This document shows, in pieces, positions 1 to 64,000 of a DNA stretch of 64,000 nt. The stretch spans positions 1 to 64,000 of the forward strand of contig CAJADF010000108.1 of assembly GCA_903938485.1 (NCBI GenBank), in the 5' to 3' direction. The notes under the pieces were generated by a model that was not told where the DNA came from, did not search any database, and worked only from the letters and a program-made list of their open reading frames with translations. The position numbers and the translations under genes were made by a program. The stretch's first letter is position 1. Every line of letters begins with the position of its first letter. The DNA is from an uncultured Methylococcaceae bacterium. Lineage in GTDB: Bacteria > Pseudomonadota > Gammaproteobacteria > Methylococcales > Methylomonadaceae.

Positions 1-33
1 GCTTCTCCCCAGACAAATTTAGTTTCATGATAA

Positions 34-1011
34 TCACATAGCAGTACAGTGATTTATCACGTTTAACACTTCGTTTGTCGTTGGCCACTCACTATTAAGC
101 CCCCTGACTACTTGCCCGTACTGATAGGGGAACCAAATTTTTTCATTCGTTGGGCCAAAAATACCAATCACTTTAATGCCAAACAAAGCAGCGACGTGTA
201 AAGGGCCGCAATCATTTGCCACAACCAACGTTTCTTTGTCAAAATATTTCGTTACAATATTTTTCAAAGGCGTATTTAAAAAAGTAGGTGCAAGCGCTGA
301 AAACTGAGCTTCGTGGAATTTTTCTGTATCGCCTAAAAACACGGTCACATTAAAACCTGCATTGATTAACTGTCTGATAATCAATAACCAATGTTCTACC
401 GGATAATGTTTTAAACTATTTGAGCCACACGGAAAACATACGATGTTTTTTATAATGGATACTGTATTATCACTTGATCCATATTGTTTTAGACCTTGAC
501 GAGGATATCTTAAAGGCACATCAAAGGCTTTAGAAACCAACATAATATCCATAAACCAAGCATGTTGATTACGCGCATCTTCTTGATCAAACTTTGCATT
601 AATATCAGAAAACTTAATAGCATATTGCGCGGTATTTTTGACTACCGCTATTGCCAACTCCTCTCTAAAGTCGAAGGCATATTGTTCGCTACAATTAAAA
701 TGTGTCTTTATTAATTTTGAGGTCTCATCACCTCTAAAATCTATCATCTTTTCAGAAGACAACAACCCGGAAATTTCAGAATAAGACTTAACGGTGACAT
801 CATTAAAAATAATCATAAAGAGGTTTTTATAGATCAACTCTGTGATAATTAATACCTTAGCGTTTATAAAAAACTCTTGATAACACCTAAGTGCATGAAC
901 GCTCATCATGGCATCACCTAAAATCTTGGGCAATAAAACCACAATGTCGTAATCGATATTAATGCTTTGATTTAAACAATTTTCAGTTACTGAGATGAGA
1001 CGTTTCTTCAC
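34..1011 (-). CDS. Glycosyltransferase family 9 (heptosyltransferase-like)
   Basis: 325-aa cytoplasmic GT-B enzyme of the GT9 family, which typically moves a heptose or another ADP/NDP-sugar onto LPS core or a glycan. The N-terminal half has the family's opening 'LLPKILGDAMMSVHAL', and the C-terminal nucleotide-sugar half carries 'ANDCGPLHVAALFG' followed by 'GIFGPT', the GT9 signature with its D-x-G-x-x-H core. The start is a GTG placed directly after the TAA of the upstream GT9 gene, so the two are almost certainly co-translated. It is the last gene of a minus-strand run that includes the RiPP-like cassette 1 kb upstream. Family assignment is firm; acceptor and sugar are unknown. Confidence 0.85.
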   Translation of the reverse strand: MKKRLISVTENCLNQSINIDYDIVVLLPKILGDAMMSVHALRCYQEFFINAKVLIITELIYKNLFMIIFNDVTVKSYSEISGLLSSEKMIDFRGDETSKLIKTHFNCSEQYAFDFREELAIAVVKNTAQYAIKFSDINAKFDQEDARNQHAWFMDIMLVSKAFDVPLRYPRQGLKQYGSSDNTVSIIKNIVCFPCGSNSLKHYPVEHWLLIIRQLINAGFNVTVFLGDTEKFHEAQFSALAPTFLNTPLKNIVTKYFDKETLVVANDCGPLHVAALFGIKVIGIFGPTNEKIWFPYQYGQVVRGLNSEWPTTNEVLNVINHCTAM

Positions 1012-2055
1012 TTAATCGTGCAACATGATTTGACGACCCAACTTTTTGAACTGCTTATGCTGAGCGACCGGATTTCTGGATTTATTCTGTAAGAAATTAG
1101 CGTATCTATACACATCCAAAACAGAGGGTGATGATTGATGCCGTCTTTTGGGCTGATATTTCGGATTCTTTATAAAACCTTGATTATTAGCAAGGTAGGT
1201 AAACCAAACTTTTGGCGTAGTCTCAAGAAAAATACCTAATATCCCAATCCCTAACGCACCAGATATATGCATTAATCCCGTATCATTAGCGATTGTAAAA
1301 TCCAAATCCCGATTAAAATCATAAATTTTATCTATGGGTTGATTAAAAATAACTTTAATACCCTGACGGGTAAAATGTTTCATGTAGCACAATTCACTTC
1401 TAGCAATAAATACTCGAATATCAGTTTTATTGCTTTTAATGAGCTTAATAAATCTCAAGTGTTTACTGATCGGCCAGTGCTTTTCTTTAGAGGAACCACC
1501 AGGAATTAACCCAATGACAGTTTTTCCAGAACTTTTCACTCTTCTAATAGTTGATTTTTTATTAGTTAAAACAGGCTGAGTTAAAGATGGTAATTCAGAT
1601 GCCTCATCTTGCGGTAAAGCCAACATTGCCATCTTGGCATACAGCGTCCAAGCCGGCTTAGGCTCATAACCGTTGGCATCAAAGAAAATAGTATTTATTA
1701 CAGGAGTGTCATTAACATAAATACAATCGGCTCCATCCATAATGGCTTTATCCGTGAAACAGGTATGAGCAATAGTTTTATGAAACTCATGAAGATGCAG
1801 TTTGGCCTTTAACCAAGGTAAACCGTTGAAGTCTATTAGAAGGTCAAACTGCTGCTTTGATTCAAAGAATGCAAATGATCTATTAGACACAAACTTTATT
1901 TTTGGAAATTGCTTTGAAAGTAACTTAATTATATTAGATCCAACTAAGACAACAATTCTGGATTCTTTGTAATATGATTCAATGATACGAAAGCCAACGA
2001 AGCTTTGAATAGCATCTCCTATCCCACTGGGTAATATAACTAGAATTCGCTCCAT
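1012..2055 (-). CDS. Glycosyltransferase family 9 (heptosyltransferase-like), second copy
   Basis: 347-aa GT9 protein. The start 'RILVILPSGIGDAIQS' matches the family's N-terminal Rossmann strand and glycine loop. 'GLIPGGSSKEKHWP' and 'IANDTGLMHISGALG' are the donor-binding elements of the C-terminal half. It diverges strongly from its neighbour, so the pair is not a recent duplication. A basic C-terminal tail of about 40 residues follows the GT9 core. It begins 107 bases after the stop of the 90-aa Cys/His protein, on the same strand, with no strong terminator visible between them, so it may be co-transcribed with the radical SAM cassette. LPS core synthesis is the default role; peptide or protein glycosylation is an alternative suggested only by context. 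Confidence 0.83.
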   Translation of the reverse strand: MERILVILPSGIGDAIQSFVGFRIIESYYKESRIVVLVGSNIIKLLSKQFPKIKFVSNRSFAFFESKQQFDLLIDFNGLPWLKAKLHLHEFHKTIAHTCFTDKAIMDGADCIYVNDTPVINTIFFDANGYEPKPAWTLYAKMAMLALPQDEASELPSLTQPVLTNKKSTIRRVKSSGKTVIGLIPGGSSKEKHWPISKHLRFIKLIKSNKTDIRVFIARSELCYMKHFTRQGIKVIFNQPIDKIYDFNRDLDFTIANDTGLMHISGALGIGILGIFLETTPKVWFTYLANNQGFIKNPKYQPKRRHQSSPSVLDVYRYANFLQNKSRNPVAQHKQFKKLGRQIMLHD

Positions 2056-2162
2056 AATTTTTTATTTATTATTCATAATTTTTATAAAATCATCACTTTT
2101 AAAACATCATTTTTTAATTATGGGTGCTAAATCTTTTGTTCACTTGGATCCACTTACAGGAC

Positions 2163-2435
2163 TTACAGCTTGTATTTTTCTTTTAATTTTTCTATGCATT
2201 CCGAACAGATGATATCTAAATTACCGAGCTTAACGGTGACAACTTCTGCAAATATCTCATCGTTTTCATTTTTTTTACATATTATGGTATGTCCATCTTT
2301 GCAATGATTTATTTCCTGATTGTTAGTTAATTGAAGCCATTCAGCAAAACTAATTTCATTTTTTGTAAAAATTTCATTATCTGTACTAATGTTAATCCAT
2401 TTCCTCATTTCTTCTGTAGGCGATAGTGTGTTCAT
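2163..2435 (-). CDS. 90-aa Cys/His-rich protein of the radical SAM cassette, unknown function
   Basis: I do not recognise this protein. It is 90 aa, soluble and acidic to neutral, with two clusters of potential metal ligands: H44, C45, H49 and C53 (HC-x3-H-x3-C) and a CxxC at C77/C80 near the lysine-rich C-terminus. That is compatible with a small zinc ribbon or Fe/Cu-binding fold. The ATG is preceded by AAGGG at a spacing of about 7, a convincing ribosome binding site. It lies just beyond the hairpin that follows the 34-aa peptide gene, so it is probably expressed at a reduced level from the same transcript. Possible roles, all inference: partner or carrier of the peptide, metallochaperone, or immunity/sensor protein. 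Confidence 0.6.
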   Translation of the reverse strand: MNTLSPTEEMRKWINISTDNEIFTKNEISFAEWLQLTNNQEINHCKDGHTIICKKNENDEIFAEVVTVKLGNLDIICSECIEKLKEKYKL

Positions 2436-2454
2436 TTTTATACCCTTATTCCAT

Positions 2455-2491
2455 GTTAAAAATTAAATGAGGTGACCATGCAGCCACCTCA
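2455..2491 (-). terminator. Hairpin plus U-tract after the peptide gene: attenuator
   Basis: Read on the minus strand, TGAGGTGGC pairs with GTCACCTCA (one G-U pair) around the loop TGCATG, followed at once by TTTAATTTTT. It sits 9 bases after the stop of the 34-aa peptide gene and about 30 bases before the next gene. This is the layout of a partial terminator that lets the peptide message outnumber the downstream message. Confidence 0.6.
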
Positions 2492-2499
2492 CAAACGCA

Positions 2500-2604
2500 T
2501 TAACTTCTGTAGTTAACACCACAGTTAGCGTCGGTCTGAGAAGGGCAACCAGTTAAAGGTTTACGTTCTACAGATACTACTTTTGAAACGCCTAATTTTT
2601 TCAT
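2500..2604 (-). CDS. 34-aa two-cysteine peptide, candidate RiPP precursor
   Basis: An unannotated short gene of 34 codons directly downstream of the radical SAM/SPASM gene. The product begins MKKLGVSK, has a lysine/valine-rich leader-like half, and ends in a hydrophilic core TGCPSQTDANCGVNYRS with C20 and C28 and a near-terminal Tyr. An in-frame TGA lies upstream, so this ATG is the only reasonable start. A weak GAG ribosome binding site lies 9 bases upstream, and a much better AAGGGG serves a five-codon mini-gene whose stop overlaps this ATG. Size, position beside an RRE-containing maturase, polar Cys-containing C-terminus and downstream attenuator are all typical of RiPP precursors. It is not a methanobactin, PQQ or mycofactocin precursor as I know those. 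Expression and modification are unproven. Confidence 0.65.
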   Translation of the reverse strand: MKKLGVSKVVSVERKPLTGCPSQTDANCGVNYRS

Positions 2605-2631
2605 GTTATTAATCTCATAAATTCACCCCTT
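2601..2631 (-). promoter_or_regulatory. Strong SD and five-codon mini-ORF coupled to the peptide gene
   Basis: On the minus strand AAGGGGTG (2624-2631) lies 5-7 bases before an ATG at 2618. That ATG opens the mini-frame ATG AGA TTA ATA ACA TGA, whose TGA overlaps the ATG of the 34-aa peptide (ATGA). This suggests translational coupling or leader-peptide control of the precursor. Confidence 0.35.
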
Positions 2632-2675
2632 AAACGGTGGATGTTCCCGTACTCTTTACTAAATAGTAATAGAAT

Positions 2676-4454
2676 TTAGTCCATCTTCACTTGTAAAGAT
2701 GCAAATTGTTCTCTGATAGGCTCAAATGCATGCAATGACTGGACATTCCATTTGGAACCATAGTTAAGCCATGTTTCACCGTATGCTGTTACATAGGTTT
2801 GAGACTGATCGGTTTCATCTGATTTTTTTAAGCTCTCCAAGGAAGTTCTTGGATCAAGATGATTCGCTGTACCGCGAGCGGGTTCAGGTATTTCAGGCCG
2901 TTCTGACGGTTGCTGCGAGCCATAATTTTCAGCCAAATTAAAGGCAGCTGCCACAGACTCACGTGTTTCACCACTTCTTAATAGCAAAGCAGCAAACATA
3001 CGGGCATTAGCCGTTCGGCAATTAGTGGTAGATGGTGCCAAGGCTCTACCGGTTTCCATTAAAGCCATGCCCGGACATTTGGTACACCAGCGACAACGTA
3101 AATGCGTGCTACATTCCTCGTAATCTTCAAGCCTTACATCCTGCCATGCCGCAAGATTTTTAGTGGTTTCATTGAGCGCAAGTGTTTTATCGGTTTCTTG
3201 CAGGTTGCTTTTTTGCACGTCTGTTATTTGTGCGCGTTGCCCTAATGCGGAATGCCAAATATCCAAGGGATCATCGGTATGTAAATTACCTGAATTGATG
3301 GTTAATGAATTACAAGGATAGATTGACCCATCGGCTGAAAAGTTTAAACCGGCATAACCTGCTGCACAGACCGTCGCTTTTTGGTCTTTGATAAACTCGC
3401 CGTAGTTATTTTCTTCAGTACCGACAAAGATAGGGAAACCTTCTGTCATAGCAGCAAGAATGAGTTCTTGGGGATCTGAGGTAGACATTAACATCGGCGC
3501 AATAGCACCATCGACGCCAGGACTTAAACCGATTTCTGTTTCTGGTGCTGCGTTTAATTCCTTGGCTAAATCTAGCGTACCAACATAACTTTTTAGTGTA
3601 TGTGACATTTGTACAGACTTTAGACTGGTACGCACGCCTCGTTCATTCATCGCTTTAAGGGCAGTAACGGTTTTATCAAATGACCCTGGCACCCGTGTTA
3701 TATCATCGTGAACTTTGGGCACATGACTATAAATTGAAAAGCTAACTGTAGACGGCCATAAGTCGCACAGTTTATTAATATTCGCTTCATCCAGCTTTAG
3801 GCCATTGGTATAAATATTAACCGCCATACCTAATTGACGCGCTGCCTCAACGATTTCAAAGAAATCTTTGCGCAGCATAATTTCGCCGCCGGATAAGGTT
3901 AGATGAAAAACACCGCCCTCAGCCAAACGTTTAAGGCTGGTAATGACTTGTTCGGTTGATAATTCATTATTAAGGCGATCTGGTTTTTCAAAATCAGAGT
4001 GTGCCGCACCGGGATTGTAACAATGCACACAACGCTCATTACAGCGATAAGTTAATTCCCAATGCGTTGAATACATAAAACCTTGAGCCATCACCCAAGA
4101 CTGGAAGTCATTTTCTGGTTTTATATTGTCAGCAAACTCAAGTGGCTTTGCTGTTGGCACAGGTAAAGGTTTATTGTTTCCGTTATGATCAGGATCAACT
4201 AATAAACCCAATTCTTTAAACTCAGTTAATAAGCCATCTAACTCTTCTGCAACCTCTAGTTCAGTAGCTAAAGCGTATAAGTTTTGGTAGCTGATGCCTT
4301 TTTCTATCTCATGCCAAAGTTCAGCCGACAAGTCATCTAAAAAGACTTTGGTGTGATCACGCTCATTAGCAATAATGGATCGCGTTTCTTTAGATGCGGT
4401 TTTATACGTGCGCCAAGCGGTCCAAGGCGCTGGTTTTAGATGAGTATTGTTCAT
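2676..4454 (-). CDS. Radical SAM/SPASM peptide maturase with N-terminal RRE-like domain
   Basis: 592-aa enzyme predicted to modify a ribosomal peptide by radical chemistry. Residues about 10-88 resemble a PqqD-like RiPP recognition element (winged-helix pattern). The radical SAM cluster motif is C138-x3-C142-x2-C145, followed by GGE at 189-191, the SAM-binding glycine motif. The SPASM region has C363-x12-G-x4-C381, then C448, C454, C457, C460 and C479, enough ligands for two auxiliary Fe-S clusters. A C-terminal extension of about 110 residues, rich in Pro/Glu then aromatics, is not part of the usual fold. It is longer than the roughly 350-450 aa common for SPASM proteins because of the extra ends. 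Neighbours are a 79-aa gene upstream and the 34-aa peptide gene 71 bases downstream. The family is certain; substrate and bond formed are unknown. Confidence 0.88.
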   Translation of the reverse strand: MNNTHLKPAPWTAWRTYKTASKETRSIIANERDHTKVFLDDLSAELWHEIEKGISYQNLYALATELEVAEELDGLLTEFKELGLLVDPDHNGNNKPLPVPTAKPLEFADNIKPENDFQSWVMAQGFMYSTHWELTYRCNERCVHCYNPGAAHSDFEKPDRLNNELSTEQVITSLKRLAEGGVFHLTLSGGEIMLRKDFFEIVEAARQLGMAVNIYTNGLKLDEANINKLCDLWPSTVSFSIYSHVPKVHDDITRVPGSFDKTVTALKAMNERGVRTSLKSVQMSHTLKSYVGTLDLAKELNAAPETEIGLSPGVDGAIAPMLMSTSDPQELILAAMTEGFPIFVGTEENNYGEFIKDQKATVCAAGYAGLNFSADGSIYPCNSLTINSGNLHTDDPLDIWHSALGQRAQITDVQKSNLQETDKTLALNETTKNLAAWQDVRLEDYEECSTHLRCRWCTKCPGMALMETGRALAPSTTNCRTANARMFAALLLRSGETRESVAAAFNLAENYGSQQPSERPEIPEPARGTANHLDPRTSLESLKKSDETDQSQTYVTAYGETWLNYGSKWNVQSLHAFEPIREQFASLQVKMD

Positions 4455-4514
4455 AAACTTTTGTTATTTAAGATTGATTCTTTTTTGATAAGACAGTCAT
4501 TTAAAAAATAACTA

Positions 4515-4754
4515 TTATGCGTTTGTGGACTTATCGTTAGTTATTCCAGTCGCCCAGTATTTAACGCCATTAATATCAATCTCATTCCAATTCTGCATCT
4601 CACTTCCATCAATCGCTTTTAACTTATCAATAAGAGTCTTCATTGCTGCTACATCAGTCTCTTTTGGCACAAACACCAATGCTTTGGGCGAATTTATTGG
4701 GTCGCCAATACCTGCAAGTCGTTTAATATCTTCAATCATTAAATCTTTATTCAC
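4515..4754 (-). CDS. 79-aa protein opening the radical SAM cassette, unknown function
   Basis: Small soluble protein that I do not recognise: MNKDLMIEDIKRLAG at the start, then a stretch ending in 'INGVKYWATGI'. No Cys, no signal peptide and no membrane segment. The GTG start is supported by AGGA at a spacing of 7. It is the first gene of the minus-strand cassette, 60 bases before the radical SAM gene, and its promoter region is shared with a divergent XRE regulator. The N-terminal helix could in principle be a leader for the maturase, but the sequence is long and lacks an obvious Cys- or Gly-rich core, so I favour an accessory or binding protein. The overlapping plus-strand frame is a shadow without a ribosome binding site. 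Confidence 0.55.
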   Translation of the reverse strand: MNKDLMIEDIKRLAGIGDPINSPKALVFVPKETDVAAMKTLIDKLKAIDGSEMQNWNEIDINGVKYWATGITNDKSTNA

Positions 4755-4795
4755 GAACAGTTCCTAAATAATATTTTCTCTAAATAAACACATAA

Positions 4796-4877
4796 AACAA
4801 CATAATTCGTTGTTTAAATATTCAACATATCCAATTCTTTCATGAAACTATTTTTAGGTCAACCATATATGTTGAAT
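4796..4877. promoter_or_regulatory. Divergent promoter/operator region with inverted repeats
   Basis: Between the 79-aa gene and the XRE gene there are two inverted repeats. AACAAC...GTTGTT lies at 4796-4814. An 11-bp perfect pair ATTCAACATAT (4820-4830) / ATATGTTGAAT (4867-4877) has its second arm covering the likely start codon of the regulator. Candidate operators for autoregulation and cassette control. Confidence 0.4.
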
Positions 4878-5291
4878 TTAAATACGACATTTATGACTGA
4901 CAAATACTCATCACCACTAAATAAAACAAGTACAGAAAAGGAACCCATAGGGATTCGCTTATCAAAAAATATTGCTAACAGGCGCAGAGAACTTGGTCTA
5001 ACCCAGGCGCAATTAGCTGAAAGAATGGGAATTGAACCTGAGACTTTATCTAGATTTGAACGAGGCAAACATTTGCCTTCACTGGGTACACTTGAGAAAT
5101 TAGCGGATTTATTATTGGTTTCCGTTGCTGACTTATTAGCCGAACAACCACAGATGGCTGATGACGATGCGTTAATTTTTACATCTTGGATATCTGACCT
5201 AAGTGCCGCGGATAGGTCGTTTGTTCATAACATCTTGAAGCAGTGTTGCGATTATTTAGGACAGAAATCAAGAGCCAATCAGTCTTCATAA
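4869..5291 (+). CDS. XRE-family helix-turn-helix regulator
   Basis: A 140-aa (from ATG 4869) DNA-binding protein. The Cro/CI-type HTH spans roughly residues 36-90, with the classical 'RRELGLTQAQLAERMG' helix pair and 'ETLSRFERGKHLPS' recognition segment. A short C-terminal helical region with two adjacent Cys follows. I chose the ATG at 4869 because an AGG lies 10 bases upstream; an ATG at 4842 and one at 4893 are also possible. It is transcribed away from the peptide cassette and is the obvious candidate regulator of it. Ligand or signal is unknown. Confidence 0.85.
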   Translation: MLNLNTTFMTDKYSSPLNKTSTEKEPIGIRLSKNIANRRRELGLTQAQLAERMGIEPETLSRFERGKHLPSLGTLEKLADLLLVSVADLLAEQPQMADDDALIFTSWISDLSAADRSFVHNILKQCCDYLGQKSRANQSS

Positions 5292-5342
5292 CAGTTCAAA
5301 ATTAGATTTTATTGATTACCCCGCCCTGCACTATTACTCTTT

Positions 5343-5650
5343 TACAGCGTGTCTCGACTCTCATAACACGGTTCCACACTCTGACGACATGTCTCGAGCA
5401 TCTGTTGACAAGGTTTAAGCAATTGGCGACAAGTGTCGAGTAGTCTGAGGCAGGGTTAGCAAGCCTTGCGACACGTCTCGCCATCATACAATTTGAGCCG
5501 ACAACTTCTTGCGGCTTGTGGCAATATTTTCAACACGTCTGGCAAAGGTTGCTAGATGTGTCAACAGAGTGTGGAACCGTGTTAACTAGTCGTTGAGACT
5601 CCATACTAAACAACGCAAATCGCCTTAAGTTATAACCGAGACGTCTCTCA
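5343..5650. repeat. Degenerate 21-bp tandem repeat array with inverted flanks
   Basis: Noncoding stretch built of alternating, diverged 21-bp units. Clear unit starts are 5364, 5385, 5406, 5427, 5448 and 5469. Odd units share CGACAnGTSTCGA (5385, 5427, 5469, with relatives at 5345 and 5531), so this motif recurs every 42 bp. The even units share a GACAAGGTT-like core. A perfect 19-bp inverted repeat (AACACGGTTCCACACTCTG at 5365-5383, complement at 5565-5583) encloses the array. Inverted copies of the motif follow up to a GAGACGTCTC palindrome near 5638. No open frame explains it. The rest of the 636-bp gap up to 5927 holds no gene that I can see. Confidence 0.7.
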
Positions 5651-5927
5651 AGTATCCCTAACCACTTTATCAAGCCTCCAAACACGCGGAACAACGCCCA
5701 CAGACACCCATTAGAATCATCAGCTTAACCATTAAAGGCGCAGAGTTGAATTATAATTAACACTAGAGCTTAAATAACGTGTTAGAGTAAGCTCGTTAGT
5801 CACTATTACGATTTATGTTCGGCTGGATGCATCGTAAGGCCTTAGAAACATGGGCACCTCTTTGCAGTTTATCTCTTTTAAGCTGCCCACTCTTGTATAG
5901 CACGCCCTTTTTCTAAGGATATTACCG

Positions 5928-6623
5928 ATGAGCACGACTTACTATATGCCGACTAATGACAGCGGCAAAGCTGACTTACTAGATCATTTAGCCAATAATC
6001 TAACCCAATATCAAACCGTACTCGCCATTAGCGCTGAGGATATCGCAGGTGTCTTAGCGGATGCACTGAGCTTTAGATACACACTCCAATCTATGTTCGA
6101 TATGCAAGCTTATGGGCAAGCATGGACTGAATATAAGAACCTATCACGCGACGGTACTCCTGGCTTTTCTACTGCCACTTGGCCGGTGGCCCCTTTATTA
6201 GTTTTACCGACACCTGCGGCCGTTGTACCGGGTATTATTCCGCGCCTATCTAAGTTAGTGGCTCGCATTAAAACCAACAAAAACTATACGGCGGCTATTG
6301 GCCAAGACTTATGGTTGGTGGGTACGCATAGCCCGATTGATCCTTCTACGTGGAAACCCATTTTAAGCTTACAAAATAACGCAGGGCACCCCACTATTGT
6401 CTGGACTAAAGGGGATGCTACCGCTATTGAAATATGGGTTGATCGTGGTGATGGCGCTAATTTTGTGTTACTGACGATGAACACCGAACCCAATACCCCA
6501 GATGCCTCACCTTTGCCCCCTGCCGGGACCAGTGCAGCTTGGAAATATAAGGCTATTTACCATTACCACGATGCCCAAGTAGGGCAATGGAGTGATGTGA
6601 TTAGTGTCGCCGTTGGCAATTAA
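5928..6623 (+). CDS. Hypothetical protein, 231 aa, fibronectin-III-like C-terminus
   Basis: I cannot assign a function. Residues about 1-75 look helical ('DLLDHLANNLTQYQTVLAIS'), followed by a Pro-rich linker and a beta-rich C-terminal region. There 'IEIWVDRGDGANFVLL' and 'WKYKAIYHYHDAQVGQWSD' resemble fibronectin type III or carbohydrate-binding beta-sandwich strands. No signal peptide or membrane segment. The ATG has AAGGA about 8 bases upstream. The gene stands alone between the 21-bp repeat array and a bidirectional terminator, and its codon use is somewhat more GC-rich than its surroundings, so acquisition by transfer is possible. Confidence 0.6.
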   Translation: MSTTYYMPTNDSGKADLLDHLANNLTQYQTVLAISAEDIAGVLADALSFRYTLQSMFDMQAYGQAWTEYKNLSRDGTPGFSTATWPVAPLLVLPTPAAVVPGIIPRLSKLVARIKTNKNYTAAIGQDLWLVGTHSPIDPSTWKPILSLQNNAGHPTIVWTKGDATAIEIWVDRGDGANFVLLTMNTEPNTPDASPLPPAGTSAAWKYKAIYHYHDAQVGQWSDVISVAVGN

Positions 6624-6684
6624 TAAACATCTTCGCCTATTTGACATAGCATCTTGTTTGATTAACGATGTAACTATTAACAAT

Positions 6685-6715
6685 CTCAGGCTTAATCTTA
6701 TTAATTAAGCCTGAG
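6685..6715. terminator. Bidirectional terminator between convergent genes
   Basis: CTCAGGCTTAAT / ATTAAGCCTGAG, a perfect 12-bp stem with a 7-base loop, followed by TGTTTTA on the plus strand. It separates the 231-aa gene from the converging helicase gene. Confidence 0.75.
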
Positions 6716-6753
6716 TGTTTTAAATCAACAACTCAACAGTAATCAGTTTAGCT

Positions 6754-8070
6754 TTAAGATTTACCTCTAGAATTTGATCTTCCTTTACCTCTGGAATCCG
6801 CTCGTTGACCCCCTGCACCTCTGCCAGCAGGCGCTTTTGCTGCCTTAGCCCCTGGTTTTTTAGTATGCCGAAAATCTTTTTTACCATTAGCACTAGGCGC
6901 ATTCTTTTTAGGCGCATCCATCACTTTTAAAGACACCGGTTCATAGCCGGTATCTTCTACCCGTGGAATGTGACGTTTAAGTAGTTTTTCTATTTCCACT
7001 AATTGCCAAGCTTCTTCTGGACACACTAATGAGATAGCCGCGCCACTTGATCCGGCTCTACCGGTACGACCAATACGATGAATATAATCTTCTGGCACTT
7101 GCGGTAAATCAAAGTTAATCACATGCGGTAAATCATCAATATCTAAACCGCGTGCCGCAATATCTGTCGCCACTAAAGCGGACACTTTACCGGTTTTAAA
7201 CTGTTCTAAGGCTTTATTACGCGCCCCTTGAGTTTTATCGCCATGCAAAGCTGCCGTGCGTATGCCATCTTCTATTAGTTGTTTCTCAAGACGATCAGCA
7301 CCGTGCTTAGTACGCACAAAAATCAGCACTTGTTTCCAATTATTACTCCCAATCAAATACGAGATTAATTCGCGTTTATACTCACGTCCAATACCGTACA
7401 CCAACTCTGTAACATTTTCGGCCGTCGCATTTTGCTTAGCCACTTCTACTTCTATGGGGTTATTTAATAACTGGCTAGCTAAAGATTTAATCGCATTGGG
7501 CACCGTTGCAGAAAACAATAAGCTTTGACGCTTTTTAGGCGCCAGCGTCATAATCTGTTTAATATCCGGCATAAAGCCCATATCCAACATTCTATCTGCT
7601 TCGTCTAGCACTAAGACTTCAATATTGGATAAATTAACATGACGTTGATTAACATGATCAATTAAGCGCCCAGGTGTTGCCACGATAATATCACAGCCGC
7701 GTTTTAGGTCACGGGTTTGCATGCCTACACTCGCACCACCCACGACAGATTGAATCTGCAAGGGCAAATATTTGCTATAAGCAATCACGTTTTCATAAAC
7801 TTGCGCCGCTAATTCACGGGTAGGCACTAGTATTAAAGCGCGCACTCGCCGCGGATTTTGCTCTGGATTATGGGTAGCAACTAAACGCTGCAATAAGGGC
7901 AAAGTAAAACTAGCAGTTTTACCGGTACCGGTTTGCGCACCGGCTAAAACATCCCTACCTTCTATAATAAGCGGGATTGCTTTTTGTTGTATGGGAGTGG
8001 GCGTGGTATAGCCTTGATCAGCTACCGCCTTAAGGAGTTCATCGATTAAGCCGAGTTGAACAAAAGACAT
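6754..8070 (-). CDS. rhlE: DEAD-box ATP-dependent RNA helicase, RhlE type
   Basis: 438-aa RNA helicase involved in RNA remodelling, ribosome assembly or turnover. Visible motifs in order: Q motif region 'GYTTPTPIQQ', Walker A AQTGTGKT (45-52), 'PTRELAAQ', 'TPGRLID', DEAD (156-159), SAT (187-189), 'ARGLDIDDLP' and 'HRIGRTGRAG'. A basic, Gly/Arg/Ser-rich tail of about 60 residues follows the core, the RNA-binding tail usual for RhlE-like proteins. I use the ATG at 8070 (AGAGG seven bases upstream) rather than the TTG one codon earlier. Monocistronic, ending toward a strong terminator. Confidence 0.88.
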   Translation of the reverse strand: MSFVQLGLIDELLKAVADQGYTTPTPIQQKAIPLIIEGRDVLAGAQTGTGKTASFTLPLLQRLVATHNPEQNPRRVRALILVPTRELAAQVYENVIAYSKYLPLQIQSVVGGASVGMQTRDLKRGCDIIVATPGRLIDHVNQRHVNLSNIEVLVLDEADRMLDMGFMPDIKQIMTLAPKKRQSLLFSATVPNAIKSLASQLLNNPIEVEVAKQNATAENVTELVYGIGREYKRELISYLIGSNNWKQVLIFVRTKHGADRLEKQLIEDGIRTAALHGDKTQGARNKALEQFKTGKVSALVATDIAARGLDIDDLPHVINFDLPQVPEDYIHRIGRTGRAGSSGAAISLVCPEEAWQLVEIEKLLKRHIPRVEDTGYEPVSLKVMDAPKKNAPSANGKKDFRHTKKPGAKAAKAPAGRGAGGQRADSRGKGRSNSRGKS

Positions 8071-8111
8071 CAAAAAACCTCTGGTAAATAGTATTCAAAC
8101 ATCAAAACTTA

Positions 8112-8867
8112 TTATACCAGTACCGCTTCCACCTCTTCGCAACTAATCACATTTTTATTAACCTGCAATATGTAGTTAGCTAATTTAGTAATGGCTTGCC
8201 AGTGACCGGCATGACCAACAAATTCACACGCTTGCTTAAACAGCTCAGCCATTTTAGCTTCTTGTAATGTCTCATTTTTAGAGAAGCTCTCTATGTATTC
8301 ATGCACTAATTCTAAGTCAGCTTCGCCACCATAATTTTTTAAAGCCGCTAGATTAACCATTTTAAGGGTAAATAATTCATCATCTCGACTATAAGAATAC
8401 TTAGCTTCTGCTAAAGGCCCGACTAATAAGTTGATAATATCCGCATCAAAAGCGCTTAAATACGCCGCTGTTGAGGTTAAAACCACCCCTTCTTGCACCA
8501 AAAGGTCTTTACTTAAGTCAGCAATGTTAGGTACAAAATCTTCAATTAAACGGCCGCCGTCTACTCTTGAGGTGCATTGATCATGCATCGCCTGAAAGCA
8601 AGTGTCATTGGCATCAATAATAAACTGACTATCATTGATAATAATTTGAAAATAAATGGGTGGGAGGTTATGCGCTTTATTATTTAAATAAATGGCGGCG
8701 GCATGACCGGCTTCATGAAATGCGATAGCTTGTTTTTGCAACTTTTGCTTATGGGCATTATGGCTATCTGTTGAGTGTTTACGTTTCATATTAATCACTA
8801 TAGTGAGGGAGAGTAAAAGCCGGTACATGACAAACCAGGACAGACTCTCTGGTTTATTGGCGGACAT
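8112..8867 (-). CDS. HEAGH-motif (peptidase M41/FtsH-like) protein
   Basis: 251 aa, or 225 aa if translation begins at the ATG at 8789. 'AIAFHEAGHAAAIYL' contains the HExxH zinc-peptidase motif in the HEAGH form of M41/FtsH proteases. A second acidic cluster ('YGGEADLELVHEYI') may supply the third ligand. The AAA ATPase domain of FtsH is absent, so this is at most a stand-alone protease-like domain. The longer start has AGG at a suitable distance and adds a hydrophobic segment ('WFVMYRLLLSLTIVI') that could anchor the protein in the membrane; the shorter start would be cytosolic. Located just upstream of the helicase on the same strand, 38 bases apart. Protease activity is unverified. Confidence 0.6.
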   Translation of the reverse strand: MSANKPESLSWFVMYRLLLSLTIVINMKRKHSTDSHNAHKQKLQKQAIAFHEAGHAAAIYLNNKAHNLPPIYFQIIINDSQFIIDANDTCFQAMHDQCTSRVDGGRLIEDFVPNIADLSKDLLVQEGVVLTSTAAYLSAFDADIINLLVGPLAEAKYSYSRDDELFTLKMVNLAALKNYGGEADLELVHEYIESFSKNETLQEAKMAELFKQACEFVGHAGHWQAITKLANYILQVNKNVISCEEVEAVLV

Positions 8868-9060
8868 TCTAACACCTAAGTTTAGGCACTCCTAACATTC
8901 ATTTTGTAAAACGCGAATTAATATTAGCGTTAGCCTAACAATCCTTGTCAGCTATTTACCACAGTGGAGTTTATATCGCTTTACATAACTGCTTTCTTTA
9001 ATCTAGAAAATAACTTCTAGGGTATAATTTCTTAACACATCAAGCTTAATATCACTGCAA

Positions 9061-10878
9061 ATGCGTATTCATTCACTGCCAATTCAATTAGTTAACCAAA
9101 TTGCCGCGGGCGAAGTAGTAGAACGACCGTCCTCTGTCGTTAAAGAATTAGTAGAAAATTGTTTTGATGCGGGCGCACAACAAATCATTATTGATATTGA
9201 ACAGGGTGGCGCCAGATTAATTAAAATTAGAGATGATGGGTGCGGTATTGATAAAGAAGATTTGCCTCTAGCACTCTCTCGACATGCCACCAGTAAAATT
9301 GCCAGCCTACAAGATTTAGAACAAGTAGCCAGTATGGGCTTTAGGGGGGAGGCATTACCCAGTATTAGCTCTGTCGCTAGACTCACTTTAATATCAAGAA
9401 CTGCAGATGCGGAATGTGCGTGGTCTGTGTGTGCAGATGGTACCGAAAGAAATTTTGATCCTCAACCGGATCCACACCCCTTAGGTACTACGGTGGATGT
9501 GCAAGATTTGTTTTACAACACCCCGGCTAGACGCAAGTTTTTAAAAGCCGAAAAAACCGAGTTTGCGCATATTGAGACCTTAATCAAACGCATGGCTTTA
9601 AGCCGTTTTGATATCAGTTTTGTCTTAACGCATAATCAAAAAGAAATCTTAAATCTAAGGCAAGCACGTGAGCTTTCTGCACAAGAACAGCGAGTCGCAG
9701 ACATTTGTGGCCCTGAGTTTATTAAAAATTCAGTGTCTATCGATTATTCTGCCTCTGGCTTGCAACTGAGTGGTTGGGTAGGCCTACCGACCTTTTCGCG
9801 TAGCCAACAAGACATGCAATTCTTTTACGTAAATGGCAGGCTTGTTAAAGATAAGTTGGTGTCCCATGCCGTTAAACAAGCCTATCAAGATGTGCTTTAT
9901 CATGGCAGACATCCAGTTTTTGTTTTATATCTAACATTAGATCCCACTTTAGTGGATGTTAATGCACATCCAGCAAAAACAGAAGTGCGTTTTAGAGAAG
10001 GAAGATTAGTACATGATTTTTTATTCTCAGCACTGCATCGATCTTTAGCCAATGTAAGACCGGGGCAATCTAATAATGTTTTAGAAACAGAAGCTTTAGA
10101 GTACGAACCTACTACTCATACTTCGTTTGATACGGGGGGCAATTTAAATAAACAGTCCAGTTATACTTCAAGACCACCTCAACAAAGGATACTGCCCTAT
10201 TCTGTAGGCGAATCCATCAGAGCGTATGCAAAGTTATATCAAGAAACGCCAACCTATTCAGGCGAACATTTAACATCTGATCCAGTACCTGTTACCCCAC
10301 CATTGGGCTACGCCATTGCACATTTGCACAATATTTATATCTTAGCGGAAACAGCGAACGGCATTATTTTGGTGGATACTCATGCCGCACATGAACGTGT
10401 CACTTATGAGCGATTAAAACACCAACATGCTGAAGGCGCTATTCCAAGTCAGCCATTATTATTACCTATTAAATTAAGCGTAACGGCAGCTGAAGCTGAT
10501 TTAGCTGAGCTAGAACAAGAGTTCTTTACGTTATTAGGGTTCGAACTTAATCGTTCGGGCCCAACAACGTTAACTCTACGTGCATCTCCGGCTTTATTAC
10601 GCAATGTGGATAAAGAACAATTAGTTAGAGATGTATTAGCTGACTTGTCAGTTAATGGCATCAGTCAACGCATTGAAGAACACACGAATGCTATTTTAGC
10701 GGCTATGGCATGTCATGGTTCTGTTCGTGCACATCGACGTTTAAGTATTGATGAAATGAATACTTTATTGCGGGATATGGAACAAACCGAACGTATAGGC
10801 CAATGTAATCATGGCAGACCCACTTGGATTGCATTATCTACTCAAGATTTAGATAAGTTTTTTCTACGGGGACAATAG
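9061..10878 (+). CDS. mutL: DNA mismatch repair protein MutL
   Basis: 605-aa GHKL ATPase that couples MutS mismatch recognition to strand incision. ATPase motifs: E32-N33...D36-A-G, DDGCGID (58-64) and GFRGEAL (93-99). The C-terminal half contains DTHAAHERVTYE near residue 439. This matches the DQHA(x)2E(x)4E metal-binding endonuclease motif (Q replaced by T), with the partner CHGSVRAH and CNHGRP motifs. MutL from this organism is therefore probably an endonuclease, as in bacteria that lack MutH. The linker (about 335-420) is low in conservation, as usual. It is followed by miaA, the common gamma-proteobacterial order. Confidence 0.95.
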   Translation: MRIHSLPIQLVNQIAAGEVVERPSSVVKELVENCFDAGAQQIIIDIEQGGARLIKIRDDGCGIDKEDLPLALSRHATSKIASLQDLEQVASMGFRGEALPSISSVARLTLISRTADAECAWSVCADGTERNFDPQPDPHPLGTTVDVQDLFYNTPARRKFLKAEKTEFAHIETLIKRMALSRFDISFVLTHNQKEILNLRQARELSAQEQRVADICGPEFIKNSVSIDYSASGLQLSGWVGLPTFSRSQQDMQFFYVNGRLVKDKLVSHAVKQAYQDVLYHGRHPVFVLYLTLDPTLVDVNAHPAKTEVRFREGRLVHDFLFSALHRSLANVRPGQSNNVLETEALEYEPTTHTSFDTGGNLNKQSSYTSRPPQQRILPYSVGESIRAYAKLYQETPTYSGEHLTSDPVPVTPPLGYAIAHLHNIYILAETANGIILVDTHAAHERVTYERLKHQHAEGAIPSQPLLLPIKLSVTAAEADLAELEQEFFTLLGFELNRSGPTTLTLRASPALLRNVDKEQLVRDVLADLSVNGISQRIEEHTNAILAAMACHGSVRAHRRLSIDEMNTLLRDMEQTERIGQCNHGRPTWIALSTQDLDKFFLRGQ

Positions 10879-10934
10879 CTACTTAATACACTGAGAATAG
10901 CCGTGTTATCTGTAACTATTAATACTTTATAAAT

Positions 10935-10959
10935 ACACTTATAACGCCTTGATAAGTGT
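10935..10959 (+). terminator. Hairpin between mutL and miaA
   Basis: ACACTTAT / ATAAGTGT, an 8-bp stem with a 9-base loop, followed by AATATAAGATTTTTA. A weak terminator or processing site for mutL. Confidence 0.4.
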
Positions 10960-11016
10960 AATATAAGATTTTTATACTCAATCAATAAATGCTTCAAATT
11001 CGGAAATTACTTCTAC

Positions 11017-11997
11017 ATGGCCGCATCCTCTATACAACTCTCCACACCGACCACTAAAAAGAAAGATTTACCTCCCGTCATTGTTCTCATGGGACCTACT
11101 GCTTCAGGTAAGTCGGCTCTCGCTGTTAAATTAGCACAAGCATTAAACGGCGAAATTATCAGTGTAGATTCTGCTCTAGTCTACAAAACAATGGATATAG
11201 GCACGGCAAAACCAACTATTAATGAACGAGGTGGCATTCCGCATCATCTAATTGATATTATCGATGCATCTGAATCCTACTCAACTGGCCAATTTAGAAG
11301 CCAATCGCTGGCTTTAATGGCGGATATTACACAACGAGGCAAATTACCTATTTTGGTCGGTGGTACCATGCTGTATTTTAATGCCTTGCTCAATGGACTA
11401 GCCGTATTACCCCATGCTAATCCAATCATTAGAGCGCAGTTAGATTTAGAATTAGAAAACGTTGGTAAAGAAGCGCTACACAAAAGACTCGCTGAAGTGG
11501 ATCCTATTGCCGCGGCCAGAATTCATCCTAATGACCCACAGCGCGTGCAAAGAGCTTTGGAAGTTTATGAAATTAGTGGCAAAGCCTTATCTGATTTCTT
11601 TGTCCCAGTTGAAGCGGATGTTTTACCTTATCAAGATATTAAATTGATTATTGCCCCAGCGGACCGAAAAGTTTTACACGATTTAATCGCTCAACGTTTT
11701 CATTTAATGCTTAAACAAGGCTTTATGGAAGAGGTCAAAAAACTTTATGAGCGAGGCGACTTAAATGAAAATATGCCCGCTATTAGAGCCGTAGGCTATC
11801 GACAAGCATGGTCTTATCTTCAAGGTGAAGAAGATATAGCAACGATGTCTGAAAAGGCTATTATTGCAACACGGCAATTAGCTAAACGACAGTTCACTTG
11901 GTTAAGAAGAGAAACGGATGCAAAGCAATTTGAAACGGGACAAGTGGATTTAGTAGAGCAAGTTTTGAGTTACATTAAAACTGAATTACTTATCTAG
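11017..11997 (+). CDS. miaA: tRNA dimethylallyltransferase
   Basis: 326-aa enzyme that transfers dimethylallyl to N6 of A37 in tRNAs reading UNN codons. P-loop 'GPTASGKSALA' lies near residue 25. 'SVDSALVYKTMDIGTAKP' is the substrate-binding loop, 'PILVGGTMLYFNALLNGL' the DMAPP site, and 'RAVGYRQAWSYL' with 'ATRQLAKRQFTWLRR' the tRNA-binding end. Length is normal (about 310-320). It starts 138 bases after mutL. hfq, its usual downstream neighbour, is absent; a transposase remnant sits there instead. Confidence 0.95.
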   Translation: MAASSIQLSTPTTKKKDLPPVIVLMGPTASGKSALAVKLAQALNGEIISVDSALVYKTMDIGTAKPTINERGGIPHHLIDIIDASESYSTGQFRSQSLALMADITQRGKLPILVGGTMLYFNALLNGLAVLPHANPIIRAQLDLELENVGKEALHKRLAEVDPIAAARIHPNDPQRVQRALEVYEISGKALSDFFVPVEADVLPYQDIKLIIAPADRKVLHDLIAQRFHLMLKQGFMEEVKKLYERGDLNENMPAIRAVGYRQAWSYLQGEEDIATMSEKAIIATRQLAKRQFTWLRRETDAKQFETGQVDLVEQVLSYIKTELLI

Positions 11998-12042
11998 CAG
12001 GAACAAATAATCCCCCTATTATTAAATATAATAGCGGGATCA

Positions 12043-12480
12043 TTGAATTTCCAGCACATGGTCAGCACAGAGCCAGTAATAAATTACGTAAGAATGGCCT
12101 GTTCATTTGCGGATATATTGAACAACAGAGTATTACCGTTCTATGCGCAACAAGGATTACCCATGCTTCGCATTCTAACCAATCGAGATACCGAATATTG
12201 TGGCAAAGTAGAACAGCATGATTATCAGCTCTATTTGGCTATTATTGATGTAGATCACACCCATACAAAGCAATATCACCGCGCAAACCAATGGAATTTG
12301 CGAATGTTTCATAAAACGATTTTACAAGAGTTTTATCAAGTCACCTTCCGTAATAAGCTTTATGGGGACTTGAAGTCCTTGCAGAAAGATCTGGACGAAT
12401 GGCTAGTTTATTACAATATTGTATGAATTCATCAAGGTAAAGTCTGTCTGGGCAGAACACCCATGGAGACTTTAATGAGT
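12043..12480 (+). pseudogene. Inactivated IS481-type transposase fragment
   Basis: The frame 12043-12426 covers only the C-terminal half of an IS481-like DDE (rve) transposase: 'ADILNNRVLPFYAQQGLPML' and 'FHKTILQEFYQVTFR' are family hallmarks. The second catalytic Asp, normally in 'TDRGTEYCG', is Asn here ('TNRDTEYCG'). The catalytic Glu before FHKT is lost ('NLRMFHKT'). After 'YYN' the frame breaks at a TGA, and the usual ending ('HQGK...GRTPMETL') continues in another frame to about 12473. The N-terminal HTH half is missing. This is a decayed remnant that cannot transpose. Confidence 0.85.
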
Positions 12481-12522
12481 TGAAAACAGATTTAGCTGAC
12501 TAAAAATTTGAACCCAATCCAA

Positions 12523-12559
12523 TCTGACAGGCACCCTATAAACATGGGTAACTGTCAGA
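12523..12559. repeat. Inverted repeat beside the IS remnant
   Basis: TCTGACAG (12523-12530) and CTGTCAGA (12552-12559), with an inner ACCC/GGGT pair. Probably the surviving terminal inverted repeat of the IS481-type element, or a hairpin terminator for the converging sucD transcript. Confidence 0.4.
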
Positions 12560-12611
12560 TCAGGTCTGAGTTAGTTCTCTTATTAATTTAAACCGTTTTT
12601 AATAAATTTCT

Positions 12612-13478
12612 TTAAAAACAAGCCTTCATTGCTACACCAATATCAGAAGGTGATGAACATACTTCTATACCAGCAGCTTTTAATGCCGCAATTTTACCTT
12701 TGGCTGTCCCTTTACCACCGGTAACAATAGCACCCGCGTGTCCCATTCGTTTTCCGGCTGGAGCCGTTTGGCCCGCAATATAAGAGACAACAGGTTTAGT
12801 TACATGGGCTTTAATATAATCTGCGGCATCTTCTTCTTCAACACCGCCAATCTCACCGACCATAACAATACCTTTCGTATTGTCATCAGCTTGGAATCTG
12901 CTCAACACATCAATAAAATTCATCCCATGAATCGGATCACCACCAATCCCTACACAGGTACTTTGACCCAAGCCTTGTTGAGTTGTTTGATGCACAGACT
13001 CATAAGTTAAAGTTCCTGATCGAGATACAATACCAATTGAACCTGGCAAATGAATTTTACCCGGCATAATGCCAATTTTACATTCTCCGGGTGTTATAAC
13101 ACCCGGACAATTGGGACCAATTAATAAAGCACCGGTACCCTCCATAGCCGCTTTTACTCTAAGCAATTGTAATACAGGAATACCCTCTGTGATACAAACT
13201 ATTAATTTAATACCTGCATTAACCGCTTCAAGTATTGCGTCTGCCGCATAAAAGGGCGGTACATAAATAACACTGGCAGTGGCGCCGGTTGTTTTAACCG
13301 CTTCATCTACAGTATTAAACACAGGCAAACCTAAATGTATCGATCCGCCACGTTCCGGTGTGACGCCAGCCACCAATTTTGTACCATAAGCAATTGTTTG
13401 TTCTGAATGAAATGTACCTTGTTTACCTGTAAAACCTTGGCAGATTAATTTAGTATCTTTATTAATTAGAATACTCAT
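12612..13478 (-). CDS. sucD: Succinyl-CoA ligase, alpha subunit
   Basis: 288-aa CoA-binding subunit that, with SucC, interconverts succinyl-CoA and succinate with ATP/GDP formation in the TCA cycle. The CoA-binding Rossmann start is '[14 protein letters not shown]', the CoA-site Cys region is '[19 protein letters not shown]', and the phosphorylated active-site histidine lies in 'RMGHAGAIV'. It overlaps the end of sucC by 4 bases. The related malate-CoA ligase MtkB of the serine cycle cannot be fully excluded by eye, but no serine-cycle genes are nearby. Confidence 0.92.
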
Positions 13479-14641
13479 ACAGCCTCCGCTAATGCAACAG
13501 CTTGTTCTGCAGCGTGTGTTAAGTCATCTGCCGGATATATATTTAAACCTGTATTAGTTAACAAGGCTCTACCCTCTTCAACATTTGTACCTTCCAATCT
13601 AACGACTACAGGTACGTTAACATGAATCTGTTCTATGGCAGCTAAAATACCAGCAGCTATGACATCACACTGTACTATACCGCCAAAAATATTCACCAAA
13701 ACCGCTTTTACACTTTTATCTGACAAGATTAATTTAAAAGCTTCACAGACTTTTTCGACATTTGTTCCACCACCCACATCTAAAAAGTTAGCAGGCAATC
13801 CCCCTTTTAATTTGATTAAATCCATGGTGGCCATTGCTAATCCAGCACCATTAACCATGCAACCAATATTTCCTTCTAAAGTGATGTAATTCAATCCAAA
13901 TTTTTGAGCATAATTTTCTTTGTCATCTTCTTGGCTTGAATCTTTCATCGCTAATATTTCAGGATGTAATGAGACTGCATTATCATCAAAATTAATCTTT
14001 GCATCTAATGCTATTAACTCGCCCGTATCAGTTTCAATTAATGGATTAATTTCTATTTGAGTCGCATCTTTCTCTATAAACAGATCGTACATACCTTGCA
14101 TAATCTGAGTCAGGGCTTTAATTTGCGGACCTTTGAGGCCTAGGTTATAGGCCACTATGCGACACTGATAACCTTGCAATCCAGCGGCGGGATGTATGGA
14201 TACGGAAATGATTTGTTCTGGCGTTTTATGAGCAACTGCTTCTATATCCATACCTCCAGCAACAGAGGCGATAAAGATAACTCGCTCAATACTACGATCC
14301 ATTAAGATACTTAAATAAAGTTCACGTTTAATAGGATATAAACTTTCAATCAATATTGAATTAATGGGTAATCCTACGTGACCCGTTTGATTAGTGACCA
14401 AGCGTTGCCCTAGTAAATTTTCACTAATTTCTGCGACTTCCTTTAAACTTTTTGCAACTTTAACACCTCCGACTTTACCACGCCCACCTGCATGAACTTG
14501 TGCCTTTATAACCCAACCATCCCCAATTAATTCTTCTGCTATTTCAAGAACTTCTTTTATTGTCAAGGCAAGTTTACCTCGTGGAATTGCTATTTTATAG
14601 TCAGTAAATAATTGTTTAGCTTGGAATTCATGGATGTTCAT
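13475..14641 (-). CDS. sucC: Succinyl-CoA ligase (ADP-forming), beta subunit
   Basis: 388-aa ATP-grasp subunit that binds nucleotide and succinate. It opens '[12 protein letters not shown]', followed by '[15 protein letters not shown]' (nucleotide loop), '[20 protein letters not shown]' (Mg2+ ligands) and '[11 protein letters not shown]' (succinate-binding loop). Length equals the usual 386-390. The ATG has GAGTAACA-type spacing, with 'AGGAGT' a few bases upstream. First gene of sucCD; it lies downstream of pmoB, but a strong terminator separates the two units. Confidence 0.93.
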
Positions 14642-14824
14642 TTGTTACTCCTGAACTTTCTATTTTTACTAATTAATGCATATATACACTATTAGTGTAA
14701 TTTATAATGTTTTATAGACCATATTTTATACAAGTTTGTTCAAATGACTATCACTTCGTGATACTCATTGCATAATATCTTATACAACTATTCTTACTAA
14801 CATATTGCTTTCAAATATTTAAAT

Positions 14825-14860
14825 CAAAAAAAAACCCCCGTTACCGAAGTAACGGGGGTT
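14825..14860 (-). terminator. Strong rho-independent terminator of the pmoCAB operon
   Basis: On the minus strand AACCCCCGTTAC and GTAACGGGGGTT form a perfect 12-bp stem closed by a TTCG tetraloop in C(UUCG)G context, followed by a run of eight or more T. It lies 43 bases after the pmoB stop. Confidence 0.93.
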
Positions 14861-14903
14861 TTCAATTCCTTAATTAACAATCAAATTGTCAATTAATCAA
14901 TCA

Positions 14904-16148
14904 TTAGATGAAAGTTGGAATTAATGGAGCGTCAATTGTAACCATTTGACGGTTTCCAGCAGCATCAAAGAAGAATAACAAACCAGCAAAACGGCTATCT
15001 GGATCGTAAATCAAATCAGCTAAACGGTAAACTTCCCATGCAGCATCAGAAGCAGTTACTTGAACTGTTCTTGATTGACCTGGAGCAATTGGGCTGTTAT
15101 CACTAACAGTCAAACCTTCTTCAGCCAATAAGTCATCAGGATAGTTAGTTTCGTCTTGAGCAACAGCAGAGTCCATGAAACGAACACCAGCAGTGTTGAA
15201 TTCACCTAAACGTACAGATGAATCACCATTGTTAGTGATAGTCATAGTCATTTGCATAGCACGACCTGGAACACGGTAAGTAGCATCTTCGATTTTAACT
15301 GCAACAGTTGGTGCAGGCATTTCGATAGATTTAATACCACGTAATAAACCAGCTTGTAATGGAGTAGTGATTGGGTATTTTTCGTTAGTGTTTGCCATTG
15401 AAATAGCAATTATAGCGATAGTACCTGCAGCAAAACCCATAGCAACTTTTCTGTCAGTACCAGTTATTAATGAATCAGCTTTACCAGCTTCAACAGCAAT
15501 AGAACGTGGAACGAACAATGGTTTACGAATCCAGTAAGCCATCCACAATAAACCTAAAGCATACCAAAACGCATGCCAGAAGTATGTGTTGCTTAAGTTA
15601 TAAGTTTCTAAATCTAAAGTTTCGCCAGTCAAAGTAGTGATTGGGTTAACAAAAGATGACATAGAACCAGTAACAGTTACCCATTTACCAGGACCGATGA
15701 TTGGACCACCGCCTTTTACGTTCAACATAGTATGAACGTGCCAGTCACCTGGACGACGAGCTTTTAACAATACTTTGAATTCATAAGTTTCGCCTAATTC
15801 CAAAGATACTGAACGTGGAACTAATTGACCACCGATCCAAGATCCTGCACGAATAAATACAGGGCCTGGAATACCGATGTTTAAGAATGAAATCTCTGGT
15901 TTATCAACAGTTTCTGGCCAACCAGAGAACACGAAGAATTTACCTGAGATTGTCATTGTATCGTTTACAGCTACTTCTTCTTTAGACCAGTTTAAATCAA
16001 ACCAGTGAATAGTACGCATACGCATGAAAGCCGCTTGTGACTTTTCACCATGAGCAGAAGCAGTTGGTGTGTAAAGCATCGCTGCTGTCATAGTGATCAG
16101 CAGTGCGACAAAGGATAATTTAGCAACTTTGTCTTTTAATATATTCAT
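14904..16148 (-). CDS. pmoB: Particulate methane monooxygenase subunit B
   Basis: 414-aa periplasmic subunit with two membrane anchors. A Sec signal peptide is cleaved after 'TASA', leaving His33 as the new N-terminus. The copper-site ligands H33, H137 and H139 are present at exactly the Methylococcus capsulatus positions, and H48 is also conserved. Two cupredoxin-like domains flank the helices ('YFWHAFWYALGLLWMAYWI' near 190-210 and another near 235-250). The ATG follows GAGGAGGAT. Third gene of pmoCAB; a 108-base spacer with a hairpin precedes it. Essential to methane oxidation to methanol; ammonia monooxygenase is ruled out by the family-specific sequence and context. Confidence 0.98.
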   Translation of the reverse strand: MNILKDKVAKLSFVALLITMTAAMLYTPTASAHGEKSQAAFMRMRTIHWFDLNWSKEEVAVNDTMTISGKFFVFSGWPETVDKPEISFLNIGIPGPVFIRAGSWIGGQLVPRSVSLELGETYEFKVLLKARRPGDWHVHTMLNVKGGGPIIGPGKWVTVTGSMSSFVNPITTLTGETLDLETYNLSNTYFWHAFWYALGLLWMAYWIRKPLFVPRSIAVEAGKADSLITGTDRKVAMGFAAGTIAIIAISMANTNEKYPITTPLQAGLLRGIKSIEMPAPTVAVKIEDATYRVPGRAMQMTMTITNNGDSSVRLGEFNTAGVRFMDSAVAQDETNYPDDLLAEEGLTVSDNSPIAPGQSRTVQVTASDAAWEVYRLADLIYDPDSRFAGLLFFFDAAGNRQMVTIDAPLIPTFI

Positions 16149-16193
16149 ATATCCTCCTCTATAATAGAGAATCTATCGTTTTTTGAGTATCTA

Positions 16194-16217
16194 ATATTGA
16201 TTTAATTGCATCAATAT
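16194..16217 (-). promoter_or_regulatory. Hairpin in the pmoA-pmoB spacer
   Basis: ATATTGAT / ATCAATAT, an 8-bp stem with an 8-base loop and no T-run, in the 108-base gap between pmoA and pmoB. A second small palindrome (AAGACTTTAGTCTT) lies beside the pmoA stop. Likely RNA-processing or stability elements. Confidence 0.4.
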
Positions 16218-16256
16218 CAGTCTTTTTTATTTTTCTATACAACTAAGACTTTAGTC

Positions 16257-17000
16257 TTAAGCAGCTTCAACAAATTTAGTTGATGCGAACCATTGACCGA
16301 AGAAGTGCCATAAGAAATAGATTAAGATACTCACGAAAGCAGAGAAGAACGCTGATACTGGAGCAACGTCTTTACCGAAAGTTCTTAATGTACCTTTTTC
16401 AACCATTCTGATGTACTCAGGAGTACCAGTTCTTACATAGTGGTAACCTTGTAAATCAGCAAGAGTCATCATCATACCGTTGTATTCAACAGGTACGTGT
16501 AATGGCGCAATGATTGGCCAGTTTCCTGGATAGAATAATAAACCCCATGCCATACCGCCTAAAACAGCAGTAACTGTCATACTACCAGTTAACATTAAGA
16601 TCGCATCTAGAACTAATGCACCTGGCATTAAGTTTGATGGGAAGCAGAAGTTTACTGGGAAATAAGTCCAGCCCCAGAAGTTTAAATATCTGTTAATCCA
16701 CTCACCTAAAAGAAGACCTAAGATACAAACAACAGCGCCAAATGGCAAACGGTAACGCCACCACAAGCAAGCTTGAACAGCAGCAGGGAAAGTGATTGAA
16801 ACGATTGGAGCTACAGTTACCCATAGACGACGATCTTTCCAGTCAGTCCAGAAATCCCAGTCACCACCAGTTAACATGTAGTGAATGTGATAACCACCAA
16901 GTACAACGAAGAACAATGTAAACAAAATTAGCCAATCGAACGTGCGTGAAACTTTAACTGCTTCTGCGCGTGAACGTACAGCTGATTGAGATGCGCTCAT
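16257..17000 (-). CDS. pmoA: Particulate methane monooxygenase subunit A
   Basis: 247-aa integral membrane subunit, the usual full length and the standard phylogenetic marker for methanotrophs. I set the start at ATG 17000 (MSASQSAVRSRAEAVK), which has AGGAGGT seven bases upstream; a longer in-frame reading to 17045 lacks support. 'GGDWDFWTDWKDRRLWVTV' and 'NFWGWTYFPVNFCFPS' are typical of type I PmoA. Several transmembrane helices and a long periplasmic C-terminal segment are visible. Sits between pmoC and pmoB on one transcript. Confidence 0.98.
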   Translation of the reverse strand: MSASQSAVRSRAEAVKVSRTFDWLILFTLFFVVLGGYHIHYMLTGGDWDFWTDWKDRRLWVTVAPIVSITFPAAVQACLWWRYRLPFGAVVCILGLLLGEWINRYLNFWGWTYFPVNFCFPSNLMPGALVLDAILMLTGSMTVTAVLGGMAWGLLFYPGNWPIIAPLHVPVEYNGMMMTLADLQGYHYVRTGTPEYIRMVEKGTLRTFGKDVAPVSAFFSAFVSILIYFLWHFFGQWFASTKFVEAA

Positions 17001-17054
17001 TAGCTTACCTCCTAAAGGATTTAAATTATTTTTATTAATGACCATCTTCGCTAT

Positions 17055-17085
17055 GTGGTCTCACCTTGAAAAAGGGTGAGACCAC
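17055..17085 (-). promoter_or_regulatory. Stable intercistronic hairpin between pmoC and pmoA
   Basis: GTGGTCTCACC / GGTGAGACCAC, an 11-bp perfect stem with a 9-base loop, without a following T-run on the minus strand. It lies 37 bases after the pmoC stop and is suited to RNase processing or 3'-end stabilisation, setting different levels of pmoC and pmoAB mRNA. Confidence 0.6.
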
Positions 17086-17122
17086 TAGGAGATAGTTATT
17101 ACAGCCAAGACTTGCTTATTAA

Positions 17123-17875
17123 TTAAGCTAGGTCTTTTTTAAGAAGTTTAGAAATAGACTGAACTTCTATGTTTACAACACCTAATACACCTAAAGCAGC
17201 CCATCCGAAGAATACGAAGCCATAATGTAAAGGAGCAACAAACAACTCTTCCATAAACCAGAAAGTGTGACCCCATTCATTCAAACCAACATTTGGTAAG
17301 ATCATGAAAGGACCAACTACTGATACTAAGTACTGAAGAGGCAAACCTTTTTGATATGCTGGTAATCTAGTTTTAGCATATAAGAAAGCTGCACCACCAG
17401 TGATGATGTAGATAGGATAGCTCAAGTAGAATTCGATGATGTGACTTGGAGTGAAGTCAGTATCACGAACGATAGTTTGATGCCAAGTACCATCTTGCTC
17501 AGTGAAGTAGCTAGCGCCGTAGTAGATAGCGAAAGCATACATTACTAACCAAGTCCAGTGAGTAAAATGTCTTCTCAACTCTTCACGTGGAGTGATTGAC
17601 ATAACTTTACGGTCACGAGATTTCCAGATATAACCCCAAAGGATACCTGCAGTAGATACTTCTAATACGAACTCGATGTACAAAAAGTTCATCCAGTAAG
17701 TTTCGAATTCTGGTGCGAATGAATCTAGACCAGCTGACCAGCCGTAGACACCTTCATACCAACGAACCCAACCATAGAATACGATATATAGCAAAGAGCC
17801 TAATACCATATTTTTAACATTTAACAGCGGTGCTTCCGCAGCATCAGTTTTTACTGATTCAGTTGTAGCTGCCAT
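17123..17875 (-). CDS. pmoC: Particulate methane monooxygenase subunit C
   Basis: 250-aa membrane subunit that carries the sites now thought to hold the active copper. D128, H132 and H145 correspond to the CuC ligands D156/H160/H173 of M. capsulatus, and N199, H203 and H217 to the CuD ligands N227/H231/H245, all with a constant offset of 28. The ATG follows AGGAGGT at a spacing of 4. First gene of pmoCAB, with a 5' leader of about 120 bases from a sigma-70-like promoter. The N-terminus is shorter than in M. capsulatus, which is common in type I methanotrophs. Confidence 0.98.
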   Translation of the reverse strand: MAATTESVKTDAAEAPLLNVKNMVLGSLLYIVFYGWVRWYEGVYGWSAGLDSFAPEFETYWMNFLYIEFVLEVSTAGILWGYIWKSRDRKVMSITPREELRRHFTHWTWLVMYAFAIYYGASYFTEQDGTWHQTIVRDTDFTPSHIIEFYLSYPIYIITGGAAFLYAKTRLPAYQKGLPLQYLVSVVGPFMILPNVGLNEWGHTFWFMEELFVAPLHYGFVFFGWAALGVLGVVNIEVQSISKLLKKDLA

Positions 17876-18003
17876 TTCTACCTCCTAAAAATTAACAAAA
17901 TCCCCAGTCATTATGACCAGGACTCTATAGTTTAACTCCTTTTTCCTATCTTTAAAGATCAAAGATCCTTAGAAATACCACCAAGTCAATTTAGTGAGCA
18001 ATC

Positions 18004-18031
18004 AGTCTACCAGCTCATAAAACCTTGTCAA
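18004..18031 (-). promoter_or_regulatory. Probable sigma-70 promoter of pmoCAB
   Basis: On the minus strand TTGACA (18026-18031) and TAGACT (18004-18009) are separated by 16 bases. The -35 box is a perfect consensus. An A/T-rich tract (poly-T on this strand) lies immediately upstream, like an UP element. Transcription would start about 120 bases before pmoC. Confidence 0.65.
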
Positions 18032-18171
18032 GTCAAAAAAAAACTTCAATTTGTTTTTTTCATATTTCGGGTATATTCACTATAAATCGACTGTTCTTAA
18101 TAGGTTGATTTCTGTTAGTATTATTACCGAAGACACTATTTATTTTTACAACATTACTCACTACAACTACT

Positions 18172-18609
18172 ATGAAAAAATACCGAAACTTTCTCTTTAT
18201 CATTGCATTTATTGCACTACTTGTTAGCCAATATAAAGTGGTTATGCCCTTTGTATATAAGGTTGTTTCATCCGACCTCTTTTTAGTAAATAGCAATGAC
18301 CAAGCTAGTCAAATTGCAATCTCAACACCGCTTACCGACATCGCTTTCCACTATTGCAATGACTTCATCAAAACTGATCTTGGCGATACTGTTAAAGTTA
18401 CGTTTCCTGATAAAGCTATTAATTCTTGGACATTAGGTAACTATCAATATTTAATTAGTGCTGAGATTTCAATTACCGGAGCGGATACGATGACTAGTAT
18501 TAAGAAATACGCTTGCCGTATAACTTATAATAACGGTGATGATCAATCTGGAATTAATGACTTCGCAAATTGGTCAATTATTGGTATTTCTGGCTTAAAA
18601 GATAATTAA
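18172..18609 (+). CDS. Small exported or membrane-anchored protein, divergent from pmoC
   Basis: 145 aa, no family recognised. The N-terminal 'MKKYRNFLFIIAFIALLVS' is a signal peptide or signal anchor. The remainder is a hydrophilic, beta-rich domain with two cysteines (C62 and C115) that could form a disulfide in the periplasm. No strong ribosome binding site is visible before the start. It is transcribed away from pmoCAB from the same intergenic region of about 300 bases and ends at a hairpin terminator. Periplasmic location and position make a link with methane oxidation conceivable, but this is inference only. Confidence 0.6.
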   Translation: MKKYRNFLFIIAFIALLVSQYKVVMPFVYKVVSSDLFLVNSNDQASQIAISTPLTDIAFHYCNDFIKTDLGDTVKVTFPDKAINSWTLGNYQYLISAEISITGADTMTSIKKYACRITYNNGDDQSGINDFANWSIIGISGLKDN

Positions 18610-18634
18610 TTAGTTTTGTTTTCTTAAGCTTGTA

Positions 18635-18674
18635 CCTACTAATCAATTTAAATTCAGTTTAATTGATTAGTGGG
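18635..18674. terminator. Bidirectional terminator
   Basis: ACTAATCAATT / AATTGATTAGT, an 11-bp stem extended by CC/GG, between the convergent 145-aa gene and the Rieske gene. Short T-rich tracts lie on both sides. Confidence 0.65.
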
Positions 18675-18678
18675 TCAG

Positions 18679-19002
18679 TTAAGTTTTAATCTTTTTTTCA
18701 TTAATTTGTATTCTGCTATCATTTAATCTAATATCATAACAACTAATATTTTCATATGCTGGCGGAGATTTTACATTACCTGTTTTAATACAGAATCTTG
18801 CACCGTGACGCGGACATACAATTTCATTTCCTTCAATTGTTCCACTTGCGATCTCCCCACCATCATGTGAACAGATATCTTCAATTGCATAAAACTCGCC
18901 ATCTAGATTAAAGACTGCTACATCAACACCATCGACATCTACAACAATGCTCTCTCCGGGCGCTAATGCTGATTCTGCACACACATCAACCCATTCAGTC
19001 AT
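18679..19002 (-). CDS. Rieske [2Fe-2S] ferredoxin
   Basis: 107-aa soluble Rieske protein. C44-x-H46 and C63-x2-H66 with a 16-residue spacer are the four cluster ligands ('CSHDGG' and 'CPRHGARF'). No membrane anchor, so it is of the ferredoxin type found with ring-hydroxylating systems and at the end of many SUF operons, rather than a bc1 subunit. ATG 19002 has GAGGGG six bases upstream; a GTG two codons earlier is too close to that site. Last gene of the SUF run, 18 bases after rsmJ. Probably an electron donor or a readout substrate of SUF; its partner is unknown. Confidence 0.88.
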   Translation of the reverse strand: MTEWVDVCAESALAPGESIVVDVDGVDVAVFNLDGEFYAIEDICSHDGGEIASGTIEGNEIVCPRHGARFCIKTGNVKSPPAYENISCYDIRLNDSRIQINEKKIKT

Positions 19003-19020
19003 ACACACCCCTCTTTTGAA

Positions 19021-19788
19021 TTAGTTTTTAAGATATACATCATAACGCAATAATTTTCCATGATAGCTTTCATTAGGCTTACCACCTAATGGCTCTGCAT
19101 AATCTGGACTTTTAATAACAACTCTTTTACCTGTTGCCTTTACAGACGCCTCAAATAACTGCTCTTTATCATGATCATCACCTAGCAAATCACGCAGCAC
19201 TACCATTGATTTTTTTGCTAAAGCCGACTTCTTCCGCTTTGGAGGAAACATAGGATCCAGATAAATACAATCTGGAGGTGTATCCAATGTGGCCAATAAC
19301 TCAATTGCATTTCCTTTTAACAATTTTGGTGGCCGCAATTGCAAATTCCGCATCCAATCCAACTCAGCTAAACGGTTAAAACCATCTGCAAGCAACTCTG
19401 CCATGACAGGTGATCTTTCAATACAAATCAATTCGTAACCCATACGAAATATGTGTAAACTATCTTGTCCCCACCCTGTCGTTGCATCTACCACTGTTTT
19501 AGTTTTTCTACCTAACGCATGCGCTAAGGCATCCTGCTTAGGCGCAGGCCAAGAACGTTGCTCGCCATTTCTCGGTTCGATATCTACGACTAAGCCACCC
19601 TTTTTAAGTAACTCTCTATCGAGTAACTTTAAACAACCTTCTCGCCAACTTAAAAAGAAATTTTCAGGACACTCTTTATCGATTATTTCATAGAGTGGCA
19701 CAGACAACCTATCAGCTAATTCTTGCGACCGCTGCTTTTCTTCTGCGCCCTGATGGAGTACCGCTAATTTTCCGGTATATTGATGCAC
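19021..19788 (-). CDS. rsmJ: 16S rRNA (guanine1516-N2)-methyltransferase
   Basis: 255-aa class I SAM methyltransferase that modifies G1516 of 16S rRNA. 'VVDATTGWGQDSLHIFRMG' is the SAM-binding loop and 'YLDPMFPPKRKKSALAKK' contains the family's DPMFPP catalytic motif. GTG start. It sits between sufU (16-base gap) and the Rieske gene, so it is part of the SUF transcript, an unusual location for an rRNA methylase. Confidence 0.9.
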   Translation of the reverse strand: MHQYTGKLAVLHQGAEEKQRSQELADRLSVPLYEIIDKECPENFFLSWREGCLKLLDRELLKKGGLVVDIEPRNGEQRSWPAPKQDALAHALGRKTKTVVDATTGWGQDSLHIFRMGYELICIERSPVMAELLADGFNRLAELDWMRNLQLRPPKLLKGNAIELLATLDTPPDCIYLDPMFPPKRKKSALAKKSMVVLRDLLGDDHDKEQLFEASVKATGKRVVIKSPDYAEPLGGKPNESYHGKLLRYDVYLKN

Positions 19789-19804
19789 TATTTCTAAGAT
19801 CTAT

Positions 19805-20257
19805 TTATTCAGTTGAAATAGCTTCTTGTTGATTTTTTAAGGCGGCATCTAACGTATGCCATGCCAATGTTGCGCACTTAACACGCGCAGGATATTCACG
19901 CACACCAGCCAATACAGCTAATTTACCTATTGCTTCAAGATTAATATGCTCATCTTTCCCAGTAGTCATTTCATGAAACTGCTTAAATAACGTATCTGCC
20001 TCTTGCTCTGTTTTACCTTTAACAATTTCCGTCATTAAAGACACAGAAGCTGTTGAGATTGCGCAACCTGAACCTTGAAAACTAGCATCCGTAATAACAT
20101 TACCCGCCATTTTAAGATACAAGGTTAAGCGATCACCGCACAAGGGATTAAAGCCTTCTACTTTTCTATCCGCATCTTCTATTATTCGAAAATTACGTGG
20201 ATTACGATTATGGTCAAAAATAACTTCTTGATATAAATCTCGTAAATCATCAAACAT
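19805..20257 (-). CDS. sufU: SUF-type Fe-S scaffold/sulfur-transfer protein SufU
   Basis: 150 aa. Three conserved cysteines (C40 in 'PLCGDR', C65 in 'GSGC', C128 in 'VKCATLAW') with D42, as in NifU/IscU-like SufU proteins that accept sulfur from SufS. The ATG overlaps the sufS stop (TAATG). Part of sufBCDSU; isc genes are not in this window. Confidence 0.9.
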   Translation of the reverse strand: MFDDLRDLYQEVIFDHNRNPRNFRIIEDADRKVEGFNPLCGDRLTLYLKMAGNVITDASFQGSGCAISTASVSLMTEIVKGKTEQEADTLFKQFHEMTTGKDEHINLEAIGKLAVLAGVREYPARVKCATLAWHTLDAALKNQQEAISTE

Positions 20258-21477
20258 TAGCCAAACACCTCAATCAAAGATTCTATACCATTCATTAAAA
20301 CATCAATTTCTTGACGGGTATTATACAGACCAAATGATGCACGTGCAGTTGCAGGTACATTATAAAAATCCATCACAGGCATAGCACAATGATGACCCGC
20401 TCTAATAGCTATACCTAAACTATCTAACATCGTACCAATATCGTGAGGATGAATCTTATCCAACACAAACGATAAGATAGCGCCTTTTTCTTCTGCCTCG
20501 CCAATAATTCTCAAGCCTTTAATTGCCTGCGCTTTTTCTGTTGCGTAATGTAACAAATCTGCCTCATGTGCAGCAATAACATCCATCCCGATACTATTTA
20601 TATAGTCAATTGCAGCACCCAAACCTATAACATCGGCGATATTCGGCGTACCGGCTTCAAACTTATAGGGCAGAGTATTGTATTCAGTTTCGGTAAAGGT
20701 CACTTTACGAATCATATCGCCACCACCTTGATAAGGTGGCATCGCTTCTAATAAGGCTTGTTTTCCATATAAGACACCGGTGCCTGTTGGCCCATATAGT
20801 TTGTGACCAGAGAAAACATAAAAATCGCAATCTAATGCTTGCACATCCACTTGAATATGCGGAATAGCCTGAGCACCATCTAATAAAACTGGAATATTCT
20901 TAGCGTGAGCTGCTTCAATAATATCTTTAACCGGATTAATCGTCCCCAAAGCATTCGACATATGCACGACTGATACTAATCGTGTTTTATCATTCAACAA
21001 CTGCTCAAACTCAGTGAATATTAATTCACCGGCTTGATTAATTGGCGCCACCTTTAGTATTGCGCCCGTTTGCTCACACAGCATTTGCCAAGGCACTATA
21101 TTAGAATGATGCTCCATTGCGGTAATTACAATCTCATCACCCGTTTTAATATTGGCTTTACCAAAAGTTTGCGCGACTAAATTAATCGCCTCTGTCGCAC
21201 CTTTAACAAAGATAATTTCTTTATCACTGGAAGCATTTATAAAGTCTTTTACTTTAGTGCGTGCCCCTTCAAATTTATCAGTCGAACGAACACTTAAAGT
21301 ATGCACACCCCGATGTACATTGGCATAATCATGACTATAAACATGAACGATGCTATCAATTACAGACTGTGGCTTTTGACATGTCGCTGCATTATCTAAA
21401 TACACTAAATCTTTCCCACGAATCTTTTCCTTAAGTATAGGAAAATCTTGGCGTATTTTTTCTACATCAAATGTCAT
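20257..21477 (-). CDS. sufS: Cysteine desulfurase SufS
   Basis: 406-aa class V aminotransferase-fold PLP enzyme that extracts sulfur from cysteine as persulfide. The PLP lysine is in 'FSGHKLYG' (about 226) and the catalytic cysteine in 'RAGHHCAMP' (about 364), the group II (SufS) type. The second of two in-frame ATGs (21477) has AAGGA at a good distance and overlaps the sufD stop as ATGA, so I prefer it over 21483. Confidence 0.94.
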   Translation of the reverse strand: MTFDVEKIRQDFPILKEKIRGKDLVYLDNAATCQKPQSVIDSIVHVYSHDYANVHRGVHTLSVRSTDKFEGARTKVKDFINASSDKEIIFVKGATEAINLVAQTFGKANIKTGDEIVITAMEHHSNIVPWQMLCEQTGAILKVAPINQAGELIFTEFEQLLNDKTRLVSVVHMSNALGTINPVKDIIEAAHAKNIPVLLDGAQAIPHIQVDVQALDCDFYVFSGHKLYGPTGTGVLYGKQALLEAMPPYQGGGDMIRKVTFTETEYNTLPYKFEAGTPNIADVIGLGAAIDYINSIGMDVIAAHEADLLHYATEKAQAIKGLRIIGEAEEKGAILSFVLDKIHPHDIGTMLDSLGIAIRAGHHCAMPVMDFYNVPATARASFGLYNTRQEIDVLMNGIESLIEVFG

Positions 21478-22802
21478 AACCATTCCTTATTGACGCCTTC
21501 TTGTGGAAAGCGCAATAACACTTGCCCTAAGATCACATCATGTAAACTTTTTATCTTAACTTTATCAACCATTTCATTTGCAAAGGCAAAGGTCAGCATG
21601 TTTCGCGCAGTCTCTTCATCCACACAACGAGATTGAAGATAAAAAATTGATTTCTCATCTAACTGCCCAACCGTTACGCCATGCGCACACTTCACATCAT
21701 CCGCATAGATTTCTAATTGCGGCTTGGTATCTGCTTCTGCATCATTAGATAGCAAGAGGTTACGATTATTCATTTGCGAATCGGTTTTCTGAGCATCTTC
21801 GGCCACCACGACACGACCCTGAAATACACCTCTCGCTTTGTCATCCAAAACGCCTTTATACAACTCTCGACTGATGCCATGCGGTTTTAGATGATTAATA
21901 CGCGTATGATTATCGCTATGCTGACGCTTAATGCCCAAATACAATCCGTTAAACTCACATTCAGACGCCTGATTTAAATCAGTATGCACATCAGAACGCG
22001 CTATTAAGGCACCCAAGGCAAAATTATCATGACGGAATCTAGCATCTCGAGCTTGCTTTACATAGGTTCCGCCAAAATGCAGCGCTTTTTCAGATTCGAC
22101 TTGTACTTTATATAAAGTTACATCCGCATTTTGCCCAACAAATACTTCTGCCACCGACACCGACACATAAGCGCCTTCTAAACCCACAAAGGTTTCAATC
22201 AATTGAACTTGCGATTGCTCATCAGCAACAATAATACTACGTGTATTAATGGCAACCGAAGCTTGAGTTGCAACATGCACTATCTGAATCGGCTTAGCTA
22301 ATATCTGCTTAGCAGGAATATGCACCCAAACGCCATCCGCAAAATAGGCACTGTTAAAAGCAACAAAACCATTCTCATCAACATTAACGGCTTGATTGAA
22401 TTTATCCGCTATTAATAATGCGCTTTTGGGATCAGCTAAAGATTGCGCCAAACTAGAAACAACAACACCCGCCGGCAAACCGTCTAGCTGTGATAATTCT
22501 GCAGAAAAGAAACCATCGACTAATACAATAGACCAGGCATCAGCTAACTGATAATTCTTCAGCCACTCAACATCAATCGCGCATGAAGCAGACTTTTGCG
22601 CAGGCAAGAACAACGTTTTATCTAGCGCAGAAAGCTGTGTATATCGCCACTCTTCATCACGCGCCTTAGGAAAACCAGTTGCCGTAAACTGTCCTAAAGC
22701 TTCAGTTCTCTGTTGTTTTAACCAAGAATCTGACTTTTCTGACAAATCAGCAAACCTATCTGCATAAGCTTCTAAATATTGACTACTATTTGCCACAGCC
22801 AT
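21474..22802 (-). CDS. sufD: Fe-S cluster assembly protein SufD
   Basis: 442-aa beta-helix protein of the SufBC2D scaffold complex. The SufB/SufD core is recognisable from about residue 150 ('VHIPAKQILAKPIQIVHVA', then the right-handed beta-helix), with the C-terminal 'KCAHGVTVGQLDEKSIFYLQSRC' that in SufD binds SufC and includes the key His. The start overlaps the sufC stop (TAATG). Length is normal. Confidence 0.93.
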   Translation of the reverse strand: MAVANSSQYLEAYADRFADLSEKSDSWLKQQRTEALGQFTATGFPKARDEEWRYTQLSALDKTLFLPAQKSASCAIDVEWLKNYQLADAWSIVLVDGFFSAELSQLDGLPAGVVVSSLAQSLADPKSALLIADKFNQAVNVDENGFVAFNSAYFADGVWVHIPAKQILAKPIQIVHVATQASVAINTRSIIVADEQSQVQLIETFVGLEGAYVSVSVAEVFVGQNADVTLYKVQVESEKALHFGGTYVKQARDARFRHDNFALGALIARSDVHTDLNQASECEFNGLYLGIKRQHSDNHTRINHLKPHGISRELYKGVLDDKARGVFQGRVVVAEDAQKTDSQMNNRNLLLSNDAEADTKPQLEIYADDVKCAHGVTVGQLDEKSIFYLQSRCVDEETARNMLTFAFANEMVDKVKIKSLHDVILGQVLLRFPQEGVNKEWL

Positions 22803-23557
22803 TAAGCCGACGCCTCCGCGTCTTCAAGCCAACTATAGCCTTTCTCTTCAAGCTCTAAAGCCAACTCTGGCCCACCTGATTTTACAATTTGACCATGCGC
22901 TAATACATGCACAAAATCCGGCTTAATATAGTCCAATAAACGTTGATAATGCGTTACCATCACAAAAGACCGGTCAGGTGAACGTAAAGAATTAACGCCC
23001 TCAGACACAATCTTTAAAGCATCAATATCTAGACCAGAGTCCGTTTCATCTAAAATACACAGCTTAGGCTCAAGAATAGCCATTTGTAATATCTCATTAC
23101 GTTTCTTCTCACCACCCGAGAAGCCTTCATTCACAGCACGGTATAAAAACTTCTCATCCATATCCAACAATCGTACTTTACCTTTAACTAAGGTTAAAAA
23201 GTCCATCGCGTCCACTTCAGATTGACCATGATGTTTACGAATCGAATTAAGCGCTGCTTTTAATAGATAAACGTTGCTCACACCAGGGATTTCAACGGGA
23301 TATTGAAATGCTAAAAACACACCTTCACGCGCTCTTATCTCAGGCGCCATGTCTAACAAATCTTTACCTTGATAAGAGGCAGAGCCATCCGTCACGGTAT
23401 AGCCACTTTTACCCGATAAGATATGAGACAAAGTACTTTTACCTGAACCATTCGGCCCCATGATCGCGTGAATTTCACCAGGTTTAATCTCAAGATTAAT
23501 ACCTTTAAGAATGGGTTTATCGCCCACACTCACGTGAAGATTTTTTATGCTAAGCAT
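22802..23557 (-). CDS. sufC: Fe-S assembly ATPase SufC
   Basis: 251-aa ABC-type ATPase that drives conformational change in SufBCD. Walker A 'GPNGSGKST', signature '[11 protein letters not shown]' and Walker B '[12 protein letters not shown]' are in place. The D-E-T-D variant and K-rich signature are SufC hallmarks that separate it from transporter ATPases. It lies 68 bases after sufB. Confidence 0.95.
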
Positions 23558-23625
23558 TGATTATTACCTATTTGTTTTAAGGGCTTTAAGCCCATTCCTT
23601 TAAAATTCTGTATGACGCTTCTGTA

Positions 23626-25074
23626 TTAACCTACCGAGCCCTCAAGACTTAATCCTAATAAAGCCTGCGCTTCAACTGCAAACTCCATGGGCAATTCTTT
23701 GAAAACCTCTTTACAAAAACCATTTACGATCATTGACACCGCATCTTCAGCTGAGAGCCCACGTTGCTGACAAAAAAACAACTGATCTTCACTAATCTTA
23801 GAGGTAGTCGCTTCATGCTCAACTTGCGCAGAAGGCTGTTTCACTTCTATATAGGGGAAGGTATGCGCACCACACTGATCACCTACTAATAGGGAATCAC
23901 ATTGTGTATAGTTACGCGCATTTTCTGCACTCTTTAAAACTTTAACCAATCCACGATAAGTGTTTTGGGCTTTACCCGCTGAAATACCTTTAGAAACAAT
24001 CGTACTACGGGTGTTTTTACCAATATGAATCATCTTTGTGCCTGTATCGGCCTGTTGATAATTATTAGTTAGCGCAACTGAATAAAACTCACCCACTGAA
24101 TTATCACCCGTTAAAACACAGCTAGGATATTTCCAAGTAATAGCAGATCCTGTTTCAACTTGCGTCCAAGACACTTTAGAGTTCTCACCACGACAGTCTG
24201 CACGTTTAGTCACAAAGTTATAAATGCCGCCTAATCCGTTTTTATCGCCCGGATACCAATTCTGTACGGTTGAGTATTTAATTACCGCGTCTTTCATCGC
24301 GACTAATTCAACAACCGCTGCATGCAATTGATTTTCATCACGCATGGGCGCAGTACAGCCTTCTAAATAACTGACATGGCTACCTTCATCAGCAATAATC
24401 AAGGTTCTTTCAAACTGCCCCGTATTAGCCGCATTAATTCTAAAGTAGGTTGATAATTCCATAGGGCAACGCACACCTTTTGGGATATAAACAAATGATC
24501 CATCGGTGAATACGGCTGCATTTAAAGCTGCAAAATAATTATCAGTAATAGGTACGACAGAGCCCAAATATTCTTTAATCAACTCGGGATGATCACGCAA
24601 AGCTTCAGATATCGGACAGAAAATAACACCCGCGTCTTTTAACTTACCTTTAAACGTTGTAGCCACCGATACACTATCAAATACCGCATCAACCGCCACA
24701 CCCGCTAAACGCTCTTGCTCATCTAAAGGGATACCTAATTTTTTATACGCTTCTAAAACTTGTGGATCAATCTCATCCAAGCTTTTAGGGCCATCTTCTT
24801 TGCGCTTAGGTGCAGAATAATAACTTATAGACTGGTAATCGATTGGATCAAAGTTTACAAATGCCCATTCTGGGGACTTCATGGTTTGCCAGTGTCGAAA
24901 TGCCTTTAGACGATATTCGAGCATAAACTCAGGCTCATTCTTAATCTTAGACAATTTAGAAATAACATCTTCATCCAAACCTGGTAAAAAGGTTGTTGTT
25001 TCTAACTCCGTCACAAAACCTTGTTTGTATTCTTGATTGATAAGATTATTAATTTCTTGGGTACTTGCTGACAT
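23626..25074 (-). CDS. sufB: Fe-S cluster assembly protein SufB
   Basis: 482-aa main scaffold subunit where the new cluster is built. Standard landmarks: '[20 protein letters not shown]' near the start, '[20 protein letters not shown]', '[20 protein letters not shown]' and '[22 protein letters not shown]', with conserved cysteines including the sulfur acceptor in the C-terminal core. Full length. First structural gene after the Rrf2 regulator. Confidence 0.96.
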
Positions 25075-25120
25075 AAAAGTTCTCTATAAATACGTAAAGT
25101 GAGTTAATCCCGTAAATTAA

Positions 25121-25585
25121 CTAACGATATAAACTAGCAACAGGAATGAAAACTTCTTGCTTCCATGCCAAACTCTGCACCGCAGAAGGTTTAATCATGT
25201 CAGCCAAAGTAACTGACTCTAAGGCATGATGAATCACTTGATTGATTAAATTCCAATTACCTCGAATATCACAACCCGAAGCTTGCTCACAGCCTTGCTG
25301 AGAAATACTACACTCAGTTAAAGCGATCGGGCCTTCTAAGGCACTGATCACATTTGCAATAGTAATCGCCTCAGGGTTTCTAGCTAAAGCATACCCCCCC
25401 TTGGCCCCTCGGGTAGAAATCAGCACTTTTGCATTAACCAATAGCTTTAATATCTTGCTCACCGTTGGAATTGCAATCCCTGTCACGGCCGCTAAATCCA
25501 TAGCAGTTCGGACTTGCGCATCTTCTTTAGCCATTAAACTTAATATGACTGTTGCATAATCTGTTAACTTACTGACACGTAACAT
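25121..25585 (-). CDS. Rrf2/IscR-family Fe-S sensing repressor of the suf operon
   Basis: 154-aa winged-helix protein. The N-terminal HTH is 'YATVILSLMAKEDAQVRTAMDLA' with 'VSKILKLLVNAKVL'. The cluster-binding segment has three cysteines, C-x6-C-x5-C ('CSISQQGCEQASGC'), slightly wider than IscR's C-x5-C-x5-C. Located at the head of sufBCDSU, it matches the SUF regulator of methanotrophs and other gamma-proteobacteria (TIGR02944-like). Predicted to repress the operon when holding a [2Fe-2S] cluster. Confidence 0.9.
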   Translation of the reverse strand: MLRVSKLTDYATVILSLMAKEDAQVRTAMDLAAVTGIAIPTVSKILKLLVNAKVLISTRGAKGGYALARNPEAITIANVISALEGPIALTECSISQQGCEQASGCDIRGNWNLINQVIHHALESVTLADMIKPSAVQSLAWKQEVFIPVASLYR

Positions 25586-25602
25586 CTCACCCCCAATAAT
25601 TG

Positions 25603-25637
25603 AGTACCATTATAGTACTATTTAAATACAGAGTAAA
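25603..25637 (-). promoter_or_regulatory. suf promoter with overlapping Rrf2 operator
   Basis: Minus strand: -35 TTTACT (25632-25637), 17-bp spacer, -10 TATAAT (25609-25614). The palindrome AGTAC-n7-GTACT (25603-25619) covers the -10 box, as expected for autorepression by the adjacent Rrf2-family regulator. Confidence 0.6.
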
Positions 25638-25732
25638 GAACTAGGTATTTGTCTTCATGCTTGCCAATTAGCACCCTAACCGTATAATTAGCGTCTATAT
25701 TTTTAACTCAACCACATTAGGCTTAAGAAATA

Positions 25733-27214
25733 GTGAATTACATGGGTATTCTCAGTCTACTACTGTGGACTCCAGCTACAGGTGTTTTAATATTAATTTT
25801 TGCACCCAGTCAAAATACCCACGTCATTCGTATCATCGCCCATCTTTTTACAAGCCTCGCCCTATTATTGAGTTTTTGGGTCTTACATCTTTATCAGCAA
25901 AGTAGCGCCGAACTTCAATTTAATGAGTATTTCCCACTCAACCCTAACTTGGGAAGTGCCTATGCTTTAGGTGTCGACGGTGTATCAATGCCTATGCTTA
26001 TTTTGGCGACGCTACTCACATCAATTGCCTTACTTGCCTCATACCCAATCACTAATAATGTGAAAGGCTATTATCTAAGCATCCTATTATTGGAATTTGG
26101 CTTATTGGGTGTATTTTTGGCTCAAGACTGGGCGCTCTTCTATATAGCATGGGAACTCACCTTAATACCGCTCTTTTTCCTCATTGGACGCTGGGGAGGC
26201 AAACGTCGACATACAGCCAGCTTAAATTTTGTACTTTACACGATGGTCGGTTCCGTATTTATGCTGATGAGCTTACTTGCAATTAGTCAATATGACTTGC
26301 AACAGGCAGGCTCTTTAATGACTAGCATGCATCAAGCTGCCAAAGACATGCCTAGAAATGAACAAATATTGGTCTTACTGGGCTTCTTAATAGGATTTGG
26401 TGTGAAAATGCCGGTGTTCCCCTTACATGGCTGGCTACCCTTAGCGCATGTTGAAGCACCCAGCCCCATTAGTATTTTACTCTCAGGCGTCCTTTTAAAA
26501 ATGGGGGCCTATGGCCTCATCAGAGCCGTTAACATGCTCCCAGAAGCCGCTCATATACTGCAACCCCTCCTGATCTCTCTTGCCCTAATCGGCATGATTT
26601 ATGGTGGTTTGTTAGCTTGGCGGCAAACCGACCTTAAAGCCATGATTGCCTATTCTTCAGTGAGTCACATGGGCATAGTATTATTAGGTATAGCCAGTTT
26701 GAATCAAATGGGGCTTACAGGTGCCTTGTTGCAAATGACCTCACATGGCTTAGTTTCTGCCGCCCTCTTTCTATTGATTGGCTTGTTATATGAGCGCACT
26801 CATACTCGAAACATACAAGACTACGGCGGATTAATATACAACATGCCACGCTTTGCTTTGTTTATTAGCTTAGCTTTATTTGGCGCCATGGGACTACCGG
26901 GTACGTTTGGATTTATCTCAGAACTTCATGCCCTGATAGGCGGATTTCAACAATGGGGCGGCCTAATGATAGTGTTTAGCATCACGGTACTTATTAGCGC
27001 CGCCTACGCTATGCGTACGATCAACTTATTATTACTAGGCCCCGCGAAGACCACCGCATTTAATTTAATGGACTTAAATAGGCGAGAACAAGCAGCAGCC
27101 GGTATTTTGGTCATAGGTATAATCGGCTTTGGATTAATCCCTAACCCTGTCATTGAGTTATCAGCCGCTACTATTAGCAACATGATTACCCAAATAAGCC
27201 AGCGTCTTCTATAA
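25733..27214 (+). CDS. NuoM/MrpD-like proton-translocating membrane subunit (Dab operon, first)
   Basis: 493-aa polytopic protein (about 14 helices) of the complex I ND4 / Mrp antiporter family. The pump residues are intact: Glu in 'FYIAWELTLIP', Lys in 'VKMPVFPLHGWLP', and the second Lys in 'LLKMGAYGLIRA'. GTG start; the next ATG three codons later is possible. No other nuo genes are present, and the next gene is dabA, 3 bases later. This subunit is therefore inferred to energise inorganic-carbon uptake rather than NADH oxidation. Divergent from the suf regulator. Confidence 0.85.
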   Translation: MNYMGILSLLLWTPATGVLILIFAPSQNTHVIRIIAHLFTSLALLLSFWVLHLYQQSSAELQFNEYFPLNPNLGSAYALGVDGVSMPMLILATLLTSIALLASYPITNNVKGYYLSILLLEFGLLGVFLAQDWALFYIAWELTLIPLFFLIGRWGGKRRHTASLNFVLYTMVGSVFMLMSLLAISQYDLQQAGSLMTSMHQAAKDMPRNEQILVLLGFLIGFGVKMPVFPLHGWLPLAHVEAPSPISILLSGVLLKMGAYGLIRAVNMLPEAAHILQPLLISLALIGMIYGGLLAWRQTDLKAMIAYSSVSHMGIVLLGIASLNQMGLTGALLQMTSHGLVSAALFLLIGLLYERTHTRNIQDYGGLIYNMPRFALFISLALFGAMGLPGTFGFISELHALIGGFQQWGGLMIVFSITVLISAAYAMRTINLLLLGPAKTTAFNLMDLNRREQAAAGILVIGIIGFGLIPNPVIELSAATISNMITQISQRLL

Positions 27215-27217
27215 ATC

Positions 27218-30200
27218 ATGTTCACATCATTAAACACAGCTAATCAACATGAACAAATTGAAGCCATTCTGGCCCAATTAGATACTGTATTACCTGCACA
27301 AGCACCCATCCTTAACTTTGTGCATCACAATACGTTACATGGCTTTCAACAGCTACCGTTTGACAAAGCATTAGCAGAATTTAAAGCAATTACCGATATT
27401 GATGCCTATTTACCTGAACAAAAATATCGACTTTTCTATCAACAAGGTCGTATTACTGATGATGATATCAGTAGCGCTCTCGCTGAGCATCCAGACCTAG
27501 CAACCGAACCTATTGTCTGCCAACTAGGCACACGTAACATCACTAAAAAAGAACTCTATCAACTCGCTTTAGCATTTGATTTTAAAGCACTCAGTATGAG
27601 TGAATTAAAATGGCATAACGATGAGCTCGATGCATTAAACACTGTGCAAGCAGATGTGCCCGCCACTGCGTGTGCACAATTGTTTAAGGACGCATCGGAT
27701 AAAAATACAGCTATCCAGCAGTTATGGAACCGTATTTTAGACTTGATGGATTTACAAGAAGCGACCTTACATCCCGAAGACCTCCTCGACTTATCATTAG
27801 AGCAAGCGGAAGAATGGTTAGCCAACTATCAATCATTTAACCCCACCCAAGAACAACGTCTCGGTGAAGAATCTAAAGATACCAAAGCACTTGACGACTT
27901 ATTTTTACAAATTGGCTCACCTTTAACCCTAAGAGATCTCGTACTTAAATTATCAGGCATTGATATCCTTGATTCGGTTAGACCACAACTTATTAGAGTC
28001 TGTGCTTCAGCCTTAGATGAAGGCGTAGCTGCTTGGCAAAATCCTGAAAACAAGCACTTAGGCCTATATTCGACTTGGCGTAGCACATTAAAATATGACG
28101 CCAATCCTTTTTTACATGAACTACCTAATTGGCAACAAGCCTTAGCCGAACTACCCGAATCAGCTATTGACGCCATCGCCTTACATCTCACCCAACTAGA
28201 AATTCCTCAGCAAAACTGGGCACTTTATTTAGAGCGTTTAGCCTTAGAGATTCCCGGCTGGGCAGGCATGATTAATTGGAGAGAACACCACCCCAATTTC
28301 ACCGCTCATGAGATTGCTACCCCAAGGTTATCTGACTTTCTAGCCATCCGTTTAACGTTAGATCGCTTATGGTTAAACCATGCCTGTATGGAACTATGGA
28401 ATACTCCAGCGACATTATCAGCACTGCATGCGTATTTTCGTAAAAATCTTGCTGAATTTACCGTACGTCTCTATTTATTTAAAGGCACCCTACCTGAATA
28501 CCTCACCCAGTTAGCTGAAACACTCACCATAAAAGCCGATCCAGAACGACAAAGTCGAGCCGCGTGGCAACAACTGACTGAGCTTATTTGGACTTGGCAA
28601 TGCTATCGGATAGCGGGTCAAAACGATGGTCATAGAGCACACAATAGTGGCTGGCGCTTATTCCGTTTATGCCAACACTTAGGCCTAACCCACGCCCAAG
28701 TAAGCTCATTAAAAAAAGCGGATCTTCTAGCTATGTTACAGACTCTTAATAGCTTTGATGAAACAGCACGCTCTAAAATCTGGCTGACGGCTTATGAAAT
28801 CAACTACCGTGATCGACTATTAAGCACGCTAAGCGCTAATCATCTTAGAGGCCGCTGGGCAACTCGTAATCATCGCCCAGAAGCACAGCTTATATTTTGC
28901 ATGGATGATAGAGAAGAAGGCTTTCGACGTCACTTAGAAGAACATAACCCAGCACTTGAAACGTTGGGTGCAGCCGGATTTTTTGGCGTTGCGATGAACT
29001 ATCAAGGCTTAGATGACCAAAACCTAACGCCATTATGTCCCGTAGTGGTTACCCCGGCTCATAATATTTATGAAACGGCGTTAAATCAGAAACAATTACA
29101 CCGCCATCAGCAGGCTAAGAAAGGTAAACAATTTCTTGCGAATGTTTTACACCATAGCCTTAGACGCAATTTGCTGATATCAAATCCACTGATTAATCTC
29201 ATGGCACCGATTACGCTATTAAGTTTAATCGCAAAATCGCTATTACCCAGCCTACAACAAAAACTTTTAAAAACGCTTGATAATAGTTTAGCTCCATCGG
29301 TAGCCACTCAACTTAATATTAATGCAACTCATACGATAAGCACTGCGACAACAGAACACCCTCAGCATGGTTTTACTGATCAGGAACAAGCCTCCCGCGT
29401 AGCGGGCTTCTTAAAAACAATTGGCCTCACTGAATACTTTTCACCCTTAATAGTCTTAATGGGACACGGATCAATCAGTCAAAACAATCCTCATCTAGCC
29501 GCTTATGACTGTGGCGCATGCAGTGGTAGACACGGAGGTCCTAATGCCCGTACATTTGCAGCGATGGCTAATCGACCTGAAATACGTCAACTGTTAACCG
29601 AGCAAGGCATTTATATCCCTAACGACACATGGTTTATAGGTGCAGAACACAACACCTGTAATGAAGAAATCAGCTGGTACGATTTAAGTGATTTACCCAG
29701 TACACAATCAAACAATCTAAAGACACTGCAACTTGCTTTAACACATGCCCAACATCTTTCAGCTCATGAACGTTGCCGACGATTAGCCTCTGCACCTAAA
29801 AACCCAACGCCTCAAGAAGCCTTAGCGCATATTCAAGAGCGAGCGGTGGATTTCTCTCAAGCCAGACCCGAGTTGGGACATGCCACTAATGCCGCCGCCT
29901 TAGTAGGCAGAAGATCATTAACGCAAGGCGCTTTCTTCGATCGGCGCCTATTCTTAATCTCTTATGACCCGACACAAGATATCGAAGGCAAAATACTCGA
30001 GAACATTTTATTAGCCGTTGGACCTGTAGGCGCAGGTATCAATTTAGAATATTACTTTTCGACGGTGAATAATGACCGCTTTGGCTGCGGGTCTAAAGTG
30101 CCTCATAATGTCACAGGTTTTTTTGGCGTCATGGAAGGTGCCAATAGTGATTTACGCACAGGCTTACCGCAACAAATGGTAGAAATTCATGAGGCCATGC

Positions 30201-30496
30201 GTTTACAACTCATCGTTGAAGCTAAAACAACCGTACTAGAACGTATTTACACGGAACAAGCCAGCTTAAGAGAGCTTATCGGTGGAGGCTGGTTACATTT
30301 AACCGCCAAAGATCCTGATAGTGCAGAACTATTTATCTTTAAACCGGGCACGGGATTTACCCCTTGGCGAGCAAAAAAGACAGAAATACCTATGGCCGAT
30401 AACTCTCCCGCGTGTTATCAAGACCACACTTTACCGGTCGCACCCATGCTCATTAAACAACCCGAATTACAAGGTGCCAAGGCATGGATAGCTTAG
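27218..30496 (+). CDS. dabA: Inorganic carbon transporter subunit DabA (DUF2309)
   Basis: 1092-aa cytoplasmic protein with a beta-carbonic-anhydrase-like zinc site, coupled to a membrane subunit for energy-driven hydration of CO2 to bicarbonate. Putative ligands and catalytic residues C561-x-D563 ('FCMDDREEGFRRHL') and H750...C765 ('MGHGS' and 'DCGACSGRHGG') reproduce the C/D/H/C pattern of Halothiobacillus DabA (C351, D353, H524, C539), including the H-to-C spacing of 15. It is longer than typical DabA (about 800 aa), mainly through extra N-terminal sequence (1-350). It overlaps the following NuoL-like gene by 13 bases. Confidence 0.9.
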   Translation: MFTSLNTANQHEQIEAILAQLDTVLPAQAPILNFVHHNTLHGFQQLPFDKALAEFKAITDIDAYLPEQKYRLFYQQGRITDDDISSALAEHPDLATEPIVCQLGTRNITKKELYQLALAFDFKALSMSELKWHNDELDALNTVQADVPATACAQLFKDASDKNTAIQQLWNRILDLMDLQEATLHPEDLLDLSLEQAEEWLANYQSFNPTQEQRLGEESKDTKALDDLFLQIGSPLTLRDLVLKLSGIDILDSVRPQLIRVCASALDEGVAAWQNPENKHLGLYSTWRSTLKYDANPFLHELPNWQQALAELPESAIDAIALHLTQLEIPQQNWALYLERLALEIPGWAGMINWREHHPNFTAHEIATPRLSDFLAIRLTLDRLWLNHACMELWNTPATLSALHAYFRKNLAEFTVRLYLFKGTLPEYLTQLAETLTIKADPERQSRAAWQQLTELIWTWQCYRIAGQNDGHRAHNSGWRLFRLCQHLGLTHAQVSSLKKADLLAMLQTLNSFDETARSKIWLTAYEINYRDRLLSTLSANHLRGRWATRNHRPEAQLIFCMDDREEGFRRHLEEHNPALETLGAAGFFGVAMNYQGLDDQNLTPLCPVVVTPAHNIYETALNQKQLHRHQQAKKGKQFLANVLHHSLRRNLLISNPLINLMAPITLLSLIAKSLLPSLQQKLLKTLDNSLAPSVATQLNINATHTISTATTEHPQHGFTDQEQASRVAGFLKTIGLTEYFSPLIVLMGHGSISQNNPHLAAYDCGACSGRHGGPNARTFAAMANRPEIRQLLTEQGIYIPNDTWFIGAEHNTCNEEISWYDLSDLPSTQSNNLKTLQLALTHAQHLSAHERCRRLASAPKNPTPQEALAHIQERAVDFSQARPELGHATNAAALVGRRSLTQGAFFDRRLFLISYDPTQDIEGKILENILLAVGPVGAGINLEYYFSTVNNDRFGCGSKVPHNVTGFFGVMEGANSDLRTGLPQQMVEIHEAMRLQLIVEAKTTVLERIYTEQASLRELIGGGWLHLTAKDPDSAELFIFKPGTGFTPWRAKKTEIPMADNSPACYQDHTLPVAPMLIKQPELQGAKAWIA

Positions 30497-32046
30497 TCGT
30501 TTTAATTCCCCTTTTACCTTTTATCGCTGGCGTTCTGATAGCAACGGGCGGATTAACTGGCCAACTGAAAGGCGAAGATAGCGAAACCCAAACCGCTTTT
30601 ATCGCTAATTGGGCTATCAATATGTCCTGCCTAATCGCATTGACCTTGCTCGGCGCCGATTTGTTGCACAAAAATACAGGGGGGTTAAGCTTAGGCTCAT
30701 GGTTATCGAGTGATGATTTAAACATCGAGATTAACTTTATCACGCACGGTTTTAATGTCAGCTTAGCGGCACTCTTTAGCTTAATCTTAAGCATCATTTT
30801 GCGCTTCTCCGTTAATTACATGCACAGAGAAGCCGGTTTCCATCGCTTCTTTGCCATCTTAAGTTTATTTGCCTCCGCTATGCTGTTACTGGTTTTATCG
30901 GGCAATGCTGTGGGTACTTTTTTTGGTTGGGAAATTGCCGGCTTATGTTCTTATTTACTCATAATGTATGCCTATCAGCGCCCCGTTGCTACGGTAAATG
31001 CAACGCGTGTATTCGTGACCAACAGACTGGGCGATATCGGCTTTATCTTAGGCATTAGCTTAAGCATTGCTTGGACGGGCAGTGTGAATTGGCTAGATCT
31101 AAAAACGCTCGTTGCCGATCTAAGCACCAGCGAGGCGACTGCCATAGCCTTATGCTTTAGCCTAGCGGCCTTTACCAAATCAGCCCAAGTACCTTTTACC
31201 CCTTGGCTCTCTCGCGCCATGGAAGGGCCTACCCCCTCAAGTACCGTATTCTATGGCTCTGTTATGATTAGTGCAGGCGTTTATCTCGTCTGTATGCTAG
31301 AACCTCTGTTTGAAAAAGCCCCCTTCGCCATGGCAGTTCTCATCGTATTCGGTGCAATCACCGCATTACACAGCTACTGGGTTGGCTTAACTCAAACCGA
31401 TGTTAAAAGCTCTTTAGCTTATGCAACATCTGAGCAACTGGGATTAATGTTTGTGGAATGTGGTTTAGGGTATTGGTCATTCGCCATCTGGCATTTATGT
31501 GCCCACGCCATCGTACGTTGTTATGGTTTTTTAACGGCGCCTTCTTTAATGCATAATGTTAAAGACAATCCTATCAAACCAATAAACCCTGCCATCGCCA
31601 AACTCCAGTGGGCTTATACGGCTTCATTACAGCGTTTCTGGTTAGATCAATTAGCCGATTGGATGTTAGTCAGGCCGATCAGAAGATTAGCGCATGATTT
31701 AAGTTATTTTGATGAGCATGTAGTAGATCAAATGATGGGCATGCCCACTCCAACTATCAACACAATCTCATCTTTAGCTGAGTTTGAAGAAAAATTACTT
31801 GGCGCCCACCCTGAGCACACACAAAACCCATTTTCTAACGGCAGTGGTATTGCAGGAAAAATTACTAGCGGCTTTGCCAGTATCATGCACTGGTTTGAGG
31901 ATCGCTTTATATTACGAGGCATTGGTAAAGACGCCTTGAATATGGGCAGGAAATTAGGCCGGACCGCTAATAAGTTTGAACTATTAGTATTGAGGCCTCG
32001 TTATCTAGTGTTATTTGTCTTAACCACTTTATTGCTTGCCTTTTAA
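30484..32046 (+). CDS. dabB: NuoL/ND5-like membrane subunit, probable DabB
   Basis: 520-aa membrane protein of the ND5/MrpA-like family, the class that pairs with DabA. Glu in 'FFGWEIAGLCSYLLI' and Lys in 'AFTKSAQVPFTPWLSRAMEGP' are retained. The TM8 histidine seen in complex I NuoL is replaced in 'STVFYGSVMISAG'. The long amphipathic C-terminal arm of NuoL is missing, as expected for DabB. Start overlaps dabA by 13 bases, implying translational coupling. Confidence 0.85.
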   Translation: MDSLVVLIPLLPFIAGVLIATGGLTGQLKGEDSETQTAFIANWAINMSCLIALTLLGADLLHKNTGGLSLGSWLSSDDLNIEINFITHGFNVSLAALFSLILSIILRFSVNYMHREAGFHRFFAILSLFASAMLLLVLSGNAVGTFFGWEIAGLCSYLLIMYAYQRPVATVNATRVFVTNRLGDIGFILGISLSIAWTGSVNWLDLKTLVADLSTSEATAIALCFSLAAFTKSAQVPFTPWLSRAMEGPTPSSTVFYGSVMISAGVYLVCMLEPLFEKAPFAMAVLIVFGAITALHSYWVGLTQTDVKSSLAYATSEQLGLMFVECGLGYWSFAIWHLCAHAIVRCYGFLTAPSLMHNVKDNPIKPINPAIAKLQWAYTASLQRFWLDQLADWMLVRPIRRLAHDLSYFDEHVVDQMMGMPTPTINTISSLAEFEEKLLGAHPEHTQNPFSNGSGIAGKITSGFASIMHWFEDRFILRGIGKDALNMGRKLGRTANKFELLVLRPRYLVLFVLTTLLLAF

Positions 32047-32059
32047 ATTAAAAATAAAC

Positions 32060-33607
32060 ATGCCTATTATTTATTGGTCATCAATTGCGTCATTCCCGTT
32101 ACTGACAACATTAACTTTAGTGCCCATTGCAAGCATGCTCGGCATTCTATTATCTCGTTCAATCAAAATGGCATTACGCTTTGGCTTTGCTGGCACTTTG
32201 TTAACCGCTTTACTGAGCGTGTACTTATTAAGTGTATTCAACTCGGGCAGTCCCAGCATCCAGTTAGTTGAAAAAGTTCACTTAGGCTGGCTAAGTTATG
32301 CAGCAGGAGTAGATGGCGCTAATATTCTGTTTATCCCCTTAACCGCCATATTAACTTTACTAGCGCTCACCTATACCTTAATCACCCGCCATGTAACAGA
32401 TCGATTATTTATTGCCTGCCTTTTAGGTTATGAAGGCATCTTAATCGGCGCCTTTAGCGCCTTAAATCTTATGCAGTTCTGGCTCTGGAGCTTATTAGAA
32501 TTACTACCCGTTATTTTATTGACCCGACACGCCGGCACAGGTCAAAATCGCCGTTGGATAATCACCCTGTTATTGCAATATTGGGGTAGTGGTTTGCTGA
32601 TGACATTAGCCGCCTTTATGTTATTAGGCTTTGGCTTAATGGATGCAGAAAATGCGCTGACTTTTGATTGGTTGACCCTAAAACAAAACAATGCCTATCT
32701 ACATGATGAAGTCTTAATTTTTATCCTACTATTCTTTGGATTTTCAATTAGGATGCCTTTATTCCCTTTTCACGGATGGTTACCTTTACTAGCTGAACAA
32801 GGTACGGTTGCCAGTGGCGCCATATTTATCGTCGGATTAAAAATAGGCTTATATGGTGTAATTCGCTTCATCTTACCGCTAGTGCCCGGGGTAGCAGAGC
32901 AATGGACTCAGTTTGTATTAATCTTAAGTTTAATCAGCATATTTTACGGTGCATTACTGGCTCTAATGCAAATTAATATCCGGCGTTTACTGGCTTTTTC
33001 TGTCGTAAGCCATACTGGCATGTTAATGATAGGTATCTTCTGCTTTAACGAATTCGGCTTAGAAGGCAGCCTATTACTTTGCATCGCTTATGGCTTAGCG
33101 ACTGCCGGTATGTTATTTAGTGTAGGTTTAATTTATGAGCGCACCCGCACGGCCTTTATTCCACGCCTAGGTGGATTATTTGATACTAACGCCACCATTG
33201 CTATTTTATTTTTAGTCTCAGCGTTAAGCACCATGGTAATGCCTGGCACACCCGGCTATGATGCAGCACATTTATTATTAGAAGGCGTGATTGAAGAAGA
33301 GGGTTGGTTGTTAGCCATTTCCATATTATTAGGTAACGTCATGGCGGCCGCGTTTTTATTAAGGACTTTTCAACACATGTTTATTGCCACTCCCAAACGC
33401 TTCCAACAACCCTACAATAGTCGCCACCATCCGATTAGAGAAGAACGCATTATCACCTTGATAATTTGCGCTTTATTAATCATTACCGGCTTTTACACCA
33501 CGCCATGGTTGAACTTTATTGACCAAGAAGCCACCGACATTGGCGCGCATTATCCTAAACACCGCTCTCAAAAATTAGAGCTTATTCCCTTGGCTAAGGA
33601 CAAATGA
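32060..33607 (+). CDS. Divergent NuoM/ND4-like membrane subunit lacking canonical pump residues
   Basis: 515 aa from ATG 32060 (the reading could begin at TTG 32036). Same 14-helix fold, but the TM5 Glu normally two residues after 'FW' is replaced: 'FWLWSLLELLPVILL' has Leu there and a Glu two positions later. The TM7 Lys is Arg ('SIRMPLFPFHGWLP'), while Lys in 'VGLKIGLYGVIRF' persists. The subunit is thus altered at the residues that drive proton translocation. Third antiporter-like gene of the operon; its stop overlaps the next start (ATGATGA). Confidence 0.8.
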   Translation: MPIIYWSSIASFPLLTTLTLVPIASMLGILLSRSIKMALRFGFAGTLLTALLSVYLLSVFNSGSPSIQLVEKVHLGWLSYAAGVDGANILFIPLTAILTLLALTYTLITRHVTDRLFIACLLGYEGILIGAFSALNLMQFWLWSLLELLPVILLTRHAGTGQNRRWIITLLLQYWGSGLLMTLAAFMLLGFGLMDAENALTFDWLTLKQNNAYLHDEVLIFILLFFGFSIRMPLFPFHGWLPLLAEQGTVASGAIFIVGLKIGLYGVIRFILPLVPGVAEQWTQFVLILSLISIFYGALLALMQINIRRLLAFSVVSHTGMLMIGIFCFNEFGLEGSLLLCIAYGLATAGMLFSVGLIYERTRTAFIPRLGGLFDTNATIAILFLVSALSTMVMPGTPGYDAAHLLLEGVIEEEGWLLAISILLGNVMAAAFLLRTFQHMFIATPKRFQQPYNSRHHPIREERIITLIICALLIITGFYTTPWLNFIDQEATDIGAHYPKHRSQKLELIPLAKDK

Positions 33608-35151
33608 TGAGTCCAACCCACTTTCCTTTATTAAGTGTCATTATCTTATGGCCTGTTTTGGGTGCCATTGCCACCAGCCTTGTCTCTGATAAAAAACGCA
33701 GTAAAAGAATTGCCTTAGGCACTGCCATTATTGAATTGATCTTAACATTGATCGCTTTAAGTTTATTTAACCCTACCGATGGCAGCCAGTTTCAGTTTAT
33801 TGAACACTATGCATGGATACCGCGTTTAAATATTCATTACGCTATCGGTATTGACGGCATCTCTATCTTATTTTTACCGATGACCGCTTTATTAACCTTA
33901 AGCGCCATTATTGCCAGTTGGAACTCTATACAACAACTGCACAGCCAGCATTTCGCTTTGTTGTTAATGCTAGCCGGCATGACCATTGGCGTATTTTCTG
34001 CCATCGATACGATGCTGTTCTTTTTGTTTTGGGAACTCACTCTACCGCCCTTTTTCTTCTTAATGGGCTTATGGGGTATAGGGCCTAAGCGTCGAAGTGC
34101 CGCCATGAAATACACTTTATTTATGCTGTTCGGTGGTGTCCCCCTATTATTTGCCATAATATTACTGGCGATGAACCATATCTCATCGGTTAATGGCTCT
34201 CTACCCGAAGCCCTCTCTTTTGACTTAGTCAAACTTTTAGAAACACCTTTAGCCGACCACTTACAGCTAGTAGTGTTTAGCTTATTTTTATTAGGATTCT
34301 CGGCAAAAGCGCCTTTAGTGCCTTTTCATACTTGGTTACCTACCGCCACTATGGAAGGCCCTACCCAAGTTACGGCGTTACTCATTGGCTTAAAATTGGG
34401 TCTGTATGGCATTTTACGTTTTGCCTTACCTTTAGCCCCAGAAGCCGCCGTTGAGTACAGCTGGGCCTTGGGTATTTTAGGAGCCATCACACTCATTTAT
34501 GCCGGTTTAATTGCCTCACAACAAACTAACTTAAGACGCTTACTCGCTTATGCCAGTATCAGCCATGTGGGTTTAGTACTGATAGGCATCGCCTCTTTAA
34601 ATCCACAAGGTCTACAAGGCTCGTTATTTCAATTGGTTAACTTTAGTCTAATTTCCAGCTCACTGATGTTAATTTCCGGATTTATTCAACACCGCTTAGG
34701 CAGTACAGAAGCCTTACATCTAGGAGGTCTCGCCGCTGTAATGCCGCGTTTAACCTTCTTTTACTTTTTATTTATGTTGGCCAGTATTGCCTTACCCGGC
34801 ACCAGTGGTTTTCCTGCAGAACTATTACTCATCTTAGGCGCCTTAAACGCACATCATAGTTTAGGCATTACAGCACTGGTTGGCGCTGTCTTAGGTGCTT
34901 CTTACATGTTGTCATTTACCCGCAGGGCTTTCTTAGGCCCGATAACTAGAACAGCCGTCAGTCAATTACATGATTTAAGACCTCGAGAGATCGGTTTGTT
35001 ATGTGTGCCTGCGCTATTAATCATCTTGTTAGGGTTTGCGCCTTCAGCCTTACTTAAAGTGAATCAAACAGCCGTAGAAGCTTGGCTTTCGCATTTACTA
35101 GAACCCGCCAAGGTAGAACACAATGAAATGGCTCAACTTACCCAACCTTGA
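33604..35151 (+). CDS. NuoM/ND4-like proton-translocating membrane subunit (Dab operon, last)
   Basis: 515-aa member of the complex I subunit 4 family. Pump residues intact: 'FLFWELTLPPFFFLMG' (Glu), 'SAKAPLVPFHTWLPTA' (Lys and His) and 'IGLKLGLYGILRF' (Lys). Overlaps the preceding gene by 4 bases. Last of four tandem antiporter-like subunits around dabA; followed by a 90-base gap with a palindrome. Confidence 0.85.
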   Translation: MMSPTHFPLLSVIILWPVLGAIATSLVSDKKRSKRIALGTAIIELILTLIALSLFNPTDGSQFQFIEHYAWIPRLNIHYAIGIDGISILFLPMTALLTLSAIIASWNSIQQLHSQHFALLLMLAGMTIGVFSAIDTMLFFLFWELTLPPFFFLMGLWGIGPKRRSAAMKYTLFMLFGGVPLLFAIILLAMNHISSVNGSLPEALSFDLVKLLETPLADHLQLVVFSLFLLGFSAKAPLVPFHTWLPTATMEGPTQVTALLIGLKLGLYGILRFALPLAPEAAVEYSWALGILGAITLIYAGLIASQQTNLRRLLAYASISHVGLVLIGIASLNPQGLQGSLFQLVNFSLISSSLMLISGFIQHRLGSTEALHLGGLAAVMPRLTFFYFLFMLASIALPGTSGFPAELLLILGALNAHHSLGITALVGAVLGASYMLSFTRRAFLGPITRTAVSQLHDLRPREIGLLCVPALLIILLGFAPSALLKVNQTAVEAWLSHLLEPAKVEHNEMAQLTQP

Positions 35152-35181
35152 GTTAATTATTAAAACGTTAAGAGCATACTC

Positions 35182-35199
35182 TTCGACAAGCTTGTCGAA
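35182..35199. repeat. Perfect 18-bp palindrome
   Basis: TTCGACAAGCTTGTCGAA between the last antiporter-like gene and the DUF1348 gene. No T-run follows, so it looks more like an interspersed REP-type palindrome or a transcript-stabilising hairpin than a terminator. Confidence 0.6.
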
Positions 35200-35241
35200 C
35201 CATGAATTACCTAAGTTAATTAATGTTATCAGGAGTTTTTA

Positions 35242-35721
35242 ATGACCAACACTATTGAAGCCCGTCCACCAGTCCCACCATTTACTCGCGACATGGCCAT
35301 ACAAAAAGTACGTATGGCTGAAAATGCTTGGAACAATCAAAACTCTCAAAAAATCGCCTTGGCTTATAGTCCAGATAGTGTATGGCGAAATCGGAATGAA
35401 TTTATTAAAGGTCGCACTGAAATTATCGAATTTCTAGAAAGAAAATGGGCTAAAGAATTAGAATATCGCTTAATTAAAGAACTTTGGGCTTTTACAGAAG
35501 ACCGCATTGCAGTTCGATTTGCTTATGAATGGCATAATGCTAATAACCAATGGTTTAGATCTTATGGCAATGAAAATTGGGAGTTTGATAGTAACGGCCT
35601 TATGCAACGCCGCTACGCAAGCATTAATGACCTAGCGATTACTGAAGTAGATCGAAAGTTTCATTGGCCACTAGGGCCAAGACCAGATGGACATGCCTGT
35701 TTAAGTGAGTTGGGATTATAA
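35242..35721 (+). CDS. DUF1348 / SnoaL-like (NTF2-fold) protein
   Basis: 159-aa soluble protein of the NTF2-like superfamily. '[26 protein letters not shown]' and '[13 protein letters not shown]' match the conserved N-terminal half of DUF1348, and '[20 protein letters not shown]' the C-terminal half. AGGAG ribosome binding site seven bases upstream. The fold hosts small-molecule enzymes and binding proteins; no specific reaction is known to me. Monocistronic or the tail of the Dab operon. Confidence 0.8.
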
Positions 35722-35881
35722 AACTCACCCAAATCTTCTAAACCTAAAAAATAAAACAGTTTTTTCCGCAAAATAAGTCCACACTCTGTCAATCACTATG
35801 ATTAACAGAGTGATACACAAGCTCATTAGTTCCACCCCCATTGCACTCAATCCCGTGCTAACCTCACTAAGGAAATACCGC

Positions 35882-36559
35882 ATGACGATTAAGGATTGGC
35901 CGGCCGCAGAGAGACCTAGAGAAAAACTACTACTAATGGGTTCAGCCGCTTTAACCGATGCGGAACTTTTAGCCATCTTCTTACGCACAGGTACCGCCGG
36001 TAAAACTGCGGTCGATTTAGCCAGAGAATTACTAGATCAATTCGGCTCACTAAAAGCCTTATTAGATGCCGATCAAACACACTTTTGTTTAGGGCATGGC
36101 TTAGGTAGCGCAAAATATGCGCAACTGCAAGCGGTGCTAGAAATGGCCAAGCGCCATTTTAAAGAAATTATCCAGCGCGGTAGCGCCTTAACCAGTCCAG
36201 AAATTACCCGCGCCTATTTAAGCGCTCAGCTTAGAGGCTATACCTACGAAGTGTTTGGCTGTTTATTTTTAGATAATCAAAACAGAGTTATTGAGTTTGA
36301 AGAATTATTTAGAGGCACTATAGATGGAGCGAGTGTTTACCCCAGAGAAGTGGTAAAACAAGCACTCTATCATAATGCAGCCGCCGTTATTTTTGCCCAT
36401 AACCACCCCTCGGGCATTACCGAACCCAGCCAAGCGGATAAACAAATCACCGAAAAACTTAAGAACGCCTTAGCCTTATTTGATATACGCGTTCTGGATC
36501 ACTTTATTATAGGAGATGGTGAGCCGTATTCGTTTGCCGAGCATGGTTTGATTGGATAA
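35882..36559 (+). CDS. radC: RadC-family JAB/MPN domain protein
   Basis: 225 aa from ATG 35882 (AAGGA upstream; a longer reading from 35798 is unlikely). An N-terminal helix-hairpin-helix-like region ('[22 protein letters not shown]') is followed by a JAMM metalloprotease-like motif, 'FAHNHPSG' with downstream '[11 protein letters not shown]'. Long associated with DNA repair, but the function is unsettled; many copies ride on mobile elements. Length matches E. coli RadC. Converges with the polysaccharide cluster with only 3 bases between stops. Confidence 0.92.
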
Positions 36560-36562
36560 AGT

Positions 36563-37717
36563 CTATGCCAATAACTCAGTATATAAAGCCAAAGTTTGAG
36601 CAATAACATGCTGTTCTGAATAATCCTGCTCAACTATTTTTCGACCTTGTTTGCCCATATTTTCTCTAAGCATTGGTTCTTTAATTAATTGAGTTAAAGC
36701 GTTGGCAAGTGCTTCAACATTTTGCGGTGGCACTAACAATCCATTTACACCATGCTTAACTAACTCTCTACAACCCGGCATATCTGAAGTGACAATAGCC
36801 CGTTGACTTGAAGAGGCTTCAATTAAAATACGCGGCACGCCTTCACCGTAAAAAGTAGGCAACACCACTATATTGGCTTGAGCAATTAAATCTGGCATAT
36901 TTTTTACCGTACCTAACCAATTGATTATTCCTTCACTATGCCATTGCTCTAATGTACTCTCAGGAATCGCATTCAGCGTTGAATGATCAATAATACCCGC
37001 CACATGCACTTCAAAATTTAAACCCTGTGCTCGTAACAGTTTTGCCGCCTCAACCACATCACCTAAACCCTTATCCCACAGTAATCTAGCCGCAAATAAG
37101 ATAATGGTTTTATCAACGATAGACTCTGATACCGGCAAATATAAATCCGTATTAACACCTGCACCCAAAATTAACACGGCCTCGTCTGCCACACATAATT
37201 TTGTAGTAACAAAATAATTTAAATCTTCACCATTTTCAAACACAATACGGCGCACACCTTTACCAGCCTTTAATGCTCTATAAATTAACCTGATAAATGG
37301 CTTTAAAAGCTTTATGGCTAAAGATTGGCCTGAGAATACTGTTCCTGTACCCGTAATGCTCAATACATAAGGCATCTTAAAAAAATAACTAATTAAGCCT
37401 GTATAAATATTGGGCTTAATAGTAATAGCATGCACAATAACGGGAGAAAGGCTCTTAATATAGCCATAGAGCTGAAGAAACTCTTTGATATTATTGATGG
37501 GATTAATAGATTTACGGTTAAGTGCCCAAGTGTGACAAGTAAATCCCAAATCGCTTAAGCGCTCTAAAATAGCCTCATCAGTAAAATCCATAATCAGATG
37601 AACTTCAAAACCTGCTTTTTTAGTCGCAAGCGCACGTTGCAACCAATGAAGATCAAAATACCAATCAACATTGATGACATAAACAAAAATACGGGAAGTA
37701 GTAGACGAAGTTGCCAT
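36563..37717 (-). CDS. Glycosyltransferase family 4 (PglA/capsule type)
   Basis: 384-aa GT-B retaining glycosyltransferase. The C-terminal donor site has 'LLWDKGLGDVVEAAKLLRAQG' and the E-x7-E pattern 'GEGVPRILIEASSSQRAIVTS'. The N-terminal half ('VDWYFDLHWLQRALATKKAG') resembles the GT4 subgroup that adds a second amino sugar to undecaprenyl-PP-linked QuiNAc, FucNAc or bacillosamine, which fits the wbpV/L/M trio 7 kb away. Last gene of the minus-strand polysaccharide run. Confidence 0.87.
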   Translation of the reverse strand: MATSSTTSRIFVYVINVDWYFDLHWLQRALATKKAGFEVHLIMDFTDEAILERLSDLGFTCHTWALNRKSINPINNIKEFLQLYGYIKSLSPVIVHAITIKPNIYTGLISYFFKMPYVLSITGTGTVFSGQSLAIKLLKPFIRLIYRALKAGKGVRRIVFENGEDLNYFVTTKLCVADEAVLILGAGVNTDLYLPVSESIVDKTIILFAARLLWDKGLGDVVEAAKLLRAQGLNFEVHVAGIIDHSTLNAIPESTLEQWHSEGIINWLGTVKNMPDLIAQANIVVLPTFYGEGVPRILIEASSSQRAIVTSDMPGCRELVKHGVNGLLVPPQNVEALANALTQLIKEPMLRENMGKQGRKIVEQDYSEQHVIAQTLALYTELLA

Positions 37718-37721
37718 AGCT

Positions 37722-38441
37722 TTATCTAGCTCTTAATAATCGTAGTAAGAGCACAAAACCTTGCAACAATTTTGATCTACCCAAGGCAATTTGAATACGG
37801 AAAACCTCAGTTGCATTACCAATCATATCAATAGCACTAATCCCATCAGTACCCATCTTTCCAACAATACTATCTAGTAAGATGGTCTTTATACCTGACT
37901 CATAAGCCTTCATAACGAAATATTGGTCTGCAGCCAAAGGATATTTTTTAGAATAAAAACCAAAGCGTTGATGCAGATCTTTTTTAAATGCTGTAGCAAC
38001 AGTATGGCCAGCGACATAAGTTCTAAAACCCCAAAGCCATACCGCTGACTTCTTTGGTTTTAATAATTTCTCACCAAAATTAATATTGGCCATAATCATA
38101 TCGGCAGATGAAGTCACAATAGCAGCTTTAAACTCAGCAATTGCATGACTATAAAAAGCATCATCCGCACCAGAAACAATGTAATACTCTCCACTAGACG
38201 CGTTTATAGCCCTATTAAGCGCATCATAAATGCCAAAATCTGGCTGTGATAAAACTAATAAATTGAGATCGGTCACCTTCGAGAGTAACTCTAAAGTACC
38301 ATCATTAGATGCACCATCTGCAACTACCCATTGAAAATCTTTATCTTCTTGAGCACGCAAACTTTCGATTAACTGTGGCAATACATCGACTGCATTATAA
38401 GTAGCAGTGACGACTGAAATACTGTGCTTATTATCTATCAT
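37722..38441 (-). CDS. Glycosyltransferase family 2
   Basis: 239 aa from ATG 38441, which overlaps the end of the upstream GT4 gene by 11 bases. The classical GT-A start is 'ISVVTATYNAVDVLPQLIESL', with the DxD-like 'VADGASNDGTLELL' and 'YIVSGADDAFY'. Resembles WcaE/colanic-acid type transferases. A longer reading up to 38534 would overlap the neighbour by about 100 bases and has no support. Confidence 0.88.
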   Translation of the reverse strand: MIDNKHSISVVTATYNAVDVLPQLIESLRAQEDKDFQWVVADGASNDGTLELLSKVTDLNLLVLSQPDFGIYDALNRAINASSGEYYIVSGADDAFYSHAIAEFKAAIVTSSADMIMANINFGEKLLKPKKSAVWLWGFRTYVAGHTVATAFKKDLHQRFGFYSKKYPLAADQYFVMKAYESGIKTILLDSIVGKMGTDGISAIDMIGNATEVFRIQIALGRSKLLQGFVLLLRLLRAR

Positions 38442-39675
38442 TAAATTTAATGGCTGCGTTGTAAACTTGGCTATATTTTTGAGCGACAACCGGATAAGAA
38501 AATCGCTCAACCGCATCCTGACGTGCACTAGCACTTAAGGTTTTATATCGATCTTTATCCGCTAAAATCCATTCAATACCTAAAGCAAGATCTTCGGTAT
38601 CAAAAGGCGTGGCTAAGTACCCTGTATTCTTATGCTTAACAACATCTTTTAAACCTGTCGTATCAAAAGCGACTACGGGTGTACCACAAGTTAGAGCTTC
38701 GGAAGCTGTTTGGCCAAATACTTCCTGTCTAGAAGGTACAACAATCAAGTCAGCTACATTATAAAGCAATTGCAAGGTCAAATTATCGTGTAGATGACCC
38801 ATATAATTTACTGGAAAACCAAAATCTTCTGGTTCTTTAGGCTCCATTTGACCAAACACAACTAGCTGCAAACCGTCAATCTGACCACGCAAATGTACTA
38901 ATGCCTCCCGTAATAAATCAAAACCTTTACGAGGATCTTTTGAACCGCCAATAGCGCCAAATAACAATAAAGGAATATCCTGAGGTAATCCTAATAGTTG
39001 CCTTGCTAAATTTTTTTCTACCGGTTGCCACGCATCGGTATCAATTGCATTTTCTATCACAGTTACTGGCCAATCACGCATAATGACACTCTGCTTTACG
39101 CAATCAGCTAACCAATGACTAGGAGTAACTATATGTATGGGGTGATTCCAAGTTTTAAGTTTACGTTGCCATACCCAACGACTTAAATCAAAACCTGACT
39201 CATAACTAGGTCGATTAAATTTAGTGTATCCATTAAGCCAGCGGAGTTCTTCAGTGTAATGCTCGGCTCCACAAAACGCCCACATATCATGCAATGTCCA
39301 AACAAGTGGCTTAGTTATTTTAGCAATATCTTCAATAGACATCATTTCGGCATTCACCCAATGCATATGCACGAGCTCTGCATTTGAACTGTTTAATTTT
39401 TTAGGCCAATTTGAAGGAAGTAATGCTGGAGAATGAAATCCATAAACCTCTGTTTTAAGTAGTTTGCTAAAAACACCACCTACAGGAGAACGTAATAGTG
39501 CTAAACCTTGTGCTAACTTAGTTGCTGGACCTTTCACAGTCCAATCTCCGGAACTAGAGATATCAACGTACATTATTGAATCAATACCAAACTGTCGTAC
39601 TGCACTATGAATACGATAAGCCGCTCGTGCAGCTCCACCCTCAATATCAAATCGTGTTGCTACAGCGACTTTCAC
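38431..39675 (-). CDS. Glycosyltransferase family 4 (WcaC-like)
   Basis: 414-aa GT4 enzyme. The N-terminus 'VAVATRFDIEGGAARAAYRIH' and 'LVWTLHDMWAFCGAEHYT' are typical of WcaC/colanic acid-type GT4 proteins. The donor site 'GGSKDPRKGFDLLREAL' and 'SRQEVFGQTASEALTCGTPVVAF' are clear. GTG start that overlaps the upstream methyltransferase stop as GTGA. Confidence 0.87.
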   Translation of the reverse strand: MKVAVATRFDIEGGAARAAYRIHSAVRQFGIDSIMYVDISSSGDWTVKGPATKLAQGLALLRSPVGGVFSKLLKTEVYGFHSPALLPSNWPKKLNSSNAELVHMHWVNAEMMSIEDIAKITKPLVWTLHDMWAFCGAEHYTEELRWLNGYTKFNRPSYESGFDLSRWVWQRKLKTWNHPIHIVTPSHWLADCVKQSVIMRDWPVTVIENAIDTDAWQPVEKNLARQLLGLPQDIPLLLFGAIGGSKDPRKGFDLLREALVHLRGQIDGLQLVVFGQMEPKEPEDFGFPVNYMGHLHDNLTLQLLYNVADLIVVPSRQEVFGQTASEALTCGTPVVAFDTTGLKDVVKHKNTGYLATPFDTEDLALGIEWILADKDRYKTLSASARQDAVERFSYPVVAQKYSQVYNAAIKFNDR

Positions 39676-40523
39676 GAACGTAACCGCAATAGACCTTGCT
39701 TACCCCAAGACAATATACTACGAATGAAATTGAGATAAGGCCCAATCCATTTTGAAATAGCTTCAATACGATGCGCCTTATCTAAATCAAAAGGTTGATT
39801 AACGACTCGCTCAAAAACCTGTGACTGAGGAACACCCTTTATTCTACCGATATAACGCAAACCTAAGGCTTGCATTATCCATTTAAATGTACATCTTAAA
39901 TGAAATGTTGCAGGCAAATGACATTTTATAACAGGATAAAAACAATTCGCAAAAACGATCTTACCTCCAACTTTAACTGCTTTAGAAATTTCATAAGCTA
40001 ATTTAATTGGGTCTTCTACATGCTCCAAAATATCTTGAGCCACTATTGCATCATATTCATTATCCTTAAGGTCTGATACAAATGAAATTTGCTTAAAATC
40101 ATTAAGCCGTTGCAATCCAACTTTTGAAGGATAAGGCTCAACAATACAAATATCTACACTTGGATTTTTACGTGTTATGGCTATCGCTAACTCCCCAAAA
40201 CCACCTGCGTAATCAGCAACATAGTTAACACCAATTTGTCTTAAATAATCGGCAATGGCATCCCGATGTAAAAATGATTCAGTATCTAAACTAGTAAAAA
40301 TTCCATTCATTATCCATACAGGATGCTGGTAATAAGCACCAATTGATTGATCTTGAAGTGACAGCTTATTGTTTAATCGCATTGCTCCCCAAACACGATC
40401 CATCTCTTCCCAAACCCACTTAACCGAAGGTAAATCAGTTGGCAATTGCAACAAGTATTCAACCTCATCAGAGCTTAATAAACTTCTTGACACTTTAAAT
40501 CCCCAAATGGAAATCTCAGACAT
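39672..40523 (-). CDS. Class I SAM-dependent methyltransferase
   Basis: 283 aa. The SAM site is 'YVADYAGGFGELAIAI', with the acidic residue closing strand 2 in 'DICIVEPYPSK'. 'DILEHVEDPIKLAYEIS' is the Methyltransf_11/23-type motif IV. In a polysaccharide cluster, probable O-methylation of a sugar or capping of the chain. It is 3 bases downstream of the GT2 gene. Confidence 0.8.
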   Translation of the reverse strand: MSEISIWGFKVSRSLLSSDEVEYLLQLPTDLPSVKWVWEEMDRVWGAMRLNNKLSLQDQSIGAYYQHPVWIMNGIFTSLDTESFLHRDAIADYLRQIGVNYVADYAGGFGELAIAITRKNPSVDICIVEPYPSKVGLQRLNDFKQISFVSDLKDNEYDAIVAQDILEHVEDPIKLAYEISKAVKVGGKIVFANCFYPVIKCHLPATFHLRCTFKWIMQALGLRYIGRIKGVPQSQVFERVVNQPFDLDKAHRIEAISKWIGPYLNFIRSILSWGKQGLLRLRS

Positions 40524-40526
40524 TTC

Positions 40527-41444
40527 TTAATGATCCTTAATATTTTTTGAGAGAATTATTTTTATTCTGCGCGATAACTTAGAGAATATATTAACTTTTA
40601 ATAACCAATAAAACCGCTTAATTCTATGAGTAGCTATTTTTGACTCTTCTAATACGATCGGCATATGATAAATCTTTTTAGAAATTATTTTAGCTATAAA
40701 AGGATCATATCCACCGCAATTATCACCACTGCCATCATGGCCAATATTGACTACAAGGGAATGAGATGGATTTAAACACAAGCCTTTTTGTTCAAAAATA
40801 CTGGCATACCAAAATACTGCCCAAGTACTTATCTTACCCGATTTATTGTCCAACACTTGTCGCCAAAACTTATAATTGCCACCTAAATTGAAAGCCTTAA
40901 TTTTTTTCTTAGACCATGTCTTTACTAAATAATCTGGGTCCTTTTTAAAGTAGCGCCACCTATCATCCCATGTAGCCCACCCCCAACAATTCATGGTGTA
41001 CCAAAAAAAAGCATCTCCCAAATCTTGCGTATCTATAGGATAGTTCCAACCACTAACGTGCATAACCTTAGGTTCATCTTTATACGAGTCCAAAGCATTA
41101 TTCATAAAAGTTAAGAAATATGGACTAGTTACTAAATCATCTTCTAAAACTATGACTTTTCCATATTGATTTATTATTTCAGTCACACCACTAATAATAG
41201 AAGCAGCCAGCCCCAAATTTTTATCTCTTTCTATAATGGTTATTTTTTTGAAACCATCAATTTTATTTATGTAAGATCTTACAGTCTCAACTGGTTCAAT
41301 ATCTTGCGCGGTTTTAGCTGCATCACTATAAATAAACAACTCACTTTCACTCGCAAGTTCATTTTTTTGTAGTGCTTCTATGGTTTGTTGTGTATGACTA
41401 AGACGGTTATAAACAAATAAAACGATAGGGGCTAATTCGCTCAT
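40527..41444 (-). CDS. GT-A glycosyltransferase (GNT-I/GT2-like)
   Basis: 305 aa from ATG 41444, whose first bases overlap the upstream stop (ATGA). It begins 'APIVLFVYNRLSHTQQTIEAL', the pattern of bacterial GNT-I-like transferases, with 'VIVLEDDLVTSPYFLTFMN' holding the metal-binding E-D-D. 'NCWGWATWDDRW' is also characteristic. Sugar specificity unknown. Confidence 0.82.
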   Translation of the reverse strand: MSELAPIVLFVYNRLSHTQQTIEALQKNELASESELFIYSDAAKTAQDIEPVETVRSYINKIDGFKKITIIERDKNLGLAASIISGVTEIINQYGKVIVLEDDLVTSPYFLTFMNNALDSYKDEPKVMHVSGWNYPIDTQDLGDAFFWYTMNCWGWATWDDRWRYFKKDPDYLVKTWSKKKIKAFNLGGNYKFWRQVLDNKSGKISTWAVFWYASIFEQKGLCLNPSHSLVVNIGHDGSGDNCGGYDPFIAKIISKKIYHMPIVLEESKIATHRIKRFYWLLKVNIFSKLSRRIKIILSKNIKDH

Positions 41445-42088
41445 AAAGATAAACAATTATCTTTTCTATAAAAAATACTAGTGCACTTTTTATAGAAAAA
41501 ACCTGGAGATATTCCCCAAAAATCTAACCTCTTAAATCCTTTTTCATTAAGAAAGTCAATTGCCTCATCATAGATTTCTCTCTCTGAGTCATCTAAAACA
41601 ATAACTCCATCTATTGCTAAGACCCCAACTGAAGAGATAATACAATTAACTCTATCAACGCCATCAACAATAATGATGTCAAATTTTTCTAATTGAGTGA
41701 ACGCAGTTGAATAATAATTACTTCCTTTAGAAAAACTCTCGTATATCAGAGTGGCATTTCTAGGTAATTGTTTATTTACATGCTCGTACCAACCTTTATC
41801 ATGTTCAACTGACGTTATAGAACCGACTCTTTCTGCATAGAATATCGTCGAATTCCCTGAACCATATTCGAATAATTTCATCCCTCTATTCAGCCTATCA
41901 CTTATAAAATCAATAAAAGGGTAAGTAACCCAAGGAAGTGCTTTTCCTGATTTATCAACCGGCTTTTTATTAATGAAAGAAGCTACCCAACCAATTTCAA
42001 AAAAATAACCACCACTACCGTATGCAATTAATGTGAAAGCTAGCTTAGGATTTAAAAATGTTTTTAATATTCTGTAAATTGATTTCAT
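41441..42088 (-). CDS. Methyltransferase-like protein of the polysaccharide cluster
   Basis: 215 aa with a class I methyltransferase core: 'KLFEYGSGNSTIFYAERVG' (SAM loop), 'SVEHDKGWYEHVNKQL' (ribose-binding acidic turn) and 'IIIVDGVDR' (motif IV). Close to the FkbM/TylF-like group. Possibly a sugar O-methylase; no signal peptide. Confidence 0.72.
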   Translation of the reverse strand: MKSIYRILKTFLNPKLAFTLIAYGSGGYFFEIGWVASFINKKPVDKSGKALPWVTYPFIDFISDRLNRGMKLFEYGSGNSTIFYAERVGSITSVEHDKGWYEHVNKQLPRNATLIYESFSKGSNYYSTAFTQLEKFDIIIVDGVDRVNCIISSVGVLAIDGVIVLDDSEREIYDEAIDFLNEKGFKRLDFWGISPGFFYKKCTSIFYRKDNCLSL

Positions 42089-42095
42089 GATATAG

Positions 42096-43409
42096 CTATT
42101 TAAGCATAAGAAAAGATTTAGACTTCATAACAAACTGAGTTCTTGTTTTTTTATGAAAAAGGTCAAAAAGATAAGCGGCACAAACTTGGCTTATTAATGT
42201 TGCAACAGCAACACCAACAATACCATAAACTCTTATAAAAACCATATTCAAACCCACATTAATAATTGCACCACTCGCAGTTCTCCAAAAAGCTAAATAC
42301 TGTAAATTTTCACTAACAAGGTATCGACCACTTGCCACGCCAAGAAACACAAATACACTTGTCCAAATATGAATCTTCAATACACTACCAGCCATATGAT
42401 AAACTTCGCCATACAATAAAATCACCAGCCAATCAGAAATCACGGTAATTACTATAGCAATAGTAACAGCAACCCAAACAAGAAAGGTATAAAGTCTTTG
42501 TAAGCGGTATAAATACATATTTTCATCAATATTTTTGGCATTCAAGATGGCAGGAAATAAAGAAGTTACTAATATCACTGGAATAAAATAACATACCTCA
42601 CTCAACCTTACCGCCGCAGAAAAAACTCCAACTTCACGCTCGCCTAACATTTCTTTAATCATCAACTGATCAATACGCATATAAATCAAAACCATCATGC
42701 TTGACAAAATTAATGGCCAAGAATCTTTCAATAATTTTTTTGCAATTTCGAGCTCAAAATGAAATATTGGAAGATTGCTTATATTCTTAATGAAATAAGC
42801 AACACATAAAAAAATTGCTAAAGTAATTTGATCAAATAATGAAACATATATAATCCACATTAAATCTGCATTATTCAGCATTAAATAAATTTTAACTCCA
42901 GATGATAATAAGAGTTGTAGCACCCGACAAACTGATACAAACTTTACAACAACTTGAGATTGAAAATAAAAATCAACTACTTCGAAACTCTGAAATACTA
43001 AACCAATAGTAATGATATAGATATAATGGTTTTCCCTGGTATTACCAGAAAACAAAGGTAAAACTAAAGTAATTAAACATATAACAAAAATAGCACTTAT
43101 AAACTTAAGCCAAAAAGCAGTACCTAATAAAACATCGCGTTTAGCCGGCTCATTAACTAACTCTCGAACTAAAATAGTATCAAGCCCTAATTTGGCTATA
43201 GACGTAAAAATAGCACTAAATGCAAGTACATAACTAAACACCCCAAATTGTTCTGGCCCTAGATAGCGAGCAACCCAAATCCCAACAAACAATCCGGCGA
43301 CCATACGCAACATTTGTTCTGCAAACATCCATGAGGTATTGGCAAAATAACGACGAAAACCTTGATGAGTCTTAGCTGTATGGGTGAGATGTTTTAGACG
43401 TTTGATCAA
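42096..43409 (-). CDS. wzx: Oligosaccharide flippase (Wzx/MATE-like)
   Basis: 437 aa with about 12 hydrophobic helices and the MOP-superfamily beginning 'YFANTSWMFAEQMLRMVAGLFVGIWVARYLGPEQFG'-type pattern (residues about 19-55). Exports undecaprenyl-PP-linked oligosaccharide units across the inner membrane. First gene of the minus-strand cluster. No Wzy polymerase or ligase is visible within the window, so part of the pathway lies elsewhere. Confidence 0.87.
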   Translation of the reverse strand: MIKRLKHLTHTAKTHQGFRRYFANTSWMFAEQMLRMVAGLFVGIWVARYLGPEQFGVFSYVLAFSAIFTSIAKLGLDTILVRELVNEPAKRDVLLGTAFWLKFISAIFVICLITLVLPLFSGNTRENHYIYIITIGLVFQSFEVVDFYFQSQVVVKFVSVCRVLQLLLSSGVKIYLMLNNADLMWIIYVSLFDQITLAIFLCVAYFIKNISNLPIFHFELEIAKKLLKDSWPLILSSMMVLIYMRIDQLMIKEMLGEREVGVFSAAVRLSEVCYFIPVILVTSLFPAILNAKNIDENMYLYRLQRLYTFLVWVAVTIAIVITVISDWLVILLYGEVYHMAGSVLKIHIWTSVFVFLGVASGRYLVSENLQYLAFWRTASGAIINVGLNMVFIRVYGIVGVAVATLISQVCAAYLFDLFHKKTRTQFVMKSKSFLMLK

Positions 43410-43733
43410 AGGAAATAGAATGATTTATTAATAGAGTTAAGAGCGAATTAAAACAAGCCCTGCCAATAATGTTGATACTAAAAAACATCAAACAAAACAT
43501 TAATTGAAGCGTATTCTACGCAAGTTAAACTTTTAATACCAAATCCAGAACGCTCTCCTGTGATTTCTTGTGCTTAATATGACTAATTTAAAGAAAGCAT
43601 CGCCATTCAAGACATTATTTTAAAAATAATCAGGCTATAATTACCCTAAGTTTCTTATAGAATATCTTTATATTATTTAAATCAAATACAATCCTATAAA
43701 CTATAGGACTAAATCTAAAGTAGAGAGAAATCC
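43410..43733. other. Divergent intergenic promoter region of the polysaccharide clusters
   Basis: 324 AT-rich bases between the flippase (minus) and the epimerase gene (plus). No gene is visible. It holds a small hairpin TCCTATA-AAC-TATAGGA (43692-43708) just before the epimerase start, and must contain both divergent promoters. Confidence 0.5.
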
Positions 43734-44717
43734 TTGCCTAACGCCTCTATCCTAAAAAATAAAACTATACTCATTACCGGTGCCAATGGATTTGTCGGCA
43801 AAGCACTTTGCGAGTCATTAGCACACCAAAGTTATAAAATCATTGCAGCCGTTCGTAAAATAGATGAAGCATCAAATAAAGCTAAACAAATAGCCATTGA
43901 AGAAATTAACGCTGATACTGATTGGACATCAGCATTATCAGGCGTTGATACTGTTATTCATCTAGCCGCCCGCGTTCATGTAATGCATGAGACGGCATCA
44001 GACGCACTAACTGCCTATCGTAAAGTAAATGTAGAGGGCACATTACAGCTTGCAAAATCCGCTGTTAAAGCGGGTGTAAAACGTTTTATTTTTTTAAGCT
44101 CCATTAAAGTAAACGGTGAAGGCACAGAGCCTAATCGCCCCTATACACCCGAAGATGAACCCGCCCCAGTTGATCCTTATGGCGTTTCTAAACTTGAAGC
44201 CGAAATTGCCTTGCGACAGTTAGCAAATGATACGGGTTTAGAAGTCGTGATTATTCGCCCACCTTTAATCTACGGCCCCGGTGTTAAAGCTAACTTTAAA
44301 AGCATGATGAGTTTTTTAAATAAAAGCATCCCATTACCTTTAGGCGCTATCAATAACAAACGTAGCCTAGTCGCCTTAGACAACCTTATTGATTTAATCA
44401 GTTGCTGCATAAATCACCCTGCCGCCGCAAATGAAACATTTTTGGTCTCAGACGGACTTGATGTCTCAACACCCGAATTATTAAGAAGTATGGCAAAAGC
44501 CTTAGACAAAAAGGCGCTATTAATACCTATCCCTAGTTCATTATTGCAAGCGGTCGCTGTTATCATTGGCAAAAAAGCCTTTGCACAACGCTTATGCAGT
44601 TCTTTACAAGTTGATGTTTCTAAAACCTATAAACTGTTAAACTGGACACCTGCCATAAAAATGGACGCAGCACTTGCTAAAACAGCGTTATTTTATAAAA
44701 ATAACCTATCAAACTAA
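43734..44717 (+). CDS. NAD-dependent epimerase/reductase, WbpV-like
   Basis: 327-aa extended SDR enzyme. 'ILITGANGFVGKALCESL' is the NAD(P) loop, 'STDxx'-type Ser and Y-x3-K ('YGVSKLEAE') the catalytic set. Closest in type to WbpV/WbiG, which reduces the 4-keto intermediate to UDP-QuiNAc or FucNAc for O-antigen. TTG start with GAGAG seven bases upstream; no Met lies nearby in frame. First gene of a wbpV-wbpL-wbpM-like trio. Confidence 0.82.
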   Translation: MPNASILKNKTILITGANGFVGKALCESLAHQSYKIIAAVRKIDEASNKAKQIAIEEINADTDWTSALSGVDTVIHLAARVHVMHETASDALTAYRKVNVEGTLQLAKSAVKAGVKRFIFLSSIKVNGEGTEPNRPYTPEDEPAPVDPYGVSKLEAEIALRQLANDTGLEVVIIRPPLIYGPGVKANFKSMMSFLNKSIPLPLGAINNKRSLVALDNLIDLISCCINHPAAANETFLVSDGLDVSTPELLRSMAKALDKKALLIPIPSSLLQAVAVIIGKKAFAQRLCSSLQVDVSKTYKLLNWTPAIKMDAALAKTALFYKNNLSN

Positions 44718-44752
44718 CGTTCTTTTATATTCACAACCTGTTTAATTTAAGC

Positions 44753-45799
44753 ATGACACTAATTACACCAGCCCTCATTGGCCTGCTTACATTAATCTTA
44801 ACCGTAGTATTAACCAGCTTTTTGCGCCGTTACGCTTTATCAAGACAACTAATAGACATACCCAACTCCCGCAGTTCTCATAGCACCCCCACACCAAGAG
44901 GTGGCGGGGTTGCTATTGTTTTAGTCTTTCTTATTGGCCTACCTATATTATCAAAGCTAGACATTATTCCAATCAGCACCCTATGGGCCTTACTAGGTGC
45001 AGGTACTGGTTCAGCAGTCATAGGTTTTTTAGATGATCATGGGCATATTCCCGCACGCTGGCGCTTACTTGCACACTTTTCCTCTGCAACTTGGGGCTTA
45101 TATTGCTTAGGTGGCTTTCCGCCATTATTAATCAACCTACCCTTTGGCTACGAACCACTAGTTTTCAATTTAGGCTGGTTAGGTCAACTACTAGGACTTT
45201 TCTATTTAGTTTGGCTGCTTAACCTCTATAATTTTATGGATGGTATTGATGGGCTAGCTAGTTTACAAGCCATTACTACCTGTATAGGTGGTGCTTTACT
45301 CTATGTTCTAACTAGTGAAAATTACGCACCCGCTTTATTACCTTTGTTATTAGCCTCTGCAGTGTCAGGATTCTTAATATGGAACTTTCCACCTGCAAAA
45401 ATATTTATGGGTGATGCGTGCAGTGGCTTCTTAGGATTAATACTAGGTTTATTTTCTATACAAGCCGCATGGCTTAACCCACTATTTTTGTGGAGTTGGC
45501 TAATCTTATTAGGCGTTTTTATTGTTGATGCCACATTGACATTACTTAGACGCTTTTTACAAGGTGAAAAAGTCTATGAAGCGCACCGTAGTCATGCTTA
45601 TCAATACGCGTCACGTTATTATAAATCGCATAAAAAAGTTTCCATAACTGTGAGCTTAATAAATATGCTTTGGTTAATGCCATTGGCTTTATGGGTTGGA
45701 TTAAGTAAACTTAACCCTTTTGTAGGACTTATTTTAGCTTATTTGCCCTTATTGCTATTAGCTATGTATTTTAATGCTGGGCAAAGAGAACATAAATGA
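44753..45799 (+). CDS. UDP-sugar:undecaprenyl-phosphate sugar-1-P transferase, WbpL-like
   Basis: 348-aa polytopic membrane enzyme of the MraY/WecA family that starts O-antigen assembly on the lipid carrier. 'PNSRSSHSTPTPRGGG' (cytoplasmic loop), 'NLYNFMDGIDGLA' (the D-x-D/NFMDG active site), 'FMGDACSGFLG' and 'HRSHAYQYA' are all WbpL/WecA motifs. About 11 helices. Its stop overlaps the next start (ATGA). Confidence 0.88.
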   Translation: MTLITPALIGLLTLILTVVLTSFLRRYALSRQLIDIPNSRSSHSTPTPRGGGVAIVLVFLIGLPILSKLDIIPISTLWALLGAGTGSAVIGFLDDHGHIPARWRLLAHFSSATWGLYCLGGFPPLLINLPFGYEPLVFNLGWLGQLLGLFYLVWLLNLYNFMDGIDGLASLQAITTCIGGALLYVLTSENYAPALLPLLLASAVSGFLIWNFPPAKIFMGDACSGFLGLILGLFSIQAAWLNPLFLWSWLILLGVFIVDATLTLLRRFLQGEKVYEAHRSHAYQYASRYYKSHKKVSITVSLINMLWLMPLALWVGLSKLNPFVGLILAYLPLLLLAMYFNAGQREHK

Positions 45800-47748
45800 T
45801 ACAAAATGCATTAGCGCATTGGTTTATTAATCTTAATAGAAAATATAAGGCTGTCATTTTAATTAGCACCGACGTATTTTTTGTTTTATTTGCACTATGG
45901 ACCAGCTTTTCGTTACGCTGGGGCTTGCTTTATATACCTAAAGGCGACGAATGGTATTTATTTGCTGCAGCACCTTTTATTGCTATCCCTATATTTACTA
46001 GACTAGGACTATATCGCGCTATCATTCGCTATATTGAAATCAAAGCACTATGGACAATCGTCCAAGCTTCTACTCTTTACGCCCTGCTATTTGCCTTTGT
46101 CATCTATGAATCTGCCATAAAGGTAATTCCTAGAACAGTATCTCCACTCAATTGGCTTATTATTATGTTGCTAATCGGTGGCAGTCGTTTCTTTGCCCGT
46201 TGGTGGTTAGGAGAGGCCTATTTTTGTATTGTTAATAAAAATAACCGAACCATTTTTCGCAAAAAAAACGTAATTATTTATGGTGCAGGCAGTGCTGGTG
46301 TGCAATTATCAGCTTCGCTTGATCAAGGTCGTGATTTTAAACCAGTAGCCTTTATCGATGATGATAAAGCCCTGCACAAAAGAAAAATTAATGATTTAGC
46401 AATACATCCTTTAAGTTCGCTAAGCCACTTAATTGAGCGCCATGATGTTTCAAATATTTTATTAGCGATGCCTTCGGCAAAACGTTCACGCATTAGTGAG
46501 CTTATCCGCATACTAGAAAGTTACAAAGTACATGTAATGTCCATGCCAGGGTTATCAGACATAGCTGAAGGAAGAGTTAGTGTTGATAGTTTACAAGAAG
46601 TAGATATTGCAGATTTATTAGGTCGAGATTCTGTTACTCCTAACATATCATTACTAGAAGCTAACATTAATCAGAAAGTAGTCATGGTTACCGGAGCGGG
46701 CGGCTCTATAGGCTCAGAATTATGCCGTCAGATTATTAAATTAAAACCCAAAAGCCTTATTCTTTATGAAATCAATGAATTTGGACTATATGCAATTGAA
46801 AGAGAATTAAATCATCTCATCGCTAAAAATCCTAATAATTTAAAACCCGAAATTATTCCTATCTTAGGTTCTGTGACTAATTCTAAACGCTTAGAAAAAA
46901 CCTGCACTGTACTTAATGTACAAACTATTTATCATGCAGCCGCCTATAAACACGTCCCTCTCGTCGAACAAAACCCCGGGGAAGCCATTTACAATAATAT
47001 TTTTGGCACCTTATACACTGCACAAGCCGCACTAAAAGCAAACGTAGAATTATTTGTACTCATTTCAACAGATAAAGCAGTTAGACCTACCAATACAATG
47101 GGTGCAACTAAACGTTTTGCAGAACTTATTTTACAGTCCCTTAGTTTAAAAAACAGTGCAGAACAAAGCACGCGTTTTACGATGGTACGCTTCGGAAATG
47201 TATTAGGGTCTTCTGGATCGGTAGTACCTTTATTTAGAGAACAAATTGCCCAAGGTGGCCCCGTAACAGTTACTGATGCCAGAATTATTCGATATTTTAT
47301 GACGATTCCGGAAGCATCTCAGTTAGTAATACAAGCAGGGGCATTAAGCCATGGAGGTGATGTATTTGTATTAGATATGGGGGAGCCTGTACGCATACTT
47401 GATTTAGCAAAACGCATGATTCACCTTAGTGGTCTAGAAGTAAAAAGTGAGCAAACGCCTGATGGAGAGATTGAAATTAAATTTACCGGCTTAAGACCCG
47501 GTGAAAAACTGTATGAAGAATTGTTAATTGGCGATAATGTCACTGACACGATACATCCAAGAATTATGAGCGCCGAAGAACACGTAATCGAATGGGAAGC
47601 ATTAGAAAAACTATTAATAGAATTGGAAGTGGCTAATAATAAAGATAATTACGCACAAATAAGAGAGGTATTAAAAGAAGCCGTAACAGGATTTATTCCA
47701 CAATGTGATATCAGTGATATTCTAGATCTAAAAGCACAAGAAATTTAA
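45796..47748 (+). CDS. WbpM-like UDP-GlcNAc 4,6-dehydratase, membrane-bound
   Basis: 650 aa: four N-terminal helices, a CoA-binding-like Rossmann domain ('VIIYGAGSAGVQLSASL'), then the catalytic SDR domain 'VMVTGAGGSIGSELCRQI'. The active site is 'STDKAVRPTNTMGATKR', with Met replacing the usual SDR tyrosine, the WbpM/FlaA1 signature. It makes the 4-keto-6-deoxy intermediate that the WbpV-like enzyme reduces. Length equals P. aeruginosa WbpM. Confidence 0.9.
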   Translation: MIQNALAHWFINLNRKYKAVILISTDVFFVLFALWTSFSLRWGLLYIPKGDEWYLFAAAPFIAIPIFTRLGLYRAIIRYIEIKALWTIVQASTLYALLFAFVIYESAIKVIPRTVSPLNWLIIMLLIGGSRFFARWWLGEAYFCIVNKNNRTIFRKKNVIIYGAGSAGVQLSASLDQGRDFKPVAFIDDDKALHKRKINDLAIHPLSSLSHLIERHDVSNILLAMPSAKRSRISELIRILESYKVHVMSMPGLSDIAEGRVSVDSLQEVDIADLLGRDSVTPNISLLEANINQKVVMVTGAGGSIGSELCRQIIKLKPKSLILYEINEFGLYAIERELNHLIAKNPNNLKPEIIPILGSVTNSKRLEKTCTVLNVQTIYHAAAYKHVPLVEQNPGEAIYNNIFGTLYTAQAALKANVELFVLISTDKAVRPTNTMGATKRFAELILQSLSLKNSAEQSTRFTMVRFGNVLGSSGSVVPLFREQIAQGGPVTVTDARIIRYFMTIPEASQLVIQAGALSHGGDVFVLDMGEPVRILDLAKRMIHLSGLEVKSEQTPDGEIEIKFTGLRPGEKLYEELLIGDNVTDTIHPRIMSAEEHVIEWEALEKLLIELEVANNKDNYAQIREVLKEAVTGFIPQCDISDILDLKAQEI

Positions 47749-47751
47749 AGC

Positions 47752-47789
47752 AAAAAAAAACCCTCCTATGCTTATTGCAAAAGAGGGTT
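47752..47789 (-). terminator. Terminator for the minus-strand small membrane gene
   Basis: AACCCTC / GAGGGTT stem (47759-47789) with a 17-base loop. On the minus strand it runs straight into nine T (47752-47760). The T-run is on the minus side only, so it serves the small gene at 47866-48009. It sits 3 bases after the wbpM-like stop. Confidence 0.65.
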
Positions 47790-47865
47790 GAAAATTCAAG
47801 CAGAGCATTTATGAGGAGGAACTGCTTGGAGGTATAACACCAGGAGGTAGTTAACTGGTTTAAAC

Positions 47866-48009
47866 TTAGCTGTTTATATTAACTCGCTTTACAATATTGC
47901 TATAAATGGCTGCTGAGGCAAAAAACACGGTTGCAACAATAAATTGACCGGATATGAAACTCACAAGACCCGCAATAAAGATTAATCCAATAACTATATA
48001 TTTATTCAT
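47866..48009 (-). CDS. 47-aa small membrane protein
   Basis: A short gene in the 495-base gap between the wbpM-like and lysR genes. The product 'MNKYIVIGLIFIAGLVSF' continues into a second hydrophobic stretch 'FIVATVFFASAAIYS' and a short basic tail, giving two predicted helices. ATG with AGGA eight bases upstream and a proper terminator 80 bases downstream support expression. No family recognised. The remaining gap sequence (47790-47865, 48010-48243) shows only GGAGG-rich and AT-rich DNA with no further gene. Confidence 0.55.
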   Translation of the reverse strand: MNKYIVIGLIFIAGLVSFISGQFIVATVFFASAAIYSNIVKRVNINS

Positions 48010-48243
48010 TAGTTTAATCCTGTAATTAAGTTTGAATTTTATTAAACAGCTGAAGCGCTAATTTACAAATTTGCTTACGTACTTACATGGGTACTACTAT
48101 ACAGGGATATTTTTCGTATACAATATAGCAAATACTAAATAAATTGTTTCTAATTGAGAAATTATATCTAATGTCAAGCGTTTTATTGACGAAAAGCATA
48201 AAAACGACATAATGTCTCTATCCCAGATTAATGAGATTCAACA

Positions 48244-49152
48244 ATGGATAAATTAACGAGCATGACTGTTTTCGTGCGTGTAGCTAGGTCAGGTAGTTTT
48301 GCCGGTGGCGCTCGAGACTTAGGTATTTCTAGAGCCATGGCTACAAAACATATTATGCAGCTCGAAGGCACCTTAGGCACACGTTTAATAAATAGAACAA
48401 CTCGTAGCTTAAGTTTAACCGACGTAGGCGCTTCTTATCTTGAACGCTGCCAACAAGTATTGTTAGATGTAGATGAAATGGAAGCGGCTATTACTCATTT
48501 ACAAACTGAACCTCGAGGTCTTTTAAAAATTAGCGCTCCACCAGCTATTGGGGCCACCCATATTGCTAGAGCAGTTGCAGAGTTTTTAAAAATCCACAAA
48601 GATTTAACCATAGAAATGATTCTTCAAGGCAGTCCGGGAGACTTAATTGACGAAGGAATTGATGTGGCTATTTTCCTAGGCGCGTTAGATGATACAAGCA
48701 TGGTGGCTCGAAAATTAGCCAGTTCCTCTCTTGTTATTTGTGCATCTCCGGAATACATAGAGCGTTATGGCGCTCCTAAAACCCCCGAAGACCTAACCTC
48801 ACATAGCTGCTTAATTAACTGGGCCATTTCTCCGCGTAATAAATGGCAATTTAAAACTGAAACTGGCATTAAAATAATCACAGTAACAGGAAGAATGCAA
48901 ACTAACGCAGCCCACCCTATTAGAATAGCGGCTATTAATAGCCTGGGCATTGTTATGTTACCTACTTATATTGTCGGCAAAGATATTGAAAATGGCACAC
49001 TTAAAGTCATATTAGAAGACTATCCTCTGCCCCCCTTAGATATACATGCAGTTTATCCACATAGAAAATATTTATCTGCAAAAGTAAAAGCTTTCATGGA
49101 TTTTTTACAAGTCTGGCTAGAACACAGGGTGAGTATGCCAGGCACAGAATAA
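48244..49152 (+). CDS. LysR-family transcriptional regulator
   Basis: 302 aa. The N-terminal HTH 'MTVFVRVARSGSFAGGARDLGISRAMATKHI' pattern (residues 7-40), with 'LEGTLGTRLINRTTRSLSLT', is the classic LysR winged helix of the CrgA/PecT-like subgroup. A periplasmic-binding-protein-like sensor domain follows. It overlaps the next gene by one base (TAATG), so it probably shares a transcript with the methyltransferase and rhodanese rather than regulating a divergent target. Confidence 0.9.
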   Translation: MDKLTSMTVFVRVARSGSFAGGARDLGISRAMATKHIMQLEGTLGTRLINRTTRSLSLTDVGASYLERCQQVLLDVDEMEAAITHLQTEPRGLLKISAPPAIGATHIARAVAEFLKIHKDLTIEMILQGSPGDLIDEGIDVAIFLGALDDTSMVARKLASSSLVICASPEYIERYGAPKTPEDLTSHSCLINWAISPRNKWQFKTETGIKIITVTGRMQTNAAHPIRIAAINSLGIVMLPTYIVGKDIENGTLKVILEDYPLPPLDIHAVYPHRKYLSAKVKAFMDFLQVWLEHRVSMPGTE

Positions 49153-49739
49153 TGATATCTCCAGACCAGCGCTGGGACACTATTTATGATAAAGCATCAC
49201 TTTCAGACTGTGATCCAACTTATTGTGCTGATGTACTGTCCGAAAATGCTTTTCTACTACCGTCAAAAGGTACGGCACTTGATTTAGCATCTGGAATGGG
49301 AGCTAATTCAACTTTTTTAGCACAACAAGATTTAGCAGTGACTGCCTTAGATATCTCAAAAGTTGCCATAGATAAACTAGGGCAGTATGCTACTCAACAT
49401 GCCTTGAATATCAAGGCATGCGTTCAAAAAATAGACCTTAATTGCTTTACAGATTTTACTTTTGATGTCATTGTTGTGAGTCGTTTTCTTGACCGCAGAC
49501 TCTCTAATGCGATAATAGACGCACTTAAACCGAATGGATTGCTTTTTTATCAGACTTTTACGAAAGAAAAAACCATTCCAACCTCACCAAATAATCCAGA
49601 TTATCTGTTAAATCGTAATGAACTTTTAACATTATTCTCTCCATTACAGGTTATTTTATACAGAGAAAATGGTTTAGTCGGCTCCCATTTAAAAGGCCTA
49701 AGAAACCAAGCCCAATTTATCGGTCAAAAAACACAATAA
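49152..49739 (+). CDS. Class I SAM-dependent methyltransferase (TehB/thiopurine type)
   Basis: 195 aa. 'ALDLASGMGANSTFLAQQ' is the SAM-binding loop and 'TALDISKVAIDKLGQYA' the ribose-binding turn. 'WDTIYDKASLSDCDPTYCADVL' at the start is typical of small TehB-like methyltransferases that detoxify or volatilise small molecules. Translationally coupled to the LysR gene. Substrate unknown. Confidence 0.8.
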   Translation: MISPDQRWDTIYDKASLSDCDPTYCADVLSENAFLLPSKGTALDLASGMGANSTFLAQQDLAVTALDISKVAIDKLGQYATQHALNIKACVQKIDLNCFTDFTFDVIVVSRFLDRRLSNAIIDALKPNGLLFYQTFTKEKTIPTSPNNPDYLLNRNELLTLFSPLQVILYRENGLVGSHLKGLRNQAQFIGQKTQ

Positions 49740-49748
49740 ATAAAGAAC

Positions 49749-50141
49749 ATGATAGAAGATCTTACCCCAGTAGAAGCATACGAATTACTACAACAAAATA
49801 CTGCAAGTATTTTAGTTGATGTACGAACAAAAATTGAACATAGCTTTGTAGGCCACCCTATAGGAGCAATACATATAGCGTGGAAAGAAGCCCCATCTAT
49901 GCAAATCAATGAGAACTTCATCGCAGAGATAGAGAAAATAGCCCCTAATAAAACCGCACCTATTTTATTACTCTGCCGCAGTGGTCAACGCTCACTAGAT
50001 GCAGCAAAAGCACTAGAAAACTTTGGTTACAAACACCTCATAAATATCATCGATGGTTTTGAAGGTCCATTAGATGGCTCTAAGCACAGAGGTAATTTAG
50101 GAGGTTGGCGTTTCAATAAATTGCCTTGGCAACAAAGTTAA
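49749..50141 (+). CDS. Rhodanese-like sulfurtransferase
   Basis: 130-aa single-domain rhodanese. 'SILVDVRTKIEHSFVGHPIGAIHIAW' is the CH2A-like region, and the active-site loop is 'LLCRSGQRSLDAA' with the persulfide cysteine. The C-terminal 'GFEGPLDGSKHRGNLGGWR' is shared with thiosulfate sulfurtransferase-like proteins of gamma-proteobacteria. Nine bases after the methyltransferase gene. Confidence 0.87.
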   Translation: MIEDLTPVEAYELLQQNTASILVDVRTKIEHSFVGHPIGAIHIAWKEAPSMQINENFIAEIEKIAPNKTAPILLLCRSGQRSLDAAKALENFGYKHLINIIDGFEGPLDGSKHRGNLGGWRFNKLPWQQS

Positions 50142-50229
50142 TACCCTAAACCACATTACGAACACTATTAATCAGATTAGATTAACATCTAAACTATAAC
50201 CATTTTTAAACTATTAGAGTAACCAAAAA

Positions 50230-52041
50230 GTGATTGAAAAACTAAGAAATATCGCCATCATTGCGCACGTTGACCATGGCAAGACAACTCTTGTTGATAA
50301 ATTATTGCAACAATCAGGTACCTTTGCATCACATGCAAAGGTCACCGAACGCATCATGGACTCAAACGATATCGAAAAAGAACGTGGTATCACCATTCTT
50401 GCAAAGAACACGGCATTAGACTGGAACGGCTACCACATCAATATCGTGGACACCCCAGGCCATGCTGATTTTGGTGGTGAAGTAGAACGTGTATTATCGA
50501 TGGTTGACTGCGTATTACTGCTAGTTGATGCGGTTGACGGTCCGATGCCACAAACACGTTTTGTAACTCAAAAAGCTTTCGCATTAGGTTTAAAACCGAT
50601 TGTTGTTATCAACAAAATTGACCGTCCAGGTGCTCGTCCTGATTGGGTTGTTGACCAAACTTTTGATTTATTTGATCGTCTGGGTGCTACTGATGAACAA
50701 TTAGACTTTCCTATCGTCTATGCGTCTGCCATTAATGGCTATGCTGGTTTAGAGCATACTATTACCGGTGGTGACATGACGCCTTTATTCGAAACAATTG
50801 TTGAAAAAGTAAGCCCTCCACCTGTAGATGTTGACGGCACATTTCAAATGCAAGTTTCTAGCTTGGATTACAACACATATGTAGGTGTTATTGGTATTGG
50901 TCGTATTCAACGCGGTAGCATTAAACCAAACCAACCATTGGTGGTTGTAAACCGCGAAGGTGTTGAGCGTAAAGCGAGAATGTTACAGATTTATGGTTTC
51001 CATGGTTTAGAGCGCGTGGAAGTTCAAGAAGCGCGTGCAGGTGACATTATCGCTTTCGCAGGTATCGAGAAATTAGAAATTTCTGATACGCTTTGCCATC
51101 CAGACGCAGTTGAAGCAATGACACCGTTATCAGTTGATGAACCGACTGTTAGCATGACTTTCCAAGTTAACAACTCACCATTTGCTGGCAAAGAAGGTAA
51201 ATTTGTTACCACACGTCAAATTCGTGACCGTTTAGACAAAGAATTACAACACAACGTAGCGCTTCGCGTTGAAGATACGGTAGATCCAGATAAATTTAAA
51301 GTATCAGGCCGTGGCGAATTGCATTTATCAGTATTAATTGAAAACATGCGTCGTGAAGGTTTCGAAATGGGCGTATCTCGTCCTGAAGTAATTCTTAAAG
51401 AAATTGATGGTAAAAAATGCGAACCATTCGAAATGGTAACTATCGAGGTAGAAGAAGAACACCAGGGCAGCATTATGGAGAAATTAGGGGATCGTAAAGG
51501 TGACCTAACCAATATGGTACCGGATGGTAAAGGTCGTATTCGTTTAGAATATATGATGCCATCACGTGGTTTAATTGGTTTCCAAACTGAATTTATGACA
51601 GCGACTTCTGGATCAGGTTTGTTGTATCACGTATTCGACCATTACGGCCCCATGAAAGCAGGCGATGTAGGCAGCAGATTACGTGGTGTTATGATTTCTA
51701 TGGTAGCAGGTAAAGCCGTTACTTATTCGTTACACCCCTTACAAGAACGTGGTGAATTATTATTAGTGAATGGTGATGAAGTATACGAAGGAATGCTAGT
51801 CGGTTTACATTCTCGTAGTAATGACTTATGTGTCAACCCCTGTAAAGCAAAGCAGTTAACTAATATTCGTGCTTCAGGTACTGACGACACATTAACCTTA
51901 GCACGTATTCAAAAATTGACTTTAGAGCAAGCTTTAGAGTTTATTGCTGAAGACGAATTGGTTGAAGTAACACCAAAATCTATCCGTTTACGTAAAAAAC
52001 TATTAACTGAAAACGAGCGTAAAAGAGCGTCTAAAGGTTAA
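50230..52041 (+). CDS. typA: Ribosome-associated GTPase TypA/BipA
   Basis: 603-aa translational GTPase that aids 50S assembly and adaptation to stress and cold. G1 '[10 protein letters not shown]', 'RGITI' switch I, '[11 protein letters not shown]' G3, 'NKIDRPGAR' G4, then EF-G-like domains II, III and V and the BipA-specific C-terminal domain. GTG start without a strong ribosome binding site. Codon use is that of a well-expressed gene. Ends at a strong terminator. Confidence 0.96.
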
Positions 52042-52050
52042 TAATTAACG

Positions 52051-52085
52051 AAGGTGAGTAAAGTCATTTACTCACCTTTTTATCA
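52051..52085 (+). terminator. typA terminator
   Basis: AAGGTGAGTAAA / TTTACTCACCTT stem around a 4-base loop (52051-52078), followed by TTTTTAT. Ten bases after the stop. Confidence 0.9.
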
Positions 52086-52129
52086 ACAAGAATGGACAAA
52101 TCGTTGCCCACCTGCCTTATTTGATAACT

Positions 52130-52723
52130 ATGACTGAACGAACTGCAAACGTCGAACGCAACACGCTTGAAACTCAAATTACATGCAAAATCAACCTTGA
52201 CGGCACTGGTGTAGCCTCATTTGTAACTGGCGTGCCTTTTCTTGACCACATGCTAGATCAAATTGCTAGACATGGTTTAATTAATATTGATATCCATGCT
52301 GTTGGGGACTTAGAAATTGATGCGCATCATACCGTTGAAGATATTGGGATTACCTTAGGCCAAGCATTTGCACAAGCTATTGGTGATAAACGCGGCATTT
52401 ATCGTTATGGTCATGCCTACGTGCCCTTAGATGAAGCATTATCCCGTGTAGTCATAGACTTTTCAGGGCGCCCAGGTTTATTTTACGACGTAAAATATCC
52501 AAAGGCCATGATAGGTCGTTTTGACGTAGATTTATTTAGAGAGTTTTTTCAAGGTTTTGTAAATCATGCAGGTGTTACCTTGCATATCGACAACTTAAAG
52601 GGCATTAATGCCCATCATGTTGCAGAGACTATCTTTAAAGCTTTCGGTAGAGCGATTCGCATGGCGATTACCGCAGATGCACGAATGGCGGGTATAATGC
52701 CGTCCACAAAAGGCAGTCTGTAG
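52130..52723 (+). CDS. hisB: Imidazoleglycerol-phosphate dehydratase
   Basis: 197 aa from ATG 52130, the monofunctional form without the phosphatase half found in E. coli HisB. '[21 protein letters not shown]' and '[17 protein letters not shown]' hold the Mn-binding histidines; '[19 protein letters not shown]' is the second metal set. First gene of hisBHAFIE. Confidence 0.95.
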
Positions 52724-52752
52724 CCTTAAACCATAACCCTTACTTTTGATTT

Positions 52753-53394
52753 ATGTCTTCTGTCGCTGTTATTGATTACGGAATGGGGAATTTGCATTCA
52801 ATTGCAAAAGCCTTGCAACATGCAAGCCCCGATGTCGATGTACAAATTCTTTCTAATCCAGAACTCATTCTGCAAGCGGATCGAGTCGTTTTTCCTGGTG
52901 TTGGTGCCATACGTGATTGTATGGAGGCTCTTAACCAAACAGGCTTAACTGAAGTGATCAAAGAGTCTGCCAAAACTAAACCTTTTTTAGGTATTTGTTT
53001 AGGTATGCAAGCCCTACTAACCGATAGTGAAGAAAATAGCGCTACACAGGCACTTGATATTTTACCTGGTCATGTTGTGCGTTTTCCTGAAGCCTTAAAA
53101 GACGCGGCAGGAAGTAATTTAAAAATCCCCCACATGGGTTGGAACCAAGTGCATTATTCTGCACACCCTCTATGGGACAATATTCCACAAGATAGTCGTT
53201 TCTATTTTGTACACAGCTATTATGCAGTCCCTGATGATAAAGCCATCATTGCTGCTACCACTGATTACCCAAATACCTTTACCTGCGCCTTGTCACAAGC
53301 GAATGTATTTGCCGTACAATTTCACCCGGAAAAAAGTCAGACAGTCGGATTACAACTACTGCATAACTTTTTACATTGGGATGGACAAGTTTAA
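52753..53394 (+). CDS. hisH: Imidazole glycerol phosphate synthase, glutaminase subunit
   Basis: 213-aa class I glutamine amidotransferase. The nucleophile Cys is in 'FLGICLGMQALL' and the catalytic His-Glu in 'AVQFHPEKSQTVG'. Feeds ammonia to HisF. Normal length. Confidence 0.95.
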   Translation: MSSVAVIDYGMGNLHSIAKALQHASPDVDVQILSNPELILQADRVVFPGVGAIRDCMEALNQTGLTEVIKESAKTKPFLGICLGMQALLTDSEENSATQALDILPGHVVRFPEALKDAAGSNLKIPHMGWNQVHYSAHPLWDNIPQDSRFYFVHSYYAVPDDKAIIAATTDYPNTFTCALSQANVFAVQFHPEKSQTVGLQLLHNFLHWDGQV

Positions 53395-53424
53395 ACTTAT
53401 ACCCGTTTTTAGGATTAATTCTCT

Positions 53425-54165
53425 ATGTTGTTAATACCCGCTATCGATTTGAAAGAAGGAAAATGTGTGCGTTTACGTCAAGGACGTATGGACGATGACA
53501 CAGTCTTCTCTGATGATCCCGTGGCTGTTGCTGGTCGCTGGGTTGCGGCTGGTGCTAAAAGAATTCACTTAGTTGATTTAGATGGTGCTTTTGCGGGCAA
53601 ACCCGTTAATGCGGATGTTATTCACGCCATTGTTGAAGCTTACCCAAATGTCCCCGTACAAATTGGTGGTGGCATTCGTGATGAAGAGACTATTCAAGCC
53701 TATTTAAATGCCGGCGTAGAATATGTCATTATCGGCACTAAAGCCGTTAACGAACCGCACTTTATCAGAGATATTGCCGCAGAATATCCGCGTCGTATTA
53801 TTGTTGGCTTAGATGCAAAAGACGGCAAAGTGGCTATTGATGGCTGGTCAAAATTATCAAAACATGATGTGATTGATCTAGCTCAACACTTTGAAGCAGA
53901 TGGCGTAGAAGCCATTATTTACACTGACATCTCTAGAGACGGCATGATGCAAGGTGTTAATGTTGAAGCAACCGCTCGTTTAGCCCGCGCTATTAAGATT
54001 CCAGTGATTGCTTCGGGTGGTATCACTAATATTGATGATATTAGAGCCCTAGGCGCAGTAGCTCATGAAGGCATTATGGGGGCTATTACCGGACGTGCAA
54101 TTTATGAAGGCACTTTAGATTTTGCCGAAGCAGAAAATCTTGCCGAATCATTTAATATTTTATGA
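53425..54165 (+). CDS. hisA: ProFAR isomerase
   Basis: 246-aa (beta-alpha)8 barrel that isomerises ProFAR to PRFAR. Catalytic Asp8 in '[17 protein letters not shown]' and Asp in '[10 protein letters not shown]'; phosphate loops 'VQIGGGIR' and 'IASGGI'. Overlaps hisF by 4 bases. Confidence 0.95.
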
Positions 54166-54935
54166 GCTTAGCCAAACGCATTATTCCTTGTTTAGATGTC
54201 GCCAATGGCCGCGTTGTTAAAGGCGTGCAGTTTGTAGATATTCGTGATGCAGGTGACCCTGTTGAAGTCGCAAGACGCTATGACCGTGAAGGTGCTGACG
54301 AAATTACTTTTTTGGACATTACCGCTACCCATGACAACCGTGACACCATGGTACATGTGGTTGAACAAGTCGCGAGTGAAGTTTTTATTCCATTGACCGT
54401 CGGTGGTGGCATTAAAACGCTAGAAGATATTCGTCGCATGCTAAACGCAGGCGCAGATAAAGTAGGCATTAATAGTGCGGCAGTCTTTAATCCTGAATTT
54501 GTCAGAGAAGCGGCGCAACGCTTTGGCTCACAATGTATTGTTGTGGCTATTGATGCCAAAAAAGTCAGTAACCCTGGTGAAGGTGATCGTTGGGAAATAT
54601 TTACCCATGGTGGCCGTAAAGCCACAGGTATTGATGCCATTGAGTGGGCTAAAAAAATGGTTGATTACGGTGCAGGAGAAATCCTATTAACCAGTATGGA
54701 CAGAGATGGCACCCGCGAAGGCTTTGATTTACCCTTAACCCGCGCTATTAGCGAATGTGTTAGCGTACCCGTGATTGCCTCAGGTGGCGTGGGTAATTTA
54801 GACCACTTAGCAGAAGGCGTTATTCAAGGCAAAGCCGATGCAGTTTTAGCGGCGAGTATTTTTCACTTTGCCGAATATTCTATACAAGAAGCCAAAGAAC
54901 ATATGGCATCACGCGGCATAGAAATGCGTTTATGA
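54162..54935 (+). CDS. hisF: Imidazole glycerol phosphate synthase, cyclase subunit
   Basis: 257-aa barrel. '[18 protein letters not shown]' with the catalytic Asp11, 'LTVGGGIKT', '[15 protein letters not shown]' with the second Asp, and 'VIASGGVG'. Works with HisH. Overlaps hisA and hisI by 4 bases each. Confidence 0.96.
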
Positions 54936-55327
54936 GCGATACTTGGTTAGATGAAATTAAGTGGACAGAGGAAGGTCTTTGTCCTGTTATTGCCCAACAA
55001 GCAGAAAGTGGAAAAATACTGATGTTTGCTTGGATGAATCGCGAGTCATTGGCTTTATCGGTTGCCGAAGGTTACGCTATTTACTGGTCTAGATCCAGAA
55101 AACGCTTATGGCGTAAAGGTGAAGAATCAGGACATAGACAAAAAATCATCGATATAAGCATCGATTGCGATGAAGATGTTATCTTATTAAAAATAGAACA
55201 AGAAGGTGGCATAGCCTGTCATACAGGCCGTGAAAGTTGCTTTTATCGGCGCTTAATTGATAAGCAATGGCAAACAGCCGAACCCGTTTTAAAAGACCCT
55301 CAGCAAATTTATAAAAAACATGAGTAA
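54932..55327 (+). CDS. hisI: Phosphoribosyl-AMP cyclohydrolase
   Basis: 131 aa, stand-alone. '[22 protein letters not shown]' and the zinc/Mg site '[12 protein letters not shown]' plus '[16 protein letters not shown]' are complete. Separate from hisE, unlike the fused HisIE of E. coli. Overlaps hisE by 8 bases. Confidence 0.95.
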
Positions 55328-55637
55328 TGTACTTCAACAATTAGCCGAAATACTTGAGCAACGTAAACTAGAATCAGCTGATAAATCATACGTCGCCAGT
55401 CTTTATGCAAAAGGCACCAACACTATTTTAAAAAAAATAGGTGAAGAAGCTGCTGAAACCATCATTGCTGCAAAAGAGGGCGACAAACAACAAATTATTT
55501 ATGAAACTGCTGACCTTTGGTTTCACTGTATGGTATTACTTGCAGAACAAAACTTAAGCCCTGATGATGTTTTAAATGAACTACAGCGCCGCTTTGGTTT
55601 ATCAGGTCTGGATGAAAAAGCACAACGTACAAAATAA
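55320..55637 (+). CDS. hisE: Phosphoribosyl-ATP diphosphatase
   Basis: 105-aa MazG-like all-alpha enzyme. '[18 protein letters not shown]' with the E-E-x2-E metal site and '[17 protein letters not shown]'. Last his gene of the cluster, followed 31 bases later by tatA. Confidence 0.94.
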
Positions 55638-55668
55638 AAATTTAATACACACATTACCGGAGTAAACA

Positions 55669-55884
55669 ATGGGCATTGGAATCAAAGAATTATTAGTTAT
55701 TTTAGTGATTGTTATTGTGGTATTCGGCACTAAAAAACTACGCAATATTGGTGGTGACCTAGGTGGAGCTATTAAGAACTTTCGCTCAGCGGTAAAAGAA
55801 GGCGAGGCAGATGGCAAACCAACAGAAAAAGAAGAAGAAACGTTAGAAGGTGAAGTAACCTCTAAAACCAACGAAAAAGACTAA
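55669..55884 (+). CDS. tatA: Twin-arginine translocase subunit TatA
   Basis: 71 aa. One N-terminal helix ('[18 protein letters not shown]') with the FG hinge and an amphipathic helix ('[16 protein letters not shown]'), then an acidic tail. Forms the pore-like assembly for folded proteins. AGGAG-like CCGGAG site upstream. Confidence 0.94.
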
Positions 55885-55885
55885 G

Positions 55886-56179
55886 ATGTTTGAAATAGGT
55901 TTTTCTGAGTTAGTAATGATAGGACTGGTCAGTTTAATTGTAATTGGGCCAGAGCGCTTACCCAAGGTTGCCCGAGTTGCCGGCTTCTGGTTAGGAAAAT
56001 CTCGAGCCATGATCGCCAACGTCAAATCAGAAATACAATACGAACTCCACCAAGAAGAGCTTCGCCAACTTTTAAACGAACAAGTTAACTTAACAGAACT
56101 CAATTCAACCTTAGAAGAAACCATAGATTCTCTGGAAGAAACTCAAAAAGATCTCAAACACTTAGATGAACACAAATAA
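55886..56179 (+). CDS. tatB: Twin-arginine translocase subunit TatB
   Basis: 97 aa. 'MFEIGFSELVMIGLVSLIVIGPERLPKVAR' (residues 1-30) shows the conserved Glu in the helix and the GPERLP hinge specific to TatB; a charged amphipathic coiled region follows. Overlaps tatC by 14 bases. Confidence 0.94.
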   Translation: MFEIGFSELVMIGLVSLIVIGPERLPKVARVAGFWLGKSRAMIANVKSEIQYELHQEELRQLLNEQVNLTELNSTLEETIDSLEETQKDLKHLDEHK

Positions 56180-56948
56180 AATGGAAGAGGCGGCACTTCC
56201 TTTCATGAGTCATTTAATAGAACTACGTACACGACTGTTAAAAGTCGTAGTATTTGTAATAGCCGTCTTTCTTGCACTCTCAGTTTATGCTAATGAAATC
56301 TACAGTTTTTTAGCGGGCCCCTTAATGAAGCATATGCCTCAAAATAGCACCATGATTGCTATTGATGTGGCCTCGCCTTTTTTCACACCGTTCAAATTAG
56401 CCCTCGTTGTCGCCGTTTTTATTTCCGTACCCGTCATACTGTATCAATTTTGGGCTTTCGTGGCTCCTGGGCTTTATAAACGGGAAAGACGCATGGTATT
56501 TCCTTTACTCATTGCCAGCACCTTTCTATTTTATTTAGGCGTCGTCTTTGCCTACTTTGTTGTGTTTCCCTTAATCTTTGGCTTTTTAACGGCAGCGGCT
56601 CCCACTGGGGTGGCCATAATGACCGACATTACCAAGTATTTGGATTTCGTCTTAACGCTGTTCTTTGCTTTTGGAATTTGCTTCGAAGTACCGATATTTA
56701 CGATCGTAATGGTGTGGACAGGCTTGATAACGCCAGAAAGCCTCGCTGAAAAACGGCCTTATGTGATTGTAGGTGCTTTTGTGATTGGGGCTTTTTTAAC
56801 GCCACCCGATGCTATTTCTCAAACTTTATTAGCCGTACCCATGTGGATGCTATTCGAGATAGGCTTATTATTTTCTAAACTATTTGTTAGAAAACCTGAT
56901 GAAGATGACAAGGATCAAGACAATCTACCCGTCGTTATCGATGAATAA
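56166..56948 (+). CDS. tatC: Twin-arginine translocase subunit TatC
   Basis: 260 aa with six membrane helices. 'PFMSHLIELRTRLLK' is the signal-binding cytoplasmic N-terminus, and 'YQFWAFVAPGLYKRERR' and 'FGICFEVPI' hold the conserved Pro and Glu residues. Recognises the twin-arginine signal. Completes tatABC downstream of the his operon, the arrangement usual in related gamma-proteobacteria. Confidence 0.96.
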   Translation: MNTNKMEEAALPFMSHLIELRTRLLKVVVFVIAVFLALSVYANEIYSFLAGPLMKHMPQNSTMIAIDVASPFFTPFKLALVVAVFISVPVILYQFWAFVAPGLYKRERRMVFPLLIASTFLFYLGVVFAYFVVFPLIFGFLTAAAPTGVAIMTDITKYLDFVLTLFFAFGICFEVPIFTIVMVWTGLITPESLAEKRPYVIVGAFVIGAFLTPPDAISQTLLAVPMWMLFEIGLLFSKLFVRKPDEDDKDQDNLPVVIDE

Positions 56949-56964
56949 TGCAGACAGACTCAAA

Positions 56965-56997
56965 CTATAAATGGTTAGTACTTATAACCATTTATAG
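56965..56997. terminator. Hairpin between convergent tatC and GlcG-like genes
   Basis: CTATAAATGGTT / AACCATTTATAG, a perfect 12-bp stem with a 9-base loop, in the 80-base convergent gap. No long T-run, so termination efficiency is uncertain. Confidence 0.55.
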
Positions 56998-57028
56998 CCT
57001 AAATCAATAAACGAGATTACTCGCTTTC

Positions 57029-57457
57029 TTAAACTACCGCAAAGAAGCCCACGGCTTCAATACCAGCAATAGCACAACGCTCATCTTGATCAGACACATC
57101 GCCACTGATACCCACCGCACCTAAAAGATTATTTTCTGAATCTCTAATCAATACGCCACCCGGCACAGGCATTATTTTGCCACCCGCCACATCAATTAAA
57201 GCATTCATAAAATCAGGACGCTGAGCAGCTACGCCAGCCAAACTTCTTGATGACACACCCATATTAACGGCGCCCCATGCTTTCGCCGTCGCGATTTGTT
57301 GCCTGATCATACTGGCACCATCTTCTCTTTGCATCGCCTTAATATGTCCAGCCGTGTCTAAAACCACGACCGTAAGCGGTGATAAATTTAACTCTCTAGC
57401 AATGTGAACAGCGGTATTTATAATAAGATTAGCTTGTTTTAATGTTAATACTGTCAT
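57029..57457 (-). CDS. GlcG/HbpS-family heme-binding-like protein
   Basis: 142 aa from ATG 57457 (GAGAG seven bases upstream). The fold pattern 'LIINTAVHIARELNLSPLTVVVLD' and 'GGVLIRDSENNLLGAVGISG' is that of the GlcG/HbpS family, small alpha/beta proteins linked to heme or cofactor binding. No signal peptide with this start. Lies 13 bases downstream of the tesA-like gene on the same strand. Confidence 0.8.
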   Translation of the reverse strand: MTVLTLKQANLIINTAVHIARELNLSPLTVVVLDTAGHIKAMQREDGASMIRQQIATAKAWGAVNMGVSSRSLAGVAAQRPDFMNALIDVAGGKIMPVPGGVLIRDSENNLLGAVGISGDVSDQDERCAIAGIEAVGFFAVV

Positions 57458-57470
57458 CAGTAACTCTCGT

Positions 57471-58079
57471 TTATTTAAGTAGAGGGAAAAGATAAGGCTC
57501 AATTTTGTCGGCAAGAATAGATTGTGCTTTTGCGTTAGGATGTAACCCGTCAAGTTGCATTAAATCTTTATTCAGTGCTACATCTTCAAGGATAAAAGGG
57601 ACTAGCGGGATGCTTAATTCTTTAGACAATTGCGGGTAAACAGCATAAAACTGCTCAATATAACGTTTGCCGTAATTAGGTGGAATTTTCATGCCCAACA
57701 GCATCACTTTAGCTCCAGATTTTTGACTAATACGTATCATTTCAGCCAGATTGTTTTTCATCTGTATCAGAGAAAGACCTCTTAAACCATCATTAGCACC
57801 TAACTGCACCAATACGATACTCGGTTTATGGGTTGATAATAAGGCATTAACACGGGATAACCCGCCTGCACTTGTTTCTCCACTAATACTGGCATTTATA
57901 ATACTATAATGCCACTTGGATTCAATAAGCTTTTTCTGCAATAAAGACACCCAACCTTGCTCAAGCTCAAGGCCATAGCCAGCGCTAATACTATCACCCA
58001 ACACCAAAATGGTTGAAGACTGAGCTAAAGCTAAGCTTGGCAAGCATAACGTAGTGATAATCAATAGACACTTAAACAT
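57471..58079 (-). CDS. tesA: Periplasmic arylesterase/lysophospholipase, TesA-like
   Basis: 202-aa SGNH hydrolase with a cleavable signal peptide ('LIITTLCLPSLALAQ'). Catalytic Ser in 'LVLGDSISAGYG', oxyanion residues in 'VQLGANDGLRG', and catalytic Asp/His in 'DGLHPNAKAQ'. Hydrolyses thioesters, lysophospholipids or aryl esters. Its ATG overlaps, on the opposite strand, the ATG of the divergent ABC ATPase. Confidence 0.9.
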   Translation of the reverse strand: MFKCLLIITTLCLPSLALAQSSTILVLGDSISAGYGLELEQGWVSLLQKKLIESKWHYSIINASISGETSAGGLSRVNALLSTHKPSIVLVQLGANDGLRGLSLIQMKNNLAEMIRISQKSGAKVMLLGMKIPPNYGKRYIEQFYAVYPQLSKELSIPLVPFILEDVALNKDLMQLDGLHPNAKAQSILADKIEPYLFPLLK

Positions 58080-58770
58080 GACACAAACTCAAATTAAATT
58101 GCACTCATACCCAATAATAGTAGCAGAAAATCTAACAAAAACCGTCTTAACTTCTGAAGGAATGTTACATATCTTGTCATCGATAGACTTGATAATCAAC
58201 TCAGGGGAAAGTATTGCTATTATCGGCGAGTCTGGCTCAGGCAAATCAACACTCATAGGTTTATTAGCTGGATTAGATACACCTTCTAGCGGAACTATCT
58301 CACTTAATGGCCATGAACTCACTAAAATGAATGAAGATGGGCGAGCCGCCTTAAGAAATGAGTTGATTGGGTTTGTATTTCAATCCTTTCAATTATTACA
58401 AGGGTTAACAGCCTTAGAAAATGTCATGCTCCCTTTGGAATTAAAAGGTGATAAAAAAGCTAAAAACCTCGCGAGCAAATTATTAGACCGAGTGGGATTA
58501 GGGCATCGCTTATTACATACCCCCAAACAGCTTTCGGGCGGTGAACAACAGCGTGTAGCATTAGCAAGAGCCTTTGCAACAAACCCTAAAATCTTATTTG
58601 CAGACGAGCCCACCGGTAATTTAGACAGCAAAACTGGCGCATCCATTATCGATTTATTGTTTGAATTAAACTCAGAAAATCATACCACCTTAATTTTAGT
58701 CACTCACGATGCCCATCTAGCGGCCCGCTGTGAGCGCACTATTAAAATTGAAGCAGGCCAGCAAGTATGA
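58078..58770 (+). CDS. ybbA: ABC transporter ATPase, YbbA/LolD-like
   Basis: 230 aa from ATG 58078 (a GTG at 58054 is possible). Walker A 'GESGSGKSTLIGLLAGLD', signature 'LSGGEQQRVALARAF' and Walker B 'ILFADEPTGNLD' are of the MacB/LolD class. With the downstream FtsX-like permease and divergent tesA it forms the tesA-ybbA-ybbP arrangement known from E. coli. Role unclear, probably lipid- or envelope-related. Confidence 0.92.
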   Translation: MTQTQIKLHSYPIIVAENLTKTVLTSEGMLHILSSIDLIINSGESIAIIGESGSGKSTLIGLLAGLDTPSSGTISLNGHELTKMNEDGRAALRNELIGFVFQSFQLLQGLTALENVMLPLELKGDKKAKNLASKLLDRVGLGHRLLHTPKQLSGGEQQRVALARAFATNPKILFADEPTGNLDSKTGASIIDLLFELNSENHTTLILVTHDAHLAARCERTIKIEAGQQV

Positions 58771-61256
58771 ATCTTAGTCGATTTAATTTGGCTTTACGCT
58801 TATTGTGGCGTGATAGTCGCTCAGGCGAATTAACCATACTCATCATAGCCTTGTTAATTGCCGTGACGAGCTCGACCGCGATCTCTTTGTTTTCTGATCG
58901 CTTACAGCGCACCATGACCTTGCAAGCTGCTGAGTTTTTAGCCGCCGACTTAGTCATCGCTTGCCCCAACCCCATTCCAACTGAGTGGCAATCTCACGCG
59001 AAACACCTTAATTTGGTACTTGCTCAAACCGTTGAGTTCCCGAGTGTATTAATTGAACATGATGAACTGCTATTAGCGGGTGTAAAAGCCGTCAGTAGTT
59101 CTTATCCTTTACGTGGCCTATTAAAAACAACAGGCGCAGATTACAACTCAGAAACCATTACGCATGCAGGACCCGAAGCGGGCAGTGTATGGGTAGAAAA
59201 ACGGATTTTATCTGCGCTTAAACTCAACCTAGGTAATACCTTAACCGTTGGGGAAAAGCAGCTTATTATCAGCAACATTATTACTTATGAGCCCGATAAA
59301 AAAGGTGATTTGTATAGTTTCTCACCTCGCATCATGATGAATGACGCGGACTTAACAGCCACCGGTATTATTCAACCAGGCAGTCATGTGCATTATTTCT
59401 TTCAGTTTAGCGGTGATCAAGAAGCGATTGTTAACTTTAAAAAATGGCTACAACCGCAATTAACACCCTCTCAAAAAATCATGGATATTCATGAAGATCG
59501 TCCTGAATTAGGTACCGCCTTAATTCGAGCAGAACGGTATTTAGGGCTATCGAGTATTCTGGTTATTTTAATTTCAGGTGTCGCCATCGCTATGGCCACA
59601 GGACGCTATACCCAACGGCATTTTAATGCCACCGCCTTATTACGCTGTTTAGGCTGTCAACAGAGAGACATACTTTGGTTATATTGCAGTCAGTTTCTTA
59701 TCTTAGGCTTATTAACTAGCGCGATAGGCTGCTTACTGGGTTGGTTTGCACAACGGGGTTTATTTAAGTTACTAAAAGACCTATTGCCACAACAAATCGC
59801 AAACCCCAATTTATCGGCCCTAGGGTTTGGCTTTAGTATCGGCATTATTGTCTTACTCGCCTTTGCGCTCCCGCCCATTTTACGATTAAAAAACGTCGCA
59901 CCTTTACGCGTTTTAAGACAAGATCTAGAGCCACTTCCGATCAGCGCATGGTTCGTTTACAGCCTATCTATCACTATTATCGGCTTATTAATTTGGCGCT
60001 ATACCACTGATGTAAAAATGACGGCCACTGTCTTAGGCACAGGCTTAATCACTTTACTAGTACTCAGTGTACTGATTTATGGTTTATTAAACCTAATAGC
60101 CTCTCTAGTCCCTAAAATGTCTTTAACTTGGCGGTTTGGCCTACAAGGCTTAATCAGAAACCGACAGGCGACAATCAGCCAAATCTTAGCCTTTAGTTTA
60201 ACCTTAGCCGCCATGCTACTGAGCTTTACCGTGCGAACTGATTTAATCAATAATTGGCAACAACAGTTACCTGAAAATGCACCCAACCACTTTGCACTCA
60301 ATATCTTTCCCGAACAACAGTTAGCCTTTAAAGCAGACTTACAACAAGACGCGATACAAGGCAGTCAATTTTATCCGGTGGTGAGAGGCCGATTAACGGA
60401 AATTAACCACACACCCGTGCAAAAATTTGTCAGTAAAGATTCTCAAGGTGACAATGCAACCCATAGAGAACTTAGCTTAACGTGGACCAAAGAGTTACCC
60501 GAAGACAATAAATTAGTCGCCGGACAGTGGTGGACTGCCACACAGACAGTCAGTGTCTCTGTAGAACAGAAATTAGCGGATAATTTAAAGATAAACTTAG
60601 GTGATCTACTCACCTTCTCGATTGATAATCAATTAGTCTATGCGACTGTCACCAGTCTTCGGGCATTAAGATGGGACACCATGAAGCCTAATTTTTACAT
60701 GGTATTTTCACCCGGTAGTTTAGATGCGTTTCCGAGCACCTATATCACCAGTTTTTATTTGCCAGAAGCTAAAAAAGACCTATTAAACACATTAGTTAAA
60801 AAGTACCCCAGCACGACGGTTTTAGAGGTTGATTTGATTCTAAAACAATTTAAAACCCTGCTAAAACAACTCACGCAAGCCATCAATTATTTACTCTATT
60901 TTGCCTTAATGGCCGGATTTACCGTCTTATTTGCCGCTGTTTATGCGACCTTAGATAATCGTATTTACGAAGGGACACTCATGCGCACCTTTGGGGCAAA
61001 CCGAAAGTTCTTAAGAAAAACTCAATGGATAGAATTTGGTGTGTTGGGATTAATATCAGGGCTTTTAGCGGTGATAATAGCAGAGGCTATCCAATACGCC
61101 TTGTACACCCGAGTGATGGCTATAGAATATCAGCCCAACCTAACACTAAGCTTGATAGTACCTGTCATCAGTGCACTATTTGTTAGTTTAGTCGGACTCT
61201 TAGGCGTTAAACAAGTGCTTAATAGGCCACCTATACACGTGTTAAGAGAGTTATAA
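58767..61256 (+). CDS. ybbP: ABC transporter permease, YbbP/FtsX-like
   Basis: 829 aa, with one N-terminal helix, a periplasmic domain (about 45-250), three helices, a further pair, a second periplasmic domain and three C-terminal helices, the ten-helix double-FtsX layout of YbbP. 'LGLSSILVILISGVAIAMATGRYTQRH' and 'YALMAGFTVLFAAVYATLDNRIYEG'-type segments (residues near 255-280 and 710-735) mark the two FtsX units. Overlaps ybbA as ATGA. Confidence 0.9.
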   Translation: MNLSRFNLALRLLWRDSRSGELTILIIALLIAVTSSTAISLFSDRLQRTMTLQAAEFLAADLVIACPNPIPTEWQSHAKHLNLVLAQTVEFPSVLIEHDELLLAGVKAVSSSYPLRGLLKTTGADYNSETITHAGPEAGSVWVEKRILSALKLNLGNTLTVGEKQLIISNIITYEPDKKGDLYSFSPRIMMNDADLTATGIIQPGSHVHYFFQFSGDQEAIVNFKKWLQPQLTPSQKIMDIHEDRPELGTALIRAERYLGLSSILVILISGVAIAMATGRYTQRHFNATALLRCLGCQQRDILWLYCSQFLILGLLTSAIGCLLGWFAQRGLFKLLKDLLPQQIANPNLSALGFGFSIGIIVLLAFALPPILRLKNVAPLRVLRQDLEPLPISAWFVYSLSITIIGLLIWRYTTDVKMTATVLGTGLITLLVLSVLIYGLLNLIASLVPKMSLTWRFGLQGLIRNRQATISQILAFSLTLAAMLLSFTVRTDLINNWQQQLPENAPNHFALNIFPEQQLAFKADLQQDAIQGSQFYPVVRGRLTEINHTPVQKFVSKDSQGDNATHRELSLTWTKELPEDNKLVAGQWWTATQTVSVSVEQKLADNLKINLGDLLTFSIDNQLVYATVTSLRALRWDTMKPNFYMVFSPGSLDAFPSTYITSFYLPEAKKDLLNTLVKKYPSTTVLEVDLILKQFKTLLKQLTQAINYLLYFALMAGFTVLFAAVYATLDNRIYEGTLMRTFGANRKFLRKTQWIEFGVLGLISGLLAVIIAEAIQYALYTRVMAIEYQPNLTLSLIVPVISALFVSLVGLLGVKQVLNRPPIHVLREL

Positions 61257-61297
61257 TACCTATTCTCGTTCATCTTCAACTTTCAAAGGTAAACAAT

Positions 61298-61693
61298 ATG
61301 AATAAATTAACAACCAGTAGTGTTTTAATCGGTAGCATTTTATTAACCGCCTGCGCTAGTCAAGGTGGATGGACACCCACAGTAGATGCCTACAACGATC
61401 CAAATGCATTTCGAATTAATCAAGATATGGCGGAGTGTAAGCAATTAGCCTCTCAAGCATCCGGTGGTACAGCCACTGAAACAGCCATTGGTGCGGGTAC
61501 TGGCGCTTTAGCAGGTGCCGCAGGTGGAGCGCTTTTAGGTGCAATAACAGGTAGTGCCGGCACAGGTGCAGCGCTAGGTGCCGCAGTTGGTGGACTTGGA
61601 GGCGGTGCCTATACAGGCTTAAACGCAGAAGGGAAATATAAAAGCGCTTATAATAATTGCATGAGTGGTCGTGGACATAAAGTCATCAGATAA
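61298..61693 (+). CDS. Glycine-zipper outer-membrane lipoprotein
   Basis: 131 aa. Signal peptide with lipobox 'LLTACAS' (lipidated Cys19). Residues about 65-105 are a glycine zipper with GxxxG/GAxxG repeats ('GAGTGALAGAAGGALLG'), as in SlyB/Pcp-like proteins. The two C-terminal cysteines frame a short tail. Envelope integrity or stress function is typical. AAGG ribosome binding site; ends at a strong hairpin. Confidence 0.85.
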   Translation: MNKLTTSSVLIGSILLTACASQGGWTPTVDAYNDPNAFRINQDMAECKQLASQASGGTATETAIGAGTGALAGAAGGALLGAITGSAGTGAALGAAVGGLGGGAYTGLNAEGKYKSAYNNCMSGRGHKVIR

Positions 61694-61705
61694 CCCACCA
61701 TCAAC

Positions 61706-61737
61706 AATTTAATAACACAAGGATGTGTTATTAAATT
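61706..61737. terminator. Bidirectional terminator
   Basis: AATTTAATAACACA / TGTGTTATTAAATT, a perfect 14-bp stem with AGGA loop, followed by CATTTTTAC, between the convergent lipoprotein and trmN6-like genes. Confidence 0.8.
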
Positions 61738-61767
61738 CATTTTTACAAATCAAAAAAATCGAATTTT

Positions 61768-62487
61768 CTAACTATTCCTAGCAGAAAATCTTAACAAAAA
61801 AGGCGATAAATACTGTTCGCTTTCTTTGGAATAAACTCTTTCTGCTTTATAGATGGTCATTAACTTTTTATAAGACACTTTCGCTTGCCGGCTAAATGTT
61901 AAAGCGCTCACTTTAGCTTGATTATGTGCATAACCGCGTAAATCTATTTGCTGATTTAAAGACAACCCCAATGTTAAAGCAAAACTAGTAAATTTCTCTA
62001 TCGCATGGATAGGCAGCAATACATAGAACAAACCTTGCTGAGATAACAAACGATTAACACAACAAATCAAATCTTCAAACGGTAACTGATCGGTATGTCT
62101 GGCGGTATTTCTTAACTGATTATAAGCCTTGCTGTGATCTGTAAAAAAAGGTGGGTTACAGATAATAAGATCATATTGGGCAATGCTATGAGCTGCAAAA
62201 CTTTGTATATCCGCATGTAAAGCCTCAAGTTGCTCTGCCCAAGGGCTGTTTTTAAAGTTTAATACGGCTTCTTCATAAGCGGGCAACGTTAACTCAACCG
62301 CAGTTATTTGTCCTGCACCCAACTGGGCACCCATTAATGACAACAGCCCCGTTCCGGTACCAATATCCAGCAGACTATCGCCTTGTTTTACAGGCGCCAT
62401 AGCACCGAACAGCACCGCATCGGTACACACCTTCATGGCAGAGTTTTCTTGTATCACCGAAAACTGCTGAAACCTGAATACAGACAT
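61768..62487 (-). CDS. trmN6: tRNA1(Val) (adenine37-N6)-methyltransferase
   Basis: 239-aa class I methyltransferase (YfiC family). 'DSLLDIGTGTGLLSLMGAQ' binds SAM. The N-P-P-F catalytic motif is in 'LIICNPPFFTDHSKAYN', and the downstream 'RNTARHTDQLPFEDL' is family-typical. Methylates A37 of tRNA-Val(cmo5UAC). Confidence 0.9.
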   Translation of the reverse strand: MSVFRFQQFSVIQENSAMKVCTDAVLFGAMAPVKQGDSLLDIGTGTGLLSLMGAQLGAGQITAVELTLPAYEEAVLNFKNSPWAEQLEALHADIQSFAAHSIAQYDLIICNPPFFTDHSKAYNQLRNTARHTDQLPFEDLICCVNRLLSQQGLFYVLLPIHAIEKFTSFALTLGLSLNQQIDLRGYAHNQAKVSALTFSRQAKVSYKKLMTIYKAERVYSKESEQYLSPFLLRFSARNS

Positions 62488-62551
62488 TTAAAACCGTAGT
62501 TAAATTAACAATAATAATTACTTATATTAAATAGCACTACCCAAGCAATCT

Positions 62552-64000
62552 CTAAAGTTTAAAAAGTGGCTCTAAACCATTATCTACTGTCTCTTTTATA
62601 GCCCCTCTAGCTTTATTTTCTGTAAAGGCTTGGAACAATTTCTTGCCTTCCCATTGGGTGCTTTCCTTGCCATATAAGGTTTGATTAAGCAGTACTATTT
62701 CATCTCTTAAGCGTGCATCACAAAACCCAGCCAAAGCGCCTAAATTATTAGTATCAAACTTATGATTTCCCCAGATTAATAAGGCATCTTTAGCAGCAAG
62801 TGCGTCGTTATTAGCACAAGCCTGTTTTAAATTTTTTATCGCTGCTTTTAAACTTAAAAAAGCTTCGTCTTCCAGAACAATGACTTTATCTGCCTTACGT
62901 TTCCTTAAAAATAACACGATAGTTGTTAACCAACCTATTGCCAAAAAAACCGAAACCCATAACCAAACTTTAGTTTGTTCATAACTTTCTATTAGATTCG
63001 TACTATCAATTTTTGGCGTTTCAACCGAAGTTAAAGGTGTTACTGGTATTGACGCTGGCTTAACTTCAGATTCAGTTTGAGTCGCCACCTCAGCACTGCT
63101 TAAAATAACTTCGGGTATTTTTGCTATCTCTAAGGTCTGGCTTTTGGTATTAAACCACGGGATTTCAATGGCTGGTAAATTAAAGTTGCCCGCTTTTGAA
63201 GGAATCAATGCAATTTTTTCTTCTCTAAATGCAATCAAACCATCTACTTTTTTCTGTTCTTGTAAGACCGGCTGATCAGGATACGCTTTCAATTGCTCTG
63301 ATGTTTCTGTGGTATTTAATTCAGGTAATTGTCCAACGGTCGTGCCTTTAGCCACTAAACTTAAGGTTCTAGTAATAGGCTCTCCCACTTTTAACTTAGA
63401 GATATCACCTGACCATTCTTGTTTTAAAACTAATTGCTCCGCGGATAACCAATGAGTTCCTTTAAATTCTGCGGGAGCCGGTTTAACATCTAAAGTTATT
63501 GATTTTGATTCAACTCGCTTAGTTTTACCCATTTGAGAATTAAAAAAAGGATTAAAACCTTGAGCATTATTAACTAATATTTCTGCAGTTAAAACCAAGG
63601 GTTTAATAGTTAATTTACCGCTTTTTTGAGGGAAAAAAGCATATTTACGTTCTGTAACAGAATAATTAACACCGTTAACTTGCGTATTATAATTACTATC
63701 TTCTCCCAATCGTTCTATCACAGCATCGGATAATTCAGGTTCATTTAAACGAGCTTGAGAAATAGTAACCTTAGTATATAAGCGCATAGTATAAAAAACT
63801 TGCGATTGTATATAAGGATTTTCTGGCGTTACTTCAACTTCTATAAATAAATCTTCATCTGTATCCATTTGTTTTTTAGTCGACTTATCCGTCACCAAAA
63901 TAGTCGAAGATGGACTAATATCCTTGCCAAATTTAATAGGGGGTATCACTAAACTACCCACCTGCTTAGCCATTACGGTTAACATCCACTGCACAACCTT
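62552..64000 (-). CDS. BatD-family protein (N-terminus beyond the window)
   Basis: At least 480 aa; the frame is open to the window edge, so the signal peptide and first domain are missing. Beta-rich modules ('VTPENPYIQSQVFYTMRLYTKV', 'GKLTIKPLVLTAEILV') and one C-terminal helix ('VSVFLAIGWLTTIVLFLRKRK'), followed by a cytoplasmic helical domain, match BatD of Bacteroides aerotolerance (Bat) operons. The Bat system usually accompanies MoxR ATPases and VWA proteins, expected just outside the window. Confidence 0.85.
   Translation of the reverse strand, partial: KVVQWMLTVMAKQVGSLVIPPIKFGKDISPSSTILVTDKSTKKQMDTDEDLFIEVEVTPENPYIQSQVFYTMRLYTKVTISQARLNEPELSDAVIERLGEDSNYNTQVNGVNYSVTERKYAFFPQKSGKLTIKPLVLTAEILVNNAQGFNPFFNSQMGKTKRVESKSITLDVKPAPAEFKGTHWLSAEQLVLKQEWSGDISKLKVGEPITRTLSLVAKGTTVGQLPELNTTETSEQLKAYPDQPVLQEQKKVDGLIAFREEKIALIPSKAGNFNLPAIEIPWFNTKSQTLEIAKIPEVILSSAEVATQTESEVKPASIPVTPLTSVETPKIDSTNLIESYEQTKVWLWVSVFLAIGWLTTIVLFLRKRKADKVIVLEDEAFLSLKAAIKNLKQACANNDALAAKDALLIWGNHKFDTNNLGALAGFCDARLRDEIVLLNQTLYGKESTQWEGKKLFQAFTENKARGAIKETVDNGLEPLFKL

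Follow-up and report, generated by a model that had tools for sequence, protein, structure and literature searches.

An RRE-fused radical SAM/SPASM maturase with a two-cysteine precursor peptide beside family-9 glycosyltransferases in an uncultured Methylococcaceae bacterium

What does a small group of genes at the edge of a methanotroph contig make, and which of its neighbors belong to it? The window analyzed here is the whole 64,000-nucleotide stretch of contig CAJADF010000108.1 from an uncultured Methylococcaceae bacterium. A preliminary description had placed a radical-SAM RiPP cassette at positions 2163-5291, consisting of a regulator, a 79-aa protein, a maturase, a two-cysteine peptide and a 90-aa Cys/His protein, and had raised the possibility of a metal-related or redox-cofactor role for the product. 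All of these open reading frames were found at the positions reported for them on the window contig.

The maturase gene (2676-4454, minus strand) encodes 592 aa, and its product has homologues in other genomes and matches Pfam Radical_SAM (4.6e-22) and SPASM (1.6e-4; residues 363-407, above the cut-off). Ten cysteines are invariant in the seven aligned maturases, namely the radical SAM cluster ligands C138xxxC142xxC145 (4020-4043, minus strand) and seven in the SPASM region (C363, C381, C448, C454, C457, C460 and C479; 3018-3368, minus strand), and His451, which lies in the same region, is likewise invariant. For residues 1-90 (4185-4454, minus strand) the prediction gives three strands and then three helices, at block pLDDT values of about 63-87, and this model aligns to the RRE of the lasso-peptide TbiB1-leader complex (Z 11.7, rmsd 2.4, 82 residues), which supports the prediction of an RRE-like fold at the N-terminus. 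Except in the RRE and parts of the SAM barrel, the prediction is poor (mean pLDDT 45 overall). The barrel model aligns to many radical SAM enzymes, of which SkfB ranks first and SuiB and PqqE are further examples. The sactisynthase SkfB is also the best sequence match among solved structures, and the fold relatives include the C-C cyclase SuiB, PqqE and the epimerase EpeE. No NCBIfam maturase family reached its cut-off with this protein, the best being GeoRSP, NirJ, StsB, PqqE and others; for the PqqE, MftC, SkfB, AlbA, StsB, GeoRSP, ACGX and GDL motif families, the best scores were 54-120 bits, compared with cut-offs of at least 265. Because these scores are far below the curated cut-offs, the maturase belongs to none of these NCBIfam equivalog families, in agreement with the preliminary description, which had matched the locus to none of the PQQ, mycofactocin, methanobactin, SCIFF/ranthipeptide and Xye loci. 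The long C-terminal extension noted earlier is indeed present (approximately residues 537-592), but it is specific to four close genomes.

Six relatives of the window maturase were identified, at 38-93% identity: five in a single methanotroph family, where they span two genera, and one in a betaproteobacterial MAG. Three of them belong to the same genus and share 91-93% identity (G014, G020 and G006), a fourth from this genus is much more divergent (G030, 38%), and the remaining two come from another genus of the family (G750, 39%) and from the betaproteobacterial MAG (locus L034, genome G427, 41%). The close relatives are Methylococcaceae MAGs. Counting the window's own genome (G000), the cassette was present in six of the 237 genomes of the family that were searched. 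The maturase family looks rare, since samples of 369 genomes from the class and 398 from the phylum yielded no further member at a threshold of E ~1e-60, and the searches for plasmid and viral relatives returned distant radical SAM proteins only. Two candidates were rejected: a match on a Thiodictyon plasmid, which is accompanied by YcaO/TfuA genes, and a Bryobacteraceae locus (L035), which showed no GC-x7-CG peptide. At the betaproteobacterial locus, the RRE (L034 5968-6279) and the radical SAM domain (6245-7591) are not encoded in one frame, as would result from a sequencing error, a natural frameshift or a division into two genes. On either side of the G750 cassette is a stretch of a neighboring gene (L049 1-293 and 3406-3698), the two being 94.6% identical, which suggests either that the cassette was inserted between copies of a duplicated gene or that the assembly produced the arrangement.

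Evidence on the nature of the locus comes from the short gene that follows the maturase. The preliminary description had considered the case of maturase homologues that are never accompanied by a small two-cysteine peptide, and the result was the opposite: at all seven loci, the window and its six relatives, a short open reading frame with a KLG leader and a GC-x7-CG core lies directly downstream of the maturase gene. In the window this gene (2500-2604, minus strand) encodes 34 aa, with the KLG-motif leader MKKLGVSKVVSVERKPLT and the core GC-PSQTDAN-CGVNYRS. Alignment of the seven precursors revealed invariant residues at K3, L4, G5, G19, C20, C28 and G29 (window numbering), so that the stretch C20-x7-C28-G29 (2518-2547, minus strand) consists of a variable loop within a constant frame. 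Of 3,107 open reading frames in the DNA analyzed, each 25-80 codons long, these precursors alone contained the GC-x7-CG motif. The 34-codon frame is therefore not a chance occurrence, given that an orthologue follows every homologue found, that it evolves in the manner of a coding sequence, and that its motif appears in no unrelated frame. Taken with the predicted RRE and the invariant Fe-S ligands, the seven loci bear out the earlier reading of a radical-SAM RiPP cassette with an RRE-fused SPASM maturase and a two-cysteine precursor, and we have very little doubt that the two genes form a maturase-precursor pair. A five-codon mini-ORF (2601-2618, minus strand), placed behind a good ribosome-binding site and ending in a stop codon that overlaps the precursor ATG, is arranged in this way in the four close genomes, and this layout suggests that its translation may be coupled to that of the precursor.

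The two parts of the precursor have evolved very differently. In the four close genomes, pN was 0.011 and pS 0.140 for leader codons 1-20, compared with 0.458 and 0.300 for the seven inter-cysteine codons and 0.104 and 0.558 for codons 28-33, values that rest on few codons and few genomes. The leader is under purifying selection, in plain contrast to the loop, where the excess of amino-acid change suggests diversifying selection. Within the core, the flanking Gly-Cys and Cys-Gly are the only residues shared by all seven precursors. A constant leader joined to a variable loop is typical of RiPP precursors, and it agrees better with a bioactive peptide that is secreted, for example as a signal or a narrow-spectrum antimicrobial, than with a redox cofactor. 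The idea that the peptide is a redox cofactor or binds metal, as an analogue of PQQ, mycofactocin or methanobactin serving the C1 metabolism of the host, draws on the membership of the host in a family of methanotrophs, on the presence of mycofactocin and PQQ maturases among the weak profile matches, and on the capacity of two cysteines to bind metal. However, a cofactor would need a fixed core, and here amino-acid sites of the inter-cysteine core evolve faster than silent ones; the cassette is also confined to six of 237 family genomes, and the maturase scores far below the PqqE and mycofactocin cut-offs. Because the precursor core is variable, we consider a cofactor role very improbable, and the metal or redox function proposed earlier finds little favor in a core that changes this quickly.

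The chemistry that the maturase may perform on the precursor can be approached through its auxiliary cluster ligands. The thioether-forming enzymes RumMC2 and CteB have one auxiliary cluster with an open site (PMC8172795), in contrast to SuiB and PqqE, which are without such an open cluster site (PMC8326336). Since the SPASM region of the present enzyme has seven cysteines rather than eight ligands, it would be expected to have one auxiliary cluster with an open site, and by analogy this lends moderate support to thioether formation. The invariant His451 could, on the other hand, be the eighth, missing cluster ligand, which would weaken the argument. It is also conceivable that the maturase makes a C-C or C-O crosslink, or an epimerized residue, at positions other than cysteine, and that the cysteines merely form a disulfide after export. 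The occurrence of SuiB, PqqE and EpeE among the fold relatives, the possibility that His451 fills the open cluster site, and the fixed spacing of the two cysteines, which would suit a disulfide, are consistent with this alternative; however, known C-C crosslinking maturases act on aromatic or Lys acceptors, and no conserved aromatic or Lys acceptor was found in the core of the seven precursors. We regard modification away from the cysteines as rather unlikely, and thioether chemistry on the precursor as a proposition for which the chances are evenly balanced.

The boundaries of the locus proved to be wider than first described. Two family-9 glycosyltransferase genes follow on the minus strand, glycosyltransferase a (1012-2055; 347 aa; Pfam Glyco_transf_9, 5.3e-12) and glycosyltransferase b (34-1011; 325 aa; Pfam Glyco_transf_9, 6.8e-18). 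The left edge of the window is a contig end that overlaps another contig of the same genome, C34, by exactly 141 bases, and past the overlap C34 carries a gene for an MsbA-like ABC transporter of about 591 aa. The join is supported by G014, where glycosyltransferase b followed by the ABC gene is intact on a single contig. The order on the minus strand is then the 79-aa protein, the maturase, the precursor, the 90-aa protein, glycosyltransferase a, glycosyltransferase b and the ABC transporter. The cassette at 2163-5291 is real, but its limits were set too narrowly: the locus takes in positions 34-2055 and the ABC gene on the overlapping contig, so that two glycosyltransferases and an exporter had been missed.

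Whether these added genes act on the peptide is a separate question. The system might instead comprise only the maturase, precursor and regulator, with the glycosyltransferase and ABC genes representing an adjoining cell-surface glycan locus that was co-inherited. Such an explanation gains from the resemblance of the glycosyltransferases to LPS heptosyltransferases and of the ABC protein to the lipid A flippase MsbA, and from the distant loci: at all three, no glycosyltransferase lies beside the cassette in the DNA seen, and G030 has a family-2-like sugar transferase several genes away. It is less easily reconciled with the constancy of strand and gene order, which holds even as the gene that separates the precursor from the glycosyltransferase varies, or with the absence of close homologues from the 42 searched genomes that are without the cassette. 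Among 46 genomes, close homologues of glycosyltransferase a were found only in G000, G006 and G020, of glycosyltransferase b only in G000, G014 and G020, and of the ABC protein only in G000, G006 and G014, the G020 contig stopping short of the ABC position. At the thresholds used, each of the four cassette carriers thus has at least one of the three genes, compared with none of the 42 others. Because the four carriers are closely related, this co-occurrence may partly reflect ancestry. The Ser/Thr-rich loops PSQTDAN, PSSSEAF, PSSSTSS and PSSQEAF are those of the glycosyltransferase-bearing clade. The best NCBIfam model for the ABC protein is MsbA, below its cut-off, and bacteriocin exporter models also score; the glycosyltransferases match TIGR04414 (Aah/TibC type) weakly (E 0.011). 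Weighing these observations, we lean away from a merely adjoining glycan locus while still giving it appreciable credence, and glycosylation of the peptide is the reading that we favor by a little.

The other neighbors differ from one locus to the next. The 90-aa protein (2163-2435, minus strand) was unique to the window's genome among 61 genomes, and the 79-aa protein (4515-4754, minus strand), which has no Pfam or NCBIfam match, was common to the window's genome and G020 only among the same 61, lying beside the maturase in both; we therefore treat them as an unconserved and a variable accessory gene, respectively, and not as components of the cassette as earlier proposed. In G006 and G014 a lipoprotein-like gene fills the slot before the maturase. 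The divergent XRE-type HTH regulator (4842-5291, plus strand; 149 aa; Pfam HTH_3, 2e-15) has an 87% identical copy in the same place in G006, and no regulator of that similarity was present beside the other maturase loci. Near it in the window is a 31-bp inverted repeat (5364-5394 and 5554-5584; 87% complementary, arms 159 bp apart), which may mark a small mobile element. Downstream of the precursor, G014, G020 and the betaproteobacterial locus share a gene of about 300 codons (L031 3181-4095, L032 3531-4445 and L034 ~8800-9699) that is absent from the window's genome. Its product (304 aa) has no match in Pfam, NCBIfam or PHROGs; residues K78, H213, N226 and DFE (235-237), compared by eye, recall a kinase-like fold, which is a guess. 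Mutually similar proteins of 66-69 aa are encoded right after the precursor in G030 (L037 1754-1954) and G750 (L049 501-710), the G030 copy having no family match. In G006, a putative 2OG-Fe(II) oxygenase gene downstream of a glycosyltransferase (L033 9382-9960) possibly encodes a further tailoring enzyme. No leader protease was recognized nearby.

Two of the distant relatives carry a feature that may bear on expression of the maturase. In G030 and G750, a tandem repeat of the octanucleotide GCCAAACA, in about 9.5 copies, occurs where the maturase open reading frame begins (L037 3712-3787 and L049 2472-2549). Because 8 bp is not divisible by three, a change in copy number would shift the frame. 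At the G030 repeat, the ATG that has a good ribosome-binding site does not share the frame of the maturase, and G750 has a second upstream ATG that does. This is the layout of a putative phase-variable (contingency) gene, as judged from the assemblies alone. No octanucleotide array was found in the window's maturase copy.

Together, these results suggest a path from gene to product. The RRE of the 592-aa enzyme would bind the constant KLG leader, as its predicted fold and the conservation of the leader imply, and the radical SAM center would abstract a hydrogen from the core. One or both of the cysteines framing the loop may then serve as thioether donors, giving a small crosslinked ring. Judging from operon position and co-occurrence, a sugar is probably added to Ser or Thr of the loop by the two family-9 glycosyltransferases, and the product probably leaves the cell through the MsbA-like ABC protein. 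We consider it likely that the locus is a RiPP biosynthetic operon whose product is a modified, exported peptide other than a cofactor. Only tentatively, and with considerable doubt, do we propose the full combination as a new class of RiPP. In this scheme a variable C-x7-C loop would be closed by an RRE-SPASM enzyme and glycosylated by two family-9 (heptosyl-type) transferases before MsbA-like export, and in two relatives an octanucleotide repeat would make the maturase phase-variable. The maturase-precursor family is compact, and with a core so tiny, clearly bounded and fast-diversifying, two short genes suffice for a direct test of the chemistry. If the family-9 transferases do act on the peptide, LPS-type heptosyltransferases would be linked to RiPP tailoring. 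The product is a candidate mediator of competition or signaling among methanotrophs, whose RiPPs other than methanobactin have, to our knowledge, been little studied.

A literature search, which left subscription papers largely outside its reach, found no matching description of the cassette and no paper joining LPS-type heptosyltransferases with RiPP tailoring; a survey of methanotroph gene clusters mentions RiPP-like clusters, in passages that do not include this system (PMC11964084). Several known systems nevertheless share some of its traits. Glycocins and the autotransporter heptosyltransferases Aah/TibC provide precedents for glycosyltransferase genes beside a small peptide gene and for the family-9 fold, respectively. 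The glycocins known to us involve no radical SAM enzyme, and their transferases belong to other families. The PQQ and mycofactocin systems also rely on a radical SAM/SPASM peptide maturase (PqqE, MftC) and RRE-guided recognition, but the present enzyme scores below both cut-offs, and the precursors have a fast-evolving core without the conserved Glu-Tyr or Val-Tyr. Ranthipeptide systems (SCIFF/CteB, freyrasin/PapB, NxxcA) resemble it in their RRE and SPASM enzyme, Cys-containing core and auxiliary cluster with an apparently open site; however, the six-cysteine SCIFF core is absent from the present precursors, each of the seven having two cysteines, as is the Cys-x3-Asp pattern, and no ranthipeptide family was among the best NCBIfam matches of the maturase. 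Sactipeptide systems (SkfA/SkfB, AlbA, StsB) have in common with it a radical SAM maturase that is fused to an RRE and carries auxiliary clusters at its C-terminus, a short Cys-containing leader-core precursor and an exporter nearby. Here, in contrast, the maturase scores far below the skfB, AlbA and StsB cut-offs, just two cysteines frame a seven-residue variable loop, and glycosyltransferases are present in the operon. The system is thus an RRE-SPASM RiPP that is unusual in its pairing with family-9 glycosyltransferases.
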